Source of the DNA: an uncultured Bacteroidia bacterium
Lineage (GTDB): Bacteria; Bacteroidota; Bacteroidia; NS11-12g; UBA955
Assembly: GCA_943788195.1 (NCBI GenBank)
Contig: CALSPH010000001.1
Span: forward strand, 1,375,595 to 1,439,594
Direction of reading: 5' to 3'
DNA length: 64,000 nucleotides
Made by a program: the position numbers and the translations under genes. Under the pieces are notes generated by a model that did no database searches, was not told the DNA's origin, and worked only from the letters and a program-made list of their open reading frames with translations. Positions 1 through 64,000 of the stretch are shown here, piece by piece; the stretch's first letter is position 1, and each line of letters starts with the position of its first letter.

Positions 1-223
1 CAAACACCTTTTTAATTTCTCTTGGTTCGCTCACATCACATGAATAGGTGTGGCAATTTGCAGGTTCACTCACCTCAGACTTTAACTTAGCAAGTTTAGT
101 GATGTTGCGCGCTACGGCAATGACGATAAACCCTTTATCAATGAACAGTTTAGTGATAGCCTTGCCAATTCCGGCAGATGCTCCAGTTATAAGGGCAGTG
201 TTAATTTTATTTTCTTGCGGCAT
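1..223 (-). CDS. Short-chain dehydrogenase/reductase (SDR), N-terminal part
   Basis: The minus strand from the ATG at 223 reads an SDR N-terminus: beta strand NTALITG, then the cofactor glycine motif TGASAGIGKA at about residues 14-23, helix, and a second strand ending VIAVAR followed by a basic residue. Conserved spacing of TGxxxGIG defines classical SDRs, which oxidise or reduce alcohols and ketones with NAD(P)H. A later CDV motif at about residues 63-65 fits the adenine-binding Asp-Val of the family. The Tyr-Lys catalytic pair lies beyond the window edge, so the substrate cannot be guessed. The gene is divergent from the MlaE-like gene. The family call is secure; the function is not. Confidence 0.85.
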   Translation of the reverse strand, partial: MPQENKINTALITGASAGIGKAITKLFIDKGFIVIAVARNITKLAKLKSEVSEPANCHTYSCDVSEPREIKKVF

Positions 224-276
224 ACTTTGGCTTAGATATTTTTACTTAATTTTACCCCGCAAATTAATCAATAATT

Positions 277-1017
277 TTGAATCGAATATTCTTTCATTTA
301 GGGAGGTATCTTTTATTTCTATCCAGCATGTTTGCTAAACCTGAAAAGTTCAGAGTTTATATCAAACGTGTGTTTCTAGAAATGTATAATATAGGGGTAG
401 GCTCATTGCCTATTGTTGCTATTATCTCAATTTTTATTGGAGCGGTAACCACCGTTCAAACCTCGTATCAATTGATTGCACCGTACATCTCCAATTCTGT
501 TATTGGTATGATTGTGAGCGATAGCATGATGCTTGAACTTGCACCTACCATTACTAGTTTGGTGTTGGCTGGTAAAGTAGGTTCGCATATTGCCTCAGAA
601 ATAGGAACCATGCGGGTGAGTGAGCAAATAGATGCACTTGAAGTAATGGGGATCAATGGATCAGGTTTCTTAGCACTGCCTAAAATTATTGCCGGACTTA
701 TTATGCTTCCAATGCTCAATATAATCGCTATTGCATTGGGGATATATGGGGGTTATATAGCGGGTGATTTATCTGGAATCCTGGCCCCTGAAACTTTTAT
801 TAATGGTGCAAGATCCTCTTTTTTACCATTCAACGTCTTATTCTCATCCATTAAATCATTCACCTTTGCGTTTCTTATTACAAGTATCTCGGCTTATCAA
901 GGGTTTTATACCAAGGGAGGCGCATTGGAAGTGGGTAAGGCGAGCACTGATGCGGTTGTATACAGCGCCATGTCCATTCTATTTGCGGATTACATTTTAG
1001 CGGAGTTATTATTATAA
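277..1017 (+). CDS. mlaE: MlaE-family ABC transporter permease (lipid transport)
   Basis: This is an integral inner membrane permease of the MlaE/YrbE family, which works with an MlaF ATPase and an MCE-domain protein to move phospholipids between the membranes. The typical block GVGSLPIVAIISIFIGAV follows a short amphipathic N-terminus, and hydrophobic segments lie near residues 45-70, 138-165, 190-210 and 222-245. Length (about 246 aa) is normal. The TAA stop overlaps the ATG of the ATPase gene by one base, so the two are translationally coupled. The start is uncertain: the TTG at 277 keeps the conserved LGRYLL region, but it lies inside a TAnnTTTG promoter-like box at 272-279. The next ATG is at 328 and would remove that region. 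No MCE gene follows here. Confidence 0.88.
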   Translation: MNRIFFHLGRYLLFLSSMFAKPEKFRVYIKRVFLEMYNIGVGSLPIVAIISIFIGAVTTVQTSYQLIAPYISNSVIGMIVSDSMMLELAPTITSLVLAGKVGSHIASEIGTMRVSEQIDALEVMGINGSGFLALPKIIAGLIMLPMLNIIAIALGIYGGYIAGDLSGILAPETFINGARSSFLPFNVLFSSIKSFTFAFLITSISAYQGFYTKGGALEVGKASTDAVVYSAMSILFADYILAELLL

Positions 1018-1754
1018 TGATTGAATTAGTCAACATAAATAAGTCGTTTAGTGGCAAGCAGGTATTGTTTGATATATCCGCCAGCTTTACACCGGGCATA
1101 CCCAACTTAATTATTGGAGCCAGTGGTGGGGGTAAAAGCGTGATGATGAAAAGTATGGTTGGCTTGCTAAAGCCGGAGTCTGGCCAAATACTGTATGGCG
1201 ATCGAGATTTATTGAAATTAGAGTATAAAGAACTGCGCGAACTCAGACGAGAAATAGGAATGTTATTTCAAGGCGCGGCCTTATTTGATTCCATGACAGT
1301 TGAGCAAAATATTGACTTTCCGCTCAAAATGTTCTCGAAAATGAATGCCGAAGAACGCAGAGATCGAGTTAATTTTTGTTTGAAACGTGTGGATATGGAA
1401 GGGGTTAATGATAAGTATCCATCAGAAATTAGTGGAGGAATGAAAAAGCGCGTGGGCATTGCCAGAGCAATCGCTTTAAATATTCGGTATCTTTTTTGCG
1501 ATGAACCTAATAGTGGTTTAGATCCAATCACTTCGCGCTTGATCGATGAGTTGCTTCTGGAGATAACGGAAGAGTTTGATATTACTACCATAATCAATAG
1601 CCATGATATGAAAACGGTATTTGATATTGGGCATAATATTGTCTTCATCTTTGAAGGGAAAGTGTGTTGGAATGGAGATAATAAGGAACTAAAAAAGGCT
1701 AAGAATGATATCCCTGAACTGCAGGATTTTATTAATGCAAGTTATTTTGATTAG
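1017..1754 (+). CDS. mlaF: MlaF-family ABC transporter ATPase
   Basis: This is the cytoplasmic ATPase partner of the upstream MlaE-like permease, predicted to power retrograde or anterograde phospholipid transport. Walker A GASGGGKS is at residues 34-41, the signature ISGGMKKR is near residues 137-144, and Walker B with catalytic Glu is in the FCDEP block near 160, followed by SGLDP. The H-loop is INSHD. An SGGM signature in place of SGGQ is common in the Mla ATPase branch. Length (245 aa) is normal. It starts inside the stop codon of the permease. The MCE substrate-binding gene that often follows is replaced by a small lipoprotein gene three bases downstream. Confidence 0.9.
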   Translation: MIELVNINKSFSGKQVLFDISASFTPGIPNLIIGASGGGKSVMMKSMVGLLKPESGQILYGDRDLLKLEYKELRELRREIGMLFQGAALFDSMTVEQNIDFPLKMFSKMNAEERRDRVNFCLKRVDMEGVNDKYPSEISGGMKKRVGIARAIALNIRYLFCDEPNSGLDPITSRLIDELLLEITEEFDITTIINSHDMKTVFDIGHNIVFIFEGKVCWNGDNKELKKAKNDIPELQDFINASYFD

Positions 1755-1757
1755 GTT

Positions 1758-2285
1758 ATGATAAAGACAATTTTAATTTTAGGTGCAGTGCTGTTTACCC
1801 TTGGGGTTAGTTCATGCCAGAAGGAAAAGTGCGAAGGGTTTGATACCATTGTTCAGTTAGATGATTTATACTTATTTGCGGATGATACACTGCAGTTTTT
1901 TGATAATATCCCAAATCAATTTTTTGGAATCAGTTTCTCCATATTTGATGAAACCAAATCGCGCAATGGAACACGAAACTGTTCAACAGAGGATCTTGCC
2001 ATTAAGTTTGAGGACAGTTGGGATGAAGATGAGATTAGTCTGAAATGCGACAAGGATATTAAAAGCGGATCACAAACTTTCAGGGCCAATACAGAATTGA
2101 TTGGAGCCACCATTACCCGATTAACTTTCGAAAAGAAAATAACCGGTGAAATTAAAGATGGAAGTATTAGCCTTGTGGGAATTGATGGCATTACCATTAG
2201 TGCAGATTATACGTTTACCCTGAAAATGGAAACCGAAGGGAATAAGAAGTTTGATGCTTCAACCACAATACACATTAAAAAATAG
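1758..2285 (+). CDS. Predicted lipoprotein of unknown function
   Basis: The product of 175 aa begins with a lipoprotein signal peptide: basic start, hydrophobic stretch, and lipobox GVSSC with Cys20 as the probable lipidated residue. I recognise no domain. The rest alternates short beta-strand-like stretches with acidic loops, and a Cys pair (CxKEKC type, residues 20 and 25, then one near 74) is present. The gene starts three bases after mlaF, so it is probably co-transcribed with the lipid transport pair. Whether it acts in that transport is only a guess from position. Orthology to a known family would need a profile search. Confidence 0.7.
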   Translation: MIKTILILGAVLFTLGVSSCQKEKCEGFDTIVQLDDLYLFADDTLQFFDNIPNQFFGISFSIFDETKSRNGTRNCSTEDLAIKFEDSWDEDEISLKCDKDIKSGSQTFRANTELIGATITRLTFEKKITGEIKDGSISLVGIDGITISADYTFTLKMETEGNKKFDASTTIHIKK

Positions 2286-2289
2286 TTTC

Positions 2290-4380
2290 ATGAAATTAAA
2301 ATTACTGCCTTGGGCAATTGTGCCAATAATTGCTCTAACCCTTTCATTTATTCGTCCAGACGAAGGACAATACCCGGTTAATACCATTTCTTCGATTAAC
2401 TTAAAAGCAGTTGGAATTAATTTAAAGGCCAATGAAATCTTCAATGAAACTGGGGGAGCCGTTTCAGATGCTTTAGTCCGATTAGGGGGGTGCACAGGTT
2501 CATTCATATCTAAAGAAGGTATGATTATTACCAATCATCATTGTGTGTTTGGCTCCGTTTCTAGATTGAGTACTCCCACAGATAACTATTTGAGAGATGG
2601 TTTCTATGCCGCTGAAAATGAAAAGGAATTGCATACCGGTTTGCCAGCCAAAATCACCATAAGCTCAAAAGATGTTTCCGATGAAGTGCTGAACGGAGTA
2701 AAAAGCTTGGTGGGAACAGAGCGAGACCAAAAGCTTTCCATAAATATTAAGTCCATTGTTATGGCAGCTCGATTAAAAGACTCATTGTTTACCTATGAGG
2801 TTTCAGAGATGTTTAAGGGCAAACAATACTTTCTATTCAAGTATTTAACCTTACTAGATGTGCGATTGGTTTATGTTCCTCCTCGTTATATTGGGGAATT
2901 TGGTGCAGAAACGGATAATTGGGAATGGCCTAGGCATACGGGAGATTTTTCGGTAGTGAGAGCTTATGTTGGAAAGGATGGTAAACCAGCTAAATACAAT
3001 AAAGATAATGTTCCATTTAATCCAAAAAGACATTTAAAGATTAACCCAAATGGAACCAAGGAAAATGATGCGGTGTTTATTTTGGGTTATCCTGGAAGAA
3101 CTTATCGACATCAACCCGCTGCTTTTGTAGATCATCAATACAAACACTTTATGCCAGAGGTGGTAGATTGGTTTAATTGGCGAATTGATAAGATGCACGA
3201 ATTATCTAAAGGAGATGAAGGGCGCTATTTGAGATTTGCTGGCACCATCAAAGGTTTGGCTAACACTGAAAAGAACTTCAGAGGTAAAATTCAAGGTTTA
3301 ACACGCACCGATGTGTTGAAGCAAAAAGAGAATCAAGATAAGGAGATGGCTCAACTTGCTAGTAATGCGGCAAACAAAGCTATTTATGGCGATGTTATTG
3401 AAGATATTTCAACTAATTATGGACGCAAAAATGCCAATTTTAGTTTAGATTTTTACGTAGGTAGAATGCTTAGAGATGTCCCATTTATGGCTGCTGCAAT
3501 GCATGCATACATTCAAAAGACAGAGAAAAAGGATTACGTGTATAATCGTTTTACTAGTTTCTATAGATTACATGATCATGATTTGAATCTAGCGAGTTTT
3601 CAATTTTTAGCCCGCAAAATCAATGACTTGTATGCACCCACCCATTTTGGCAAGCGTCCGCTGACTGAAATGAGCGATGATAAATTCAAAAAATGCTACA
3701 AAAAATCGCGGTTTTCGGATTACTTGAATAAAGTAAAACCTGCAGCAGTTGCTAAAAAAGCATCCCTTATCGATAAGAAGGATGCGATGTACCAATTTTG
3801 TGAAGAACTGTATCCTTTGTATCAGGAATTGATCAAACGGCAAGCTGCATTTAAAGAGAAAAACGATCTCTTAATGCCCTTATATACGGAATTAAAGATG
3901 CAGCATTTAAAATCAAATTTTGTTCCCGATGCAAACAGTACCTTACGTTTTACCTATGGTAGGGTTAAGGGATTTTCGCCAAACGATGGAGAATACCACT
4001 ACCCGCATACTTCTTTAGAAGGCATTTTGGAAAAAGCCAATTCGAGAGAAGACTATTTTATGCCGCAAGATGCGATGGATATCTACCGAAGAGATAATGT
4101 AGCCAAAAGCCTATTGGATCCTAAAACAGGTAAAGTTACTGTAGGGGTTTTATACAATCTTGATACCACTGGAGGTAATAGCGGAAGCCCTATTTTAGAT
4201 GCCAATGGTGATTTAGTAGGAGTGAATTTTGATCGTGCCTATACTGCAACAATTAACGATTACGCATGGAATGATAAATACAGTAGATCCATCGGTGTAG
4301 ACATACGATATGTACTTTATGTGATGAAATACATAGGTAAAGCAGATCGAATATTAGATGAACTTGAAATCAAATTGTAA
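2290..4380 (+). CDS. S46 family dipeptidyl peptidase, probably Asp/Glu-specific (DPP11-like)
   Basis: This exported serine peptidase of family S46 (DPP7/DPP11) removes N-terminal dipeptides from oligopeptides in the periplasm. I use the ATG at 2290, five bases after the previous stop, because a signal peptide begins there (KLKLLPW followed by a hydrophobic core); an in-frame ATG at 2251 lies inside the upstream gene. The chymotrypsin-like triad is visible: His84 in TNHHC, an Asp in TGDFS, and Ser in TGGNSGSP near the C-terminus. An Arg stands 18 residues after that Ser (NFDR). In Porphyromonas gingivalis DPP11 the residue 18 after catalytic Ser655 is Arg673, which selects acidic P1 residues, whereas DPP7 has Gly there. 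Length of 696 aa is normal. Confidence 0.9.
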   Translation: MKLKLLPWAIVPIIALTLSFIRPDEGQYPVNTISSINLKAVGINLKANEIFNETGGAVSDALVRLGGCTGSFISKEGMIITNHHCVFGSVSRLSTPTDNYLRDGFYAAENEKELHTGLPAKITISSKDVSDEVLNGVKSLVGTERDQKLSINIKSIVMAARLKDSLFTYEVSEMFKGKQYFLFKYLTLLDVRLVYVPPRYIGEFGAETDNWEWPRHTGDFSVVRAYVGKDGKPAKYNKDNVPFNPKRHLKINPNGTKENDAVFILGYPGRTYRHQPAAFVDHQYKHFMPEVVDWFNWRIDKMHELSKGDEGRYLRFAGTIKGLANTEKNFRGKIQGLTRTDVLKQKENQDKEMAQLASNAANKAIYGDVIEDISTNYGRKNANFSLDFYVGRMLRDVPFMAAAMHAYIQKTEKKDYVYNRFTSFYRLHDHDLNLASFQFLARKINDLYAPTHFGKRPLTEMSDDKFKKCYKKSRFSDYLNKVKPAAVAKKASLIDKKDAMYQFCEELYPLYQELIKRQAAFKEKNDLLMPLYTELKMQHLKSNFVPDANSTLRFTYGRVKGFSPNDGEYHYPHTSLEGILEKANSREDYFMPQDAMDIYRRDNVAKSLLDPKTGKVTVGVLYNLDTTGGNSGSPILDANGDLVGVNFDRAYTATINDYAWNDKYSRSIGVDIRYVLYVMKYIGKADRILDELEIKL

Positions 4381-4390
4381 CTTTATGTGT

Positions 4391-4398
4391 TACTTTTG
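4391..4398 (+). promoter_or_regulatory. Promoter -7 box upstream of clpP
   Basis: TACTTTTG matches the Bacteroidota primary sigma factor -7 consensus TAnnTTTG, 20 bases before the clpP ATG at 4419. A clear -33 TTG at good spacing is not evident, since candidates lie 13 or 24 bases upstream. Confidence 0.55.
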
Positions 4399-4418
4399 TA
4401 TACAATAAATAGAAAATA

Positions 4419-5087
4419 ATGGATTACGGAAAAGAATTTAAAAAATACGCAACGAAACATTTAGGAATCAATTCAATGCATGTGGATCATCAAATTGAAA
4501 ACATGACTCCTTATATCATTGAAGAACGAACACGAAATATTTCACAGTTAGATATATTTTCTAGGTTAATGATGGACCGAATTATCTTTTTGGGTGTGCC
4601 AATTAATGATGAGGTTGCCAACATCGTAATGGGGCAACTTTTGTTTTTAGAAAACACAGATCCCAATAGAGATATTCAGATTTACATCAATAGTCCTGGC
4701 GGGAGCGTTTATGCTGGTTTAGGAATTTATGATACCATGCAGTTTATCAGTTCTGATGTTGCAACCATTTGCTGCGGAATGGCCGCGAGTATGGGTGCAG
4801 TACTCATGTGTGCTGGAGAAAAAGGCAAAAGAAGCGCACTTAAACACAGTCGGGTAATGATTCATCAACCAATGGGTGGTGTTCAAGGACAGGCTACTGA
4901 TATGGAGATTACAGTAAAGGAGATCAACAAATTGAAAAAGGAGTTGTATACCATTATGGCTGATCACAGTGGTCAAACGTATAAGAAAATCGAAGCGGAT
5001 GGCGATCGCGATTACTGGATGACCGCACAAGAGGCACTAAAATACGGTATGGTAGATGAGGTGTTAGAAAAAATGAAGAAGAAATAA
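4419..5087 (+). CDS. clpP: ATP-dependent Clp protease proteolytic subunit
   Basis: This is the serine protease chamber of the ClpXP machine, which degrades unfolded and tagged proteins in the cytoplasm. The catalytic triad is Ser124 in GMAASMGA, His149 in MIHQPMGG and Asp198 in DRDYWM. The oligomerisation and fold motifs are present, for example YINSPGGSVYAG at 89-100. Length of 222 aa includes the slightly long N-terminus common in Bacteroidota. The ATPase partner clpX follows 45 bases downstream on the same strand, the common arrangement. A hairpin overlaps the stop codon and may set the clpP:clpX expression ratio (inference). Confidence 0.98.
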   Translation: MDYGKEFKKYATKHLGINSMHVDHQIENMTPYIIEERTRNISQLDIFSRLMMDRIIFLGVPINDEVANIVMGQLLFLENTDPNRDIQIYINSPGGSVYAGLGIYDTMQFISSDVATICCGMAASMGAVLMCAGEKGKRSALKHSRVMIHQPMGGVQGQATDMEITVKEINKLKKELYTIMADHSGQTYKKIEADGDRDYWMTAQEALKYGMVDEVLEKMKKK

Positions 5088-5111
5088 CAATACCTCATTA
5101 GGATTGTTATT
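5083..5111 (+). promoter_or_regulatory. Intercistronic hairpin between clpP and clpX
   Basis: A perfect 9-base inverted repeat (AATAACAAT with ATTGTTATT) encloses a further CCT/AGG pairing with a four-base loop and one bulged A. It overlaps the clpP stop codon and sits 22 bases before clpX. No U-run follows, so it is more likely an RNA stability or partial attenuation element than a strong terminator. Confidence 0.5.
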
Positions 5112-5132
5112 GAAATTTAGAAGACTGGTATT

Positions 5133-6371
5133 ATGAAAACTAAAGAAGTGTCATGTTCGTTTTGCGGCAGAAAAAAGGATGAGGTAATCATGCTTATTTC
5201 AGGAATTGAAGGTCATATTTGCGACCACTGTATTGAACAAGCTAACAAAATTGTAGATACAGAATTAAGTCCTGGAGAGACCGCAAAAGAAGGCAAGAAA
5301 GATGGCGAAGATGTTGTTTTAAGACCCAGTGAAATTAAAGCCTTGTTGGATCAATATGTGATTGGGCAGTCAGCAGCAAAAAAGGTAATGTCTGTGGCTG
5401 TTTACAACCATTATAAGCGTATCCGTTTTGCAGTGCAAAATCCGACCAGTGAAGTGGAAATTGAAAAATCTAACATTTTGCTACTTGGAGATACCGGTAC
5501 AGGTAAAACCTTAATTGCCAAAACATTGGCAAAGATTTTAAATGTACCATTCTGTATTGCAGATGCCACGGTTCTGACTGAAGCAGGTTATGTTGGTGAA
5601 GATGTAGAAAGTGTAATTTCACGTTTGTTGCAGTCTGCAGAGTATGATGTGGAAAAGGCTCAAAAAGGAATTATTTACATTGATGAAATTGATAAAATTG
5701 CGCGTAAAAGTGATAATCCGAGTATCACAAGAGATGTTAGTGGGGAAGGAGTTCAGCAAGGCCTTCTAAAGATTTTGGAAGGAACCGTAGCCCATGTTGC
5801 ACCGGAAGGTGGACGTAAGCATCCAGACCAGAAATATACAAAAATTGATACCACCAATATATTGTTTATCTGCGGGGGTGCATTTGACGGAATTAAGGAA
5901 GTAATCAATCGCAGAGTGAACCGTTCTGAACTGGGCTTTAAAACGGCTAAAGAGCAAGAAAGCACCAGTGCAGATATATTAAGCAGAACCACACCCAGTG
6001 ATTTAAAAAACTTTGGTCTGATTCCTGAGATTATTGGCCGACTGCCGGTAACAACTTATATGGAGCCATTAGATAAAGCAACTTTGCGTTCCATCTTAAC
6101 CGAACCCAAAAACGCTTTAATTAAGCAATATACTGAGCTCTTTAAAATGGATGGCGTTGATTTGGTTATCTCTGAAGAAGTGCTTGATTACATTGTAGAT
6201 AAAGCTATTGAGTATAAGCTAGGAGCAAGAGGATTACGCTCTATATGTGAAGCAATCATGGTGGATTATATGTTTAGCTATCCAGAAGGGAAAAGTAAAT
6301 CTAAACTGAAGATTTCTATAAAAGACTTAGAAACTCAGTTGAAGAAAGCGAATATTACTTCCGCTGCTTAG
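5133..6371 (+). CDS. clpX: ATP-dependent Clp protease ATP-binding subunit ClpX
   Basis: This is the AAA+ unfoldase that feeds substrates to ClpP. The N-terminal zinc-binding domain has CSFCG at residues 8-12 and CDHC near 30-33. The AAA+ core carries Walker A GDTGTGKT, Walker B IIYIDEID and the pore loop GYVGEDV; the ATPase sensor region includes the IIGRLPV block, and an arginine-rich GARGLRSI segment marks sensor 2. Length is 412 aa, as expected. It is in an operon-like arrangement with clpP. The last 17 bases overlap the 3' end of the convergent ppk gene, so there is no room for a terminator outside coding sequence. Confidence 0.98.
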
Positions 6372-8397
6372 TTTGAATTTTTCTTAAGTTATTTCTCCAT
6401 TCAACTTGTGAACGCAGCGGAGCTCTGCGGTTTCTTACATATTGATTGACTTGTTCAGCATCAATTTTACGTGCTTTTTGATTATCGTGTAATTGTTGCT
6501 CTAAAAATTCTTTAAGCGTGTTTCTTATCTCTATATCCTTGATTGGAGTCAAGATTTCAAAGCGGTTCTCCAAATTGCGAAACATTAAATCGGCACTTCC
6601 AATCACCATTCGTTCATCACCTCCATTCTGGAACCAATAAATACGTGCATGTTCTAAATATTTGTCTACAATACTGATGATATTCAGATTTTTTTCGCCT
6701 TGATGAACCAAGCAGCAAATACTTCGAGTAATCAGATTCACTTTCACCCCGGATTTCACCGCCTCATAGATAGCCTTAATCACCAATTCATCATTGAGAC
6801 TATTCATTTTTAGGGTAAATGCAGCCTTCTTGCCCTGTTTGGCTAGTTTAGTTTCGGCTTTGATGAATTTAATCAGTTGTGTTTTTGAGTTGTAGGGAGA
6901 AACCAACAAGTCTTTAAATTTTGCCGGTTCAAGCTTCTGTGATTTAATGATATCAAACACTTCTTTAGCTTCTCTGGTAATGCTTTCATCACAAGTAAAG
7001 ATAGCAAAGTCGCTATATAGTTCTGCGGTTTGTTCATTATAATTACCTGTACCGATATGCGCATAGGTTACCAATTTGCCAAATTCTTTACGCAGAATGA
7101 GACACAATTTGGTATGTACTTTTTTGTCTGGGAAACCATAAATTACGTTGGCTCCATTTTCTTTCAACTGATTTGACCAATATATATTTGCTTCTTCATC
7201 AAATCGTGCTTGAAGCTCCATAATAACAGTCACTTTCTTGCCATTCAAAACGGCATTCTTAAGTGCTTTAACAATATTGCTGTTCCCAGCTAAACGGTAT
7301 AGGGTGATGTTGATTTCAGCCACCTTTGGGTCAATTGCCGCCTCTCTTAAATACCGAAGCACATAATCAAAGCTTTGATAGGGATGATGCAGTAAAAAAT
7401 CTTTCTCACGCATGCATTTAAGTACACTTTTCGCACGATCAAGCTCTTTGATACCCACTACCTTTTCCCTGTTATAGACCAGGTTGCGCGAACCGATTTT
7501 GGGAAAATTCATCAGGTCTTTATTGTTGTGATATCGCTGCCCAGCAATTAGAGCTGATTTTTTTAGCTTAATCCCGTTGGTTATGATTTTAAAGGTGTCC
7601 TCATCCATTTCCCGATCATAGATCAGTCGTACGGGTTCGCCTTTTTTTCGTTCTTTTAAGCTTTTTTTAATAACTTCCAGATAATCGAATTCAACATCTA
7701 CTAACAAATCCAATTCAGAGTCACGTGTTATTTTTAGAGTATAGGAGTTAAATTGATTGTAATACAAACTTTTAAATAGGATACTCATAGATGCACGAAT
7801 CACATCATCAATAAACATCACATAGGTTTTACCTCCATCTCCCTTAAATTGAAAGAAACGGGGTACGTCTTGTGGTATTTCTACCAGGCCATATTTAACA
7901 CTGGTGCTGTTCTTTTTTTTCATTTTCACCGCCAAGTAGATGGATTTATCCTTAAGGTAGGGGAAATTCCGTTTCTTATTAATGATGATAGGGTAGAGCT
8001 GCTCAAGCACATCAACTTTAAAGTAGTTGCGAACTAGTGCCAATTTCTTCGCATCCAAATCCTTTTCATTGATTAAAAAGATTCGGTTCTTATTCAGCTC
8101 GGTGGTAAGTTGGCTAAAAAGAAGGTCGTATTTTAATTTTTGCTCTTCAACTTTCAGATGAATTTCTTTCAGCAGTTTATTTTTTTCTTTGTATTTCTTT
8201 TGGTTTTCTAGCGCTTCACTAAGTATTGCATGTCTGCGTTGCGTTGCAACCCTTACTCTAAAGAACTCATCCTGATTGCTGGAAAATATACCCAAAAACT
8301 TTAACCGTTCAAGCAATGGAACGCTAGGGTCCTCCGCTTCTTGTAATACTCTGTCGTTAAACGAAAGCCAGCTTAAATCTCTAGGGAATAGTTGCAT
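6355..8397 (-). CDS. ppk1: Polyphosphate kinase 1
   Basis: PPK1 reversibly polymerises the gamma phosphate of ATP into inorganic polyphosphate. The protein of 680 aa begins with the N-domain signature [16 protein letters not shown] (residues 5-20) and has the head domain motif [13 protein letters not shown]. The catalytic phospholipase D-like domains contain KVHTKLCLI and [12 protein letters not shown], the histidine-containing regions used in autophosphorylation in the family. A second HKD-like region contains [13 protein letters not shown]. It starts one base after the stop of the exported EEP-fold gene on the same strand, so the two form an operon. Its 3' end overlaps clpX. Polyphosphate links to stress response, but no regulation is visible here. 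Confidence 0.97.
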
Positions 8398-8398
8398 C

Positions 8399-9454
8399 TT
8401 ATTTTAAAGGTATATGAGCAAAAACAGGGAAATGGTCACTGTATCCGGCAAGGTAATTCTTTCCGCCAAAAGTTCGCAAAGGAAACCCGGCATATTTACC
8501 AATTTGGATTAACCATGAAGGGTTAAATATTCTGGAGGTCGTTTCCTTATTCCATAAGTTGGAAGAAATGATAATCTGATCCAGCATATTCATTTCTAAA
8601 CGATACTTATAAGAACCTTCCCTTTCTTGATCCAAGGTGTAAAATAGATTATAAAGGTCGCTTGATTTATCTTCAACTTTCTTTGCACCCAAAATTTGAT
8701 TGATCGAAATATCTGTAGGCTCATCATTGAAATCACCCATAACAATAACACGCATTCTTGGGTTCTTTTTGGTTTCCTGTTTTATTTCATGTTTAAGAAT
8801 GTCAGCAACCAATTCTCGTTTGTATGATGTTTCATTTTTGCCCCCTCTGCGCGAAGGAAAATGACAGGTGAAAACACAAATCGTATCAGTACCTAACTTT
8901 AGCATGGTTTTCAAAATATTCCGTGTGTTACCACTGCCGTTTTTTCGTATCGTTTCTAAAGCCTTCGATTTATCCATCTTCTTGAACACACGTTCGGGTG
9001 AATTAAGTTGCACATAAATGGGCTCTTCATTTATTAACTCGAATATGCTGTCATTGTACATGAGCCCAACATCAATACCTCGATGGTCGGGTGATTCAAA
9101 ATGAGAAATCTTAAATTCTGTAAGATTCAGATTCTTTTTTAGGTCTTCTAAGATGGAACGATGTTCAAACTCGCATAATCCAATTAAATCAGGAAAACTT
9201 CCTCCATCAATTTCACTGATTACTTTGCTGATATTCTTTAGTTTGGTGTTGTACTTATCGGTATTCCAGCGTTTGTCTGCCTTAGGTAAGTATTCCTCAT
9301 CCATTGTTTTAGGGTCGTCAATGGTATCAAAGAAATTCTCCAGGTTATAAAACATTATTTCCAAGCCATCTGCATCGCGCTTTTTCGGTTTCTGAGAAGC
9401 ACATGACAGCAGAAGGATTAAAATCACAAAAGGAAATAATTGCTTCAAATTCAT
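8399..9454 (-). CDS. Endonuclease/exonuclease/phosphatase family lipoprotein
   Basis: This is a member of the EEP (exonuclease III/DNase I-like) fold. From the ATG at 9454 the protein has 351 aa with a lipoprotein signal (hydrophobic core then LLSC at residues 17-20), so it should be membrane-anchored and exported. EEP motifs appear in order: FYNLENFFD, GLCEFE, the HRGIDVGLMY block, VMGDFND and the terminal YSDHFPVF with catalytic Asp-His. Such proteins cleave phosphodiesters, but the substrate (nucleic acid, phospholipid or sugar phosphate) is unknown. A longer reading from 9625 exists but would hide the signal peptide. A TAnnTTTG box ends six bases before the chosen ATG. It precedes ppk1 by one base. 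Confidence 0.88.
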   Translation of the reverse strand: MNLKQLFPFVILILLLSCASQKPKKRDADGLEIMFYNLENFFDTIDDPKTMDEEYLPKADKRWNTDKYNTKLKNISKVISEIDGGSFPDLIGLCEFEHRSILEDLKKNLNLTEFKISHFESPDHRGIDVGLMYNDSIFELINEEPIYVQLNSPERVFKKMDKSKALETIRKNGSGNTRNILKTMLKLGTDTICVFTCHFPSRRGGKNETSYKRELVADILKHEIKQETKKNPRMRVIVMGDFNDEPTDISINQILGAKKVEDKSSDLYNLFYTLDQEREGSYKYRLEMNMLDQIIISSNLWNKETTSRIFNPSWLIQIGKYAGFPLRTFGGKNYLAGYSDHFPVFAHIPLK

Positions 9455-9460
9455 ATTGTA

Positions 9461-9468
9461 CAAATCTA
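9461..9468 (-). promoter_or_regulatory. Promoter -7 box of the EEP lipoprotein/ppk1 operon
   Basis: On the minus strand the bases read TAGATTTG, matching TAnnTTTG. Only six bases separate it from the ATG at 9454, so the transcript would be leaderless or nearly so. Confidence 0.5.
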
Positions 9469-9509
9469 GTTTATTCATATTGTGAATAAAAGTTTGTTGC
9501 TTTGTCATT

Positions 9510-9737
9510 GTGTTAAAAATAACCAGAAATACCCTTTCCAAAGCCAATGGACAAGACAAGCCATATATTTGGGTGGCATACCAAGGAATGGTGTATGACG
9601 TTACAAAAAGTAGATTATGGCGCAATGGTCAGCACTATGAACACTGGGCAGGCCAAGATTTAACGGAAGAATTAAAAGATGCTCCCCATACAAAAGCGGT
9701 ATTTGATAAATTTGAGATCATCGGAAAGTTAGAATAA
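9510..9737 (+). CDS. Small cytochrome b5-like heme/steroid-binding domain protein
   Basis: This 75 aa protein consists of a single cytochrome b5-like domain of the short bacterial type. Recognisable parts are WVAYQGMVYDVTKS near residues 21-34, GQHYEHWAGQDLTEEL (39-55) and APHTKAV with a His at 59-65. In this family conserved His residues bind heme or the fold serves as a small-ligand binder; which applies here is unknown. It lacks a signal peptide and is probably cytosolic. The start GTG at 9510 is the only one that keeps the first beta strand LKITRNTL. The gene stands alone, divergent from the EEP operon. Confidence 0.75.
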   Translation: MLKITRNTLSKANGQDKPYIWVAYQGMVYDVTKSRLWRNGQHYEHWAGQDLTEELKDAPHTKAVFDKFEIIGKLE

Positions 9738-9807
9738 TGGCTGAAATCCAATGTCGGAATTTAGTACAAGTTGGTCGATAGGGATATGAAACCTTCGCCT
9801 TTCTAAT

Positions 9808-9815
9808 TAGTTTTG
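9808..9815 (+). promoter_or_regulatory. Promoter -7 box of the ABC exporter operon
   Basis: TAGTTTTG matches TAnnTTTG and ends three bases before the ATG at 9819, predicting a leaderless message. If so, the in-frame TTG at 9813 inside the box cannot be the start. Confidence 0.5.
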
Positions 9816-9818
9816 AGC

Positions 9819-10694
9819 ATGCTCGAAGTTCAAAATTTATCTAAGTCTTATCAGGACAAAGTTGCATTAGATCAAGTTAATTTCGTCATTCCCAAAGGCT
9901 CAATTTACGGATTGTTAGGTCCCAATGGAGCAGGGAAAACCACGCTAATACGTATTATAAATCGAATCATTCAGGCAGATACTGGAAAGGTATTGTTTGA
10001 TGGAGAAGAATTAAGCGAAAAGCATTTGAGTAGAATCGGGTATTTGCCAGAGGAGCGTGGCTTGTACAAAAAAATGAAAGTGAAAGAGCAGCTTAAATAT
10101 TTTGCTTCGTTGCGCAATTACGAAAATGCCAGAAAAGATATTGATGAGTGGCTGGAGAAATTTAGTTTAACCGAGTGGGCCAACAAAAAGGTAGAAGAAC
10201 TTTCGAAAGGAATGCAACAGAAAGTCCAATTCATTAATGCGGTTTTGCATCAACCTGAATTTATCATTTTAGACGAACCTTTTTCCGGGTTTGATCCAGT
10301 AAATGTAGCACTCGTAATCAAAGAAATTCGCAGGCTAAACGCGAATGGGTCTACCATTCTATATTCTACCCATCGAATGGAAAGCGTTGAGGAGTTATGT
10401 GATGATATCATGATGATTAATGATGCGAAAAAAGTGGTGGATGGGAATGTCTTCGATGTAAAAAAACAATTTAAAGACGACTCATGGAAAGTGGGTTTAA
10501 CGGAAGCAATGTCCTCAGAAGAAATAACTAAAATGAACGCTGAGGTTGTGGGTTTCAATAATGGGATTCATTATTATCGATTTGTGCCCAGGGAAGATGA
10601 TTGGAAGCGATTATTGGTAGAAAAGTTTAACCTTGTACATTTAGAAGAAAACTTACCATCCATCAAGGATATTTTTATTAAGCATGCCAACTAG
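9819..10694 (+). CDS. natA: ABC transporter ATPase, NatA type
   Basis: This is the cytoplasmic ATPase of an ABC-2 type exporter. The ATG at 9819 begins MLEVQNLSKSY. Walker A is GPNGAGKTT, the signature is LSKGMQQKV, Walker B is FIILDEPFSGFDP, and the H-loop is YSTHR. About 80 residues after the ATPase core form the extra C-terminal domain typical of the NatA/CcmA-like group that also contains the YhaQ proteins. The permease gene starts five bases after the stop. In Bacillus subtilis NatAB expels sodium, but orthology to that pair is only a family-level statement; other exporters of this class carry peptides or drugs. Confidence 0.88.
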   Translation: MLEVQNLSKSYQDKVALDQVNFVIPKGSIYGLLGPNGAGKTTLIRIINRIIQADTGKVLFDGEELSEKHLSRIGYLPEERGLYKKMKVKEQLKYFASLRNYENARKDIDEWLEKFSLTEWANKKVEELSKGMQQKVQFINAVLHQPEFIILDEPFSGFDPVNVALVIKEIRRLNANGSTILYSTHRMESVEELCDDIMMINDAKKVVDGNVFDVKKQFKDDSWKVGLTEAMSSEEITKMNAEVVGFNNGIHYYRFVPREDDWKRLLVEKFNLVHLEENLPSIKDIFIKHAN

Positions 10695-10698
10695 GATT

Positions 10699-12036
10699 AT
10701 GTCAAATATTAAGAAGGTTATAAAAAGGGAATACCTAACACGAGTTAAGAAGAAGTCGTTTATCATAATGACTTTGTTGGCACCCTTACTTATTGTAGCA
10801 TTTTATGCCGCGATGATAGGTGTGGGGATATATACCGCTACCGCTGATGGAGATACTAAAACAGCAATTGTCGTTAATAATTCACCATTTATTCAAGATT
10901 TACCAGATACGATGGGGGAGTTAATCCTTTCAAAGGAGGAGAACAATTTTGATTCAGCCTTGAGTAGTTTGCGTAAGGGCGAAACGGAAGTTGTGCTTAC
11001 CATTGGCAATCAATCCTTATTTGAGTCCATTGAAATTGGCTATTATACCAAAGGCAGTGCAGATGGTTCACAAAAATCTGATTTTAAGGATGCCGTACGT
11101 GAAAAAATACGAGAAGCAAAAGCCAAATCATTAGGGATAAAGCAAGAGCAGCTAGATAGTATGCTTGTTTCCATGACATTTACTTCAAAACGGGTAGAAG
11201 AAGAAGGCATGAAAGAGAGCAATGAAACCATCAAGGGGATCATTGGCTTACTGTTTACTTTCCTCATCTATTTCTTCATATTCTTGTTTGCAGTACAGGT
11301 AATGCGCGGTGTGATGGAAGAAAAAACCAATCGCATTGTCGAAGTAGTGATAAGTGTAGTTAAACCATTTGACTTGATGTTTGGTAAAATTGTCGGCATT
11401 GCCTTGGTCGGATTGACACAGGTGCTCATTTGGATGGTTTTAACCAGTGTGCTAATGGTGGTTGGAAACTTGGTTTTTGCAGCTGCCTTTGCAGATTTTG
11501 GGGCTATTTCAGAAGCGTTATCTAGCGGAGGAGGAGTAGAGTCAGTGCCCAGTGATATACTAACAAAGAGTCCAGAAATGATAAGTGTTGTGGGTACTTT
11601 GTTTGCCATGCCTTGGTCAAAGATACTGTTCACCTTTTTATCCCTATTTATTGGCGGATACCTTTTATATGGATCCATCTTCGCGGCCATTGGAAGTGCG
11701 GTGGATAGTGAAACGGATACTCAACAATTTATGCTTCCAATATCCTTGCCCTTGGTATTGGGTATTGTTGTTGCTCAGTCCGCTGCATTTAGCAATCCAC
11801 ATGGTGATTTGGCATTCTGGGCCAGTATGATACCTTTTACTTCACCGATAGTTATGACCGTGCGTGCATGCTTTGATGTACCCTGGTGGGAACTCTTACT
11901 AAGCGTTGGGATTCTTTATGCTACATTCTTTTTAATGGTACGATTGGTAGCAAAAATCTATCGTATTGGGATACTTACCTATGGCAAGAAGCCCAGTTGG
12001 AAGCAACTGTTCAAATGGGTTTTTAGCAAACAGTAA
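10699..12036 (+). CDS. natB: ABC transporter permease, NatB type (ABC-2)
   Basis: This membrane subunit pairs with the ATPase encoded just upstream. I choose ATG 10699, giving the usual start MSNIKKVIKREYLTRVKKK; an upstream ATG at 10684 overlaps the ATPase gene. A first transmembrane helix lies at about residues 25-50, then a long extracytoplasmic region (about 50-170), then five or more helices between about 175 and 430. The conserved VMRGVMEEKTNRIVEVVIS block between helices is typical of the ABC-2/NatB family. Length is 445 aa. A degenerate copy of the dispersed GTCAGT...TCGAA repeat follows the gene. Confidence 0.87.
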   Translation: MSNIKKVIKREYLTRVKKKSFIIMTLLAPLLIVAFYAAMIGVGIYTATADGDTKTAIVVNNSPFIQDLPDTMGELILSKEENNFDSALSSLRKGETEVVLTIGNQSLFESIEIGYYTKGSADGSQKSDFKDAVREKIREAKAKSLGIKQEQLDSMLVSMTFTSKRVEEEGMKESNETIKGIIGLLFTFLIYFFIFLFAVQVMRGVMEEKTNRIVEVVISVVKPFDLMFGKIVGIALVGLTQVLIWMVLTSVLMVVGNLVFAAAFADFGAISEALSSGGGVESVPSDILTKSPEMISVVGTLFAMPWSKILFTFLSLFIGGYLLYGSIFAAIGSAVDSETDTQQFMLPISLPLVLGIVVAQSAAFSNPHGDLAFWASMIPFTSPIVMTVRACFDVPWWELLLSVGILYATFFLMVRLVAKIYRIGILTYGKKPSWKQLFKWVFSKQ

Positions 12037-12057
12037 TTCTTTCTGGTAAAGGCCAGA

Positions 12058-12081
12058 GTCAGTTTCAGAGAAGTCGAAAAC
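12058..12081 (+). repeat. Dispersed intergenic repeat, degenerate copy a
   Basis: GTCAGTTTCAGAGAAGTCGA and the bases after it resemble the GTCAGTCTGAGCGGAGTCGAAGAC element found again near 14784, 14852, 26815 and 36359. This copy lies between the exporter operon and the RidA-family gene and is the most diverged. Confidence 0.4.
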
Positions 12082-12120
12082 TAACTTATTTGAAACCCTT
12101 AATTTCCAAAGACAAATTAC

Positions 12121-12128
12121 TATTTTCG
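12121..12128 (+). promoter_or_regulatory. Weak promoter -7 box of the RidA-family gene
   Basis: TATTTTCG differs from TAnnTTTG at one position and ends four bases before the ATG at 12133, the same short spacing seen at several other genes in this window. Confidence 0.4.
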
Positions 12129-12132
12129 CGGT

Positions 12133-12540
12133 ATGTCTATCAATTCAAATAAAGCCCCAGAACCCGTTGGTTTATATCCACATGCCAAAAGGGTAGGTGA
12201 TCTTCTTTTTCTTTCAGGTGTAGGTCCTAGAGCAAAGGGAACCAAGGTAATACCTGGTGTAACGCTGAATGAAGATGGTACGATAAAGGAATATGATATC
12301 GCTGCGCAATGTCGTTCTGTTTTTCAAAATGTAAAATACATACTGGAAGATGCAGGTAGTTCTTGGGATAAGATTGTGGATGTAACCGTATTCTTAACCA
12401 ATATGAAGGATGATTTTAAAATTTACAATGCATTATGGGCAGAGTATTTTGCGGATAATCCACCCTGTAGAACTACCTTAGAAATCAATTGCTTGCCAAC
12501 CCCTATTGGAATTGAATTGAAAGTAGTGGCCACGATATAA
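12133..12540 (+). CDS. RidA/YjgF-family deaminase, 2-aminomuconate deaminase-like
   Basis: This 135 aa protein belongs to the YER057c/YjgF/UK114 (RidA) superfamily of trimeric imine and enamine hydrolases. The substrate-binding Arg is in PCRTTLEI near residue 114, and VDVTVFLTNM is the family beta-strand block. The segments GLYPHAKRVGDLLFLSGVGP and IPGVTLNEDG resemble the branch annotated as 2-aminomuconate deaminase, which acts in kynurenine/2-nitrobenzoate degradation; I recall this resemblance and could not check it by search. No other kynurenine pathway gene is in the window. General detoxification of reactive enamines is the alternative. Confidence 0.75.
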   Translation: MSINSNKAPEPVGLYPHAKRVGDLLFLSGVGPRAKGTKVIPGVTLNEDGTIKEYDIAAQCRSVFQNVKYILEDAGSSWDKIVDVTVFLTNMKDDFKIYNALWAEYFADNPPCRTTLEINCLPTPIGIELKVVATI

Positions 12541-12551
12541 TTAAATGAGGA

Positions 12552-13046
12552 TTAGAATTCACCACACCAAATTCTGCCTACATACCGTTTGTATGCCCAA
12601 CGTTTGAATATCCCTTTTCTTCTTTTATAGATATAGCTTGCGCTGTAACCACCGGCTACGCCTCGAGCAATGCCCGAAAGGATTTCATACTTATTTTGGC
12701 GCTCAAAGAATTTAATTCGCTTAATATTCAATGTATTGTTCGTAGATTCTAATTGATTTGAAAAAACAACCTGCGTAAGATCCATTTCTAATGTCGAAAG
12801 GTCAATTAGAATAGAATCAACTTTCCCTTGGTTATGGCTGTAGACATACACATTTTGTTTAACCCAAAGAGTATCCTTTTTTGAAATGCCCTTTTGTACC
12901 GATTTGATATGATGTTCTAAAATCTTTGCAACATTTTTATTGGTAAAATTCGATGAAACGTTTAAATTAAACCCTTGCGAGCTTGTGCTAGATGATAGTA
13001 ATATCAACAAGGTGAGCAATTTCATCGATAGTTTTTTTGCAATCAT
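12552..13046 (-). CDS. Secreted protein of unknown function
   Basis: The product of up to 164 aa starts with a signal peptide (lysines, then LLTLLILLSSS, then TSSQG). An internal ATG at 13025 would shorten the basic region; both leave the signal intact. I recognise no domain. The middle part looks like beta strands, and the C-terminus is strikingly basic and aromatic (IYKRRKGIFKRWAYKRYVGR), ending in WCGEF. A good promoter box lies at 13089-13096. Neighbours give no clue to its role. Confidence 0.6.
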   Translation of the reverse strand: MIAKKLSMKLLTLLILLSSSTSSQGFNLNVSSNFTNKNVAKILEHHIKSVQKGISKKDTLWVKQNVYVYSHNQGKVDSILIDLSTLEMDLTQVVFSNQLESTNNTLNIKRIKFFERQNKYEILSGIARGVAGGYSASYIYKRRKGIFKRWAYKRYVGRIWCGEF

Positions 13047-13088
13047 TGGCAGGTTAATAGTCTTGAATGAATTTCAATAGTGCAATGG

Positions 13089-13096
13089 CAAAGTTA
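13089..13096 (-). promoter_or_regulatory. Promoter -7 box of the 12552-13046 gene
   Basis: The minus strand reads TAACTTTG, a match to TAnnTTTG, 42 bases before the first ATG of the secreted protein gene. Confidence 0.5.
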
Positions 13097-13127
13097 TCAT
13101 ATAATTAAATAGAATCTCCAATTTATT

Positions 13128-13241
13128 ATGGCGCAGTTTTCTAACAACCTAGGGCAAATTAAAACATATATGAAAGAAGTTATTTCTAACCCAGATATGA
13201 TTCAAGTAGGTTGGAATTTAAAGATTCCTAAAGCCAAATAA
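13128..13241 (+). CDS. Possible 37-residue small protein
   Basis: An ATG at 13128 opens a reading frame of 37 codons ending in TAA, beginning MAQFSNNLGQIKTYMKEVIS and ending LKIPKAK. It is followed 19 bases later by a very strong hairpin terminator. The composition is unlike random intergenic DNA (no rare runs; amphipathic first half; GW in the second half). No homolog is known to me and no clear promoter box was found for it. It could be a genuine small protein or a fragment. Confidence 0.4.
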   Translation: MAQFSNNLGQIKTYMKEVISNPDMIQVGWNLKIPKAK

Positions 13242-13260
13242 GCAACAAATAATTTCCTTA

Positions 13261-13294
13261 CAAAATCCCCAATCTTAGTTGATTGGGGATTTTG
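13261..13294. terminator. Perfect 14-bp hairpin terminator
   Basis: CAAAATCCCCAATC and its exact complement GATTGGGGATTTTG flank a six-base loop (TTAGTT). The U-rich arm makes it a likely rho-independent terminator, usable on either strand. It ends the 37-codon reading frame upstream and isolates the lipoprotein gene downstream. Confidence 0.8.
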
Positions 13295-13324
13295 TATACG
13301 TTAACTTTTGACTATTATTGAATT

Positions 13325-13933
13325 ATGAGAAAAATAGTATTAATCGGTTTATTTGGGTTGTTTATGGCAAGTTGCTCAAATGGCACACAAATTGAACAAG
13401 AAGAAGTGAAGAAACTAGAACAAGAGATCAACGAACTAGATGAATTGAATCACGAATTGGATGAAATTAAGGAAGAGGGAGATTCATTAGAAAGCTTATT
13501 GAACGATCTAGAAAACTCAAGTAAACAAATTGATGACGTATTAAGAGTTGCTAAAACAGTAGCACCTAAATTAGTTGATGACTTAATTGACCAAATTGTT
13601 AATCACCCTAAAGTTGCCGAAACATTTATATCTATGACTGACGATGCTGCAAAGGCTATAAGAAATTTAGTAGACCAAGGTAAATCTTTATCAGAAGCAA
13701 TTAAACAAGTTAAAGAGGTTTATGGTCCTGTATTTAGAAATAGTGATACACTCCCTAATGAGGTTTACGATAGGTTTTTAAAAGAAGTTACTGAAGAAGT
13801 TGGTGACTATAAACCTAAAGTTGACGGTGAAACTCCAACGCCAAGTGGTGGTAGTGATGATGTTGTGGATGGAGGTACTCCAAAGGTAGATAATAAACTA
13901 CCAAATCCTGAAGATGTACAAAAAGAAAGATGA
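13325..13933 (+). CDS. Coiled-coil lipoprotein of unknown function
   Basis: This 202 aa product has a lipoprotein signal with lipobox MASC at about residues 14-17. Residues 22-75 are rich in Glu, Leu and Lys with heptad-like spacing, predicting a coiled coil. A helical middle (about 75-150) follows, then a low-complexity Pro/Gly/Asp tail (KVDGETPTPSGG). I recognise no family. Its end overlaps the next reading frame by 20 bases in another frame. That next gene has no signal peptide of its own, so the pair may be two coupled genes or one gene split by an indel. Confidence 0.65.
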   Translation: MRKIVLIGLFGLFMASCSNGTQIEQEEVKKLEQEINELDELNHELDEIKEEGDSLESLLNDLENSSKQIDDVLRVAKTVAPKLVDDLIDQIVNHPKVAETFISMTDDAAKAIRNLVDQGKSLSEAIKQVKEVYGPVFRNSDTLPNEVYDRFLKEVTEEVGDYKPKVDGETPTPSGGSDDVVDGGTPKVDNKLPNPEDVQKER

Positions 13934-14474
13934 AATGAAAGAGAAGCATCAGGATAAGTCAGGTAAAAAAGACGATGATGACGATGATGATGATGACAAA
14001 GACTCAGCTTCAATGAATGGAAAAGACAAAAGCAATAAAGGTAAAGTCAAAAGTGAAAAAGCTAAAGAAAATAAGTCTGATAAGTCAAAGGATGATGATG
14101 ATGGAGATGATGACGATGGGGACGATGATGATGATGGCGATGATGACGATGATGATGACAAAGCAGATAAGAAAGACAAATCAAATAACAAGGGCGGAAA
14201 AGGGTCTAAGGACGAGATGATGAAGAAAAAGGCAGATAAAAAGTCTGAAGTGAAAGAGAAAGCAAATAGCGCTCATAAATCCATTGAGAATTACCAGGCT
14301 AGAATTGATAAGGCCCAAAAGAAGTTAGATGATGAAAAAGCAGCTGGAACCATTACAGAGGAAGAGGTAGCCAAAAAACAAGCAAAAATAGAAAAGGCGA
14401 AAGAGCAGTTAGCCAAAATGAAAAAGCATTTGGAAGAACAAGATGCTAAAATGAAAGAAATGGAAACAGAGTAG
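13914..14474 (+). CDS. Asp/Lys-rich low-complexity protein
   Basis: The frame from ATG 13914 encodes 186 residues with runs of up to nine Asp near residues 20-28 and several Asp/Gly runs around residues 61-82, built from GAT/GAC repeats. These are separated by Lys/Ser-rich stretches. The last 85 residues are a strongly predicted charged coiled coil (KAQKKLDDEKAAG, EEVAKKQAKIEKAKEQLAK). No signal peptide is present from this start. Poly-Asp tracts may bind divalent cations or keep the region unfolded; no function is known. A terminator follows at 14500. See the upstream entry for the possibility of a frameshift joining the two. Confidence 0.6.
   Translation: MYKKKDEMKEKHQDKSGKKDDDDDDDDDKDSASMNGKDKSNKGKVKSEKAKENKSDKSKDDDDGDDDDGDDDDDGDDDDDDDKADKKDKSNNKGGKGSKDEMMKKKADKKSEVKEKANSAHKSIENYQARIDKAQKKLDDEKAAGTITEEEVAKKQAKIEKAKEQLAKMKKHLEEQDAKMKEMETE
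13967..14162 (+). repeat. GAT/GAC trinucleotide repeat tracts encoding poly-Asp
   Basis: Two clusters of near-perfect GAT/GAC triplets occur, around 13970-14000 and 14090-14160, the second interrupted by GGC/GGG Gly codons. Such tracts can change length by slippage in whole codons. Confidence 0.8.
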
Positions 14475-14499
14475 TATTACTCTTTAGAAGAATAAACAG

Positions 14500-14532
14500 A
14501 AATCCCTTGCCAAAAATGGTGGGGGATTTTTT
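14500..14532 (+). terminator. Terminator after the Asp-rich gene
   Basis: AAATCCC and GGGATTT pair around a 14-base loop and are followed by a run of T. It lies just beyond the 14474 stop and shares its 3' end with the convergent DUF1653 gene. Confidence 0.65.
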
Positions 14533-14758
14533 ATTGAATGAAATTAAAGCGAGGAATCCATTTACCCTCAACTTCAACCTCTTCGATAAACATCTTTAAT
14601 GGTCGCACCCATAGTTTGCCATTATATTCATCGTTGGTTTCATATAAGGGTTTGTACAATATCAATTCTTCTAAGCTCTCGCTATGAATAACGGTGTCGA
14701 TAACCTCGTATAAGTTCCCTTTGTAATGCTTGTAGGTTCCTGGACTAGGGTTGTTCAT
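14531..14758 (-). CDS. DUF1653 domain protein
   Basis: This 75 aa protein from ATG 14758 is essentially one DUF1653 domain. The family pattern is clear: GTYKHYKGNLYEV, HSESLEELILYKPLY, LWVRPLKMF and a final PRF. The function of the family is unknown. A longer reading from 14803 runs into the intergenic repeat and is not needed. A -7 box at 14821-14828 lies upstream. The gene is monocistronic and convergent with the Asp-rich gene. Confidence 0.85.
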   Translation of the reverse strand: MNNPSPGTYKHYKGNLYEVIDTVIHSESLEELILYKPLYETNDEYNGKLWVRPLKMFIEEVEVEGKWIPRFNFIQ

Positions 14759-14783
14759 ACTTTGATTAGTTAGTGTTTTTACC

Positions 14784-14821
14784 GTCAGTCTGAGTGCTGC
14801 CAAAGGCAGTGTATCGAAGAC
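14784..14821 (+). repeat. Dispersed intergenic repeat, copy b
   Basis: GTCAGTCTGAGTG, then an internal palindrome CTGCCAAAGGCAG, then TGTATCGAAGAC. The arms match copies near 26815 and 36359, and the centre is a different palindrome in each. It abuts the DUF1653 promoter box. Confidence 0.55.
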
Positions 14822-14828
14822 AAAGGTA
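14821..14828 (-). promoter_or_regulatory. Promoter -7 box of the DUF1653 gene
   Basis: The minus strand reads TACCTTTG (match to TAnnTTTG), 62 bases before the ATG at 14758. Its first base overlaps the end of the dispersed repeat copy b. Confidence 0.45.
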
Positions 14829-14851
14829 ATAAACTGGTCATTGTTTGTTCA

Positions 14852-14896
14852 CTTCACTTCGACTCCGCTCTATTACGACTCCGCTCAATATGACGC
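14852..14896 (-). repeat. Dispersed intergenic repeat, copy c (inverted, doubled)
   Basis: CGACTCCGCTC occurs twice (14860-14870 and 14876-14886). On the minus strand it reads GAGCGGAGTCG, the core of the dispersed element. It lies just after the hutU stop codon. Confidence 0.5.
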
Positions 14897-14911
14897 GGGT
14901 TTATGCCTGAT

Positions 14912-16558
14912 TTATATTTCTAGATTATGCTTTTTAGCTGTATCTTCCGCAATTTCATAACCTGCATCTGCATGGCGAATTACCCCCATACCTGGATCAT
15001 TGTGTAACACTCTTCTAATTCGAGAATCAGCATCTGCTGTGCCATCCGCAACGATTACCATTCCACTGTGAATCGAGTAGCCAATGCCTACACCACCACC
15101 GTGATGCAAACTTACCCAACTGGCTCCACCAGCTGTATTAATCATCGCGTTTAAAATGGGCCAATCTGCTATCGCGTCACTACCATCCTTCATCGCTTCA
15201 GTTTCCCTATTCGGAGAAGCTACGGAACCAGTGTCCAAATGATCTCTACCAATTACAATAGGAGCGGCTACTTCACCCGATTTTACCATTTCATTGAATG
15301 CTATACCCGCTTTTTCACGTTGTCCTTGCCCTAACCAGCAAATTCGAGCAGGCAAACCCTGAAATTCAATTTTCTCTTGAGCCATTTTAATCCAACGCTT
15401 CAATCCCTCGTCTTCTGGAAATAATTCCAATATTTTACGATCAGTTGCATAGATGTCTTCAGGGTCGCCACTTAAAGCTACCCATCTAAATGGTCCTCTG
15501 CCTTCACAGAATTGCGGACGAATAAAGGCTGGAACAAAACCAGGAAAATCAAAAGCATTGGTCAAGCCTTTTTCTAAAGCTCTTCCTCTTAAATTATTGC
15601 CGTAATCAAATGTAACGGTTCCTCTTTTTTGAAATTCCAACATCAAGGTAACATGTTGTACAATGGTTTTATAACTCTCTTCTAAATATTTTTCTGGGTT
15701 GTTTTTACGCAATCGGTCGGCAGCTTCAACATCCATTCCTTCCGGATAATAGCCAACCAACGGGTCATGAGCAGAAGTTTGATCCGTTAATGTATCTAAA
15801 TGGATATTGCGTTCCTTTAATCGTTCCAATAAGTCGACTGCGTTACATAACACACCAATGGAGGCAGCTTGTTTGGTCTCACGAGCTTTTAAAGCCATGT
15901 CGATGCCCTCATCAATGTCTCGCACCATATAATCCAAGTATCGCGTCTCAAGTCGCTTACGCATTCTCCATTCCTCTACTTCTGCAGCTAAACATACCCC
16001 TTCATTCATTGTTATGGCCAAAGGTTGAGCTCCACCCATACCACCTAAGCCGGCAGTTACATTTAACGTTCCTTTCAAGGTGCCGCCAAAATGTTGTCGA
16101 GCACATTCTGCATAGGTTTCATAGGTTCCTTGCACAATGCCTTGTGAACCGATATATATCCAGCTCCCAGCAGTCATTTGACCATACATGATTAATCCTT
16201 TGGCCTCTAATTCTCTAAAATGTTTCCAATTTGCCCAATGGGGTACCAATTGCGAATTGGATATCAGCACACGCGGTGCATCTTTATGACTTCGCAGCAC
16301 ACCTACAGGCTTACCACTTTGAACCATTAGGGTTTCGTCTTCATTTAGATTTTTAAGACACTCTAAAATTTTATGAAAACTTTCCCAGTTTCGAGCAGCT
16401 TTACCCGTTCCACCATAGACCACAAGGTCCTCTGGACGTTCTGCAACATCTGGATCCAAGTTGTTTTGAATCATTCGGTATGCTGCTTCGGTTACCCAGT
16501 TTTTGCAAGTAAGCGTGGTGCCAATGGGTGATTTTACTATTTTAGGTTGTGTGTTCAT
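14912..16558 (-). CDS. hutU: Urocanate hydratase
   Basis: Urocanase converts urocanate to 4-imidazolone-5-propionate in histidine catabolism, using tightly bound NAD as an electrophile. The protein of 548 aa matches the family in length. Recognisable parts are [14 protein letters not shown] (residues 48-61), the Gly-rich NAD segment [13 protein letters not shown], and the conserved C-terminal blocks [19 protein letters not shown] and [12 protein letters not shown]. The rest of the histidine degradation pathway (hutH, hutI, ftcD) is not in this window, so the gene is separated from any hut operon or acts with distant genes. A promoter-like box lies at 16615-16622. Confidence 0.97.
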
Positions 16559-16606
16559 TTTGTAGTGTGATTATTGATTTATGCTATCTCGTTTAAGCAT
16601 ATACTT

Positions 16607-16622
16607 TATGTTTGCAAATGTA
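16607..16622. promoter_or_regulatory. Back-to-back promoter boxes upstream of hutU
   Basis: TATGTTTG on the plus strand is immediately followed by CAAATGTA, which is TACATTTG on the minus strand. The minus box could drive hutU (leader about 50 nt). No plus-strand gene follows the plus box. Confidence 0.4.
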
Positions 16623-16669
16623 TAATATATGTGGATAGAAGCATGGAATATGAAGTAAAAAATCAACAC

Positions 16670-16795
16670 TTAAAATGCATGATTGTTTACTTTCTTCTTC
16701 ATATTTATTAAGGATGTTGTAAAGATCGCAGTAAGCTCGTCCGCTTTTTTTAAAAGAGCAATTGCTTCAATCCATTTTAATACTTGGTGTTCCTT
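16670..16795 (-). pseudogene. C-terminal remnant of an S23/four-helix-bundle gene
   Basis: An open stretch of about 41 codons on the minus strand reads KEHQVLKWIEAIALL, then KKADELTAIFTTSL, then KKKVNNHAF and a stop. The ADELTAIF-x-SL block strongly resembles the C-terminal helix of the four-helix-bundle family once called the 23S rRNA intervening-sequence protein (S23). Upstream in the same frame there is a stop codon just inside the end of the M20 gene, and there is no start codon, so only the tail survives. A full S23 gene of a different sequence lies at 33317-33676. Confidence 0.6.
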
Positions 16796-17981
16796 ACTTC
16801 TTTAAATAACTCACCGCTAACCAAGCCATCATACCTGAACCCAGGGCTAAGGCATCTTCGTCCACCTTAAATTTAGGATGGTGTACGCCATAGCCTGTTT
16901 CTTTCTCATCATTCTTGATGCCCAAACGGTAAAATGTAGCTGGGATTTCTTGACTATAATAACTAAAATCTTCTGCAGCTAAGTACATGTCCAACTGTTC
17001 TACTTTTTCATTGCCTACGTATTCCATAGCGGCATTTTGGCAAATCTCAGTTACTTCATCGTTGTTCATTAAGAAAGGATACCCTTTCTTGATTTCAACC
17101 GTGGCTGCGGCACCCAATGATTCGGCAGTAAGCTTCACGATTTTTTCAATATGCTCATGTGCTTTAGCACGCCATTCTTCATTCATGGTACGAAACGTTC
17201 CTTCTAATTTCACTTCTTCGGGAATAATATTGGTTGCGCCACCTACAGAATTAATTTTTCCAATAGTTAGCACTGATGGAATGATTGGGGTTGCTTTTCT
17301 TCCAATTACTTGCTGTAAAGCAATAATAATTTGAGCAGAAGCTACAATCGGGTCAATGGCAAATTGAGGTAAAGCAGCATGACCTCCTTTTCCCTTTACG
17401 CTGATATAAATTTCATCGGCACTTGCCATGTATAAACCTTTGCGAAAGCCAAATGCGCCTGTTTCTATCCAAGGCATAACATGCTGTCCAATGATTGCAT
17501 CCGGTTTTGGGTTTTCTAAAATGCCTTCCTTAATTAAGATGCTGGCACCTCCTGGGAATTTTTCTTCTCCTGGTTGAAAGATGAGTTTTACCGTGCCATT
17601 CCATTGATCTTTGGTTTCTTGAAGGATGGATGCAGCACCGAAAAGACAGGCACTGTGCACGTCATGGCCGCAAGCATGCATTACTCCTTCATTCTTTGAT
17701 TTAAAATCGATATCGGTTTCTTCCAGTATGGGTAATGCGTCCATATCAGCGCGCAATGCAACCACTTTCCCAGAACTTTTTCCTTCAATACAAGCGGTAA
17801 GGCCAGTATTGCCAATCGGTTCGGCATCAATTCCAATTTCTTTCAACTTCTTTTTAAGGAATTTTTGGGTTTCAAACTCTTCAAAACTCAATTCAGGATT
17901 TTGATGAATCGTTCTTCTTACTTCCAGTATTTGAGACTCATTTTGCCTAGCTAGTTCTTGTATTTTGTCTTTTAAATTCAT
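16794..17981 (-). CDS. M20 family amidohydrolase/peptidase
   Basis: This cytosolic metal-dependent hydrolase of the M20D group (hippurate, N-acyl or IAA-amino acid hydrolase-like) has 395 aa. Metal-binding motifs are visible: ALRADMDALPI with Asp, MHACGHDVHSA near residues 101-111, then FQPGEEKFPGGA with Glu-Glu, HVMPW, and the C-terminal AEDFSYY. The middle dimerisation or lid domain (about 185-300) begins after YISVKGKGGHAALP. The substrate is likely an N-acyl amino acid or peptide, not determinable here. No neighbour shares a pathway with it. Confidence 0.93.
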   Translation of the reverse strand: MNLKDKIQELARQNESQILEVRRTIHQNPELSFEEFETQKFLKKKLKEIGIDAEPIGNTGLTACIEGKSSGKVVALRADMDALPILEETDIDFKSKNEGVMHACGHDVHSACLFGAASILQETKDQWNGTVKLIFQPGEEKFPGGASILIKEGILENPKPDAIIGQHVMPWIETGAFGFRKGLYMASADEIYISVKGKGGHAALPQFAIDPIVASAQIIIALQQVIGRKATPIIPSVLTIGKINSVGGATNIIPEEVKLEGTFRTMNEEWRAKAHEHIEKIVKLTAESLGAAATVEIKKGYPFLMNNDEVTEICQNAAMEYVGNEKVEQLDMYLAAEDFSYYSQEIPATFYRLGIKNDEKETGYGVHHPKFKVDEDALALGSGMMAWLAVSYLKK

Positions 17982-18041
17982 TCGAATACTGCAAAGTAAT
18001 TAAAATATTAAGATTCCTGAAGGCTTTAAATATCAATTTTG

Positions 18042-18049
18042 TATTTTTG
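18042..18049 (+). promoter_or_regulatory. Promoter -7 box of the 18071 lipoprotein gene
   Basis: TATTTTTG fits TAnnTTTG, 21 bases before the ATG at 18071. The TTG within the box is in frame with the gene but is unlikely to be the start. Confidence 0.5.
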
Positions 18050-18070
18050 CGGCAGAATTTAAAGGCATTC

Positions 18071-18658
18071 ATGAAAAACATAATTCTTGTAACCTGCACC
18101 TGTTTGATATTATTGCTGGCTAGTAGCTGTGATAAAAATGATCCAAACCGTTTTGATTTTCAAATGGATACCGAGAATTATTTCAGTTATAAGAACTCCA
18201 CCGAATGGATTTATAAGTTAACTACGGGTGCCACTCAGGATACGGTTAGGAGCATTGCGTATGCCCGTGGAATGGCAGACCGACCTGAGGGGATTGCAGC
18301 TGTTTCCAGCAGCACCTTGATTGGCTCAAAAGAAGAAAAAATAATTGTTCGAGCCGAGGCCATACCAAACCAAAGTTTAGACAGAATAGCTATGTTAACC
18401 CAGTTAAATGGGACTTTAGTACCAGGACCTATTTTGTTAAATCTGAATGGAGTGATGAATCCTGAAGACAGCAGTGTAGCAACCAAATTATTGACTTTTG
18501 ATGTTGCTGGGAATCAATATGACGATATATGGGAAATCACCTTATTGGGGCATCCTGTTTTTCGCAAACTATGGTTTGCCAAAGGCCGCGGAATCATTAA
18601 AAAGATCTATCTTAACAATGATACCTTTGATTTGATTAAATTTTCTCCGGGAAACTAG
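18071..18658 (+). CDS. Predicted lipoprotein of unknown function
   Basis: From ATG 18071 the 195 aa product has a lipoprotein signal peptide: KNIILVTCTCLILLLASSC with the lipidated Cys at residue 20, then DKND. The mature part, expected on the periplasmic side of a membrane, looks beta-rich, with sections such as STEWIYKLTTG and GRGIIKKIYLN. I recognise no family. It precedes dnaG by 26 bases and may share its transcript, though a functional link is unlikely. Confidence 0.7.
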   Translation: MKNIILVTCTCLILLLASSCDKNDPNRFDFQMDTENYFSYKNSTEWIYKLTTGATQDTVRSIAYARGMADRPEGIAAVSSSTLIGSKEEKIIVRAEAIPNQSLDRIAMLTQLNGTLVPGPILLNLNGVMNPEDSSVATKLLTFDVAGNQYDDIWEITLLGHPVFRKLWFAKGRGIIKKIYLNNDTFDLIKFSPGN

Positions 18659-18684
18659 TTTTTTTCTTTAATTTTCAGGGCTAA

Positions 18685-20586
18685 ATGATTACCCAAGATA
18701 GTATTAGTCAAGTGATTGATTCTTCTGTAGTAGAAGAAGTGGTTGGGGATTATGTAGCCCTTAAACGCAGAGGGGTAAATTTACTCGGTTTATGTCCTTT
18801 TCACGATGAAAAAACACCTTCTTTTACCGTTTCACCCGCAAAAGGAATTTATAAATGTTTTGGTTGCGGTAAAGCAGGAAATTCGGTAAGCTTTTTAATG
18901 GATCATGAGCAACTCACGTTTGTAGATGCCATTAAACATTTGGGTAGTAAATTTAATGTTGAGGTAATAGAAACAGAGAATACTGCAGCTGAAAAGGAGA
19001 TTGTTGATCACCGAGAAAATTTACAGATTGTACTCAACTACGCAACTAGTTATTATCATGAAAAACTACTTGAAAGTGAAAAAGGCAAGGCCATTGGTTT
19101 AAGTTATTTTAAGAATAGGGGAATTAGTGATGAGAGCATAAAACTTTGGCAGTTGGGTTATAGTGCAGATGCTTGGAGGAACTTTGCAGACAGCGCAATA
19201 AATTCTGGTTATAACGAAAATTATGTTGCTGAGGTTGGTCTAATTAAGAAAAATGATAAACAGGAATGGTTCGATATTTTTAGAGATCGAATCATGTTTC
19301 CAATCAATAATGCACAAGGAAAAGTAGTTGCTTTTGCGGGGCGAATATTACAAAAGGATGCCAAAGCAGCCAAGTACCTGAACAGCCCAGAAACGGATTT
19401 CTATAAAAAGAGCTACATCTTATATGGTTTGCATCTGGCAAAGAAGGCAATTCGGAAAGAAGATAAGTGTTACCTTACCGAGGGATATTTGGATGTAATC
19501 TCACTGTATCAAAATGGAATTGAAAACGTGGTTGCTGCAAGTGGCACTTCATTTACCGAGGGACAGGCAAAATTAATTAAGCGCTTTACAGATAATGTAA
19601 CGGTTTTGTTTGATGGCGATGCAGCGGGTGTTAAGGCGGCTTTTAGAAGCATAGATATGCTTTTGGGCTATGGGTTTAATGTGCGCGTGGTTCCCATGCC
19701 AGATGGGGAAGATCCGGACAGTTTATGTCAAAGCCTCGGAGCAAATAAATTCAAGCAATTTTTGGCAGATAATGAAAAGGATTTCATTATTTATAAAAGC
19801 GCCCTTTTAATGGATGAGTCTAACGTTGATCCCATTAAGAAGAGTGAGTTTGTGCAGGACATTCTATCCAGTATTGCGCAAATTAACAATCCTGTTAAAC
19901 GTTCGTTCTATGTTAAAGAATGTGCCGACTTAATGCAAATTGAAGAAGGCATATTAACCCATGAATTGAATAAATTGATGGGACGCAGCACGAAGGCTGC
20001 CCCTAATTTTTATACCAAAGAGCCCAATGAACCTGTGGCCAAAGAACAAAATCTGGATAAAGTAATCCAGGAAGGGATTCAATTGCAAGAAAAGGTATTG
20101 ATTAAAATGTTGATTTTACATGGCCAGAAACAACTAACGGAGAACCAAAAAGTGGCTGATTATATGATCCGTGAGTTAAAGGAGGATGAGACGATTTTTA
20201 CCCACGAAATGGCACGTCAAGCATTGGAAATTTATATCGAGCAAGTGGAATCAGGCTCATCGGCAGATGAGAAATTTTTCATCAGCAAAGAGGATTCAAA
20301 CTTAGTTGCATTTGTAGCAGATCTACTGAGCTATAATTACGATTTAAGTGAAGGCTGGTTGAAGAATGAAGTGGTGGTGCGAACTATGGAATTAAACTAT
20401 GCACAAGACTGCTTATCGGCTATACAATGGTATAAAATTAAGAAAGCCAACCAAATGATCATCCATTATAATAATCTGCTTAAAGACGTATCCCAAGAAG
20501 AGGAGCGTGAAGTACAAGAGGAGTATATGGCAGTCATTAGCCTAAAAAGGCAGGTAACCGATTCGGTTGGGAATGTGATTGGATAA
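18685..20586 (+). CDS. dnaG: DNA primase
   Basis: DnaG makes RNA primers at the replication fork. The N-terminal CHC2 zinc ribbon has Cys37, His40, Cys58 and Cys61 (LCPFHDEKTPSF and YKCFGCGKAG). The TOPRIM core contains YLTEGYLDVISLYQ with the catalytic Glu and VTVLFDGDAAGVKAA with the metal-binding Asp-x-Asp. A long, variable helical C-terminus (about residues 430-633) should bind the replicative helicase DnaB. Length is 633 aa, ordinary for the family. It converges on the FG-GAP gene with only five bases between the stops. Confidence 0.97.
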   Translation: MITQDSISQVIDSSVVEEVVGDYVALKRRGVNLLGLCPFHDEKTPSFTVSPAKGIYKCFGCGKAGNSVSFLMDHEQLTFVDAIKHLGSKFNVEVIETENTAAEKEIVDHRENLQIVLNYATSYYHEKLLESEKGKAIGLSYFKNRGISDESIKLWQLGYSADAWRNFADSAINSGYNENYVAEVGLIKKNDKQEWFDIFRDRIMFPINNAQGKVVAFAGRILQKDAKAAKYLNSPETDFYKKSYILYGLHLAKKAIRKEDKCYLTEGYLDVISLYQNGIENVVAASGTSFTEGQAKLIKRFTDNVTVLFDGDAAGVKAAFRSIDMLLGYGFNVRVVPMPDGEDPDSLCQSLGANKFKQFLADNEKDFIIYKSALLMDESNVDPIKKSEFVQDILSSIAQINNPVKRSFYVKECADLMQIEEGILTHELNKLMGRSTKAAPNFYTKEPNEPVAKEQNLDKVIQEGIQLQEKVLIKMLILHGQKQLTENQKVADYMIRELKEDETIFTHEMARQALEIYIEQVESGSSADEKFFISKEDSNLVAFVADLLSYNYDLSEGWLKNEVVVRTMELNYAQDCLSAIQWYKIKKANQMIIHYNNLLKDVSQEEEREVQEEYMAVISLKRQVTDSVGNVIG

Positions 20587-20591
20587 TCAGA

Positions 20592-22880
20592 TTACAGTTT
20601 ACTAATTCGATATACAAAATCGTTATACCCATCTGCTTGTATACGTAAGATATAAATACCAAGGGGTATAGCAGTCAAATCAATTTGATCTGTACCTAAT
20701 TTAGTTTCTTGTTGGAGTATCAATTTACCTTGTGGATCAACCAATGTTAATTGCTTTTTAGACCCTTGAGGCATATTTTGAATGCTTACTTTTCCTTGGG
20801 TTGGGTTCGGATAAACATCTAGGTGAAAGGTTTTTAAATCTTGAACACTCACTTCAAATTTTCTGGCCTTACCTGAAAGGTAAAAGATACCACCCGCATC
20901 AGTGGTTACAATGAGATCCTGAATGGCATCACCGTCTAAATCTGCCGCAGCAACCGCAATGTTTCTGCCAAAATAGTAATTGGTCTGTGTATCTCCTTTA
21001 TAATCCAAGTACTTCATGAAATTTTCATATTGAGCAAATGAATCTTGTGGGTTGTTGGTTGGAATCCAAGCATATAAACCTCCATGCAAAGAACCCGCTA
21101 TTACTTCAACTTTATTGTCGCCATTGAGGTCTGCAATAATGGGTGTACTAGCCCCAATTGATTCATAACTGGGTGGAGCTGTTCGATAGGTGAATTCATT
21201 GGTAAACATTTTACCCATTTGGTCCATCTGCCATGTGAAAACAGGAGCAGCATTGGTGCCAGTGTTTTTGTAATACGATAAATTTCCGGAGTAAGATCCT
21301 AAGATAACATCGGTGGCACCATCTTTATCATAATCCCAGAAGGCGGGTGCGGCATACCCAAATTGGGCTTGCAGACCAATTAAATTACTGCTGGTTTTAA
21401 CAAAGTTTGGGCTCAGGCCTGTTCCATTGTTAGTGCATTGAATTACAAAGCCATCTTGCTGACCAAAATAAAACTCGGGTTTGCCATCTTTATCTAAATC
21501 ATAAATGGCCAATCGGCTGTAACGCAGTCCTAAACTGGCAAAATTGCCGTAGTTGGTATCGATGAACTGTAATTCAGGTTTTGTTTTGGTTCCAATATTT
21601 TTGAAAAGGGCCACCTTATCTCGTGCAAGAAAATTTTTCTCAGCATCCCCAGAGAAGGCGATGAATAAGTCCATGTCACCATCACTATCATAATCCCAAA
21701 AAGCTGGGGAGCAATTTTCACCTAAATCAATGCTTGAATTCATCAAGAAATTGTTCCCAACATAATTAAAAATTGGGGAGTCATTTTGCCCTGAGTTGCT
21801 GTAAAGCATGGTTTGGTTCAATCCTTTGGTGGTAAAATCGGTATTCCATGTTGGGGCAACCACCAAATCATTGATTCCATCACCCGTTATATCGACATAG
21901 CTCGCAGACGGGTAGGTGTGTATTTTTGCTTGAAGCGTATTTCTTGGAAATATACTATCCCATGCAATGATGCTGTCATAGCTTGTGGTATAATCGGAAT
22001 ATCCATTCTCTAACATCACTAAATTGTCAAAGCCATTGTTACCCATTAGGATATCTTTATCACCATCTTTGTTTAGGTCCAACAATAAAAGACTGGTACC
22101 GCCTGTATGTCTGCGTGTGTAATATTTTGGACCCGTGCAAGTTCCTAAGGTAACTTGATTGGCTAGTGCTTCATTGAAATATCCAAAGCAAAGCTCCCCA
22201 AGATGAAAATCTAGGGAATCTTTGGGCAAACTGGAATCGGCTTGATGGTTCACAAAATACTGCAAGGAGCCACCAAAAGGACCTAAGGTAATGATGTCGA
22301 TGTCTCCATCTCCATCCACATCTTCAACCGCTTGAATATGTTGGATTGGGTTACCGAAACTGTTTTTCACGCCAGGTGAGGGCGGGGTATAATGCAAAAA
22401 GTTAATCTGCCCCCTGTTTTGAAAGGTAAGATCGGGTGCTGCTGTTCCTTTATTCAGGTAAAAGTCCAACCGGTTTTGAATGGGATTGCCACAAATGATA
22501 TCCATGTGCCCATCTCGATCTACGTCTACAATGTAATAGGAGTAACGTCCTTTTGGAAAGAGTCCTTCAAATTCTGGACTATGCCGATACACCGCATTCC
22601 CTGCACTGCCATTGTTGATATAGGTGCTGATTTTATTGTTCTTTCGATCAAAAACGATTAAATCTTCTTTGGCGTCTCCGTTTAATTCCAATTTAAAAAA
22701 TTTAGGACTCTCAATTCCACCAGTAAAAGGATCTGCCAATAGATTGCCGCTTTCATCTCGCATGGGTAATGAATCGGATAGAAATAAAGAAAGTTCTTTA
22801 TCCGATGGACCTTGACCCAAAAGTGGCAATGAAATGCAACTGATAAGGAGAAGTAAAATGTTCTTGGGGGTTTTTAGCAT
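20592..22880 (-). CDS. FG-GAP/VCBS repeat protein with type IX secretion sorting domain
   Basis: This exported protein of 762 aa starts with a signal peptide (PKNILLLLISCISLPLLGQG). It then carries many FG-GAP/VCBS-type repeats with Asp-rich calcium-binding loops such as DVDRDGHMDI, DVDGDGDIDI, DLNKDGDKDI, DYDSDGDMDL, DLDKDGKPEF and DLDGDAIQDL, likely forming one or two beta-propellers. The final 75 residues are a type A sorting domain beginning LDVYPNPTQGKVSIQ, which directs secretion by the type IX system and anchoring on the cell surface. The function is probably adhesion or polysaccharide binding. A promoter box lies at 22891-22898. Confidence 0.93.
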   Translation of the reverse strand: MLKTPKNILLLLISCISLPLLGQGPSDKELSLFLSDSLPMRDESGNLLADPFTGGIESPKFFKLELNGDAKEDLIVFDRKNNKISTYINNGSAGNAVYRHSPEFEGLFPKGRYSYYIVDVDRDGHMDIICGNPIQNRLDFYLNKGTAAPDLTFQNRGQINFLHYTPPSPGVKNSFGNPIQHIQAVEDVDGDGDIDIITLGPFGGSLQYFVNHQADSSLPKDSLDFHLGELCFGYFNEALANQVTLGTCTGPKYYTRRHTGGTSLLLLDLNKDGDKDILMGNNGFDNLVMLENGYSDYTTSYDSIIAWDSIFPRNTLQAKIHTYPSASYVDITGDGINDLVVAPTWNTDFTTKGLNQTMLYSNSGQNDSPIFNYVGNNFLMNSSIDLGENCSPAFWDYDSDGDMDLFIAFSGDAEKNFLARDKVALFKNIGTKTKPELQFIDTNYGNFASLGLRYSRLAIYDLDKDGKPEFYFGQQDGFVIQCTNNGTGLSPNFVKTSSNLIGLQAQFGYAAPAFWDYDKDGATDVILGSYSGNLSYYKNTGTNAAPVFTWQMDQMGKMFTNEFTYRTAPPSYESIGASTPIIADLNGDNKVEVIAGSLHGGLYAWIPTNNPQDSFAQYENFMKYLDYKGDTQTNYYFGRNIAVAAADLDGDAIQDLIVTTDAGGIFYLSGKARKFEVSVQDLKTFHLDVYPNPTQGKVSIQNMPQGSKKQLTLVDPQGKLILQQETKLGTDQIDLTAIPLGIYILRIQADGYNDFVYRISKL

Positions 22881-22890
22881 GGCTTTGACA

Positions 22891-22898
22891 CAAAATTA
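22891..22898 (-). promoter_or_regulatory. Promoter -7 box of the FG-GAP gene
   Basis: The minus strand reads TAATTTTG (TAnnTTTG), ten bases before the ATG at 22880. Confidence 0.5.
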
Positions 22899-22947
22899 AG
22901 TTTTTGCATAGTAAAGACAATTTTTTTCTCATTTTTGTTGCACAAAG

Positions 22948-24246
22948 ATGATTTCTAATTTACCTGAATTATACAATTGCTTTTTGGATGCTAATCAGCA
23001 GATATGCAGGGATACCCGAAAGAATGTTACGGATTCGTTTTTCGTATGCTTAAAAGGGGAAAACCATGACGCAAATTTAATTGCTGAAAAGGCCAAAGAA
23101 GCCGGTGCCAAATATGTGTTAACCAATCGTTCTGATTTAAAAGGTAAACAAGGCTATTTAATCGTGGAGGATACATTGAATGCTTTGCAAGGTCTTGCGA
23201 ACTATCACCGGAAGCAATTGGGTACACCGCTCATTGCGATAGGCGGGAGCAATGGCAAAACCACAACCAAAGAACTGCTGTATTCCGTATTGTCAAAGCA
23301 TCTTTCGGTGCATGCCACACCAGGAAATTTCAATAATCACATTGGTGTGCCACTTACCCTACTACAATTGCGTAAAGAGCATGATCTTGGGTTCATTGAA
23401 ATGGGCATCAATCATCCCGATGAAATGACCGAGTTGTGTAACATTGCAGAACCTAATGAAGGGGTTCTAACGAATATTGGCAAAGAACATCTGGAAGGTT
23501 TTGGCAGTATCGAAGGCGTAGCACGAGCGGAAAGTGAGCTGTTTGATTATTTATTAAAGAATGAAGGGCTCTGCTACATCAATTTAGATGATCAATGGAT
23601 TGAAAGCATGAGTAAACGTCTGCCAAACAAAAAAACCTATTCTATAGAGAAAGAAGCAGATGTACATTATACAGCTACGGAAGTCAATCCAAGGATTTCA
23701 TTAAGCTATCACGGCAACCCGATTCAAAGTGTATTGAGCGGGACGTATAATTACAGTAATATCATCACGGCCATTGCCATTGCCGAACAGCATAATATCC
23801 CTAAGGAGTTAATTGCAAAAGGTATTTCAAGTTATATCCCAAGTAACAATCGTTCTGAATGGAAAGCCACAGAGCACAATGAGATATTGGTGGATTGCTA
23901 TAACGCCAATCCAAGTAGCATGGTATTAACCATTCAAAATGTACTAGAAATGCCAAATCCCGAAAAGCTATTTATTATTGGCGACATGCTGGAAATGGGG
24001 AGTTTTGCAGAACCGGAGCACATCAACATACTCAACCTAGCCAAACAACATGCGTCCACTTCGACACATTTTATTTTTATAGGGCCAGAGTTTGGCAAAC
24101 AAAAAGGCGCCTATGCATTTGCGTTTTTTAATGACACCAGCGAATGCATCGCTAAAATGAAAGGTGATGCACTGCTGAAAAATAAACTAGTACTACTCAA
24201 GGCATCCCGCGGAATCAAATTGGAAGACCTTTTAACTATATTGTAA
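22948..24246 (+). CDS. murF: UDP-N-acetylmuramoyl-tripeptide--D-alanyl-D-alanine ligase
   Basis: MurF adds D-Ala-D-Ala to the UDP-MurNAc-tripeptide, the last cytoplasmic step of peptidoglycan precursor synthesis. The Mur ligase ATP-binding loop GGSNGKTT is at residues 99-106, a substrate motif TPGNFNNHIGVPLTLL follows, then FIEMGINHPDEM and the C-terminal VDCYNANPSSM block characteristic of MurF rather than MurE. Length of 432 aa is normal. It is followed two bases later by a beta-barrel protein gene. It is not in a dcw-type cell wall cluster here, which is common in this phylum. Confidence 0.95.
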   Translation: MISNLPELYNCFLDANQQICRDTRKNVTDSFFVCLKGENHDANLIAEKAKEAGAKYVLTNRSDLKGKQGYLIVEDTLNALQGLANYHRKQLGTPLIAIGGSNGKTTTKELLYSVLSKHLSVHATPGNFNNHIGVPLTLLQLRKEHDLGFIEMGINHPDEMTELCNIAEPNEGVLTNIGKEHLEGFGSIEGVARAESELFDYLLKNEGLCYINLDDQWIESMSKRLPNKKTYSIEKEADVHYTATEVNPRISLSYHGNPIQSVLSGTYNYSNIITAIAIAEQHNIPKELIAKGISSYIPSNNRSEWKATEHNEILVDCYNANPSSMVLTIQNVLEMPNPEKLFIIGDMLEMGSFAEPEHINILNLAKQHASTSTHFIFIGPEFGKQKGAYAFAFFNDTSECIAKMKGDALLKNKLVLLKASRGIKLEDLLTIL

Positions 24247-24248
24247 CC

Positions 24249-24857
24249 ATGATTAAACAGATACTAACCACTCTAATAGTCCTTTTTTGCTTCAATCAAG
24301 TCGAAGCACAAAACATCGGTTTTAAATTGGTGGGTGGCGCCAATTTCTGTCAAGTGGATGGCGATCAAATGAGTGGGTTCAATAAATTGGGGTTTCGATT
24401 CGGAATAGGTTCATTTATAAATACAGACAAAGAAGATGAGTTGGGATTTGAATTGACATACACTCAGAAGGGGAGCAGAACAGCCAATGATCCAGATAAT
24501 CCACCGCCTTTTATAGTTCGATATAACTATAATTACATCGAAGCTCCCATTTATTACCAAAAGAAATTAAAAGACTTTGGTCTTAAGTTTGCAATTGCTC
24601 CAGCCTATTATATAAGCGCAAGAGCAGATCAAGGGGGCGGTTTTGTCGATGATCCAGGCTTGCGCAAGTTTGAACTGTCTGGAATTGTTGGGCCTTCCTA
24701 TAATATCAATGACCAATGGTCTTTTTACATGCATTACCAATACAGCTTAATGAGTATTATCGACCTCAACAAGTCTCAAGTACCTGGAGCGGCTTGGCGC
24801 AGAACAGGAGTGTATAATCATTTAATCAGCGCAGGACTGAACCTTAAATTCAAATAA
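24249..24857 (+). CDS. Outer membrane beta-barrel (porin-like) family protein
   Basis: A 202 aa exported protein with a signal peptide ending FNQVEAQ. The body alternates hydrophobic and polar residues as expected for a small outer membrane barrel of the PorT/OMP_b-brl type common in Bacteroidota: GFKLVGGANFCQV, GFELTYTQKGSR, YNYIEAPIYYQKKL, FALAP-like FAIAPAYYIS and a final strand LISAGLNLKFK ending in a basic-aromatic residue pair. Role unknown. The start is two bases after the murF stop, so it is probably expressed from the same transcript. GT39-like gene follows after 17 bases. Confidence 0.85.
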   Translation: MIKQILTTLIVLFCFNQVEAQNIGFKLVGGANFCQVDGDQMSGFNKLGFRFGIGSFINTDKEDELGFELTYTQKGSRTANDPDNPPPFIVRYNYNYIEAPIYYQKKLKDFGLKFAIAPAYYISARADQGGGFVDDPGLRKFELSGIVGPSYNINDQWSFYMHYQYSLMSIIDLNKSQVPGAAWRRTGVYNHLISAGLNLKFK

Positions 24858-24874
24858 TTACGGTTACTTAGCCT

Positions 24875-26317
24875 ATGCTAAATCGTTTTTTCTCCATCCC
24901 AACTAAGTATTTTCTATTGCTGGGAATCGGTTTGTATCTGATTTTGCATTTACCCTTTGTAAACCTGCCTCCAACGGGCAATCATGTGTGGCGTCAATCC
25001 AATAGTTTGGCCATTGCGAAGAATTATTATGAAGATGGCTTAAATATCATTGAACCCAAAATTGATAAACGCTATGATGGCTCTGGAGTCACGGGCACCA
25101 ATTTCCCCTTATATGAATGGGTTTTAGCGGTAAATTACAAGATATGGGGGTTTAGTCATGCAGTGCATCGCATGTATGCCATGCTGATCACCTTCCTTTG
25201 TTTTTTGCTGGTTTATCTGAATTTTAAGTCTGTCAATGTGCAAACAGGCCGTTTGGCTGCATGGATTTTTCTGTTTAATCCACTGGTCTTTTACTATGGT
25301 TTCAGCGCATTACCCGATATGATGGCCATCTTATTGGTTTTAGCAGCCAATTATTATATCATAGCTATCGTGAAAAATAATAGTGTATTCGCAAAGATTG
25401 CGCTTCCCATATGCATAAGCTTGGGATTGTTGATTAAGTTCACCTTCATTGCTTGGCTTGCAATTCCATTTTTAGTGTTGCATAGCAAAAAAGTAAAACC
25501 CCAATTGCCAATCCTGATTATGCTGGGCTTGCCTGCTATGATTCCTGTATTTATGTGGTATAGATATGCCAATCAACTTACCGCTTTGGCTCAAGGGAAC
25601 GTAGAATTTGTTTACTATGCACGCATGCTGAGTACTTTCGAAGGGTGGAGTAATTTATTTACCAATCTATTGTCAGCAGTACCCGAATTGTTTTTCGGTT
25701 ATCCCGGGTTGATACTTTTACTACTAGGGTTCATATTTGGTGTGGCTCGTCCAAACAAGGGAAAAATTCAATGGATCTATTGGGTGGGAGCTTTAGCTAT
25801 GGCCATTACTTATTTGGTTTCTGCCAGTCATAACTTGATCGATCACGATTATTATTTCTTGCCCTTATTAGGGTTACTATTAGTTGTGCTTTCGCGCTTA
25901 CCTAAAAAAGCGTTCTCTGTTTCTCTTATGCTCATGTTGCTCATGCCAGTATGGTCCGCAGCTCGGATTATTCCAGCCAATTGGGTTGGGGTAGATTCAG
26001 AAACCTTGCAAGTAGAAAAAGAATGGTTAGCGCATCGCCTTGAAGCATCTGATCGGGTGATCTGCGGTACGGATCCTTCTAGTTGTTATCTGTTTTATAT
26101 GTTAGGAGTGAAGGGTTACCCATATCTTGCCTTGGGAGAATTGGAAGAGGTCAAAGATGGGCAGGTGATTATTGATTCGTATATCAACCAGGGGGCGAAG
26201 TATTTGATTACGAACCAATCCATGGATCTGGAGAATGATGGATTAAAAAAGTATTTTGCGCAAGTAGAACCTTTCGGAACTGACTTCTGGTTGATTACAT
26301 TAAAGCCCAAAAAATAA
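24875..26317 (+). CDS. GT39/ArnT-like glycosyltransferase, multi-pass membrane protein
   Basis: This 480 aa integral membrane protein has about ten hydrophobic segments, starting near residues 14-32, and an N-terminal extracytoplasmic loop with NHVWRQSNSLAIAKNYYEDG. That loop resembles the acidic/aromatic loop of dolichyl- or undecaprenyl-phosphate sugar glycosyltransferases (GT39/GT83, RgtA/B type), which move a sugar from a lipid carrier onto a target in the periplasm. A soluble-looking C-terminal part (about 370-480) follows. The donor and acceptor are unknown. It is predicted to be in the inner membrane and could be cotranscribed with murF. Convergent with ssb, with a hairpin between. Confidence 0.75.
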   Translation: MLNRFFSIPTKYFLLLGIGLYLILHLPFVNLPPTGNHVWRQSNSLAIAKNYYEDGLNIIEPKIDKRYDGSGVTGTNFPLYEWVLAVNYKIWGFSHAVHRMYAMLITFLCFLLVYLNFKSVNVQTGRLAAWIFLFNPLVFYYGFSALPDMMAILLVLAANYYIIAIVKNNSVFAKIALPICISLGLLIKFTFIAWLAIPFLVLHSKKVKPQLPILIMLGLPAMIPVFMWYRYANQLTALAQGNVEFVYYARMLSTFEGWSNLFTNLLSAVPELFFGYPGLILLLLGFIFGVARPNKGKIQWIYWVGALAMAITYLVSASHNLIDHDYYFLPLLGLLLVVLSRLPKKAFSVSLMLMLLMPVWSAARIIPANWVGVDSETLQVEKEWLAHRLEASDRVICGTDPSSCYLFYMLGVKGYPYLALGELEEVKDGQVIIDSYINQGAKYLITNQSMDLENDGLKKYFAQVEPFGTDFWLITLKPKK

Positions 26318-26350
26318 AAAACCCATCCACCAGATGGCGAATGGGCTTTC
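26318..26350. terminator. Bidirectional terminator between the GT39-like gene and ssb
   Basis: AAAACCCAT and ATGGGCTTT pair (one mismatch) across a 14-base loop in the short gap between two convergent genes. Confidence 0.5.
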
Positions 26351-26372
26351 AATATATAATTCGTTGGTTGTG

Positions 26373-26774
26373 TTAGAAAGGTAAATCTGCTTTCTTCTTT
26401 TGTGTTCTGGTGGTTGGTGCAATACTTTTTTCCTTGATGGGTCCAAGCATGCTGAAATTGGCAACTGTTATTTCGGTAACAAAACGCTTGTTTTCATTTT
26501 TGTCGATGTATTGGCGATAGGCGATTTTACCGTCTACGGCTAGTTTAGCCCCTTTTTTAACATAGGTTTCAATGATGTCTGCCCCTTTGCCCCAAATAAT
26601 GATTTGGTGCCATTGGGTGTCATCCATAAATTGCCCTGGATTGTTGGGGTCTTTTTTACGGTCTGATGTAGCTAAAGAAAATTTAGCCAATTTGTTTCCG
26701 TTGTCAAATGTGATTACTTGAGGGTCCATGCCTACATTTCCGAGTAGACGTACTGAGTTGTTTAATGAGTTCAT
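26373..26774 (-). CDS. ssb: Single-stranded DNA-binding protein
   Basis: A 133 aa SSB with a single OB fold (residues 1-105): NSVRLLGNVGMDPQVITF, DDTQWHQIIIWGKGADI and AVDGKIAYRQYID are all typical. It should bind ssDNA as a tetramer in replication and repair. The intrinsically disordered tail is short and ends KKKADLPF: the last four residues LPF-type tip that docks partner proteins is kept, but the usual acidic run before it is replaced by three lysines and one Asp. Bacteroidota often carry several SSB copies, so this may be an accessory one. Confidence 0.95.
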   Translation of the reverse strand: MNSLNNSVRLLGNVGMDPQVITFDNGNKLAKFSLATSDRKKDPNNPGQFMDDTQWHQIIIWGKGADIIETYVKKGAKLAVDGKIAYRQYIDKNENKRFVTEITVANFSMLGPIKEKSIAPTTRTQKKKADLPF

Positions 26775-26806
26775 TTTTCTGTTTTTTTAATGTTAATGTT
26801 TGTGTT

Positions 26807-26850
26807 CCCAAGCGAGTCAGTTTGAGCGGAGTCGAAAACACACGCTTGGG
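26807..26850. repeat. Dispersed intergenic repeat, copy d, inside an 8-bp inverted repeat
   Basis: GTCAGTTTGAGCGGAGTCGA is enclosed by CCCAAGCG (26807-26814) and CGCTTGGG (26843-26850), a perfect 8-bp inverted repeat, so the whole unit could fold as a hairpin. The core matches copies b, c and e. Confidence 0.6.
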
Positions 26851-26950
26851 TTTATATCTATTCTCTACTTGGGCTAGCACGGCAGTTTCGAATTGATGAT
26901 ACAAAGATGGAGTGATAGGGGAGCTGCATTCGGTTACGAAGCACTTAATT

Positions 26951-26980
26951 TCGTTTGTAAATGGTTGTAAACGTTTGTAA
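26951..26980. promoter_or_regulatory. Three TTGTAA half-sites spaced exactly 10 bp
   Basis: TTGTAA occurs at 26955-26960, 26965-26970 and 26975-26980, one per helical turn, in the 321-base gap between ssb and the DUF4386-like gene. Phased sites suggest cooperative protein binding. No known operator is recognised. Confidence 0.35.
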
Positions 26981-27060
26981 GTGGATTGAATAGGTAGACG
27001 AAATATCGCGAATCAGCCGTTGTATGGCATATTTAGTTTGCACAAGGGGTATAGAAAATA

Positions 27061-27068
27061 TAACTTTG
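27061..27068 (+). promoter_or_regulatory. Promoter -7 box of the DUF4386-like gene
   Basis: TAACTTTG matches TAnnTTTG, 27 bases before the ATG at 27096. Confidence 0.5.
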
Positions 27069-27095
27069 GAACTTGTGGAAATAAGGAAAATAAAG

Positions 27096-27596
27096 ATGAA
27101 TAATCAAAGACGAATAGCAATTATAACAGGAACATCACTGATTTTAATGGCAATTGTTGCAATATTTTCAATCGGATACGCTTTTACACAATTTGATAAT
27201 CCCGAACAAACTGAATTCCTGAAAGACAATATCCTTCAGAATACGGGATTGTATCAAAGTATGCTAATAGGAATCCTGATAATTATAATTTTGGATTTTA
27301 TTGTCTCTTATACTTTATACAAGTATTTTGAAGAAGACCATCAAAAAATGTCTTTGATATCAGGAATAATTAGAGCAATTTATACCATGATCCTTGTAAT
27401 AGCAACTTATTACCTGACGAAGAATCTAACTACCAATGAATTGACCAATCAGATAGCAAGCTCGAACTACCAACAGTTTCAGACAATTTGGAATAGTGGA
27501 TTAGTTGTTTTCGGATTTCATATAATTTTGATTGGGTGGTTAATGAAGCAACATAGGCATATCTTATATGGTTACATCTTTTTTAAAAGTGGTTAG
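27096..27596 (+). CDS. DUF4386 family membrane protein, C-terminally truncated
   Basis: From ATG 27096 the 166 aa product resembles DUF4386 membrane proteins: helices near residues 10-30 (IITGTSLILMAIVAIFSIGYA), 48-72, 84-110 and 125-145, with the FGFHIILIGWL motif near the end. Full-length members of the family run to roughly 220 residues with further helices, so this copy stops early, after HILYGYIFFKSG. The next sequence belongs to an unrelated secreted protein that lacks its own start, which suggests a deletion joined the two. A promoter box is intact. Function of the family is unknown. Confidence 0.6.
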   Translation: MNNQRRIAIITGTSLILMAIVAIFSIGYAFTQFDNPEQTEFLKDNILQNTGLYQSMLIGILIIIILDFIVSYTLYKYFEEDHQKMSLISGIIRAIYTMILVIATYYLTKNLTTNELTNQIASSNYQQFQTIWNSGLVVFGFHIILIGWLMKQHRHILYGYIFFKSG

Positions 27597-27631
27597 CCCT
27601 GATTCTGAAATTGTAGAGACCTTAATAATGA

Positions 27632-28246
27632 TTTTGGCATTACCATAAACTTCCTTATAATATTCCATTTTCATTCAGTTGTAAAAATTTAGGACCAGAT
27701 ACTATTTTTCCGGGTGACTCGAATAGGTTTATTACATGCCTTCATTCCAATTGCACTGGTGCATTGTTTTTTCGAGTTAATCGAATCGTAGCACCAGGTG
27801 ATTCATTGATTTATTATGACACACTCGAATTGAAAGGAGAATCAATTAATTTAAACATTGTTAGACTACAATGGACTATCCCTCCTTTGATTTATAATAA
27901 TACTACCAATGGAAATAAAGGGGATGTTTATGAAGGATACGATGCTGATAGAATTGACAATAATAGGGATACAGTAACAATCTTCTTCAGGAAGGAAAGC
28001 AGTTCAATAAACGAGCTTAATAATCAAGAGTTGTTATTATTTCCAAATCCATTTGAGCATGAGTTAAATTTTCAGAGTTCTGTAGAAAAAATAGACATAT
28101 TCAATAATTACGGTGAACTGATTTGTTCAAAGAGAAATACCAGTAAAAAAATGAACTACGGCTTTTTAGCAATGGGGCAGTACATGTGTGTCTTAAATTT
28201 AAGCTCTGGAGAATTATTGTATGTCAAGCTAATAAAACTTGAATAA
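27632..28246 (+). pseudogene. 5'-truncated secreted protein with type IX sorting domain
   Basis: The frame open from 27632 to 28246 has no start codon near its beginning and no signal peptide, yet its last 75 residues form a complete type A sorting domain beginning LLLFPNPFEHELNF. The preceding region (KNLGPDTIFPGD, VAPGDSLIYYDTLELKG) looks like the C-terminal immunoglobulin-like part of a larger surface protein. A gene caller would start at TTG 27764. I read it as a remnant whose N-terminal part was lost in the same event that shortened the DUF4386 gene. Confidence 0.6.
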
Positions 28247-28263
28247 ATTAAAACTGAGCTCTA

Positions 28264-28668
28264 TTACGTGCTAGAACAAGTCAGGCACTTGTCTAGAAAG
28301 ACGTGGAATTCAAATTCTTTAAAGAAGCCTTTTACACAGACCTTATCTCCTGGTTCATATTGCATGTCATCATTCAACATTTCACATTTGATGCAGGCTC
28401 CATCCTTGTTTTTGGTTTTTAAAACAAATACGGTGTTCCCTAAACTGGAGGCATCCACCTCGATGATTTCACCTTTGATTTGAATGGCTTTCTGAGCGTA
28501 CACAGTGTCGTATTTTGCTGCATTTTTTTCAAACTTCTTCATTAAAGCATTCGCAGTGAACTTTAGGGGTTTAACGGTTGATGTCCCTTTTTCAATATCA
28601 TTACCACAAGAAGTAAATCCAACAAAAAAGACGACATAACTCAAATTGAGTAGTAGATTTTTATTCAT
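28264..28668 (-). CDS. Lipoprotein with OB-fold (tRNA_anti-like) domain
   Basis: This 134 aa exported lipoprotein has lipobox FTSC with Cys21 (SYVVFFVGFTSC). Residues 60-134 contain an OB-like pattern: IQIKGEIIEVDASS, TVFVLKT, IKCEML, PGDKVCVKGFF and the C-terminal LDKCLTC. This fits the tRNA_anti-like family of Bacteroidota envelope proteins; function unknown, and tRNA binding is not implied for an exported protein. Four Cys residues in the domain (CIKC and CLTC) could bind a metal or form disulfides. It starts 8 bases inside the end of aroQ, so the two are cotranscribed. Confidence 0.75.
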   Translation of the reverse strand: MNKNLLLNLSYVVFFVGFTSCGNDIEKGTSTVKPLKFTANALMKKFEKNAAKYDTVYAQKAIQIKGEIIEVDASSLGNTVFVLKTKNKDGACIKCEMLNDDMQYEPGDKVCVKGFFKEFEFHVFLDKCLTCSST

Positions 28669-29089
28669 AATTGTTCGAATTAGTTAAAAAGTGTATAGCG
28701 TAGTTATACCCCTCTAGACCCATCCCGTAAATGCCCGCCACGCAATATTGGGCAAGTAACTCAGTATGTCGCTCTTTCTCCCTTGAGTAGATATTGGAAA
28801 TGTGTACATTAACCACTAGAGTGTTGATAGCGGACACAGCATCTGCCAAGGCAATGGAAGTATGCGCATATCCACCGGCATTGATAATAATGCCATCGCA
28901 TTCACATTGTTGAATATAATTGATCAGTTCACCTTCCACATTGCTTTGATAGTAACTGATTTTAAGATTGGCAAATTGCTTCTGCAATTGCTTCAAATAC
29001 GAATCGAAACCTTGTTCACCGTAAATTTCAGGTTCTCTTTTGCCCAATAAGTTTAAGTTGGGTCCATGTATAATCGTGATATGCTTCAT
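28661..29089 (-). CDS. aroQ: 3-dehydroquinate dehydratase, type II
   Basis: AroQ converts 3-dehydroquinate to 3-dehydroshikimate in the shikimate pathway. It is a 142 aa flavodoxin-like protein that forms dodecamers. The signature GPNLNLLGKREPEIYG at residues 9-24 carries the catalytic Tyr and Arg, INAGGYAHTSIALADA has the substrate-binding Asn and His, and VHISNIYSREKERH follows. A small usual feature is a Lys for the Arg in one position of the lid (GKREP). It leads the two-gene operon with the OB-fold lipoprotein. Confidence 0.96.
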   Translation of the reverse strand: MKHITIIHGPNLNLLGKREPEIYGEQGFDSYLKQLQKQFANLKISYYQSNVEGELINYIQQCECDGIIINAGGYAHTSIALADAVSAINTLVVNVHISNIYSREKERHTELLAQYCVAGIYGMGLEGYNYAIHFLTNSNNYE

Positions 29090-29239
29090 GGGTTACAGTA
29101 TCAAAGAAAATAAATTTTACATTAATAATGTAAAAGTGTGGGTAACAATTCGAAAGACTTATCCAAATAGCTAATAATCAATCGATTAAAATTATGGCAC
29201 ATCAAAATACCTACGCATTTTGTATATTGCATTTGGGCG

Positions 29240-29270
29240 TTGTTTAGCCTTTTTAATTGGTTTAACTTTG
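29240..29270 (+). promoter_or_regulatory. Promoter (-33 and -7) of the PurF-like gene
   Basis: TTG at 29240-29242 and TAACTTTG at 29263-29270 are separated by 20 bases, the usual spacing for a Bacteroidota housekeeping promoter. The ATG is at 29296. Confidence 0.6.
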
Positions 29271-29295
29271 CGCTTCATTAGCGTTGAAATCCTAA

Positions 29296-31194
29296 ATGAG
29301 CGAAGCAATTAAGCACGAGTGCGGGTTAGCACTTATCAGACTCAAAAAACCGATTGAGCATTACTTGGAAAAGTACGGAACAGCAACATGGGGCCTGAAA
29401 AGGCTGCAAATGTTGATGGCCAAACAATTGAATAGAGGACAGGATGGTTCCGGGATCGGAATTGTAAAATTGAATCCCGATTACGGTGAGCGATATATTG
29501 CGCGCAAACGATCCAATTCCAAAAGTTCATTAGCCGATGTATTTCATGATGTATTTAATGAGTGGGAGAAACTTACGGATGAACAACAACAAGACATTCC
29601 CTATCTTAAAAAGAATTTCCCCTATATGGGCGAAATTTTAATGGGGCATTTGCGCTATGGAACGCATGGAAGGAATAGCATAGAAAACATTCATCCATTC
29701 TTACGTCAAAATAATTGGATGAGCCGAAATCTAATGATTGCTGGGAACTATAATTTAACCAATGTGGATCAGCTGTTTACTCAGTTAATTGATTTAGGGC
29801 AGCAGCCCAAAGAGAAGTCGGATAATGTAACCATGCTAGAGAAGATTGGTCATTTCTTGGATGAAGAAAACCAAGTGCTTTTTCGAAAGTTTAAGGATGA
29901 TGGCATGGACAATACCCAAATTGCAGAAGCCATTAAGGAAAACTTATCCATTGAAAATATATTACGCAGAGCATTTAGGAACTTAGACGGTGGTTTTAAT
30001 ATGGCTGGCTTAATAGGGAATGGTTCATCATTTGCAGTGCGAGATAGCAATGGTATTCGTCCTTCATTTTATGTTGAAAATGATGAAGTGGTTGCAGTTG
30101 CATCAGAGCGGTCAGCCTTAATGACTGTGTTTAACTTGCACATTAGTGAGGTAAAAGAACTTACACCTGGTCACGCACTAATTATAGATCATAACGCAAA
30201 TACGCGCATCTCGCACATATTACCTCAAGCAGAAAAACTGTCTTGTAGTTTTGAACGTATTTATTTCTCAAAAGGAAATGATGTAGAAATTTATAAGGAA
30301 CGGAAAATGCTCGGTGAGCTACTCTCCGAAAGAGTGCTAAAGAAAGTGGATTATAACTTTGATGAAACTGTGTTCTCATATATTCCCAATACGGCATCTA
30401 CCTCTTTCTATGGTTTAATTGATGGGGTGAATCATAAATTGGAGACTTACAAACTGAACAAGTTGTTGGAGCTGGGTAAAGATGGAAATTCTTCCAATAA
30501 AGTGGAGAAAATCCTTCGCTTAAAAACAAGGCGGGAGAAGATTTTATTGAAGGATGTTAAAATGAGAACATTTATAACCAATGATACCGATCGTGAAGGG
30601 TTGGTGGGCAGTGTGTATGATGTTACTTATGGTATCGTAAGAGAGCGCCAGGACACCTTGGTCATTATGGATGATTCAATTGTGCGTGGAACCACCTTAA
30701 CTACCAGTATACTAGCTATCCTAGAGCGTTTGAAGCCCAAGAAAGTAATTATTGTTTCTTCTGCTCCTCAGATCAGATATCCAGATTGCTATGGTATAGA
30801 TATGAGTCGCTTAAGTGAGTTTATCTGTTTCAGAGCATTGATTGAATTGTGTAAGGAAAATAAGCTTGAACATAAAATTGAGGAGACCTATAAGATAGCT
30901 CAACAATTATTAGAGAAGCCATTAAGTGAAGTGATTGAAAACCCAGTACGTGATTTGTATGGTCTTTTTACTACCGATCAGATTACGGATAAGGTGGTGC
31001 AAATGATTACTCCAGATAACATCGGATGTGAGGTCGATATCATTTTCCAATCCATTTCTAATTTGCACACGGCTTGTCCAAATCATAAAGGGGATTGGTA
31101 CTTCACCGGTAATTATCCTACTAATGGGGGTTTTAGGGTTGTAAACAAAGCCTTTGTGAACTATTTTGAGGGCAGTAACGAAAGGTCCTATTGA
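29296..31194 (+). CDS. Amidophosphoribosyltransferase-like protein (long PurF paralogue)
   Basis: A 632 aa protein with an N-terminal class II glutamine amidotransferase domain: HECGLALIRL puts the likely nucleophile Cys at residue 9, and MGHLRYGTHG, NGIRPSFYV and LDGGFNMAGLIG follow. The C-terminal half holds a phosphoribosyltransferase domain with the PRPP loop VIMDDSIVRGTTLTTS. Normal PurF is about 470-510 aa and has Cys after Met; this longer form with internal Cys is a Bacteroidota variant annotated as amidophosphoribosyltransferase. It probably transfers ammonia to PRPP in the first step of purine synthesis or a related reaction; a dedicated PurF may exist elsewhere. Confidence 0.85.
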   Translation: MSEAIKHECGLALIRLKKPIEHYLEKYGTATWGLKRLQMLMAKQLNRGQDGSGIGIVKLNPDYGERYIARKRSNSKSSLADVFHDVFNEWEKLTDEQQQDIPYLKKNFPYMGEILMGHLRYGTHGRNSIENIHPFLRQNNWMSRNLMIAGNYNLTNVDQLFTQLIDLGQQPKEKSDNVTMLEKIGHFLDEENQVLFRKFKDDGMDNTQIAEAIKENLSIENILRRAFRNLDGGFNMAGLIGNGSSFAVRDSNGIRPSFYVENDEVVAVASERSALMTVFNLHISEVKELTPGHALIIDHNANTRISHILPQAEKLSCSFERIYFSKGNDVEIYKERKMLGELLSERVLKKVDYNFDETVFSYIPNTASTSFYGLIDGVNHKLETYKLNKLLELGKDGNSSNKVEKILRLKTRREKILLKDVKMRTFITNDTDREGLVGSVYDVTYGIVRERQDTLVIMDDSIVRGTTLTTSILAILERLKPKKVIIVSSAPQIRYPDCYGIDMSRLSEFICFRALIELCKENKLEHKIEETYKIAQQLLEKPLSEVIENPVRDLYGLFTTDQITDKVVQMITPDNIGCEVDIIFQSISNLHTACPNHKGDWYFTGNYPTNGGFRVVNKAFVNYFEGSNERSY

Positions 31195-31205
31195 TTTTTA
31201 AACCG

Positions 31206-31213
31206 TATTTTTG
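31206..31213 (+). promoter_or_regulatory. Promoter -7 box of the CBS-domain gene
   Basis: TATTTTTG, 14 bases before the ATG at 31228, matches TAnnTTTG. Confidence 0.45.
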
Positions 31214-31227
31214 TATATTATAGGTAT

Positions 31228-31896
31228 ATGTGGAGCGTAAAAGATAAGTTAGATTCAGGCATTTTAATATTGAAACCAACCGATACGGTGCAGGTAGCAA
31301 AAGATTTGCTTGTGGATCAACAACTTTTAAAACTTCCAGTGGTGGAGCATGGGAAAATTAGCTATGAAGTTCGTTTAGATTCACTTTCAGAAATGCCAGA
31401 TGATGGCGTTTTATCGGATATAGAAGAAATTCAGAACAAGGCGGTATTACATGCCCAACCTGAACAACATTTCTTTCAAGCGCTTCAAATGATTGTTGAA
31501 GATGCCAAAAGTTTAAGCTTGTCTGTGGTGGATAAAGATGGAGCTTATGTAGGAATTGTTCGATTAAAGGATTTAGCTACTAACTATGTGCCACCAAATT
31601 ACCTTGCCGAACAAGCCAGTTTAATCGTACTGGAAATGGATGAGCACGAGTATAGCTTAACCAATATTGCCAATATTGTAGAGTATAACCGATGTAAAAT
31701 TTTGCAATCTTTAATTGTAGGAGTAGAAGACCGTAAACTCTGGGTGCAGCTAATTATTAATAGCACTACCATCCAAAGTACATTGGAAGGTTTTGAGCGT
31801 TATGGTTACTCAATTATCTATACGCAAAACCAAATGGATGGAGAGTCTCCATTGGAAGATCGTTACAAATCTTTATTAAAATACCTTGACCTCTAA
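31228..31896 (+). CDS. CBS-domain protein
   Basis: A 222 aa cytosolic protein with two CBS motifs in residues 1-125: the first around LKPTDTVQVAKDLLVDQQLLKLPVV, the second around HAQPEQHFFQALQMIV and LSLSVVDKDGAYVGIVRLKD. The remaining part (130-222) resembles an ACT-like fold with EQASLIVLEMDEHEYSLTNIANIVEYN. CBS pairs sense adenine nucleotides. It overlaps the following POTRA/barrel gene by 11 bases, so they are coexpressed, an arrangement that suggests control of envelope assembly but is not proof. Confidence 0.82.
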   Translation: MWSVKDKLDSGILILKPTDTVQVAKDLLVDQQLLKLPVVEHGKISYEVRLDSLSEMPDDGVLSDIEEIQNKAVLHAQPEQHFFQALQMIVEDAKSLSLSVVDKDGAYVGIVRLKDLATNYVPPNYLAEQASLIVLEMDEHEYSLTNIANIVEYNRCKILQSLIVGVEDRKLWVQLIINSTTIQSTLEGFERYGYSIIYTQNQMDGESPLEDRYKSLLKYLDL

Positions 31897-33250
31897 GTGG
31901 ATCTTAGTTATTTGTGCATTGCTTGCATTTAATGCTGCAACAGCTCAAGATTCATTGCGTATTTGCGCCATAAAAATTTCGGGCAATAAAAAGACACAAG
32001 AATGGGTCATTTTACGTGAAATGAATGTAAAAATGGGCGATCAATTGGCCCATTCAGATCAGAAATCAATTTTTGAAAAAGACAAAAAACAGCTTTTGAA
32101 TAGTGGCTTATTTAATGAGGTTGAAATTCAGATAACCGGTTGTCAATTAATTGTGACTGTTCGTGAAAAGTGGTATTTCTGGCCCATACCAATTATAGAT
32201 CTGGCCGATCGGAACTTCAATCAATGGTGGTTGAGTAAAGATCCCAAACGGCTGATTTACGGCACAGAATTAAAGTATGAGAATGTAAGAGGTAGAAATG
32301 AAAAGCTATTAGCGAATTTAACTTTAGGTTACACTAAACAAGCGGATGTTACCTATCTAATCCCCGTGATAAAAAAGCGACAGAACCTTGGTTTTGCATT
32401 TAATGCCGCATACTTGGCGAATAAAGAAGTTTGGTATGCTACGGACAGCAACAAAGTTCAATTTCACAATGACGTGAACGAAGTAGGGATTAAACGCTTT
32501 AAGGCAAGTGCAGGAATCATAAGGCGGAAGGGAATCAATCAATATCAATACTATAACTTGAAATGGGAGCATGCCAGTACTGTAGATACGATTGTTCAAT
32601 TGAATCCAAACTTCTTCAGCAATGGAAATAAGCAACTCAGCATTTTTACATTGAACTATAATTTTGTGTTGGATAAACGAGATATTAGAGGGCAACCACT
32701 GTCAGGGAATTACTTTAATATTAATGCCAATCTGAATTACTTAGATCCACCAGACCAATTTGTTCCAGTTTTAAATTATAGAAGTTCTCACTTTAAACCT
32801 TTGGGTGGTAAATGGTTTTCTAGTTTTGGTTTGCATGCAAAACTATCTAGTCCGAACAATCAACCGTATCGTTATAACCGAGCCATTGGGTATGATTACA
32901 ACGTGATTCGTGGTTATGAATTTTATGTGGTTGATGGACCCAATTCAGGGGTGGTAAAAACGAATTTGAAATATGCCTTATTGGTCAATAAAACCTATAA
33001 TTTCGGTTTTATGCCCGTAAAAAATTACAAGGAAGCTAATAATTCTCTATTTTTATTGTCATTCTACGATATTGGTTATGCGGATAATCCAAATGCAGAA
33101 ATTAGCAACACATTCAGCAATCAGTTATTGTATGGTTATGGAGTAGGTCTAGAATGGATTGTTTGGTATGATCGAATGGTTCGATTTGAAGTTTCTCGAA
33201 ATCATCTCAATGAAATAGGCTTTTTTGTTAGCTTTAAAATGGGGGTTTAG
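31886..33250 (+). CDS. POTRA/BamA-TamA-like outer membrane assembly protein
   Basis: This 454 aa exported protein starts at TTG 31886 with a signal peptide ending AATAQ. One POTRA-like domain follows (about residues 22-95: LRICAIKISGNKKTQEWVILREM, then LLNSGLFNEVEIQI), then a C-terminal beta barrel of about 350 residues with strand-like repeats such as LLANLTLGYTKQ, NFNINANLNYL and the final strand IGFFVSFKMGV. This is the Omp85 architecture with a single POTRA, shorter than BamA (about 800 aa). It may help insert or secrete outer membrane proteins. Its stop codon touches a heptamer array. Confidence 0.82.
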   Translation: MTSKWILVICALLAFNAATAQDSLRICAIKISGNKKTQEWVILREMNVKMGDQLAHSDQKSIFEKDKKQLLNSGLFNEVEIQITGCQLIVTVREKWYFWPIPIIDLADRNFNQWWLSKDPKRLIYGTELKYENVRGRNEKLLANLTLGYTKQADVTYLIPVIKKRQNLGFAFNAAYLANKEVWYATDSNKVQFHNDVNEVGIKRFKASAGIIRRKGINQYQYYNLKWEHASTVDTIVQLNPNFFSNGNKQLSIFTLNYNFVLDKRDIRGQPLSGNYFNINANLNYLDPPDQFVPVLNYRSSHFKPLGGKWFSSFGLHAKLSSPNNQPYRYNRAIGYDYNVIRGYEFYVVDGPNSGVVKTNLKYALLVNKTYNFGFMPVKNYKEANNSLFLLSFYDIGYADNPNAEISNTFSNQLLYGYGVGLEWIVWYDRMVRFEVSRNHLNEIGFFVSFKMGV

Positions 33251-33291
33251 ATGTTGGAAGTTAGGTGTTGGGTGTCAGGTGTCAGGTGTTT
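33250..33291 (+). repeat. Left heptamer array beside the S23 gene
   Basis: Six 7-base units in a row: GATGTTG, GAAGTTA, GGTGTTG, GGTGTCA, GGTGTCA and GGTGTTT. The first unit is identical to the unit of the right array read on the opposite strand, so the two arrays are inverted around the S23 gene. Confidence 0.75.
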
Positions 33292-33316
33292 GCAGCTGCT
33301 GATATTGCTCATTTGG

Positions 33317-33676
33317 CTAAATCAGTTTTTTTCTAAAAGCAATCATCATATTCATTAATTTAAAGGCATCTGAATAATAATTATCAAATTGGTTCTGGGT
33401 TATATATTTTCTATTACCAGCTTTATATAGACATGTAACAACCTCTGCTAAAGATCTTATTGAATACCCCATAAATTTACGAAATTGCGGAACACTTTGT
33501 AGGATTGAGCCTTCAGCGATATTCAATGCAATTGAATCAGCCGCTCTTCTTATTTGTGATGATAGATTGAATTTTTCTATTTCTGGAAACTTTTTGGCCA
33601 GTTCATTCATTTCTTCACCAAAACTCATTGCTTTCTTCCAAATATTAAGTTTTTCAAATTTAAACTTAGGCTCCAC
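33317..33676 (-). CDS. Four-helix-bundle protein (S23/23S rRNA intervening-sequence family)
   Basis: A 119 aa protein of the S23 four-helix-bundle family, named from intervening sequences in 23S rRNA genes and related to the Avd accessory protein of diversity-generating retroelements. Family blocks are FEKLNIWKKAMSFGEEM, FNLSSQIRRAADSIALNIAEG (residues 38-58) and a helix with SIRSLAEVVTCLYKA. Its molecular role in cells is unresolved; Avd binds nucleic acid and reverse transcriptase. It starts with GTG at 33676, four bases after a TATCTTTG promoter box. The gene is enclosed by inverted heptamer arrays; no reverse transcriptase lies nearby. Confidence 0.9.
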   Translation of the reverse strand: MEPKFKFEKLNIWKKAMSFGEEMNELAKKFPEIEKFNLSSQIRRAADSIALNIAEGSILQSVPQFRKFMGYSIRSLAEVVTCLYKAGNRKYITQNQFDNYYSDAFKLMNMMIAFRKKLI

Positions 33677-33680
33677 GATT

Positions 33681-33688
33681 CAAAGATA
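33681..33688 (-). promoter_or_regulatory. Promoter -7 box of the S23 gene
   Basis: The minus strand reads TATCTTTG, four bases before the GTG start at 33676, so the mRNA should be leaderless. Confidence 0.55.
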
Positions 33689-33713
33689 CTATAAACACTT
33701 TTCAATTTTCAAA

Positions 33714-33895
33714 CATCCAACATCAGGCATCCAACATCAGGCATCCAACATCAGGCATCCAACATCAGGCATCCAACATCAGGCATCCAACATCAGGCAT
33801 CCAACATCAGGCATCAAACATCAGGCATCCAACATCAGGCATCAAACATCAGGCACCAAACATCAGGCACCAAACATCAGGCATCTAAAACCAAA
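33714..33895 (-). repeat. Right tandem array: 12 units of 14 bp
   Basis: Twelve uninterrupted 14-bp units run from 33714 to 33881, mostly CATCCAACATCAGG, with variants CATCAAACATCAGG and CACCAAACATCAGG in the last five, then a decayed unit. On the minus strand they read GATGTTG alternating with GATGCCT. No spacers separate the units, so this is not CRISPR. The right end shows more variants, as if the array grows from the left side. Confidence 0.92.
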
Positions 33896-33988
33896 CCATT
33901 TATTTACATCCTTTCTAAATTCATAGATTTAAAACAACATTCAACCAACAAACTTGTTATATCCCTAAACTAAGACCAAATTTGCACC

Positions 33989-34498
33989 ATGTTAAGTAAG
34001 ACAATGAACAAGGCGCTCAATGAGCAAATTAAAATAGAAGGACAATCATCCAATATCTATTTGGCTATGGCCAGTTGGGCTGAGATTCAGCCTGGTTTAG
34101 AAGGAGTGACTGAATTTTTATACATGCATTCTGATGAAGAACGCATGCACATGCTGAAGTTGATTCATTTTGTGAATGAGCGAGGCGGATTTGCAGAAAC
34201 ACCTGCTTTCGAAAAACCAAGCTTAACGTATCCATCCGTTCACCACGCATTTAAAGAATTGCTTGCGCATGAAATTTTTGTGAGTGAAAGCATCAATGAA
34301 TTGGTAGATCAAGCCTTGAAAGAAAAGGATTATGCAACCCATAATTTCTTGCAATGGTATGTGAGTGAGCAAATAGAAGAAGAACGTCTTGCACGCACTT
34401 GTAATGACAAGTTAGAGATGATTGGTGATGATAAAAGTGGATTGTACTTGTTTGATAGAGACATTTTAACCCTTTCTCAAGAAGGAGAAAAAGCATAA
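33989..34498 (+). CDS. ftnA: Ferritin
   Basis: A 169 aa ferritin (non-heme) that stores iron as a 24-subunit shell. Ferroxidase ligands are visible: Glu16-type in QIKIEGQSSNIYLAMASWAE, Glu and His in HSDEERMHMLKLIHFVNERGG (residues 46-66), Glu near HEIFVSESINEL and Gln-Glu in YVSEQIEEERLA. Length and helix order match bacterial ferritin FtnA rather than bacterioferritin, as no heme-binding Met stands out. A weak promoter-like box CAAATTTG ends four bases before the ATG. It precedes kdsA on the same strand by 20 bases. Confidence 0.95.
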   Translation: MLSKTMNKALNEQIKIEGQSSNIYLAMASWAEIQPGLEGVTEFLYMHSDEERMHMLKLIHFVNERGGFAETPAFEKPSLTYPSVHHAFKELLAHEIFVSESINELVDQALKEKDYATHNFLQWYVSEQIEEERLARTCNDKLEMIGDDKSGLYLFDRDILTLSQEGEKA

Positions 34499-34506
34499 TA
34501 AACCGC

Positions 34507-34514
34507 TATCTTTG
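34507..34514 (+). promoter_or_regulatory. Promoter -7 box of kdsA
   Basis: TATCTTTG matches TAnnTTTG and ends four bases before the ATG at 34519. kdsA may thus have its own leaderless transcript despite closely following ferritin. Confidence 0.5.
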
Positions 34515-34518
34515 AGCC

Positions 34519-35319
34519 ATGCAGCTGAGTGAATTTCACCAACAAGATCAATTTTTTTTAATAGCTGGTCCGTGTGCCATTGAAGATGAGCAGTCTTCAA
34601 TGCAAATTGCTAAGAAACTCATCGAAATCACTGGGCATTTGGGTATTCCTTTTGTTTTTAAGGGTTCATATCGCAAAGCAAATCGTACGAGTTTAACATC
34701 CTTTACAGGGATAGGAGATGAGAAGGCCCTAAAGATTTTAGCCAAGGTTAAAGCTGAATTGGGCTGTCCTGTGCTTACTGATATCCATGAAAGTGACGAA
34801 GCCGCCATGGCAGCTGAATATGTAGATGTACTTCAAATACCTGCATTTCTATTTCGCCAAACCGATTTGCTGGTAGCCGCTGCGAAAACAGGAAAGTTGG
34901 TGAATATTAAAAAGGGTCAATTTGCTGCGGTAAATGCCATGCAGCATGCAATCCAAAAAGTGAAGGATTCAGGGAATGATTTAATATGGCAAACAGAGCG
35001 GGGCAATATGTTTGGGTATGGAGATATGATTGTAGATTATCGAAATATACCTGAAATGCAAAGCTTTGGAGCACCGGTTGTAATGGACTGCACACATAGT
35101 GTTCAGCAACCGAATAATGGAACGGGTGTTACTGGTGGTAGACCAGAAATGATTGAGACGATTGCAAAGGCGGCTGTAGCAGTGGGTGTAGATGGTTTGT
35201 TTATTGAAACCCATCCAAGTCCATTCAGCGCAAAATCGGATGGGGCAAATATGTTGCCCTTGGACGAAATAGAAGGGTTACTTGCCAAACTAGTTCGTGT
35301 TCGGAATGCAGTGAGGTAG
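34519..35319 (+). CDS. kdsA: 3-deoxy-8-phosphooctulonate synthase
   Basis: KdsA condenses phosphoenolpyruvate with D-arabinose 5-phosphate to give Kdo 8-phosphate for lipopolysaccharide core. The 266 aa protein matches the family: FLIAGPCAIEDEQSS (residues 13-27), FKGSYRKANRTSLTSFTG, LTDIHES, DVLQIPAFLFRQTDLL, NIKKGQFAAVN and THSVQQPNN. A Cys in GPCA and another in MDCTHS with surrounding residues fit the metal-dependent type or a mixed type; I cannot settle which. It provides a Kdo supply distinct from the KdsB-like gene in the polysaccharide locus 16 kb away. Confidence 0.96.
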   Translation: MQLSEFHQQDQFFLIAGPCAIEDEQSSMQIAKKLIEITGHLGIPFVFKGSYRKANRTSLTSFTGIGDEKALKILAKVKAELGCPVLTDIHESDEAAMAAEYVDVLQIPAFLFRQTDLLVAAAKTGKLVNIKKGQFAAVNAMQHAIQKVKDSGNDLIWQTERGNMFGYGDMIVDYRNIPEMQSFGAPVVMDCTHSVQQPNNGTGVTGGRPEMIETIAKAAVAVGVDGLFIETHPSPFSAKSDGANMLPLDEIEGLLAKLVRVRNAVR

Positions 35320-35340
35320 GTCTACAACTCCAAACCAAAT

Positions 35341-36222
35341 TTATATTCGATAGTTAATGGTAAGGCCGTGGTTGGCATAAGCCATCTTTTTCTTTCCCAT
35401 AAATCGGTGATTTAAAAAACGTGCGGAGGGCCTGAGTTCATAACCTACAAACACCTTCTTCCAAAAGGCATGATCCAAACTGATTTGATAATTGAATCCC
35501 AAAGCAACAAAGGGCATAAGCTGGAACAGGCTTTTTTCAGAAAAGGATTCACTTATGGATATGAAAGGGTAGTTAATGGATGATTGTGTAACTCTATTGA
35601 AAGTATCCGTTCTTCGGTCGGTACGAACCTTGAATTCGCTGTAACTCACATAACTGGAACGGTTGAATAGTACACCGATATTCATACCAAGGCCTAGAAA
35701 CATATTTATTTTTTCAGTAGGATTGGAGTTCATGATGTAGGAGAAATGAAGATTAAACTGATTAGAACTATGCTGTACTGAAAAGCTTCTGGAATGAAAA
35801 GAATCAATAGATACAAATTGAGATTGACTATTGAAAAAACTATCTAGGTTTATATTTTGACTATGATTAATAAATCCACTAAAATCATAACTGTACCCAA
35901 GGCTTGCACCCAGTCTGATTCTTCCATTACCATAGGTACCCATCTTGTTTTTAATACTTAGTTTGATTAAATATTCAAAGTCCACATTATCAGCATTAAC
36001 CGAAGGTCCAGATTCTCTAAAATCGGTTAAATCTTGGATAAGTAAAGTGGAGTTTGGCATGAGTGCTCGAAGGTCGGGTTTGGTATAATCAATACCTGGT
36101 GATAGCGTATTACGTATACCAAATTGCGAACCCTTCATCTTGAGCAAAGGCAAGTCTTCCGTTTGCGCTTGAATGCCCATAAGGACATTGAGCATAGTAA
36201 ACAAAAAGAGAGTTTTCAGCAT
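35341..36222 (-). CDS. Outer membrane protein with signal peptide, beta-barrel-like
   Basis: A 293 aa exported protein: signal peptide LFLFTMLNVLMGIQAQ, then a barrel-like sequence with alternating residues (GRIRLGASLGYSYDFSG, FNLHFSYIMN, MFLGLGMNIGVLF, LMPFVALGFNYQISL, FVGYELRPSARFL) and a final strand HGLTINYRI ending in an apolar residue. This composition is characteristic of small Bacteroidota outer membrane proteins; the function is unknown. A promoter box lies at 36294-36301. It converges with kdsA, with no clear hairpin between them. Confidence 0.75.
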   Translation of the reverse strand: MLKTLFLFTMLNVLMGIQAQTEDLPLLKMKGSQFGIRNTLSPGIDYTKPDLRALMPNSTLLIQDLTDFRESGPSVNADNVDFEYLIKLSIKNKMGTYGNGRIRLGASLGYSYDFSGFINHSQNINLDSFFNSQSQFVSIDSFHSRSFSVQHSSNQFNLHFSYIMNSNPTEKINMFLGLGMNIGVLFNRSSYVSYSEFKVRTDRRTDTFNRVTQSSINYPFISISESFSEKSLFQLMPFVALGFNYQISLDHAFWKKVFVGYELRPSARFLNHRFMGKKKMAYANHGLTINYRI

Positions 36223-36293
36223 ATCACTTGAACGGGTTCGATAATAAATTATTGCTTTAAATCATTACGGATTAATTTTTGAGGATACTTGAA

Positions 36294-36301
36294 CAAATAT
36301 A
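36294..36301 (-). promoter_or_regulatory. Promoter -7 box of the 35341-36222 gene
   Basis: The minus strand reads TATATTTG (TAnnTTTG), 71 bases before the ATG at 36222. The rest of this 231-base gap holds a dispersed repeat and the rplT terminator. Confidence 0.45.
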
Positions 36302-36358
36302 ATAAATAGTCCGTCGGTTCGAGAGGAGACAAAAACATTCACTAGAATGAGTTTTTTG

Positions 36359-36394
36359 TCAGTCTGAGCGTAGTCCGAAGCTTCGGACGAAGAC
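36359..36394 (+). repeat. Dispersed intergenic repeat, copy e
   Basis: TCAGTCTGAGCGTA, then a perfect 16-base palindrome GTCCGAAGCTTCGGAC at 36373-36388, then GAAGAC. The arms match copy b; the central palindrome differs. It lies just beyond the rplT terminator. Confidence 0.6.
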
Positions 36395-36395
36395 A

Positions 36396-36429
36396 CAAAA
36401 AAAGGGAAGCTATTTCTAGCCTCCCTTTT
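36396..36429 (-). terminator. Rho-independent terminator of the thrS-infC-rpmI-rplT operon
   Basis: AAAAGGGA with TCCCTTTT and an inner GCTA/TAGC form a stem of about 12 pairs with a TTTC loop and one bulge. On the minus strand the hairpin is followed by a run of seven T, 25 bases after the rplT stop. Confidence 0.85.
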
Positions 36430-36453
36430 CTCTATTCGCAAATAACTTTTCGC

Positions 36454-37176
36454 TTACTTCGCCAATATCTTAGCTTCAACAATCCATTCTTGCCATTGGT
36501 CGTAGCTTGTCATGCTATCTTTTTCTTCGTATTCTTCAATCTTAGCATCTGTTAAACCAGCTAAGTCTGCATAAGAATGAACGCCTAAAGCATTCAGTCT
36601 TTTCTCAAAAGCAGGTCCAATTTTATTAATCACTTTTAGATCATCACTTGAGCTATCGGCTTTCTTACTTTTAGGTTCTGTTTTTGGTGCTGCTTTCTTT
36701 TCAGCTTTTGGCTTTTCTTCAGAAGTGCTGCTTGCAGGAGCCTCTTTTTTCTCCGCTTTTGGCGTTTTAGGCGCCTCCGCTTTCACTTCTTTAGCTGCTG
36801 CCGTACTTGTGCTTGCTGCACCTTTTTTGGCTTTTGCCGCTGCATTCACTATTTCCTTGAAAGCTGCTGGTTCATTCATTGCTAAATCTGCAAGTACTTT
36901 CCTGTTTAGGTCGATGTTAGCATCTTTTAATTTACCCATGAACTCACTATAGCTCATTCCTTCTGCTCTAACGGCTGCATTTATACGCTGTATCCACAGT
37001 GCTCTAAATGTTCTTTTCTTGTTTTTACGGTCTCTATATGCATAGGTTTGGCCTTTTTCATAAGCATTCTTTGCAATAGTCCATACATTTTTTCTAGCTC
37101 CCCAATACCCTTTGGTTTTCTTTAGAATTTTCTTTCTTCGAGCTCTAGCAGCTACTTTGTTTTTTGATCTTGGCAT
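36454..37176 (-). CDS. rplT: 50S ribosomal protein L20 with C-terminal helix-hairpin-helix extension
   Basis: Residues 1-118 are a standard L20 ([21 protein letters not shown], then [17 protein letters not shown] and [11 protein letters not shown]), which nucleates 50S assembly on 23S rRNA. Normal L20 ends there at about 115-120 aa, but this protein goes on to 240. Residues 119-180 are an Ala/Lys/Pro/Glu-rich linker and residues 182-240 look like a helix-hairpin-helix domain ([21 protein letters not shown], then [16 protein letters not shown] and [10 protein letters not shown]). Similar domains are attached to L21 in some Bacteroidota; on L20 I consider it unusual. The frame is continuous and the terminator follows it. 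Confidence 0.95.
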
Positions 37177-37256
37177 TTTATTTATTTATTTTTTGCTTGA
37201 GGCGGAAAGGATAATTTGCTTTCACTTTTTTGCCACAAGCATGGTTTCTCTTTATT

Positions 37257-37457
37257 TTACTTACCGATAGTAAGCATAAATTTAACATTCGACTCATCAC
37301 AAGTCTTAATCACTCCAGAATGACCTAATCTTCTTTTTTGTTTCGTAGTTTTTTTGGTCAAAATGTGCCTCATATAGGCTTTGTTTCTTTTTATTTTTCC
37401 AGATGAAGTTATCGTGAACCTCTTTTTGGCACTGGAGTTGGTTTTCATTTTAGGCAT
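37257..37457 (-). CDS. rpmI: 50S ribosomal protein L35
   Basis: A basic 66 aa protein matching L35: [20 protein letters not shown] then [20 protein letters not shown] and a short C-terminus. It lies between infC and rplT in the conserved order infC-rpmI-rplT, and is 12 bases downstream of infC and 80 bases upstream of rplT. In Escherichia coli L20 represses this operon through a pseudoknot in the mRNA; no such structure was evaluated here. Confidence 0.97.
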
Positions 37458-37469
37458 AATTGTACGCTT

Positions 37470-38021
37470 TTATTTTTTACTATCGGGTGCAAGCACCATA
37501 ATCATTTTATTCTTTTCATTCGTTGGGAAGCTCTCAATTTTTGCTACCCCTTCCTCAACTAACTTCTCAGCAAATTGAAGTAACAATACTTCTCCTCGAT
37601 CTCTATATATGTTAGCTCTTCCTCTAAAAAACACAAAACATCTTACTTTGGCACCTTCAGCTAAGAATTTTCGCGCATGATTCATTTTAAAGTTAACATC
37701 ATGCGTGCTCGTGTTTGGGCCAAATCGAATTTCTTTTGTTTCGTTCGTAGTAGCCTTTGACTTGAGTTCTTTCGCTTTTTTCTTCTGTTCATAAAGGAAC
37801 TTCTTGTAGTCCATGATCTTACAAACCGGTGGTTCTGCATTTGGACTTAATTCAACAAGATCTAGGCCTTGAGCATATGCTATTTCAATTGCCTTGGGAA
37901 CTTCCATGATATCGTTAATTCCTTCGCCAACTACCCGAACATGGGTTGCCCTTATTTTTTCGTTGATCTTATGCGGATCTTCTTGCCTTTTAAACTTCCT
38001 ATATGGTTTCTTTTTCCTCAA
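37470..38021 (-). CDS. infC: Translation initiation factor IF-3
   Basis: IF-3 prevents premature 50S joining and checks the start codon. The 183 aa protein has the N-domain [20 protein letters not shown] and [16 protein letters not shown], the linker [10 protein letters not shown] and the C-domain [25 protein letters not shown]. The best start in frame is a TTG at 38021, preceding the basic [12 protein letters not shown], which overlaps the thrS end by 23 bases. IF-3 genes often use rare starts, which lets IF-3 repress its own translation; that seems plausible here. Confidence 0.95.
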
Positions 38022-39948
38022 ATATGTTTTCTATTTCTGTTTCTATGTGTTTTACAAAATCTGTATTGCTCATCAACCCAAAATCTTCACCTCCGTGCTT
38101 CCTTATACTAACGCTTTGATTTTCAGCTTCTTGGTCACCTACAATTAACATGTAGGGAACTTTGCTTAACTCTGCATCTCGTATTTTTCTGCCCGTCTTC
38201 TCAGACCTATTGTCAACAAGGGCGCGAATATCGTGTTTTTTCAGGAAATTTAAAAGATTTTCAGCATAATCATTATGTTTATCGCTAATTGGCAAAATAT
38301 TCACTTGAACGGGCGTTAACCACAAGGGAAAATTACCTGCTGTATGTTCTATTAGAACAGCTACAAACCGTTCCATACTGCCAAAAGGAGCACGATGAAT
38401 CATTACCGGTCGATGCTTTTGATTATCACTTCCCATATATTCCAATTCGAAACGATCCGGTAAGTTATAATCAACTTGTATGGTACCCAATTGCCAAGAT
38501 CGTCCTAAGGCATCTTTAACCATGAAATCTAACTTAGGTCCGTAGAAAGCTGCTTCGCCATATTCTATGACTGCGTCCAGGCCTTTTTCTTCGGTTGCTT
38601 CAATAATAGCCTTTTCTGCTTTTTCCCAATTGGCGTCATCTCCAATGTATTTGGAACGATCTACTTTATCTCGTAATGAAATTTGTGCTGTAAATTCTTC
38701 AAAACCTAAACTCCTGAAAACAAAAAGAACAATATCAATTACTTTTTGAAATTCTTCTTTTACTTGGTCGGGTCTGCAAAAAAGATGCGCATCGTCTTGT
38801 GTAAATCCACGCACACGTGTTAATCCATGTAATTCACCACTTTGCTCATAACGGTATACCGTACCAAATTCAGCCAAACGAACGGGCAAATCTTTATAAC
38901 TCCGTGGTTTGGACTTATATATTTCGCAATGATGCGGGCAATTCATTGGTTTTAGGAAGAACTCTTCTCCTTCTTGCGGTGTATTGATGGGTTGAAAGGA
39001 GTCAGCACCATATTTATCATAGTGACCACTGGTTACGTATAAGTTTTTATGACCAATATGCGGTGTATATACCTGAGCGTAGCCTGCTTCCATTTGAGCT
39101 TTCTTCAAGAAATTCTCCAATCGGTCGCGCAAGGCAGCACCATTGGGTAGCCATAAGGGTAAGCCAGCGCCTACTTTTTCACTAAACGTAAAGAGCTCTA
39201 ATTCTTTACCTAATTTTCGGTGATCTCTTAATTTGGCTTGCTCGAGACGTTCTAAATGTTCATCTAATTCAGATTTTTTAGGGAATGTTATTCCATAGAT
39301 CCGTGTTAGCTGTTTCTTTTTCTCATCTCCGCGCCAATAAGCACCGGCAGTTGAAAGGAGTTTTATTGCTTTAATTGGACCGGTATGTGGGATATGTGGT
39401 CCACGACATAAATCGGTAAAGTTGCCCTGCTCATACAGAGTAATTTCACCATCATTTAAACCCTTAATTAATTCAAGTTTATACGGATCTTGCTTTTCTG
39501 TGAAATACGCAATTGCATCTGCTTTTGATATTTCAGAGCGCTTATAGACCAATTTTTCTTTGGCCAACTCTTTCATTTTTTGTTCTACTTTCGGAAAGTC
39601 ATCTGCACTAAAGCTTTGGTCGCCAAAATCAATGTCGTAATAGAAACCGTTTTCTATTGGAGGACCAATTCCCAGTTTAATTCCGGGATACAATGCTTCA
39701 AGTGCTTCAGCCAACAAGTGGGCAGATGAATGCCAAAAGGTTGATTTTCCTTCTGGATTATTCCAAGTAAATAAGGTTACACTATCACCATCCTTTAATG
39801 CAGTGCTGGCATCAACCGTAGCGCCATTCACACTTGCGGCTAGTACATTTCTGGCAAGTCCTTCACTGATCGAAAGGGCCAAATCCATTGCAGAACTTCC
39901 TTCAGGAAGCTGTTTTTTGGAATTGTCTGGTAAAGTAATGTTAATCAT
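37999..39948 (-). CDS. thrS: Threonyl-tRNA synthetase
   Basis: ThrS charges tRNA-Thr. The 649 aa protein has the N-terminal TGS domain ([22 protein letters not shown]), the editing N2 domain with [12 protein letters not shown] (Zn-like HxxxH at 73-77), and the class II catalytic domain with motif 2 [27 protein letters not shown] and the zinc-binding [12 protein letters not shown]. The anticodon-binding domain begins near [16 protein letters not shown]. It leads the conserved thrS-infC-rpmI-rplT operon. Confidence 0.98.
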
Positions 39949-39968
39949 ACCTTGGTTTTTAGGGGGTG

Positions 39969-39976
39969 CAAAATTA
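39969..39976 (-). promoter_or_regulatory. Promoter -7 box of the thrS operon
   Basis: The minus strand reads TAATTTTG, 20 bases before the thrS ATG. No T-box leader can fit in that distance. Confidence 0.5.
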
Positions 39977-40063
39977 AGAAATTAATGCACAATAATCCTT
40001 ACGAGTTAAATAATACTTAACGGAGAAATGTTATCTTTAAAATTGGGCGAAATGAACCGTTCT

Positions 40064-40339
40064 TTACTGGATAATATAAATATCCTCATTGTCCTTTTTC
40101 ATGAGATATTTTTCACGGGCGTAGCGCTCTAAACTCTTGCTATCATTAAAGATAATTGCTCGATCCGTTTTCATGCGTTCAATTTCTTCTTGATAGTATG
40201 CTTTTTTACCGCGCAATTCGCTTAGTTCAGAACGGTATTCATACAGATTGATAAAATTGTTTCGGTCTATAAAGGTCATCCACACGATCATAAAGCCAAT
40301 AACCAACCATTTTCTATATTTTTTCCAAACGCCTAACAT
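40064..40339 (-). CDS. Septum formation initiator (DivIC/FtsB-like)
   Basis: A 91 aa single-pass membrane protein: a transmembrane helix at about residues 12-28 (WLVIGFMIVWMTFIDRNNF) followed by a heptad coiled coil (RSELSELRGKKAYYQEEIERM) and a C-terminal SLERYAREKYLMKKDNED block. Order and length are those of DivIC/FtsB, which recruits the divisome through FtsL and FtsQ. It should be in the inner membrane with the coil outside. No other cell division gene is adjacent. Confidence 0.85.
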   Translation of the reverse strand: MLGVWKKYRKWLVIGFMIVWMTFIDRNNFINLYEYRSELSELRGKKAYYQEEIERMKTDRAIIFNDSKSLERYAREKYLMKKDNEDIYIIQ

Positions 40340-40412
40340 ATTACACTACAAAAGTCTAAATTTATTCATGCATGTTGCATTTAGATTTCCACTAAAAAGG
40401 GGGAATGACTAA

Positions 40413-40835
40413 TTAACCGTAATACTCAACGAAATTGTTGTTGGTTTCGCGGAGGTGTATTTTATGCAGCTCCACTCCCTCGGGCAAATGAACCTTAATT
40501 TGCCCCCAAATGAATATAACAATATGCTCTATGGATGGCAAAACATCTTTTAATGCAGGTACATCTAAGTTCAGGTTCTTATGATCAAGCACTTCAGTAA
40601 CCTCTTCTTTAATAATCTTACTCAGCACTTTTAAATCCATTACAAAACCAGTATCTGGATTTGGAGATCCTTTAACCGTTACAATGAGTTCAAAATTATG
40701 ACCATGCCAATTCTTGTTTGCGCAAGGTCCAAAGGTTTCATCATTCCATTTCTCATCAAAATTTGAATTGAATAGTTTGTGGGCAGCATTGAAATGTGCA
40801 TGACGCGAAATATAAAGTATTGGTTTTGTGCTCAA
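40413..40835 (-). CDS. 6-pyruvoyl-tetrahydropterin synthase/QueD-like protein
   Basis: A 140 aa tunnelling-fold enzyme of the 6-pyruvoyltetrahydropterin synthase (PTPS)/QueD family, which acts on 7,8-dihydroneopterin triphosphate. The zinc-binding His residues lie in HFNAAHKL and WHGHNFEL; a Cys in GPCANKNWHGH is the catalytic one in this family, and Glu in HLRETNNNFVEYYG near the C-terminus binds the pterin. QueD (CPH4 synthase, queuosine) and PTPS differ by subtle residues, so I leave the gene unnamed. A promoter box lies at 40856-40863. Confidence 0.87.
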   Translation of the reverse strand: MSTKPILYISRHAHFNAAHKLFNSNFDEKWNDETFGPCANKNWHGHNFELIVTVKGSPNPDTGFVMDLKVLSKIIKEEVTEVLDHKNLNLDVPALKDVLPSIEHIVIFIWGQIKVHLPEGVELHKIHLRETNNNFVEYYG

Positions 40836-40855
40836 GGGTTTCGTTTATAAGACTG

Positions 40856-40863
40856 CAAATATA
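40856..40863 (-). promoter_or_regulatory. Promoter -7 box of the QueD-like gene
   Basis: The minus strand reads TATATTTG, 20 bases before the ATG at 40835. Confidence 0.5.
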
Positions 40864-40915
40864 ATTTAATCGATTTGTTTTTCATGTTTTGGGAAAGCCT
40901 TAATGGTACATTATT

Positions 40916-40923
40916 TATATTTG
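40916..40923 (+). promoter_or_regulatory. Promoter -7 box of the acyl-CoA carboxylase gene
   Basis: TATATTTG ends six bases before the ATG at 40930, so the TSS would be at or within about two bases of the start codon. Confidence 0.5.
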
Positions 40924-40929
40924 CCGTCT

Positions 40930-42570
40930 ATGGCAATTAGTAAAGCTGAATTAGAGTTTAATAAGAATGAGGATCACAATAAAAAATTGGTGTCTGATCT
41001 TAAAACAAAATTCAAGAAGGTAGCAAAAGGGGGAGGCGATAAATCGGCTGCAAAACAAAAAGCGAAAGGTAAAATGTTGGCAAGGGAGCGGGTGGAGTAT
41101 TTACGCGATAAAGGAACCCCTTGGGTAGAAGTGGGCGCATTTGTAGGAGACGGAATGTATGAGGAATATGGGGGTTGTCCGAGTGGCGGTGTTATTGCCG
41201 GTATAGGTTATATCTGCGGCAGGCAATGTGTGATTGTTGCTAACGATGCTACAGTTAAGGCGGGAGCATGGTTTCCAATAACAGGTAAGAAGAATTTAAG
41301 AGCCCAAGAAATTGCCATGGACAACGAAATTCCTATCATCTATTTAGTGGATAGCGCAGGTGTTTTTCTTCCATTGCAAGACGAGATTTTTCCAGATAAA
41401 GAGCACTTTGGTAGAATATTTAGAAATAATGCTGTAATGAGCAGCAAAGGAATCATACAAGTGGCCGCGGTAATGGGCAGTTGTGTTGCTGGTGGCGCTT
41501 ACTTACCCATTATGAGCGATGAAGCATTGATTGTTGACAAAACAGGATCCATCTTTTTAGCTGGTTCATATTTAGTGCGCGCGGCAATAGGAGAGGATAT
41601 CGATAATGAAACCTTAGGCGGGTCGATTGCTCAAACAGATATAAGTGGAGTGATAGATGATCGTTTTCCTGATGATGCCTCTTGTTTGGACCGAATACGA
41701 CATATCATGGATAAGGTAGGTGCTCCAAAAAATGCTGGATTTAGCCGTGTTGAGGCAAAAGAACCTGCTCGGCCTATGACCGATGCGTTTGGCATATTAC
41801 CTCGAGATCGTGCTAAAACATATGATACCAATGAGTTGATCGATTGCCTGGTGGATGAAGATAGTTTTGAACCATTTAAAAGTACATATGGTAAAACCAT
41901 TATATGTGGTTATGCAAGGATTGATGGATGGGCTGTTGGTATTGTGGCCAATTATAGAGAACTCACTAAAAACAATAAGGGTGAAATGCAATTTGGCGGA
42001 GTAATTTATAGCGATAGTGCAGATAAATCGGCACGATTTATCATGAATTGCAATCAAAAGAATATTCCACTTGTATTTCTGCAAGATGTAACCGGCTTTA
42101 TGGTGGGTTCTCGTTCAGAACAAGGAGGGATTATTAAAGACGGTGCAAAAATGGTGAATGCCATGAGCAATAGTACCGTACCAAAATTTACAATCATTAC
42201 GGGCAACAGTTATGGTGCAGGAAATTACGCAATGTGCGGCAAAGCTTATGATCCTCGATTGATTTATGCATGGCCTAGTGCGCGTATCGCAGTAATGGGA
42301 GGTGCGCAGGCTGCTAAGGTTTTATTGCAAATTGAAAAGGCAAGTTTGGCGAAAAAGGGCGAAGTGATTGATGAAAAAGTGGAGAAAGAACTGTTAGACC
42401 GGATTACGGAACGATATGACCGACAAACTTCACCATATTATGCCGCTGCTCGACTTTGGGTGGATGGCGTAATCAATCCAATTGAAACGCGAAAAGTAAT
42501 CAGTGAAGGCATTCATATGGCCAATCATAAACCTACAGAACAGTTTAATGTAGGTGTATTACAAACCTAG
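40930..42570 (+). CDS. Acyl-CoA carboxylase carboxyltransferase (beta) subunit, MCC-like
   Basis: A carboxyltransferase subunit of a biotin-dependent acyl-CoA carboxylase, 546 aa from ATG 40930. The upstream in-frame ATG at 40903 precedes the promoter box. Typical sequences include the oxyanion loops CPSGGVIAGIG, VDSAGVFLPLQDEIFPDKEHFGRIF, MGSCVAGGAYLP and, in the second half, GFMVGSRSEQGGIIKDGAKMVNA and GNSYGAGNYAMCG. The pattern of EIFPDKEHFGRIF followed by MGSC is closest to methylcrotonyl-CoA carboxylase (leucine degradation), but propionyl-CoA or other acyl-CoA is possible. The biotin carboxylase subunit is not in the window. Confidence 0.88.
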   Translation: MAISKAELEFNKNEDHNKKLVSDLKTKFKKVAKGGGDKSAAKQKAKGKMLARERVEYLRDKGTPWVEVGAFVGDGMYEEYGGCPSGGVIAGIGYICGRQCVIVANDATVKAGAWFPITGKKNLRAQEIAMDNEIPIIYLVDSAGVFLPLQDEIFPDKEHFGRIFRNNAVMSSKGIIQVAAVMGSCVAGGAYLPIMSDEALIVDKTGSIFLAGSYLVRAAIGEDIDNETLGGSIAQTDISGVIDDRFPDDASCLDRIRHIMDKVGAPKNAGFSRVEAKEPARPMTDAFGILPRDRAKTYDTNELIDCLVDEDSFEPFKSTYGKTIICGYARIDGWAVGIVANYRELTKNNKGEMQFGGVIYSDSADKSARFIMNCNQKNIPLVFLQDVTGFMVGSRSEQGGIIKDGAKMVNAMSNSTVPKFTIITGNSYGAGNYAMCGKAYDPRLIYAWPSARIAVMGGAQAAKVLLQIEKASLAKKGEVIDEKVEKELLDRITERYDRQTSPYYAAARLWVDGVINPIETRKVISEGIHMANHKPTEQFNVGVLQT

Positions 42571-42609
42571 GTTTTAAGTATACCCATTGATTTTGGGTTG
42601 AAGGCTATA

Positions 42610-43377
42610 TTACCCATGTTTTTTAAGTGCCACTACAAATATGGCAACACCCTTAAACGGAACCTTTGTTGTATCTGTATTAAAGAAATTACGGATGATC
42701 CAATTTTTAAATTTACCATCAGGCAATACGTCCATGGGTGCAGTAACGTATTCACTGCTCACTACTTCAAAACCATGGGCCTCTAAAAGTTTACGAATGC
42801 GTTTTTTGGTATAAATGCGTGCATTGGCAAACCGTTCATGGATGGGTCTGGGTAACCAAGAGAAAAAAGGAACCCGATTCCAAGGGAGGAGGGGCAATTT
42901 GGCTCCATGGGTTTCAAATATCCACCATTTGTTTGGAACGGTTATCGCCAAAATTCCATCGTCTTTTAGTGAATCCGCATAAAACTGAATGCCGCTTTCT
43001 TCAGATAAATGTTCAATAACCTCAAAACTAATCATCCGGTCATATTGCTCGGTAGCCCTGCTGGTTACTACATTCTGAATAGTATAGGAACAGTTCTCGA
43101 TATTGTGTTCGTTTTTGTATGCATTAAATAAATCTTGATGCTCATTGGTAACTTCAATTCCAACACATTTCCGCATATGTTTTGAAAGAAGAAACATGGA
43201 TGCCCCATTGCCACAGCCTATTTCCAATAAATCATTTTGAATGCCTATGAAATCAGGAATCTTTTCTACTAGCCTAATTCTTCGGTGAATGATCCGATCA
43301 CTAAAATCTGCAGGCCTACCTAAATAATGACCACTGTCTTCAAAAAGCTCTTCTGGTATTCTTTCTTTGTATCTCAT
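42610..43377 (-). CDS. SAM-dependent methyltransferase
   Basis: A 255 aa class I methyltransferase. Motif I LLEIGCGNGASMFLLSKH (residues 50-67) binds SAM, then acidic strand CVGIEV, then MISFEVIEHLSE (motif II/post-I) and ILAITVPNKWWIFETHG. The C-terminal half (about 170-255) contains basic arms that may bind an acceptor. The substrate is unknown; the protein resembles ones found in polysaccharide loci, and this gene adjoins such a locus but on the other strand. It is convergent with the acyl-CoA carboxylase gene. Confidence 0.85.
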   Translation of the reverse strand: MRYKERIPEELFEDSGHYLGRPADFSDRIIHRRIRLVEKIPDFIGIQNDLLEIGCGNGASMFLLSKHMRKCVGIEVTNEHQDLFNAYKNEHNIENCSYTIQNVVTSRATEQYDRMISFEVIEHLSEESGIQFYADSLKDDGILAITVPNKWWIFETHGAKLPLLPWNRVPFFSWLPRPIHERFANARIYTKKRIRKLLEAHGFEVVSSEYVTAPMDVLPDGKFKNWIIRNFFNTDTTKVPFKGVAIFVVALKKHG

Positions 43378-43396
43378 TTAAATTGCAGAGGACCTC

Positions 43397-43996
43397 TTAA
43401 TTAGAGGGCTTATCGTTCGTAGTGTTTTTATTATTTATAGCCTTAATTTCATCACCATAAAGGTATAAATCTATTTTTGATTGAATTCTACGGTATTCCA
43501 TTTCCATATTCAGAATGGGTTGAATATGCTTGTCGACAAACATAGCTAACTTGTTAATGTCAGCGGTTTCTTTAGCGTAAAACTCCTTAAATTTCTCTTT
43601 GCTGTATTCTTGTTTTAATACACTTTGTCGCAATGCAAGAATTTGGGAATTCAAGTCTTCTGCTTCAGTATTTGCGGTTTTGTAAGGTTCATAGAAGTTT
43701 TTATATGCTTTCTGAATGGTGACATAGCGTTCCATATTTCGCGACATTTTTAGGGGGATTTCCTTTTCAGACATCCTCATTTTCATGATGTCCATATCCA
43801 TTTCTTCAATACGTTCTTTGATTTCTTTATAATCAATATCGAGTTTTTTATTAATGATAGCCATTTTTTGTTCACTGCTATCTAATAATTCCATCTCTTT
43901 TTTGATGATAAAATCATTGTCTTCATTTGAGCATGAAGACAAGATTGAACTTAACATTAAACAGAGCAGGAGTCGGTCTAAACGGATTAATTTCAT
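43397..43996 (-). CDS. Coiled-coil lipoprotein of unknown function
   Basis: A 199 aa protein with lipobox LSSC (Cys22) after a hydrophobic stretch. Nearly the whole mature part (residues 25-185) is charged and helical, with heptad-like spacing (EMELLDSSEQKMAIINKKL and YKEIKERIEEMDMDIMKMRM). It should sit in the periplasm on a membrane. No known family is recognised. A promoter box lies six bases before the ATG. Confidence 0.7.
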   Translation of the reverse strand: MKLIRLDRLLLCLMLSSILSSCSNEDNDFIIKKEMELLDSSEQKMAIINKKLDIDYKEIKERIEEMDMDIMKMRMSEKEIPLKMSRNMERYVTIQKAYKNFYEPYKTANTEAEDLNSQILALRQSVLKQEYSKEKFKEFYAKETADINKLAMFVDKHIQPILNMEMEYRRIQSKIDLYLYGDEIKAINNKNTTNDKPSN

Positions 43997-44002
43997 GATT
44001 CA

Positions 44003-44010
44003 CAAAGGTA
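44003..44010 (-). promoter_or_regulatory. Promoter -7 box of the 43397-43996 lipoprotein gene
   Basis: The minus strand reads TACCTTTG (TAnnTTTG) ending six bases before the ATG at 43996: another leaderless-type arrangement. Confidence 0.5.
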
Positions 44011-44109
44011 TCACATTGTACCTTTAAATGCGAAAATAATAATGAATACTGCACCAGAGGTTTGGCTTAAATATCTATGAACCCCATATGGATTTGTACT
44101 TTTTTAAAT

Positions 44110-44117
44110 TAGCTTTG
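44110..44117 (+). promoter_or_regulatory. Promoter -7 box of the wecB gene
   Basis: TAGCTTTG at 44110-44117 would give a leader of about 90 nt before the ATG at 44213. It may drive the polysaccharide locus. The leader holds no riboswitch or attenuator that I recognise. Confidence 0.45.
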
Positions 44118-44212
44118 CGCCATGTGTTAAATGATGCAAATATGTGGGCTGCAAGGGATTTTGGCCTGCGATTTTGATTATTTAAGACGCCTTTTAATCT
44201 GAAAATTATAAT

Positions 44213-45310
44213 ATGAAAAAAGTTGGAATCGTAGTTGGAACTCGTCCTAATTTTATCAAAATCACTCAATTTAGGAGAGAGTTTGAGAAGTATCCAGGGC
44301 AATATGAATACAAATTAATTCATACAGGCCAGCATTACGATAAAAACATGTCAGATATTTTTTTCGAGCAATTTGGTCTAAAGAATCCGGATGTTTTCTT
44401 AAATATTAAAGATTTAAGCCCAGCTGCACAGATTGGTGAAATCATTATTCAATTGAGCGCTTTTTTGGCAGAATGGAAACCCGATTTGCTCATTGTACCA
44501 GGAGATGTAAATTCTACCATGGCGGCATCCATCGCTGCCAATAAAACAGGTACACGGCTTGCACATTTAGAGAGTGGCTTGCGAAGTTTTGACCGAGAAA
44601 TGCCAGAGGAACTGAACCGCTTGGTTACGGATGTTTTGGCAGATGAATTTTTTGTTACAGAACAAAGTGGAGTGGATAATATAGAAAAAGAGCCTTCATG
44701 TGGTGGCAATGTGCATTTTGTTGGAAATACAATGATTGATGCTATTGTTGGTTTTGATGCGGATATTGAGAAATCTGAAATTTTAGAAAAATTGAATATA
44801 AAGCCACAAGGTTATGTGCTTATGACCATGCATCGACCTTCTAATGTCGATACAAAGGAAAAACTGCACAAATTGATTGAAGTAGTTAATTTCATTACAC
44901 AGAATTACCATTTGGTATTCCCTATACACCCAAGAACCCGTAAAAGTTTAGAACGTTTCGGCTTGTTAGATCAATTAACCAATAATGATCGAGTTTTATT
45001 CAGCCCTCCTTTGGATTACATGTCATTTCAAAAACTAATCAAGTATAGTAAGTTCATATTAACGGATAGTGGTGGGATTCAAGAAGAGGCTACCTTTAGA
45101 CAAGTTCCTTGCTTGACATTGCGTGAAAATACAGAAAGACCTATAACCATTACATCGGGCAGTAATACATTGGTGCCATTTGATGTAGATATCATTTCTG
45201 GTTATATAGATTCCATTACAAATGGCAGCTATAAACAAGGCGAAGTGCCTCCTTTATGGGATGGAAAAGCAACTGAACGAATTGTGAAAATCTTAAATAC
45301 TATTCTCTAA
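44213..45310 (+). CDS. wecB: UDP-N-acetylglucosamine 2-epimerase (non-hydrolysing)
   Basis: WecB makes UDP-ManNAc from UDP-GlcNAc for surface polysaccharide. The 365 aa protein has the GT-B fold: VGTRPNFIKI at residues 8-17, HTGQHYDKNMSDIFF, VPGDVNSTMAASIAA, HLESGLRSFDREMPEELNRLVTDVLAD with the catalytic Glu and Arg, TMHRPSNVD and DSGGIQEEA for UDP binding. It is the first plus-strand gene of the locus and is followed 103 bases later by the YfhO-like gene. Confidence 0.96.
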   Translation: MKKVGIVVGTRPNFIKITQFRREFEKYPGQYEYKLIHTGQHYDKNMSDIFFEQFGLKNPDVFLNIKDLSPAAQIGEIIIQLSAFLAEWKPDLLIVPGDVNSTMAASIAANKTGTRLAHLESGLRSFDREMPEELNRLVTDVLADEFFVTEQSGVDNIEKEPSCGGNVHFVGNTMIDAIVGFDADIEKSEILEKLNIKPQGYVLMTMHRPSNVDTKEKLHKLIEVVNFITQNYHLVFPIHPRTRKSLERFGLLDQLTNNDRVLFSPPLDYMSFQKLIKYSKFILTDSGGIQEEATFRQVPCLTLRENTERPITITSGSNTLVPFDVDIISGYIDSITNGSYKQGEVPPLWDGKATERIVKILNTIL

Positions 45311-45385
45311 AAAATACCGTTTAATATCCATAAATGTGGAACGAATGCTGGATTAAATTGCAATTCGATACCTAAAGAAAAAGAT

Positions 45386-45393
45386 TAACTTTG
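45386..45393 (+). promoter_or_regulatory. Promoter -7 box of the YfhO-like gene
   Basis: TAACTTTG lies 20 bases before the ATG at 45414 and fits TAnnTTTG. Confidence 0.5.
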
Positions 45394-45413
45394 CCTCTGA
45401 TAAGAATAATTTA

Positions 45414-47855
45414 ATGAACATAATAAAGAAATTTATCCCTCATTTAATTGCCCTGCTTCTTTTTGCAGCAGTCAGTTATATTTATTTTATGCCAAACTTT
45501 AATGGCAAAGTGCACAGTGAATCAGACATGTTTCAGGGAAATGCAATGTCAACTGAGATTGATAAATATGAGGAAGTGGAAGGTACCCTACCTTTATGGA
45601 CGAATAGTATTTTCTTTGGGATGCCTTCACAGATATTACGTGGTCGAGAATCTAATAATCTGCTAAAAGATGTCAATTACCTAACCCCATTTAAGTCAGC
45701 AAAGTACCCTTTCCGGATTATGTTCTTGAGTTTGCTGGGTTTTTATATTCTCATGTTATGTATGAAGGTTAACTACAAATTAGCCATCGTAGGGGCAATT
45801 GCATATGCCTTTGCCACATTTACTATATCGAGTATTGAAGCAGCGCATTATACCAAAGCCTTGGCAATGGCATTGATGCCAGCAATACTGGGAGGTTTTG
45901 TATTACTAACGCGTAAGAAGTATTTCTTAGGTGCTTTAGTCTTGGCGTTTAACTTAGGCCTTCAAACGTATTACTATCACTATCAGATTTCGTATTATAC
46001 CATGATTATGTTAGTTATTGCAGGCGTGGTATATGCCATCTTCAAAATAAGAGAAGGGGAGCATATGCAAGTAATCAAAGTAGCTGTAATATCACTATTA
46101 GCAGGCTTTCTTGCATTAGGGTCTTGTTATCAAAAAATCAAATCAACACAAGATTATGCTAAAAATTCCATGCGTGGTGGTTCAGAGCTAGCTGCAACAT
46201 CAGTCACTCCAGGTAGTAATATCGATGCCAAAGGTTTGAGCGAAGAGTATGCTTTTCAATGGAGCTACGGCATATTCGAAACGCTAACAGGTATAATTCC
46301 TCGATTTGTAGGGGGTAGTTCAAGCGAACCGATTACAAAAAGCACCGATTTTTATAAACAAACTAAATCTAAAGTAGCACCCACATATTATGGGGATATG
46401 CCATTTACAGGAGGTCCAATTTACTTTGGTGCACTGGTGGTCTTTTTGTTTGTGTTGGGGATTATTGTTTCTGAAGGTTGGGTCAAATGGTCTTTCATTG
46501 CGATTGGAGCAGTTTCATTGATTTTAGCATGGGGAAAAAACTTCGGATTCATCAATAGTTTCCTTTTTAACAATTTACCGTTTTACAATAAATTTAGGAC
46601 ACCCATGATGGCGTTTTCAATTGCTCAAGTGGTGATACCTGCTTTGGGGATATATGGCTTAGCAAAATTCTTGGGTTCTAAAGAGTCTAAAGCCAGGAAG
46701 CTTGAGATACTAAAATTGACGGGTTATATCGTCGGCGGAATCATTGTTGGGTTTGGATTGGTTTTTTCAATAGGATATTCATACGAAGGGTTTGGCGATG
46801 GAAGATTTCAAGGTAATCCTGGTATCGTAGATTTATTGGTTGATTTGCGCAAAAGTTTATTGCGTATGGATGCATTGCGGTCCTTAGTCTTTGCAGGAAT
46901 TGGATTTGGAGTTCTATGGCTCTTTATAAAAGATAAAATTAAGGAAACCAGTATTTATGCCATTTTTGGAATTGTTATGTTATTTGACTTGGGTGGAGTT
47001 GCAATGCGCTATCTATCTTGGGATGATTTTAATATTCGCGTTCCAAAACATGCTAAAATGGCGCCTGTTGAACCTAGACAGGCCGACCTACAAATCATGC
47101 AGGACAAATCGTATTATCGCGTATATGATATGTCAAGAGATCCTTTTAATGATAACACAGGAGCGATCTTTCATAAAATGATTGGAGGATATCATCCCGC
47201 TAAATTGAGCAGATATCAAGATATCATTAGCAGACACCTTCAAAAGAATAATCAAAAGGTTTTGGACATGATGAATGCCAAGTATTTGATAGGTAAAATG
47301 GAGAACTCGGAAGAAGTTATCGCGCAAATAAGACCCACAGCTTTGGGAAATGCATGGTTTGTAAATGAAGTTAAGTTTGTTTCGAATGCTGCGAATGAAA
47401 TCGACTTCTTGAACAACTTTGATCCCAAAAATACAGCAGTAGCACATGATGAATTTAAAACCATATTAAGTGGAGCATCTGTTTCTGATAGCCTCGATAG
47501 AATTGAATTAATAAGTTATCATCCGGATACCATGGTATACAAGTATACTGCGAAAAGTGCAGCGGCAGCCGTGTTTTCGGAAATGTATTATGAGGACCTC
47601 TGGCAGGCTTATATAGACGGAGAACCAATGGAGCATGCGAGAGTAAATTACATCTTGCGCGGAGCAAAGCTACCTGCTGGATCCCATACGGTTACATTTA
47701 TTGCAGAAGACAAAAGCGTAAATAAAGACCTCATGATTGAACGTGTTTCATCCGCGGTTATACTTGCTGGTTTCCCAATTTATTTGTTGTTCTTCTTTCT
47801 TAAAAAAGATCGAGTTGAAGAACGTGATGAAGAAGAACCATCCGAAAATGAATGA
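45414..47855 (+). CDS. YfhO-like multi-pass membrane protein
   Basis: An 813 aa inner membrane protein with about 12 hydrophobic segments: helix 1 at residues 8-27 (PHLIALLLFAAVSYIYFMP), a large extracytoplasmic loop after it containing YEEVEGTLPLWTNSIFFGMP, a cluster of helices between 95 and 240 and more to residue 540, then a soluble C-terminal domain (about 545-780) and a final helix at about 783-803. This is the YfhO architecture, found in glycosylation of wall polymers in Bacillus, where YfhO transfers a sugar from a lipid carrier. The ends and loops suggest a similar periplasmic glycosyl transfer. It overlaps the next gene by 8 bases. Confidence 0.8.
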   Translation: MNIIKKFIPHLIALLLFAAVSYIYFMPNFNGKVHSESDMFQGNAMSTEIDKYEEVEGTLPLWTNSIFFGMPSQILRGRESNNLLKDVNYLTPFKSAKYPFRIMFLSLLGFYILMLCMKVNYKLAIVGAIAYAFATFTISSIEAAHYTKALAMALMPAILGGFVLLTRKKYFLGALVLAFNLGLQTYYYHYQISYYTMIMLVIAGVVYAIFKIREGEHMQVIKVAVISLLAGFLALGSCYQKIKSTQDYAKNSMRGGSELAATSVTPGSNIDAKGLSEEYAFQWSYGIFETLTGIIPRFVGGSSSEPITKSTDFYKQTKSKVAPTYYGDMPFTGGPIYFGALVVFLFVLGIIVSEGWVKWSFIAIGAVSLILAWGKNFGFINSFLFNNLPFYNKFRTPMMAFSIAQVVIPALGIYGLAKFLGSKESKARKLEILKLTGYIVGGIIVGFGLVFSIGYSYEGFGDGRFQGNPGIVDLLVDLRKSLLRMDALRSLVFAGIGFGVLWLFIKDKIKETSIYAIFGIVMLFDLGGVAMRYLSWDDFNIRVPKHAKMAPVEPRQADLQIMQDKSYYRVYDMSRDPFNDNTGAIFHKMIGGYHPAKLSRYQDIISRHLQKNNQKVLDMMNAKYLIGKMENSEEVIAQIRPTALGNAWFVNEVKFVSNAANEIDFLNNFDPKNTAVAHDEFKTILSGASVSDSLDRIELISYHPDTMVYKYTAKSAAAAVFSEMYYEDLWQAYIDGEPMEHARVNYILRGAKLPAGSHTVTFIAEDKSVNKDLMIERVSSAVILAGFPIYLLFFFLKKDRVEERDEEEPSENE

Positions 47856-48594
47856 GGTACCACTTCTTTCTATTGTTACTATAAACTATAATAATCAGGC
47901 TGGATTAGACCGAACCTTATCCAGCATATTTGATACTACCATACCTTTTTTAATAGAGTCAATTATAATTGATGGAGCTTCTTCAGATGCATCAGTGGAA
48001 GTAATAAAAAAGTACGAGCCAAAGATTGCATATTGGCAAAGCGAACGGGATAAGGGAATTTATGACGCCATGAATATTGGTTTAGCAAAGAGCACTGGCC
48101 GTTATGTTTGGTTCTTAAATTCAGGTGATTTAGTCAATGAAAGATCAACATTAAAACACTTGCATCCTGTTTTACTTCAAGATAAATGGGATATTGTCTA
48201 TGGTGAAACACAAATGGTGGACATCCAATATAATGTGATTGGAAGTGGCAGTGAAAATAGCAATAGACCTTTACCAGAAACACTGCATTACAACAGTTTT
48301 AAATATGGCATGAATGTAGTGCATCAATCTTTTATTGTTAAGCGTGAAATAGCACCTCTATATGATTTGCGTCTTAAACATGTATCAGATATTGATTGGA
48401 TACTTCGCATACTGAAAACGGAGCCCAATAGTTATTTGTTCTCAGAACCCATCAGCAGGTTTGTGTTGGAGGGGCATTCATCACAAAACAGAAAAGCAGC
48501 CAATTGGGAGCGTTTTAAATTGTTCTCGAAGCATTATGGCTTGCTAAATAATTTGTTGAATCATGTTAAAATACTCTTCCAGTATTTAAAATAA
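47848..48594 (+). CDS. Family 2 glycosyltransferase
   Basis: The ATG at 47848, overlapping the YfhO stop by eight bases, gives a 248 aa GT-A fold enzyme without a long N-terminal extension; an in-frame ATG at 47827 is the alternative. Motifs: LLSIVTINYNN (nucleotide strand), SIIIDGASSDAS, KGIYDAMNIGL and GRYVWFLNSGDLV with the DxD-equivalent NSGD, then VVHQSFIVKRE. Such enzymes add one sugar to a lipid-linked or protein acceptor in the cytoplasm. No membrane segment is obvious. The donor sugar is unknown. Confidence 0.88.
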   Translation: MNEVPLLSIVTINYNNQAGLDRTLSSIFDTTIPFLIESIIIDGASSDASVEVIKKYEPKIAYWQSERDKGIYDAMNIGLAKSTGRYVWFLNSGDLVNERSTLKHLHPVLLQDKWDIVYGETQMVDIQYNVIGSGSENSNRPLPETLHYNSFKYGMNVVHQSFIVKREIAPLYDLRLKHVSDIDWILRILKTEPNSYLFSEPISRFVLEGHSSQNRKAANWERFKLFSKHYGLLNNLLNHVKILFQYLK

Positions 48595-48732
48595 TCTCAA
48601 TCGGGATTTAGATTATTCATTTTTCGTAGAACTTTAGTGTGTATCTGTGGATTAGACTGAAAAAATGTACATCTACATGATAGAATTGCCACAAAAATGA
48701 CCTTATTTTGAGCTTAATTTAAAGAACAATAA

Positions 48733-50331
48733 ATGGTCAAGTATTTAGATTGTACGCTAAGAGATGGTGGATATTACAATAATTGGAATTTCCCATATGA
48801 AGCGGCCAAAGAAACCATTTTCGCATTAGATAAAGCAAAGGTTGATATCATTGAAGTAGGTTATCGTTCGCCTATTAAAGATCCTAAAATGGGTCTGTTC
48901 AAATTTACCAATGAAGAATATCTTGAATATTTGTCCTTATTAACACATGCTGAGTGTGCCTTTATGATTGATGTAAAGGAATATGTAGCCTCAAAAAATC
49001 AATTGGATATTCCTTTGTTAAATGAACATGTTTTACCTCAAGCAAAATCATTGTTTAAATGGGTGCGCCTTGCAACTCATATAACTACGGTTAATGAGAC
49101 TGCTTTAATGGTAAACTGGTTTGCAGAACAAGGCTACAAGGTTTGTGTAAACCTAATGGGTTGCTCATTATTAAGTGATAATGAAATCATTGCTGCACTT
49201 GCTCAGATGGATGCCGATAAGATTGAATATTTTTACTTTGCCGACTCATTTGGGTCCTTTTATAAGGAGGATGTACATCGTTTAGTAGATTTGATTTCAA
49301 CGAAATATGATGGAAAACTTGGCATTCATACCCACGATAACCAAGGTATGGCGTTATCCAATACGCTTGAAGCCATTGACCGAGATGTTCAAATTGTTGA
49401 CGGTACCCTCACTGGTATGGGAAGAGGTGCAGGTAATTTAATGACGGAGCAGTTTTTGCTGTGTGCAAAGCATAAATTAAATTTAGACTTCGGCAGTTTA
49501 GAAGGAGTAAATACTATTATTCAAGATTACTATGACCCCATGAAAAATGAGCACAAATGGGGCTTTAGCAAGCATTATATGTTATCTGGATTATGGGATA
49601 TTCATCCAACTTATGTTCAACGATTGATGGCTGCCAATCGATTTACATCGGAGGAAATCAATCAGATTTTGAATTTTATTTCTGATCGGAATACAAAAAA
49701 GTTCGATTCAGAAACCTTGGATCTCGCAATTAAAAGCCTTTTGGATAACAAGCAGAATAAAGGGGAAGATTTACAAGGTTGTGAAATTAAGCCTTTCAAA
49801 TCTTGCTTAATTGCCGCAAACCCAAATTACCTAAAAACTAAGCAGGAAGAACTTAAGTTGTTTGTTCAGCAAAATGAGGGGATGGAATTGCTTGAATGCA
49901 ATCCAACAGGGCTTTTTAAGGATAATAGCAGGTACCTTGTTGCTTTGAACAAGAGTAAACTAGATCGCATAGTAGACGTAGGAAATATCAAGAAAATTAT
50001 CACGGGTCAGGATAAATCTGCGAATAAGGTTATCCTCAAGCAATGTTGCTATCAACCATTTGAAATAGGGAGCCCTTCTATAAATACTGAAGGAGAAATA
50101 TGTATTCCAGATTATGACGCTGGAATGTATGCCATTCTTTGGGCCATTCAGAGTGGCGCAAAGAAAATTGCTATTGCCGGATTCACGGGTCATGATAGCT
50201 CTACTGAGAATAGCAAAATGGATCAATTCTTCGCAGACTTGAATATAGCCTTTCCTGAAATATTAATTCAATCAGTATCCCCAACTTCATATAAAAACGT
50301 TAATCAACAATCACTTTATTCCAAATTTTAG
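48733..50331 (+). CDS. HMGL/DRE-TIM aldolase fused to a C-terminal transferase-like domain
   Basis: A 532 aa two-domain protein. Residues 1-280 are a DRE-TIM metalloenzyme domain: LDCTLRDGGYYNNWNF (1-20), the metal motif IHTHDNQGMALSN and DGTLTGMGRGAGNLMTEQFL, which most resembles 4-hydroxy-2-oxovalerate (pyruvate) aldolases. Residues 350-532 form a second domain with SCLIAANPNYL and DAGMYAILWAIQSGAKKIAIAG, a Rossmann-like pattern like that of GT42/MAF-type transferases, which is my reading and unverified. It starts with ATG 48733; no family name is established. Its neighbours (KdsB-like, HAD phosphatase) suggest it makes a 3-deoxy-2-keto sugar acid from pyruvate and an aldehyde sugar, possibly adding it as well. 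Confidence 0.75.
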   Translation: MVKYLDCTLRDGGYYNNWNFPYEAAKETIFALDKAKVDIIEVGYRSPIKDPKMGLFKFTNEEYLEYLSLLTHAECAFMIDVKEYVASKNQLDIPLLNEHVLPQAKSLFKWVRLATHITTVNETALMVNWFAEQGYKVCVNLMGCSLLSDNEIIAALAQMDADKIEYFYFADSFGSFYKEDVHRLVDLISTKYDGKLGIHTHDNQGMALSNTLEAIDRDVQIVDGTLTGMGRGAGNLMTEQFLLCAKHKLNLDFGSLEGVNTIIQDYYDPMKNEHKWGFSKHYMLSGLWDIHPTYVQRLMAANRFTSEEINQILNFISDRNTKKFDSETLDLAIKSLLDNKQNKGEDLQGCEIKPFKSCLIAANPNYLKTKQEELKLFVQQNEGMELLECNPTGLFKDNSRYLVALNKSKLDRIVDVGNIKKIITGQDKSANKVILKQCCYQPFEIGSPSINTEGEICIPDYDAGMYAILWAIQSGAKKIAIAGFTGHDSSTENSKMDQFFADLNIAFPEILIQSVSPTSYKNVNQQSLYSKF

Positions 50332-51062
50332 TGAATGTAGTCGCAGTAATACCAGCCCGTTATAAGTCTTCAAGGTTCCCAGGTAAACCTTTAGTTGAAA
50401 TTGATGGTGTGCCCTTAATTATACGAGTAGCGCGCATTACTGCCACAGCTTTGGGTTTAGATAGTGTATTTGTAGCAACAGATGATGATCGTATCGCAAC
50501 ATGTTGTACTGATCACGGATTTCAAGTTTTAATGACATCCAGCGATTGCTTAACTGGTACAGATCGTTTGGTGGAAGCTTCTTTGCAGCTAGATTATGAT
50601 ATCATGGTTAATGTGCAAGGAGATGAGCCCCTTTTGAATCCGCAAGACATTCTGGATGTCATTGAAGTGAAAAAGAACAATATGGATTGGGTTGTAAATG
50701 CAATGGCAACTATAGGACCTGATGAAAATTCAGAAAATAAAAATATACCTAAGGTTGTTGCTAATGAAAGCAATCATTTGGTTTATATGTCTCGCTCTGT
50801 TATTCCTGGCAATAAGAACGGAATTCAAGCGAAATATCCATATAAGAAACAAGTGTGTATTTATGCCTTTACTAAAAAAGAATTAGCGGCATACGGTTCT
50901 TTTGGAAGGAAATCGAAAATTGAATCAATGGAAGATATAGAGATTTTGAGGTTCTTGGAATTGAATATCCCCGTGTTAATGCATGAGGTAAAAGGGAGTT
51001 CTTTAGCCGTAGATGTTCCGGAGGATGTTGCATTGGTTGAAGCTAAATTAAAGGGAATCTAA
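50331..51062 (+). CDS. KdsB-like CMP-sugar-acid cytidylyltransferase
   Basis: Begins with GTG at 50331, which overlaps the previous stop (TAGTG). The 243 aa protein matches 3-deoxy-manno-octulosonate cytidylyltransferase: IPARYKSSRFPGKPL (residues 7-21), VATDDDRIA, TGTDRLVEA, VNVQGDEPLLNP and the C-terminal KIESMEDIEILRFLELNIPV. It differs from common KdsB in two places: the HQSGT-type substrate motif reads CLTGTDR and the GVDTPED motif reads AVDVPED. It may therefore activate Kdo or a different ulosonic acid as a CMP derivative. Canonical Kdo synthesis (kdsA) is elsewhere. Confidence 0.88.
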   Translation: MNVVAVIPARYKSSRFPGKPLVEIDGVPLIIRVARITATALGLDSVFVATDDDRIATCCTDHGFQVLMTSSDCLTGTDRLVEASLQLDYDIMVNVQGDEPLLNPQDILDVIEVKKNNMDWVVNAMATIGPDENSENKNIPKVVANESNHLVYMSRSVIPGNKNGIQAKYPYKKQVCIYAFTKKELAAYGSFGRKSKIESMEDIEILRFLELNIPVLMHEVKGSSLAVDVPEDVALVEAKLKGI

Positions 51063-51063
51063 T

Positions 51064-52546
51064 TTGCGAGAACATTTAAAGCAAATAGGTAAGCATGCGT
51101 CCATATATACGGGAGCCAATTTTCTTAATAAGGCACTCGGTTTTTTTCCTAATACCGATTTATGTTGCTCATCTTTCAAGGGGTGAGATTGGCACCATTG
51201 GCATCGTGCTTCAAGTGAGTGCATTTCTTGGCATTTTATTTACCTCTGGATTAAACTATTCTTGGGCAAGATTTTACTATCAAAACGATTACAGGGACGA
51301 AAATCAGAAGACATTCTTAAGTAGTATTATACTATTTCTTATGGGATTCGGCCTCTTGTTTGCCCTCTTATTAACCTTTTTTGGGAAGCCCATAATGGCT
51401 GTTATGGTCAAAGGGATTGACTTTGACCCTTATATGATTTTGGCTATTTGGTCCGCCTTTTTTATGGTAATATTTAATCTAAAACAACAACTGTTTCGAA
51501 TCAGACAACAATCCATTGCATTTGGGGCGCTAAGCATTCTCAAATCGGCCCTTGTCTTGATATTAAGTATTGTGCTTATCGTTGGTTTTGACTTTGGGTC
51601 ATTGGGTAGATTGATTCCAGAAATAGGTATTCTAGGGGTCTTATTTGCGCTCAGTCTCGTTTTATTGCATAAGGATATGAATTACCGCATTGATATCTCC
51701 AGTTTAAAAAAGTCACTGAAATATGGTCTCCCATTTATCCCACATACACTTACTGTAATTGTAATGGGTCTAGCGGATAAATTAATCCTGAATAACTATC
51801 ACAATCTTGCAACTGTAGGTGTATTTCAAATTGCGGTCCAATTTGGATCCATCATGAGTTTGATTGTTATTTCAAGTAATATGGCATACAATCCATTCTT
51901 TCTTAAGATTGTGACTGAGGATAAAGAAAAGGCCAAACCCGTTATTGCTAAGCTGACTAAGTATGCAGTATTGTTTTATTCTTTTACTGCCATTTTAATC
52001 AGTTCGTTTGCGCGTGAGTTAATTCTAGTTTTCACCAATGCAGATTACATTGAAGGTGTGCAAGTAATTGCAATTTTTGTTTTTACATTCTTCTTTTTTG
52101 GTCTATATCAATTAATGGCCAATAAGATTATGTTTGAACAAAAGGCCGCAAGAAACATCGCTTTCTTTACCATTATAGCCGGAGTAGTGAACATACTTTT
52201 GAATTTTTATTTAATACCTTCTCAAGGTATGATTGGAGCCAGTATTGCATCCTTAGTATCAAATATTGTGTTGTTCTTGGCTTCATTTATTTATGCTCAA
52301 CGCTTTTTCAAAATAGATTACCCGTACAAAAGCCTTTTTATTCTATTCATCATTGTATTGGTGGTGCTCTTTTTTAATTTGTATTTAATCAACCAATTCA
52401 ATTTGCCTTTACTTTTGGAAATTGTATGTAAGCTGGTAAGTGTAGGCATTGCTTTTATTGCATTATTCAAAGTAGGCGTAATCAATAAATCTGAGTACCA
52501 AAACATCATGGATATCTATCAGAAGCATAAACCTAAGAAATCTTAA
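51064..52546 (+). CDS. Polysaccharide flippase (Wzx/MATE-like) with an apparent frameshift
   Basis: The expected N-terminus of a polysaccharide flippase, REHLKQIGKHASIYTGANFL (then NKALGFF), is read from TTG 51064, two bases after the KdsB-like stop. The rest (LIPIYVAHLSRGEIGTIG and about 12 more hydrophobic segments) is in the next frame. The break is at a run of seven T (51141-51147): with six T the frame is open for 493 aa, a normal length for the family. The ATG at 51095 in the second frame gives an unrelated start (RPYIREPIFLIRHS) and is probably not real. It could be a sequencing error, a real null allele or a slippage site. The protein would flip lipid-linked oligosaccharide across the inner membrane. 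Confidence 0.8.
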
Positions 52547-52549
52547 CTT

Positions 52550-53725
52550 TTGATTAATCAATTCAAATATTACACTCGAATTTTTAAATGGTCCCGCAAG
52601 GGAAGGGTTGGGCCTGCAAAAATTTTATTTTTCACGTACTCGAAAAATAGAAAATGGATTGATGGAAAGAACCGGAATATGTTTTCGTTTTTGTTAGAGC
52701 AAAAATATGGCAACCAAATGGCTGTTTTTGAGAGAGAAACAGGTGCACGGTATGTGGAGCAAATGGACAGCAAGAAAATCCACTATGTTGAATGGGATTA
52801 TATTGTGGTTAGTTTAAGGGCTAAACTCAATAGTATATTTGGGAAGGATAAAGAAGCCTGCTTAAACAAAGCATATGATCAATATTTTAAGCGCCTGTTA
52901 CATAAAACCAATCCCAAAGTGGTGCTTTTAGTTTGTTCCTATGACATTGCCCATAAACGACTCGCTTATCAGTGTAAGCAGCAAAAAATTACGGTAGTGG
53001 AGATACAACATGGAGTGATTAATAATTACGGTTATCAGAATGTGAAGAGTAAGGACTATGTGCCGGACTATTTTTTCTCATTTGGCTCATACTTTTCAAC
53101 TCAATTAAAATCGTTGAATATGTTTTCCGATGATCGTGTGATTGATACAGGATTCCCATTGATGGAACATTTAGCAGCTACTGAACCAGAGAAACTTGAT
53201 ATTGAAGTGAATGATCGACCTGTTTTACTTTTTACCACACGTTTAACCAGCATCGATTTATACATCCGGTTTATTGCTGAGGTAGAATCTCATTTAGACC
53301 CAAATTGGTTGATCTTCGTTAAACTACACCCTGCAGAAATGGCACATAGCCATCGGTATGAAGCAAAGCTCAAGGAGGACCGAACCATAATATTCAGTGA
53401 TGCAACGGTGAATACGTTCGATTTAATGAAGTACTCAACGGTCCATAGTACTATAAATTCTACTTCCTTTATGGAAAGCTTGTTTTTGGGTATTCCCAAT
53501 ATTTTTATTGATGACAAGGATAAAATCAATGAAATGGATGTGCATATTGATGGAACACTCATTACTAAAACAGATAATGCGAAAGAATTTGCAGATCGCT
53601 GCCGTTTGCTCTTGAAACAAATTGATATGCAAAGACCCAAGTTGGTTGATTTAAGTTCAAAATTTTATATGAAAAATTCCTTAGCATTGCAGCTTAAATG
53701 GATGGAGAAACTGCTGAATGAGTAG
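52550..53725 (+). CDS. GT-B-like capsular polysaccharide transferase
   Basis: A 391 aa protein starting with TTG 52550. The C-terminal half has motifs seen in Kdo/sialic acid and CDP-glycerol type transferases: VVEIQHGVINNYGY (residues 160-173), FVKLHPAE with the HP motif, and STINSTSFMESLFLGIPNIFID. The QHG, HP and S/T-rich motifs suggest a GT-B enzyme, possibly CMP-sugar-dependent, which would fit the KdsB-like neighbour; this is an inference without profile support. No membrane segment is seen. It overlaps the HAD gene by 8 bases. Confidence 0.65.
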   Translation: MINQFKYYTRIFKWSRKGRVGPAKILFFTYSKNRKWIDGKNRNMFSFLLEQKYGNQMAVFERETGARYVEQMDSKKIHYVEWDYIVVSLRAKLNSIFGKDKEACLNKAYDQYFKRLLHKTNPKVVLLVCSYDIAHKRLAYQCKQQKITVVEIQHGVINNYGYQNVKSKDYVPDYFFSFGSYFSTQLKSLNMFSDDRVIDTGFPLMEHLAATEPEKLDIEVNDRPVLLFTTRLTSIDLYIRFIAEVESHLDPNWLIFVKLHPAEMAHSHRYEAKLKEDRTIIFSDATVNTFDLMKYSTVHSTINSTSFMESLFLGIPNIFIDDKDKINEMDVHIDGTLITKTDNAKEFADRCRLLLKQIDMQRPKLVDLSSKFYMKNSLALQLKWMEKLLNE

Positions 53726-54353
53726 AGTGAAAGGTATATTGTTTGATTTTGACGGGGTGATTATTGAATCAAACTCAGTTCGAGAGTATGGATTTAGAAA
53801 GTCCTTAGAAGCTTACCCGAACGATCTCGTTGAAGATTTGGTTAATTACCACAATGCCAATGGCGGCCTATCTAGATATCACAAGTACGAATATTTTTTT
53901 ACTCAAATTTTAAGGCAAAAGGCCAAAGAAGGACAAGTAATGGAATTGGCAAACGCTTTTTCAGAAATTATGCGCAAAGAGCTAGGGAAAAAGAAATATT
54001 TAATAGCAGAAACAGTAGAATTTATTAAGCAAATTCATCAATCGATACCCCTTAAAATAGTCTCCGGATCTGATCAAGAAGAATTGCGGTTCTTATGCAA
54101 TAATCTTGAGGTAGACCAATACTTTAAGGCAATTTTCGGGTCACCAGTAGCTAAAACAGAGTTGGTTAGACGGATCATTGAGCAAGATGGCCATTCAGAT
54201 TTTTTATTGATCGGGGATAGTGTGAACGATTTTGAAGCTGCACGAGATAATGATATAGCCTTTGTCGGTTACAATAATTCATCTTTACGTGAATTAGGGA
54301 GTTACTATATTGATGATTATAATGTATTTACGAGTTGGTTAAATGAGCATTAA
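53718..54353 (+). CDS. HAD-superfamily phosphatase
   Basis: A 211 aa haloacid dehalogenase phosphatase of the beta-phosphoglucomutase-like group. The nucleophile motif is ILFDFDGVIIESNSV (residues 7-21), motif II is LKIVSGSDQEEL, motif III includes a Lys in SPVAKTELV, and motif IV is LLIGDSVNDFEAA. The insertion after motif I is a helical cap. In this operon it may dephosphorylate a sugar acid phosphate, as KdsC does in Kdo synthesis, although it is not a KdsC relative. It overlaps genes on both sides (8 and 11 bases). Confidence 0.88.
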   Translation: MSRVKGILFDFDGVIIESNSVREYGFRKSLEAYPNDLVEDLVNYHNANGGLSRYHKYEYFFTQILRQKAKEGQVMELANAFSEIMRKELGKKKYLIAETVEFIKQIHQSIPLKIVSGSDQEELRFLCNNLEVDQYFKAIFGSPVAKTELVRRIIEQDGHSDFLLIGDSVNDFEAARDNDIAFVGYNNSSLRELGSYYIDDYNVFTSWLNEH

Positions 54354-55491
54354 GAAAAAGATCAACTATTGGCGTAATTATTTACTTTATAGTAGGTATA
54401 AAAACAAGTATCCAGGCTTAGGGTCTAATTCTGCAGGTCAGCATGATAACCTTGATTTGGCCCTAAATTGGATTTTAAATACACATAAGGCGTCTAAAGA
54501 TAAAGGAGTTCCGGCAGTGTACCATTTAAGTTCTGCCATCTATCTTCAAAGTTATCGGGAAACCACGGGATACATTATTTGCACGCTCTTAGATTTACAT
54601 CAAAAATCTGCTGACCCTCTTTTGATAAAACATGCCATAGAAATGGCAGATTGGGAATTGTCTGTTCAAGACCCATCAGGTGGTTTTGGCGAAATTCATC
54701 CAGATGGTAAAGAGGTTTTAAAAGTTTTTAATACGGGTCAAATTATTTTTGGACTCTGCGATATTTATCAGCAAACTAAAGATAGAAAATACTTGGCTGC
54801 TGCGCAAAAAGCGGGCGATTGGCTTTGTGAAATTCAGGAGGCAGATGGAACATGGCAACAGCACACTACCTTAGGACCTAAATCATATCATTCTCGCGTA
54901 GCTTGGTCTTTATTAGAACTAGACGCTTGTGAGCCGAACAAGTTATACATGGAGAAAGCCAAAGCGAATTTAGATTGGGTTTTGTCTTGTTATCAAGCAA
55001 ATAATTATATCTCTAATACCTCATTGAACTATAAATCACCTTGGACACATCTCATCGCCTACACCATTCGTGGTTTGTATGAATCCGCCCAATTATTGAA
55101 TGATAATTATATGGAGGCCAAGGCCATTGCCACTTTGGATGAGATTATTAAAACCCATTCAGGCTCTCATAATCCATTAGTGAATGGTACTTTTAATGCA
55201 AACTGGCAGGGCGATGCAAATTATTCTTGCTTAACTGGGAATGCACAACTCGCAATTATAGCATATCGATATTATGCAAAAAGTAAAAATGCAATCTATC
55301 GACAATTTGCCGATGGACAAATGGAACTCTTGAATCAAATACAGATAAAAACTGGCCTCGCAACAGTTAAAGGAGGAATTACTGGGTCCATGCCGGTTTA
55401 CGGAGATTATTGTCCGCATCAAATACCAAATTGGGCTGTAAAATTTTATATTGATGCCTTGCTTTTACAAGAGCAGTGCAATGCTATTTAA
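54343..55491 (+). CDS. Alpha/alpha-toroid protein, polysaccharide-modifying or VpsJ-like
   Basis: A 382 aa protein without signal peptide. Repeated helical-hairpin blocks with aromatic and Gly residues (WELSVQDPSGGFGE, WLCEIQEADGTWQ, WVLSCYQANNYI, SCLTGNAQLAIIAYRYY) are typical of (alpha/alpha)6 or (alpha/alpha)7 toroids such as GH76/GH88-like hydrolases and the VpsJ-type exopolysaccharide proteins. No catalytic residues can be pointed to with certainty. Because it starts within the HAD gene and its neighbours synthesise polysaccharide, a role in trimming or sensing precursor sugars is plausible. It converges on a methyltransferase with 8 bases of overlap. Confidence 0.65.
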   Translation: MSIKKKINYWRNYLLYSRYKNKYPGLGSNSAGQHDNLDLALNWILNTHKASKDKGVPAVYHLSSAIYLQSYRETTGYIICTLLDLHQKSADPLLIKHAIEMADWELSVQDPSGGFGEIHPDGKEVLKVFNTGQIIFGLCDIYQQTKDRKYLAAAQKAGDWLCEIQEADGTWQQHTTLGPKSYHSRVAWSLLELDACEPNKLYMEKAKANLDWVLSCYQANNYISNTSLNYKSPWTHLIAYTIRGLYESAQLLNDNYMEAKAIATLDEIIKTHSGSHNPLVNGTFNANWQGDANYSCLTGNAQLAIIAYRYYAKSKNAIYRQFADGQMELLNQIQIKTGLATVKGGITGSMPVYGDYCPHQIPNWAVKFYIDALLLQEQCNAI

Positions 55492-56122
55492 CCGCTTCTA
55501 AAAAGAACATTTGCTCTGGTCGGTTGTCAATAATATCGATTTGTTCTAAACGGCTTTCCTGATATGCCATGTTCTCAATGACAGAAAATCCGCCTTCTTT
55601 AAACATCATTTCCAGTGTTTCATAATCATATACATACTTGCAATGCTTGTTGCCAACCGTTTCATATCCATAGAACCATGAATTGAATTTATCACCCATG
55701 CTTGCTCCAATAAACCGATCAGCTCCGTTGCTACTTTTTTGGTAAAAGAAATCCGTATTTCGCTCTACATAATATGTGGCAATGACTTTCAGGTCTTGAC
55801 TTGCAAACCGTGCTACTCCACCTTTTTTTAACGATCTATAAACATCATTGATGATATTTTGTCCAGTTCTGCGATCAAAGTAATTGATGGCAGAAATACA
55901 TACTACAGAGTCAACTGAATTTGATTTGAAAGGAATGGTTGATTTTTCTAAATCAATAACCATCTCCGCCTTGGGGTGTAAATCAATGTTGCAATATCCT
56001 GGGATATTAATATCACCTCCACACAAATTAATACGTGCATACTTTTTTGCAATACCTCCTTGCGCTAACTTGGATTTTAAAATGCAAAACTGTAGGTATA
56101 CTTTATAGAGAAGCGCTTTCAT
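55484..56122 (-). CDS. SAM-dependent methyltransferase
   Basis: A 212 aa class I methyltransferase of the type found in polysaccharide clusters. Motif I is weak (INLCGGDINIPGYCNIDL), the following strand is AEMVIDLEKSTIPF, and SVVCISAINYFDRRTGQNII and SLKKGGVARFASQDL resemble the conserved post-motifs of methyltransferase domain 11-like proteins. The second half contains the loop KHCKYVYDYETLEMMF. Substrate unknown. It is on the minus strand, downstream of the FkbM gene and overlapping it by 20 bases, so the two form a small operon opposite to the rest of the locus. Confidence 0.75.
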   Translation of the reverse strand: MKALLYKVYLQFCILKSKLAQGGIAKKYARINLCGGDINIPGYCNIDLHPKAEMVIDLEKSTIPFKSNSVDSVVCISAINYFDRRTGQNIINDVYRSLKKGGVARFASQDLKVIATYYVERNTDFFYQKSSNGADRFIGASMGDKFNSWFYGYETVGNKHCKYVYDYETLEMMFKEGGFSVIENMAYQESRLEQIDIIDNRPEQMFFLEAVK

Positions 56123-56810
56123 CGAGATAAAATGCAGTTGAAAAAGTTTTAAATAGTAATCGATATCCCAAAGGCGTGAGATATTTGTAAGAGGGTAGGT
56201 TGGCTAAATTGTCAACTTCAGCTTGGTCTTCAATTAAAATCAATTTGGGGCGATACTTCTCCCAATTGTTTGATTTTATGATATCTACGTCCAATCCTTC
56301 CACATCAATATCTAAAACATCAATAGGGCGGTTTAGGTTGCATGAATCGAGTAATTCAGCAAGCGTTTTAACTTCGACTTCTTTTTCCTCTATAAATGCA
56401 TTTCCTTCGGCAAATCGTTTTTCATAAAACTCTTTTGAAAACGTATTAATAGCCGGTTCTTCAAAACGATAAAATATCAATTTACCCGTTTCCAAACCAA
56501 CGCCTGAATTGATGTTAATGTCCTTGGGACGTTTTTGATTGAATAGTTGAATGGTTTCTGGATTGGCATCGATATTAACCCCAGACCAATTGTATTCTTT
56601 GTTAAGCAGGTAAGTATTGGAACCAACCAATGGATGATAGCATCCAACATCCACATAGCAGCCATTCTTTTTGCCTTTAAAAATTTTCTTTATGATTAGA
56701 TCCTCGCCTTCTCCAGCATAGGTTTTCTGTGCGGTTCCAAACTGATTTCTTTTGAAGTTATTCAATAAATTGAACAGGCTTTTAGGCAGAACCTCCTTGA
56801 ATTTTCCCAT
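56103..56810 (-). CDS. FkbM-family methyltransferase
   Basis: A 235 aa member of the FkbM family, O-methyltransferases that act on sugar hydroxyls or other acceptors. The block GCYVDVGCYHPLVGSNTYLL (residues 50-69) holds the SAM-binding motif, then WSGVNIDANPETIQLF, then VKTLAELLDSC, then the conserved DVLDIDVEGLDVDII acid cluster and KLILIEDQ. Motifs are complete. The N-terminus is basic and amphipathic. It is transcribed from a promoter box shared back to back with the next glycosyltransferase gene. The methylated sugar is unknown. Confidence 0.88.
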   Translation of the reverse strand: MGKFKEVLPKSLFNLLNNFKRNQFGTAQKTYAGEGEDLIIKKIFKGKKNGCYVDVGCYHPLVGSNTYLLNKEYNWSGVNIDANPETIQLFNQKRPKDININSGVGLETGKLIFYRFEEPAINTFSKEFYEKRFAEGNAFIEEKEVEVKTLAELLDSCNLNRPIDVLDIDVEGLDVDIIKSNNWEKYRPKLILIEDQAEVDNLANLPSYKYLTPLGYRLLFKTFSTAFYLDESASL

Positions 56811-56836
56811 CTTTAATGCTTACCTTCGCAAAGGTA
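56797..56836. promoter_or_regulatory. Overlapping divergent promoters inside an inverted repeat
   Basis: TACCTTCGCAAAGGTA (56821-56836) is a near-palindrome: plus strand TACCTTCG (with TTG at 56797-56799, 21 bases upstream) serves the GT4 gene at 56850, and minus strand TACCTTTG serves the FkbM gene. The two boxes abut exactly. Confidence 0.6.
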
Positions 56837-56849
56837 ACAAATAATTCTA

Positions 56850-58055
56850 TTGAAAATAGTATTCACATTCGGTGGCACTCCGCACTATTACAATAAAATC
56901 CTCAATTTAATTCATAACAAAGAGGGCTACGAAATTGCCCTTATTTCCCCGGAAAAGAAGAGCAATACCATAGGTGCTGGTGTTTTTCAAACATCCGATG
57001 GGATTGATTTTGAACACATCCCATTACTTGAGTATAAAACATGGTATGGCAAGCCTTTTTTTAAAGATTACTATCAAACCTTGAAACAGCTTAAACCAGA
57101 TATCCTGGTCATAGGTTGGCCTTATTTTATCAACTTATTGCTACATAAAAAAGCGGTTAAAAAACTTAAAGAATCTGGGGTTCAGGTCATCGTAAAAGAA
57201 ATTCCATTTTCAATTCCAAACTATAAAGAGAGTTTAGCCTCATTTCGTTTAAATACATCATTTTATCAACGTCAAGAGCGCATTTTTAAAAGTAATTTTT
57301 ATTTCTTCCTCAATAAGTGGATACGCAAAATGGCTTTTAAAAATATCATTGATGGAGCTGTAGTGTACATTGAGAAAGGCAAAGAAATTCTTCATTCATA
57401 TGGCCTGGATAAGCATAAGATAACCGTGACGTATAATTCGATTGTAACCAAAGATATATTTGAAACCATTGACCAACTAAATGCGGAAGGATTGCAAATT
57501 GACACCATGCGAGAAGAGCATCACTTGCTGCATGTGGGCCGATTGGTTAAATGGAAGCGTGTGGATTTATTGATTGAGGCAGTGGCTAAACTCAAGCAGG
57601 AATATCCTAAAGTGCAATTGTCTGTGGTGGGGGCAGGGCCAGAATTGGAGTCGTTGAAAGAGCAGGTAGAAAAACTTGGATTGCAAGAGTGCATTCATTT
57701 CAAAGGGGCCGTTTATGATTCAAAAGAACTGGCAAAATGTTTTATGAAAGCACAAGTGTATGTATTAGCTGGAATGGGTGGTTTATCCATTAATGAAGCG
57801 ATGTGCTATAGTTTGCCGATCGTATGTTCGGTTTGTGATGGTACAGAAAAGCACTTGGTGTATGAAAATAAGAATGGCCACTTTTTTGAGACGGACAATG
57901 TCCAATCTTTAACAAAGACCTTATCAAAAATGCTAAGCGATAAACAAACCTGCGTGAACATGGGTAAGGAATCTTTACGTATCGTTGAATCAAAGATCAA
58001 TGAAGAGGTTGTAGTTAACGCCTATTTAGATTGTTTTAATCAACTAAAAGGCTAG
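56850..58055 (+). CDS. Family 4 glycosyltransferase
   Basis: A 401 aa GT-B retaining glycosyltransferase starting at TTG 56850. N-terminal acceptor domain: KIVFTFGGTPHYYNKILNLI; donor domain: LLHVGRLVKWKRVDLLIEAV, VQLSVVGAGPELESLKEQV, HFKGAVYDSKELAKCFMKA and the nucleotide-sugar motif MGGLSINEAMCYSLPIVC. A Glu in INEAM corresponds to the EX7E motif of GT4. It probably adds one sugar to the polysaccharide repeat, in the cytoplasm. The promoter is shared back to back with the FkbM gene. Confidence 0.9.
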   Translation: MKIVFTFGGTPHYYNKILNLIHNKEGYEIALISPEKKSNTIGAGVFQTSDGIDFEHIPLLEYKTWYGKPFFKDYYQTLKQLKPDILVIGWPYFINLLLHKKAVKKLKESGVQVIVKEIPFSIPNYKESLASFRLNTSFYQRQERIFKSNFYFFLNKWIRKMAFKNIIDGAVVYIEKGKEILHSYGLDKHKITVTYNSIVTKDIFETIDQLNAEGLQIDTMREEHHLLHVGRLVKWKRVDLLIEAVAKLKQEYPKVQLSVVGAGPELESLKEQVEKLGLQECIHFKGAVYDSKELAKCFMKAQVYVLAGMGGLSINEAMCYSLPIVCSVCDGTEKHLVYENKNGHFFETDNVQSLTKTLSKMLSDKQTCVNMGKESLRIVESKINEEVVVNAYLDCFNQLKG

Positions 58056-58073
58056 AATGTCGGTCCTAATTAA

Positions 58074-58081
58074 TATTTTCG
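58074..58081 (+). promoter_or_regulatory. Weak promoter box of the second FkbM gene
   Basis: TATTTTCG at 58074-58081 differs by one base from TAnnTTTG and precedes the ATG at 58093 by 11 bases. Confidence 0.35.
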
Positions 58082-58092
58082 CGTACTAAGGA

Positions 58093-58905
58093 ATGAACAT
58101 AAAGATTATCATACAAGTTTGCTTTAAGGGACTTTATCAATTCTTTACGAATAAGCACTTTAGGAGGTTTCTTCAGCTCTTATTTCGCTTTGGCAATGTG
58201 AATCAAAGATATCAAGAAAAGAAAGTTACTGTTAACGGCTTAACCTTATCCATTCCTGATGGCTTGTCATTTGCATGGCAATATTATGAAATCTTCTATA
58301 AGCAGTATTATCGTTTTACAACTTCTAAAGATGCTCCTAGAATCATAGATTGCGGTGCAAATGTGGGATTAAGTTGTTTGTATTATTTGAAGGATTATCC
58401 CAAAGCAAAGATTACAGCTTTTGAGGCAAGTCCTTACATCGCTGAATTTTTAAAAACCAATTTAGAAACCAATGGCGCTCAAAACATTGAGACTGTAATC
58501 GCTGCTGTCTGGACCCATAACAACGGACTTAAACTGAATGAGGACAAATCAGATAATAGCGCAATCAGTGAAACAGGAGGCATTGATGTCCCATCAATCA
58601 GCCTAAAAGAATATCTCGAAAAGGAAAATGAAGTTGATTTCTTGAAAATGGATATTGAGGGTGCTGAAATTGACGTAATTAAGGACATTAAAGATCAATT
58701 GCACAAGATTGACCGATTCTTTATTGAGTACCATTCTTATATTTCGGGTAAGCAAGAGCTTTCGGTCATATTGCATATTTTAGAAGAATCAGGTTTTAGA
58801 TACCACCTAGAGAATGCACGGAATCAAAGTGCTCCTTTTGAGGGGGTGAAAAGAACAAGTGACATGGATTTACAGATCAATATTTTTGCATGGCGCAACC
58901 CATAA
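58093..58905 (+). CDS. FkbM-family methyltransferase
   Basis: A 270 aa FkbM-family methyltransferase, different in sequence from the one at 56103-56810. SAM-binding motif PRIIDCGANVGLSCLYYL, then AKITAFEASPYIAEFLKTNL, then VPSISLKEYLEKENEVDFLKMDIEGAEIDVI, the acidic block used by the family, and IEYHSYI. The enzyme should act on a sugar or glycolipid. It overlaps the following glycosyltransferase gene by 16 bases. Confidence 0.9.
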   Translation: MNIKIIIQVCFKGLYQFFTNKHFRRFLQLLFRFGNVNQRYQEKKVTVNGLTLSIPDGLSFAWQYYEIFYKQYYRFTTSKDAPRIIDCGANVGLSCLYYLKDYPKAKITAFEASPYIAEFLKTNLETNGAQNIETVIAAVWTHNNGLKLNEDKSDNSAISETGGIDVPSISLKEYLEKENEVDFLKMDIEGAEIDVIKDIKDQLHKIDRFFIEYHSYISGKQELSVILHILEESGFRYHLENARNQSAPFEGVKRTSDMDLQINIFAWRNP

Positions 58906-60038
58906 AAGTACTTCATATAAACACGTGGGGCACTGGTGGGGCTGGTGTTGCCTGCAAACGAATCAGCAAGAGTTTAAATGATGCTGGGGTAGATTCTAAG
59001 GTGCTATTTCTAAAGAATGAGATAGAAACCAAGGAGTGGAAGTCATTTGCTAAAATTGAAAATGGACTCATGCTGTTCCTTAAAACCCAAATTTTACGGG
59101 GCCTATCCTTTCTGCCCACTTTAGGTAAACCAGTCATTTATAACAATACGCTTTACAGTCCTTTTGATGTCATGAAACACCCTTTTTTTAAAGAGGCAGA
59201 TGTCATCCATGTACATTGGGTCTCTAAGTTTATGAATTGGGAATCGGTTATTTCAAAAAGTGGAAAACCCATCATTCTAACTATGCATGACATGTATCCA
59301 TTTACAGGGTTTTATCATTACTTAACTGGCCTCGATTGGAATCGATATAAAAGAGTAATTACTAGACGTAAAAAGAAATTAAAATCACTTTATCATAAAA
59401 ATGTAATCGCCACAGCACCTTCAAAATGGCTGACAAAGTTGGCGAATGAAAGTGAAGTTTTTAAAAACGAAGCGGTTTGTATTCCGAATTGTATTGATAC
59501 CTCTGTATTTAAATCGCTAAAACGCGAAGCAAATTCGGTTTATAGAATTCTGTTTGTTGCTGAGAATATAAATGAAGAGCGCAAAGGGTTTAAATTATTG
59601 CTCGAAGCATTAGAAAAATTGTCCAAAGAATTGGATTATGAACTACTCATTCTTGGCAAAGGGTCTTTTGAGATACCTAAATCAAAAAAGTTGGGTTTTA
59701 TTACAGACCCAAATGAGTTGGTGCGCATTTATAATCAAGCAGATGTATTTGTAACTCCTAGTTTGGAAGATAACTTGCCGAATACAGTTTTAGAGTCTTT
59801 AAGCTGTGGCACCCCAGTACTTGGTTTTAATATAGGTGGTATCCCTGATATGGTTAGACATACGGAAAACGGCTATTTAGTTGAAGAGAAAACATCAGAA
59901 GCTATCGTAGAGGGTTTACTTTGGTTGAAAGAAAACAGGTTACCCACCGATGTTGTCGCTTCAATTATTGAAGAGAAATTCAGCAATAGGATTTGTTCAA
60001 GAAACTATATCCAGCTATATAATACCTTGTTAAGCTAA
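58890..60038 (+). CDS. Family 4 glycosyltransferase
   Basis: A 382 aa GT-B enzyme: VLHINTWGTGGAGVACKRIS (residues 7-26, the Gly loop near the N-terminus), VIHVHWVSKFMNW, then the donor domain with RILFVAENINEERKGFKLLLEAL, LLILGKG, GFITDPNELVRIYNQADVFVTPSLEDNLPNTVLESLSCGTPVL. The EDNLPNTVLE motif holds the nucleotide-binding Glu. This is the last gene of the polysaccharide locus. It begins inside the FkbM gene and is probably coexpressed. Confidence 0.9.
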   Translation: MAQPIKVLHINTWGTGGAGVACKRISKSLNDAGVDSKVLFLKNEIETKEWKSFAKIENGLMLFLKTQILRGLSFLPTLGKPVIYNNTLYSPFDVMKHPFFKEADVIHVHWVSKFMNWESVISKSGKPIILTMHDMYPFTGFYHYLTGLDWNRYKRVITRRKKKLKSLYHKNVIATAPSKWLTKLANESEVFKNEAVCIPNCIDTSVFKSLKREANSVYRILFVAENINEERKGFKLLLEALEKLSKELDYELLILGKGSFEIPKSKKLGFITDPNELVRIYNQADVFVTPSLEDNLPNTVLESLSCGTPVLGFNIGGIPDMVRHTENGYLVEEKTSEAIVEGLLWLKENRLPTDVVASIIEEKFSNRICSRNYIQLYNTLLS

Positions 60039-60077
60039 ACTTAGGCAGTGCTTTGTAATTTGTCAGGCGTTAAATAG

Positions 60078-60106
60078 TTGTTTTACAGTCATTTTTCTTA
60101 AGTTTG
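60078..60106 (+). promoter_or_regulatory. Promoter of the chromate-transporter gene
   Basis: TTG at 60078-60080 and TAAGTTTG at 60099-60106, spaced 18 bases, give a full Bacteroidota promoter 22 bases before the TTG start at 60129. Confidence 0.55.
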
Positions 60107-60128
60107 TTCAGAGCAGCAAAGGTTCAAT

Positions 60129-61376
60129 TTGAGTAAGTCCTCCAACATAAGAAAATTTAAGCAATCACTTTTTTTACGAGATGTTTTAATTCTTAGTTTA
60201 ACGGCTTTTGGCGGTCCACAGGTTCACTTTATACAGTTTATTCGAAGGTTTTGTGAACAACGAAGATATGTGAGTAAAGAAGAATTGATTGAGCTATATA
60301 GCTTCTGCCAGATTCTACCGGGTCCAACATCCACACAAACCATCACCACTTTAGGCTTTAAATTAGGAAGCTATCCGCTCGCTATCCTTACCATACTGAT
60401 TTGGATTCTACCTGCAACTATTCTCATGTCCATTTTTGTGTTGGCGTATTCATGGATGCAAGCATCTGATCTTTTGTTTATGTTCAAGTTTGTGCCTGCT
60501 ATGGCTGTTGGTTTTTTATTTGGTGCTGGATTTAAAATGATTCCTTTAATCAAGAAGCAATTGGGGTTCTATATTATATGCGGTCTAGCTTGTTTAGCTG
60601 TAGTTTTAAATCATTGGTACGCAATCAATGCATTTACAAGCAGTATTATTCTGCCGCTAATACTGTTTGTCTCAGCTTATATCTCACAGAAATACATCAA
60701 TAGAGACTTTATCTCCTTGGATAAACCTTTGGGTAAGGTCAATTATAAACATCTGGTCATTATTGGCTTAATTTTCTTTGCCTTTGTAATCGTGGGAAAT
60801 GCTTTTCGAATTAAAGAAGTATTGCTTTTTGAAAACACGTTTCGAATGGGGAGTTTAGTTTTTGGGGGAGGGCAGGTTCTGGTGCCAATGATGGAGGCTC
60901 AATTTGTACATGCAAAAGGATACCTAACCGCAACTGAATTTGCGAACGGATATGGTTTGTTACAAGCAGTACCTGGTCCAGTTTTTAGCTTTTCTACATT
61001 TGTGAATGGCATGGCTTTGCAAGAGAAAGGACCGATGTTTCAGCTTTTGGGCTGTGCAATTGGTTCTATTGGTATTTTTTTACCCGGTTTACTAATAATG
61101 TTTTTTGTGTATCCTATTTGGGGCAGAATCAAATCGTATCCCATCATCCAACGATCTATGGACGGCATAGTAGCTGCGGCTGTAGGATTAATTATCGCAT
61201 CCGCCATAATTATTTTCTTTAAGTTATTTGCTCCTGACCAAATCGATATGGGGCAATTTCAATCTTATCTGCCGAGTCTTATTACCATGTTGATTACAAT
61301 TGGTTTAGTGGTCTATTCCAAGCTTCCCAGTCCGTTTATCGTCATTTTGACCATTTTGGCTGGTTTCTTGCTTTAA
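60129..61376 (+). CDS. chrA: Chromate transporter (CHR family), two-domain form
   Basis: A 415 aa inner membrane protein of the CHR family, with two homologous halves of about six helices (residues 1-190 and 215-415). The halves share motifs: FGGP at about 24-27 and GGGQ near 249, and PGPTSTQ (about 62-68) and PGPVFSF. CHR proteins export chromate by proton antiport; members in organisms without chromate stress may carry other oxyanions, so the symbol is family-based. The start is TTG 60129, upstream of LFLRDVLILSL. It follows the polysaccharide locus but is likely unrelated to it. Confidence 0.88.
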   Translation: MSKSSNIRKFKQSLFLRDVLILSLTAFGGPQVHFIQFIRRFCEQRRYVSKEELIELYSFCQILPGPTSTQTITTLGFKLGSYPLAILTILIWILPATILMSIFVLAYSWMQASDLLFMFKFVPAMAVGFLFGAGFKMIPLIKKQLGFYIICGLACLAVVLNHWYAINAFTSSIILPLILFVSAYISQKYINRDFISLDKPLGKVNYKHLVIIGLIFFAFVIVGNAFRIKEVLLFENTFRMGSLVFGGGQVLVPMMEAQFVHAKGYLTATEFANGYGLLQAVPGPVFSFSTFVNGMALQEKGPMFQLLGCAIGSIGIFLPGLLIMFFVYPIWGRIKSYPIIQRSMDGIVAAAVGLIIASAIIIFFKLFAPDQIDMGQFQSYLPSLITMLITIGLVVYSKLPSPFIVILTILAGFLL

Positions 61377-61392
61377 ACATGATTTAAAGATT

Positions 61393-61400
61393 TACTTTTG
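61393..61400 (+). promoter_or_regulatory. Promoter -7 box of the 61411 gene
   Basis: TACTTTTG, ten bases before the ATG at 61411, with a TTG at 61368-61370. Confidence 0.5.
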
Positions 61401-61410
61401 TTATAACTCA

Positions 61411-62058
61411 ATGCGCAATAAATTATTTGTACTTTTCGCTTTTTTGGCTCCTGCCTTCATCGTTAATGCCCAAAATAGAGATACGGGTTTAATTGAATTT
61501 TCAGGCTTGGTATTAACAAGTGATAGCCTCTATCCAATATCCTATGTATATGTATTTGAGAAAAACACAAGGCAGGGAGATGTGTCTGACGGAAATGGCT
61601 TTTTTGCCTTAACTGCTCGAAAAGGAGATACCATTGTATTCAATGGAATGGAGTATAAACAATCATATTATATCATTCCCGATACGCTAAAGCAATCAAA
61701 ATATAACATCATTAAGTTGCTTACTCAGGACACCAATTACCTGCAACCTGTAGTAATCTATCCATTGCCACCTAGACTGCAATTTGATTATATTTTTGTG
61801 AAAACTGAGATACCAGATGATGATTTGGAACTTGCAAGAAAGAACCTGAAAAGAGAAAACTTAAGGCAAGAAGCTCTTGCAGGTAAACAAGATGCTAAAT
61901 CGGCCTATAGTCAAGAAATGAAAAGACAGGCAGATAATCTGTATTGGAAAGGACAATTGCCTCCCAATAATTTGCTTAATCCAGTTTCTTGGCAGAAATT
62001 TTTTCAAGCATGGCAAAGAGGAGATTACAAAAAGAAGAAGAAAACCAAGAAGAACTAG
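61411..62058 (+). CDS. Exported protein with carboxypeptidase-D regulatory-like domain
   Basis: A 215 aa exported protein: signal peptide ending FIVNAQ, then a beta-sandwich of the carboxypeptidase regulatory-like type (FSGLVLTSDSLYPISYVYVFEK, GDVSDGNGFFALTARKGDTIVF and TDTNYLQPVVIYPLPP type strands, about residues 27-130). The C-terminal 70 residues are rich in Lys and Arg and predicted helical, and the very end is KKKKKTKKN. Such modules are common in Bacteroidota envelope proteins; function unknown. Confidence 0.75.
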   Translation: MRNKLFVLFAFLAPAFIVNAQNRDTGLIEFSGLVLTSDSLYPISYVYVFEKNTRQGDVSDGNGFFALTARKGDTIVFNGMEYKQSYYIIPDTLKQSKYNIIKLLTQDTNYLQPVVIYPLPPRLQFDYIFVKTEIPDDDLELARKNLKRENLRQEALAGKQDAKSAYSQEMKRQADNLYWKGQLPPNNLLNPVSWQKFFQAWQRGDYKKKKKTKKN

Positions 62059-62066
62059 TGGTCTTC

Positions 62067-62756
62067 CTATTTAGCCATCTCAAACAGGCTTTCAAAAATT
62101 GCAACCCCATCATTATTGAATAAATAATCAGCTGAAGCTCTTTCTGGGTGAGGCATCATGCCAAATACATTTTTTGATTCGTTGCAAATACCCGCAATAT
62201 TCATGAGCGATCCATTCGGATTTGAGGCATCAGTTACGTTACCTGATTCATCGCAGTATTGAAATACTATTTGTTCGTTTTTCTGAATTCGATCCATGGT
62301 TTCTGCATCTGCATAGTAATTGCCTTCTCCATGCGCAATAGGAATTTGTAAAGCCTTGTTAGGGGATAGACTCGCACAAAGAGCATTGGATGTGTTATTG
62401 GGCTTAATAAATACGTTGTCGCAGATAAACTGTCGGCTGGTGTTATGCAATAACGCCCCAGGTAATAAACCAGCTTCGCAGAGTACTTGAAAACCATTGC
62501 AGATACCCATAACAAACCCCCCGTCATTGGCATGCTTACTCACAGCATCCATTACCGGACTTAGTTTCGCAATTGCGCCACTTCTTAAATAGTCTCCATA
62601 ACTGAATCCTCCTGGTAAGAAAATGTGTGTACACCCTTTTAGGTCGGTTTCTTTGTGCCAAATTTCTTGCACTGCATCACCTGTTATACGGCCTAAAACT
62701 TCAATTAAATCCTGATCACAATTGGATCCTGGAAAAATAACTACACCACACTTCAT
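62067..62756 (-). CDS. purQ: Phosphoribosylformylglycinamidine synthase subunit PurQ
   Basis: PurQ provides ammonia from glutamine to the PurL subunit in the fourth step of purine synthesis. From ATG 62756 the 229 aa protein has the class I amidotransferase nucleophile GICNGFQVL, the His-Glu pair in HGEGNYYAD and the terminal MMPHPERAS. A separate small PurQ implies a split PurS/PurL/PurQ complex rather than the large fused PurL; those partners are not in the window. A -7 box lies at 62778-62785. Confidence 0.95.
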   Translation of the reverse strand: MKCGVVIFPGSNCDQDLIEVLGRITGDAVQEIWHKETDLKGCTHIFLPGGFSYGDYLRSGAIAKLSPVMDAVSKHANDGGFVMGICNGFQVLCEAGLLPGALLHNTSRQFICDNVFIKPNNTSNALCASLSPNKALQIPIAHGEGNYYADAETMDRIQKNEQIVFQYCDESGNVTDASNPNGSLMNIAGICNESKNVFGMMPHPERASADYLFNNDGVAIFESLFEMAK

Positions 62757-62777
62757 AATTCTATTGTTTAAGTGGTG

Positions 62778-62785
62778 CAAAATTA
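62778..62785 (-). promoter_or_regulatory. Promoter -7 box of purQ
   Basis: The minus strand reads TAATTTTG, 21 bases before the ATG at 62756. Confidence 0.45.
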
Positions 62786-62840
62786 TGCATTAAATTATAG
62801 ACTAGTTCACAATTTTTACCCGAATGTTAATTGAACTATG

Positions 62841-63509
62841 TTATTTAAAAACTGCAGAGCCAATCCGTACCATCGTGCTGCCATATTTTTGAGCCAACAA
62901 GTAATCGCTGCTCATACCAATGCTTAATTCTGTAAAATGGGGTAACTGATCATTATATTGGGCTTTGGTGTCAAGAAATAATTGTTGCACCTGATTGAAT
63001 TCTTTTTCAATTTGCTTCGAATTATCGGTTAGGGTTGCCATTGCCATGAGACCAGAAATCTGAATATTGGGTAAATTATGCCATTCTTCATTTTTAAAAA
63101 ATGCAACCAATGCAGCAGGACTCAAGCCAAATTTACTCTCCTCCTGGGCAATATGCACCTGAATTAAACACGGAATAACGCGATTGTGTTTGGCTGCTTG
63201 ATTGTTGATTTCTCGGAGCAGTTTAAAACTATCAACTGCATGAATCATCTGTATAAATGGCGCGATGAACTTTACTTTATTCCGTTGTAAATGGCCAATT
63301 AAATGCCATTCAATATCATCGGGTAATTGAGCTTTGCGGTCCAGTAATGCCTGCACCCTGTTTTCGGCAAAAGTGCGATGACCTATATCATATGCGCATT
63401 GAATTTCATCTATTGTTCTAAATTTCGAAACAATGACCAGTTTGCATTTTGCTGTCAATTGCCCTTGAATGGAATCTAAATTATTCTTAATTTTTGTGTA
63501 TTCAGCCAT
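62841..63509 (-). CDS. YggS-family PLP homeostasis protein
   Basis: A 222 aa PLP-binding protein of the YggS/PROSC family, which keeps pyridoxal phosphate and amino acid pools in balance. The start ATG 63509 begins AEYTKIKNNLD. PLP-binding Lys is in LVIVSKFRTIDEIQ; HLIGHLQRNKVK, VDSFKLLREIN and GLMAMATLTD are family blocks, and the C-terminal SIGMSSDYLLAQKYGSTMVRIGSAVF has the phosphate-binding Ser-Ser. It is a TIM barrel. It is divergent from the DUF4296 gene. Confidence 0.93.
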   Translation of the reverse strand: MAEYTKIKNNLDSIQGQLTAKCKLVIVSKFRTIDEIQCAYDIGHRTFAENRVQALLDRKAQLPDDIEWHLIGHLQRNKVKFIAPFIQMIHAVDSFKLLREINNQAAKHNRVIPCLIQVHIAQEESKFGLSPAALVAFFKNEEWHNLPNIQISGLMAMATLTDNSKQIEKEFNQVQQLFLDTKAQYNDQLPHFTELSIGMSSDYLLAQKYGSTMVRIGSAVFK

Positions 63510-63512
63510 TTT

Positions 63513-63548
63513 TTGGTTCGTTTTTTGAAGCTTACTTTTGCAAATATA
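63513..63548. promoter_or_regulatory. Abutting divergent promoters for the YggS-family and DUF4296 genes
   Basis: TACTTTTG (63533-63540) on the plus strand, with TTG at 63513-63515, is followed immediately by CAAATATA (63541-63548), which is TATATTTG on the minus strand. The two -7 boxes touch end to end. Confidence 0.6.
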
Positions 63549-63550
63549 CA

Positions 63551-63940
63551 ATGACACGTATGCTAAGAAACATTAACTTTAAAATCTTTGCGCTAATAGT
63601 TCTATTATTTGGGTGTGATGCTAAGCTGGAGGAGAAGTTGCCAGCAGATATCATCCAACCCGAGTTAATGAAAAAGATCATTTTTGATATAAACTTGGCT
63701 GAAACCAAACTATTGCGCAGAAGTTTGCAAGATCAACCACAAATGGCACAACGCAAGGCCGACCTGAAGTTTATACTTGACAAGCATGATGTAAGCGATA
63801 GTTTATTCGATTTGAGTTATGCATTTTACAGTCAAAGTCCGAACCACTTTAAAGCAGTGCTTGAAGGTGCTATAGAAATGGCTGAAGAGAAGACCTTTAT
63901 TCTAAATAATGAAGACAGCTTATCCAAAAAGTCGAATTGA
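63551..63940 (+). CDS. DUF4296 family lipoprotein
   Basis: A 129 aa lipoprotein from ATG 63551 (or ATG 63560). The lipobox is LLFGC after a hydrophobic stretch, then DAKLEEKLP. The rest, mostly helical (ELMKKIIFDINLAETKLLRR, FILDKHDVSDSLFDLSYAFY), fits the DUF4296 family, seen only in Bacteroidota and of unknown function. Its promoter box ends ten bases before the ATG. The next gene, mutS2, starts 32 bases before its stop, so they are coupled. Confidence 0.8.
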   Translation: MTRMLRNINFKIFALIVLLFGCDAKLEEKLPADIIQPELMKKIIFDINLAETKLLRRSLQDQPQMAQRKADLKFILDKHDVSDSLFDLSYAFYSQSPNHFKAVLEGAIEMAEEKTFILNNEDSLSKKSN

Positions 63941-64000
63941 AACACAAATCGGATTTGATTTCGTAAAAACCTTTCTAAAAAAGGGCTGCGTAAGCCAATT
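63909..64000 (+). CDS. mutS2: Start of a MutS2-family gene (partial)
   Basis: The ATG at 63909 opens a frame that runs past the end of the window: MKTAYPKSRIETQIGFDFVK then TFLKKGCVSQ. The Y-P-x-N/S-like start, IGFD and the short helix with Cys-x-S match the first residues of MutS2, a MutS homologue that acts on stalled ribosomes or branched DNA. It overlaps the DUF4296 gene by 32 bases. Only 30 codons are visible, so this is tentative. Confidence 0.65.
   Translation, partial: MKTAYPKSRIETQIGFDFVKTFLKKGCVSQ

What the first reader, a model, noticed from the sequence alone, without database searches (positions are those of the whole stretch)
33250..33895. S23 four-helix-bundle gene enclosed by inverted heptamer arrays
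The S23 gene (33317-33676, GTG start, own promoter box) sits between a left array of six 7-bp units on the plus strand (33250-33291) and a right array of twelve 14-bp units (33714-33881), which on the minus strand read GATGTTG alternating with GATGCCT. The first left unit is GATGTTG exactly, so both arrays are built from the same heptamer and face each other in inverted orientation. The whole 646-bp block lies between a POTRA gene and ferritin. This looks like a mobile or self-spreading unit, with the arrays as ends. S23 proteins are related to Avd of diversity-generating retroelements, which bind nucleic acid. Inference: the arrays are the protein's DNA or RNA targets, or end structures of an element. 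A remnant S23 tail at 16670-16795 suggests the family has moved before.
Basis: partly seen in the sequence, partly recalled or inferred. Interest (0 to 1): 0.75.

Follow-up and report, generated by a model that had tools for sequence, protein, structure and literature searches.

The report
S23 gene cassette ending in arrays
A small helical-protein gene (S23) sits between two mirror-image arrays of 7-bp repeats, and the same layout recurs, with a different repeat each time, at S23 genes in many bacterial phyla, where the whole block can be seen as present, absent, copied or swapped, so it looks like an undescribed mobile DNA element whose ends are repeat arrays.

Summary
The window holds an S23 (PF05635) gene on the minus strand, 33317-33676, between a 42-bp and a 172-bp array in inverted orientation. 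Of 158 S23 genes fetched, 85 have flanks that match as inverted repeats, against 6 of 245 control genes (48 of 87 independent sites; p about 1e-27). The arms are arrays of degenerate 7-8-nt units; the unit differs between loci but is shared by both arms. The pattern holds in Bacteroidota, Patescibacteria, Desulfobacterota, Verrucomicrobia and cyanobacterial plasmids. The block behaves as one movable unit: empty sites lack both gene and arrays; one Patescibacteria pilin operon has two copies 99.3% identical that end at the arrays; different cassettes occupy the same site. Insertions lie between co-directional genes, mostly in sense, with no consistent target-site duplication and no reverse transcriptase needed. 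S23 is under purifying selection (dN/dS 0.07). Best reading: a mobile element related to rRNA intervening sequences. That S23 binds the arrays, and how the unit moves, is inference. Solo arrays without S23 exist. No empty site was found at the window's own junction, and the claimed S23 remnant is not supported.

The parts
33250..33885 (-). whole element as described here: 5' array, S23, 3' array in S23 sense (minus strand)
   Evidence: inverted flank match; arrays; relatives' empty and filled sites show the block comes and goes as one unit
33714..33885 (-). 5' array of the element (upstream of S23): 12.3 copies of a 14-bp double unit, GATGTTG/GATGCCT on the minus strand
   Evidence: TRF score 302; only here in the genome
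33681..33713 (-). promoter-like TTTG-N21-TATCTTTG just upstream of the GTG start
   Evidence: read from sequence; consensus from general knowledge of Bacteroidota promoters; not tested
33317..33676 (-). S23 / 23S_rRNA_IVP gene, 119 aa, GTG start, four-helix bundle
   Evidence: PF05635 E=1.2e-30; AlphaFold pLDDT 97; 2gsc TM 0.94
33250..33291 (-). 3' array of the element (downstream of S23): six 7-bp units, written GATGTTG..GGTGTCA on the plus strand
   Evidence: array begins on the last base of the POTRA stop codon
31886..33250 (+). flanking POTRA gene (not part of the element)
   Evidence: PF07244 E=4.5e-6
33989..34498 (+). flanking ferritin gene (not part of the element)
   Evidence: PF00210 E=3.4e-37

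Best explanation
The block is one copy of a mobile genetic element of roughly 0.4-0.9 kb that carries a single gene, S23, and whose two ends are inverted arrays of a short (7-8, sometimes 9-10 nt) repeat, a different repeat for each cassette lineage. SHOWN by comparison: gene and arrays are gained as one block, are lost or decay leaving arrays, are exchanged for other S23 cassettes at the same site, and duplicate to new sites; they sit in gaps between co-directional genes, usually in the sense direction; insertion leaves no consistent target duplication and often replaces a few bases of the gap; S23 is under purifying selection. INFERRED (about 40%): S23, an Avd-like four-helix bundle seen as five chains in its crystals, binds single strands of the array with one subunit per 7-8-nt unit, which would explain the period and why both arms share a unit; it folds the two arms together, protecting or pairing the intermediate, and host replication or repair enzymes join the copy into exposed intergenic DNA by short homology. 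No enzyme of its own is visible and no reverse transcriptase is required.
For: Inverted flanks in 85/158 S23 genes vs 6/245 control genes, 48/87 independent sites; period peaks at 7 and 8 next to S23 only, G>C in the 5' arm and C>G in the 3' arm; cassette-specific units in other phyla. Empty sites: gdh|pepT 4 filled, 6 empty with 15-47 bp gaps; sdhA|sdhB; folE|cysS 13 filled, 17 without; plasmid sites at about 98, 95 and 92% identity. Dispersal: two copies 99.3% identical over 426 bp, ending at the arrays, in one pilin operon. Cassette swap: L038/L067 flanking proteins 98.5% identical, S23 49%, arms unrelated; the S23 tree pairs L038 with L223 and L067 with L066 whereas the flanks pair L038 with L067. 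Two unrelated S23 types with their own arrays at folE|cysS. S23 relatedness predicts arm similarity across non-orthologous sites (0.072 vs 0.047, sd 0.004). dN/dS 0.07. No RT in 11 of 19 carrier genomes, own genome included.
Against: No movement has been seen in the laboratory or between strains of one species. About 45% of S23 genes have no arms above threshold. Solo arrays are common in Kordia, so arrays are not exclusive to S23. Same-site swaps could be ordinary homologous recombination in the flanking genes. Binding of S23 to arrays is untested, and the protein carries no known catalytic motif. The window's own junction has no empty-site comparison.
Confidence: 0.75

Rival explanations
1. 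The arrays are host minisatellites that exist anyway, and S23 genes merely land in them or use them as recombination sites.
For: 16 of 17 noncoding arrays in 400 kb of Kordia lie away from S23; one AGTTATG array family is scattered over about ten places there; array-only gaps at sdhA|sdhB and folE|cysS.
Against: Empty sites in close relatives contain neither gene nor array. Solo arrays lack an inverted partner while S23 copies have one with the same unit. Several array-only gaps keep scraps of S23, which makes them remnants.
Confidence: 0.15
2. S23 cassettes are resident regulators in operons: the arms form an mRNA hairpin, as in rRNA intervening sequences, cut by RNase III or tuning expression of the next gene.
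For: 119 sense vs 13 antisense insertions between co-directional genes; 58 vs 9 by independent site; S23 stop overlapping the next start in some operons; purifying selection; Coxiella IVS stem processed by RNase III (PMC4990558).
Against: Mismatches between arms are not biased towards G-U pairs (361 vs 462 of the opposite type). Antisense copies, including the window, have higher arm-match scores (median 21.2 vs 15.8). The window's promoter lies inside the 5' array.
Confidence: 0.2
3. A retroelement: S23 acts like Avd with a reverse transcriptase supplied in trans.
For: Fold match to Avd and to Avd in the DGR ribonucleoprotein (TM about 0.76); sense bias.
Against: No RVT_1 gene in the own genome or in 10 other S23-carrying genomes, several 99% complete, one with 9 S23 genes; the control rings as expected.
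Confidence: 0.05
4. No transposition: cassettes spread only by homologous recombination between flanking genes at old sites.
For: Recurrent sites across genera (folE|cysS, sdhA|sdhB, thiolase|acyl-CoA dehydrogenase); swaps with near-identical flanks.
Against: Near-identical copies at different junctions of one operon; two different S23 elements one gene apart in related Nostoc plasmids; many unrelated host operons.
Confidence: 0.15

Closest known systems
Intervening sequences (IVS) of 23S rRNA genes with an S23 ORF (Leptospira, Coxiella; PMC4990558)
   Same: Same protein family; similar size (428 nt in Coxiella); S23 ORF enclosed by terminal inverted repeats; patchy distribution and horizontal transfer; mobility mechanism unknown.
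   Different: Here the host is the gap between protein-coding genes of operons, not rRNA helices; the ends are tandem arrays with a unit that changes from cassette to cassette; the gene can lie antisense with its own promoter; no sign of selection for an RNA stem.
REP sequences and REP-associated transposase (RAYT) genes (from general knowledge)
   Same: A single gene flanked by inverted copies of a repeat that also occurs alone elsewhere in some genomes.
   Different: S23 is no Y1 HUH nuclease and has no known catalytic site; arrays are 7-8-nt tandem repeats, not REP palindromes.
Dispersed heptamer arrays: TAACTGA (PMC4679880), GGGAATC in Xanthomonas and GGGGA(T/C)T in Nostoc (PMC4692102)
   Same: Intergenic 7-nt tandem arrays, often transcribed or near gene starts; similar units are seen at S23 arms in cyanobacteria (AGGGAGT/GGGGAGT).
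   Different: Those papers describe arrays alone; the searches for S23 or four-helix terms in them gave nothing and one states that no transmission mechanism is evident.
Avd of diversity-generating retroelements
   Same: Four-helix bundle, TM about 0.76 to 4dwl and 8ube.
   Different: No RT, no template or variable repeat; sequence identity about 8-11%.

Membership tests
PF05635 / S23 four-helix bundle family | profile match above curated cut-off | tested here: met
   106.2 bits vs 33.8, E=1.2e-30
PF05635 / S23 four-helix bundle family | four-helix bundle fold as in 2gsc and 2rld | tested here: met
   pLDDT 97; TM 0.94 to 2gsc
23S rRNA intervening sequence (IVS) | lies inside a 23S rRNA gene | tested here: not met
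   lies between POTRA and ferritin genes
23S rRNA intervening sequence (IVS) | S23 ORF between terminal inverted repeats | tested here: met
23S rRNA intervening sequence (IVS) | excised from RNA by RNase III | not testable with these tools
   needs RNA data; wobble test gives no sign of an RNA stem
Classical DDE insertion sequence | own transposase | tested here: not met
   only S23 between the arrays
Classical DDE insertion sequence | fixed-length target-site duplication | tested here: not met
   in relatives: 5 bp GTAAT at one clean site, but a 3-bp overlap or loss of 1-42 bp at others
Diversity-generating retroelement | reverse transcriptase in the genome | tested here: not met
   none in own genome
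REP/RAYT | Y1 HUH transposase | tested here: not met
   S23 is the only gene in the block; Pfam shows PF05635 alone
Mobile element in general | filled and empty sites in relatives, gene and ends gained together | tested here: met
   for relatives:
Mobile element in general | empty site for the window copy itself | tested here: inconclusive
   POTRA-ferritin neighbourhood not conserved in 29 loci

The most novel reading that the evidence does not exclude
S23 elements are a distinct class of mobile DNA, spread over many phyla, that moves with a non-enzymatic repeat-binding ring protein instead of a nuclease or RT, and they are the source of many of the unexplained intergenic heptamer arrays of bacteria (cyanobacterial short tandem repeats, TAACTGA and GGGAATC arrays), the solo arrays being their remains.
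Probability: 0.3. Interest if true: 0.93.

Novelty: new variant of a known kind. Interest (0 to 1): 0.82.

Why it matters
Proteins annotated 'four helix bundle protein' or 'S23 ribosomal protein' are common and unexplained, and rRNA intervening sequences have lacked a mobility mechanism for over 30 years. Bacterial heptamer arrays are likewise known without a cause. If S23 genes travel with arrays as ends, these puzzles meet in one testable system: a small protein, its cognate repeat, clear filled and empty sites, and natural pairs of cassettes to swap. It would also explain why such genes interrupt core operons (sdhA|sdhB, folE|cysS, cas6|cas4) and would be a mobile element without an evident recombinase.

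Tried and rejected
S23 remnant at 16670-16795: E=9, rejected. RNA-stem selection: wobble test goes the other way. RT dependence: RT absent from most carriers. Fixed target-site duplication: one clean 5-bp case, not repeated at other sites. Window empty site: POTRA orthologues have different neighbours. Wide S23 alignments were too diverse for the collection scan; a four-sequence alignment worked. No S23 relative of the one query in phages. Promoter enrichment in antisense copies: only 2 of 13 have TAnnTTTG near the start, so the window's promoter is not a general rule. Literature: no paper in the held library links S23 genes outside rRNA to repeat arrays, but subscription journals are largely missing. 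The query was an S23-like sequence I composed, used only as bait; its hits are natural records.

Full report
WHAT IS IN THE WINDOW. The gene called at 33317-33676 is an S23 / 23S_rRNA_IVP gene (PF05635, E=1.2e-30) on the minus strand, between a POTRA gene (31886-33250, plus) and a ferritin gene (33989-34498, plus). The left array is six 7-bp units at 33250-33291 and begins on the last base of the POTRA stop codon; the right array is 12.3 copies of a 14-bp double unit at 33714-33885. Read in the sense of S23, the long array is upstream and the short one downstream, and they are inverted relative to each other (score 20.4; shuffle maximum 14.8; direct 11.0). The array sequence occurs only here in the genome. 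A promoter-like TTTG-N21-TATCTTTG lies between array and start codon. The genome's second S23 gene is a weaker match and has no arrays.

A RULE ACROSS S23 GENES. S23 genes were collected from relatives and from named genomes. For each, the 300 bp before the gene were aligned with the reverse complement of the 300 bp after it. A score of at least 16 was reached by 85 of 158 S23 genes and by 6 of 245 other genes in the same loci; in direct orientation the numbers are 26 and 8. With one gene per independent insertion site it is about 48 of 87 (Fisher p about 4e-27). The 150 bp on either side of S23 show excess self-match at periods 7, 8 and 9 and their multiples, absent 750-900 bp away; G exceeds C in the 5' arm and C exceeds G in the 3' arm. 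Examples of 5' units: GGTCGGT, GGGTTTC, GTTTATAAAA, GGATTAGACA, GTTTAATCG, TTCGTAT, AGTGAACGG, AGAAGCC, AGTTGAT. Both arms of a locus share their unit; different loci, even in one genome, do not. The same holds in a second set of Patescibacteria, Desulfobacterota, Verrucomicrobia, Flavobacterium, Lutibacter and Kordia genes and on plasmids of cyanobacteria, Azospirillum, Gemmatirosa and Riemerella.

IT COMES AND GOES AS A BLOCK. In one genus of the window's family the gdh|pepT junction carries S23 with arms in four genomes and is empty, 15-47 bp and no arrays, in six. At sdhA|sdhB four genomes have S23, many are empty, and two keep arms without the gene. At folE|cysS 13 of 30 Flavobacterium species carry S23 and 17 do not; some of the latter keep arms with a decayed or internally deleted gene, others have a Flavo-1 RNA. 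On plasmids, Trichormus variabilis pC differs from Microchaete, Tolypothrix and Nostoc plasmids 98% identical to it by exactly this block; similar pairs exist at other sites. The first shows a 5-bp duplication, GTAAT; the other sites show a 3-bp overlap or loss of 1-42 bp of the gap, so there is no fixed target duplication.

IT COPIES AND IS SWAPPED. In a Patescibacteria pilin operon S23 elements lie between successive genes; two copies are 99.3% identical over 426 bp and the identity ends at the outer ends of the arrays; a third is 86% identical. At gdh|pepT two genomes with flanking proteins 98.5% identical have S23 proteins only 49% identical and unrelated arms. In the S23 tree L038 groups with L223 and L067 with L066, against the order given by the flanking genes, and the arms follow the S23. 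At folE|cysS two unrelated S23 types, each with its own array, occupy the same site. Across non-orthologous sites, more similar S23 proteins have more similar arms (observed 0.072; permuted 0.047, sd 0.004).

WHERE IT SITS. S23 lies between two co-directional genes in 132 of 141 loci, sense in 119 and antisense in 13; by independent site about 58 sense and 9 antisense (p about 2e-10); co-directional siting itself is only mildly above background (p about 0.009). The window belongs to the antisense class, which has higher arm-match scores (median 21.2 vs 15.8, p=0.01) and wider gaps. S23 is under purifying selection (dN/dS 0.07; folE 0.03).

HOW IT MAY WORK. The model of the window protein (pLDDT 97) matches 2gsc (TM 0.94) and 2rld, each with five chains in its entry, and Avd alone or in the DGR ribonucleoprotein (TM about 0.76). 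No enzyme motif is known. RT genes are absent from the own genome and ten other carriers, so the Avd analogy does not extend to an RT. Mismatches between arms do not favour G-U pairs, which argues against selection for a stem in the sense RNA. I therefore infer, at about 40%, that S23 binds single strands of the array, one subunit per unit, holds the arms together, and that host replication or repair inserts the copy by short homology. The movable block is shown by comparison; the binding and the chemistry are not.

LIMITS. About 45% of S23 genes have no arms above threshold. In 400 kb of Kordia 16 of 17 noncoding arrays have no S23 nearby and no inverted partner, and one array family is scattered in that genome: arrays are not exclusive to S23, and whether solo arrays are remains of elements is open. 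The window's own junction has no empty-site comparison.

WHAT IS KNOWN. rRNA intervening sequences carry S23 between inverted ends and have no known mobility mechanism (PMC4990558). Heptamer arrays are described in Beggiatoaceae, cyanobacteria, Bacteroidota and Xanthomonas (PMC4679880, PMC4692102) without a link to S23. A genome paper lists a four helix bundle protein between guanylate kinase and nadD in Flavobacterium columnare among phage regions (PMC5524665). I found no paper in the held library that describes S23 genes flanked by inverted arrays as a mobile element; most subscription journals are not held.

Noticed in passing
L263, L275, L291 (folE|cysS gap): Flavobacterium species without S23 at this junction often carry a Flavo-1 sRNA (RF01705) there instead; S23 and Flavo-1 look mutually exclusive at this site.
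   Followed up: partly
L292-L311 (Kordia algicida 300-700 kb): Sixteen solo 6-10-nt tandem arrays without S23 or inverted partner; an AGTTATG array family recurs at about ten places in the genome.
   Followed up: partly
L362, L364, L365: S23 elements sit inside CRISPR operons of cyanobacterial plasmids: cas6|S23|cas4 in Anabaena and Pseudanabaena, cas10|S23|cmr3 in Picosynechococcus.
   Followed up: no
L132 4018-6340: The 3' array of an S23 element is read through as the start of the next pilin gene (S23 stop overlaps the ATG), so array units encode part of the pilin leader region.
   Followed up: no
window 14091-14158: GAT-rich tandem repeat (TRF), probably an acidic low-complexity stretch inside a coding region.
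   Followed up: no
L010 1465-1827: The own genome has a second, divergent S23 gene (43.6 bits) with no arrays nearby.
   Followed up: partly
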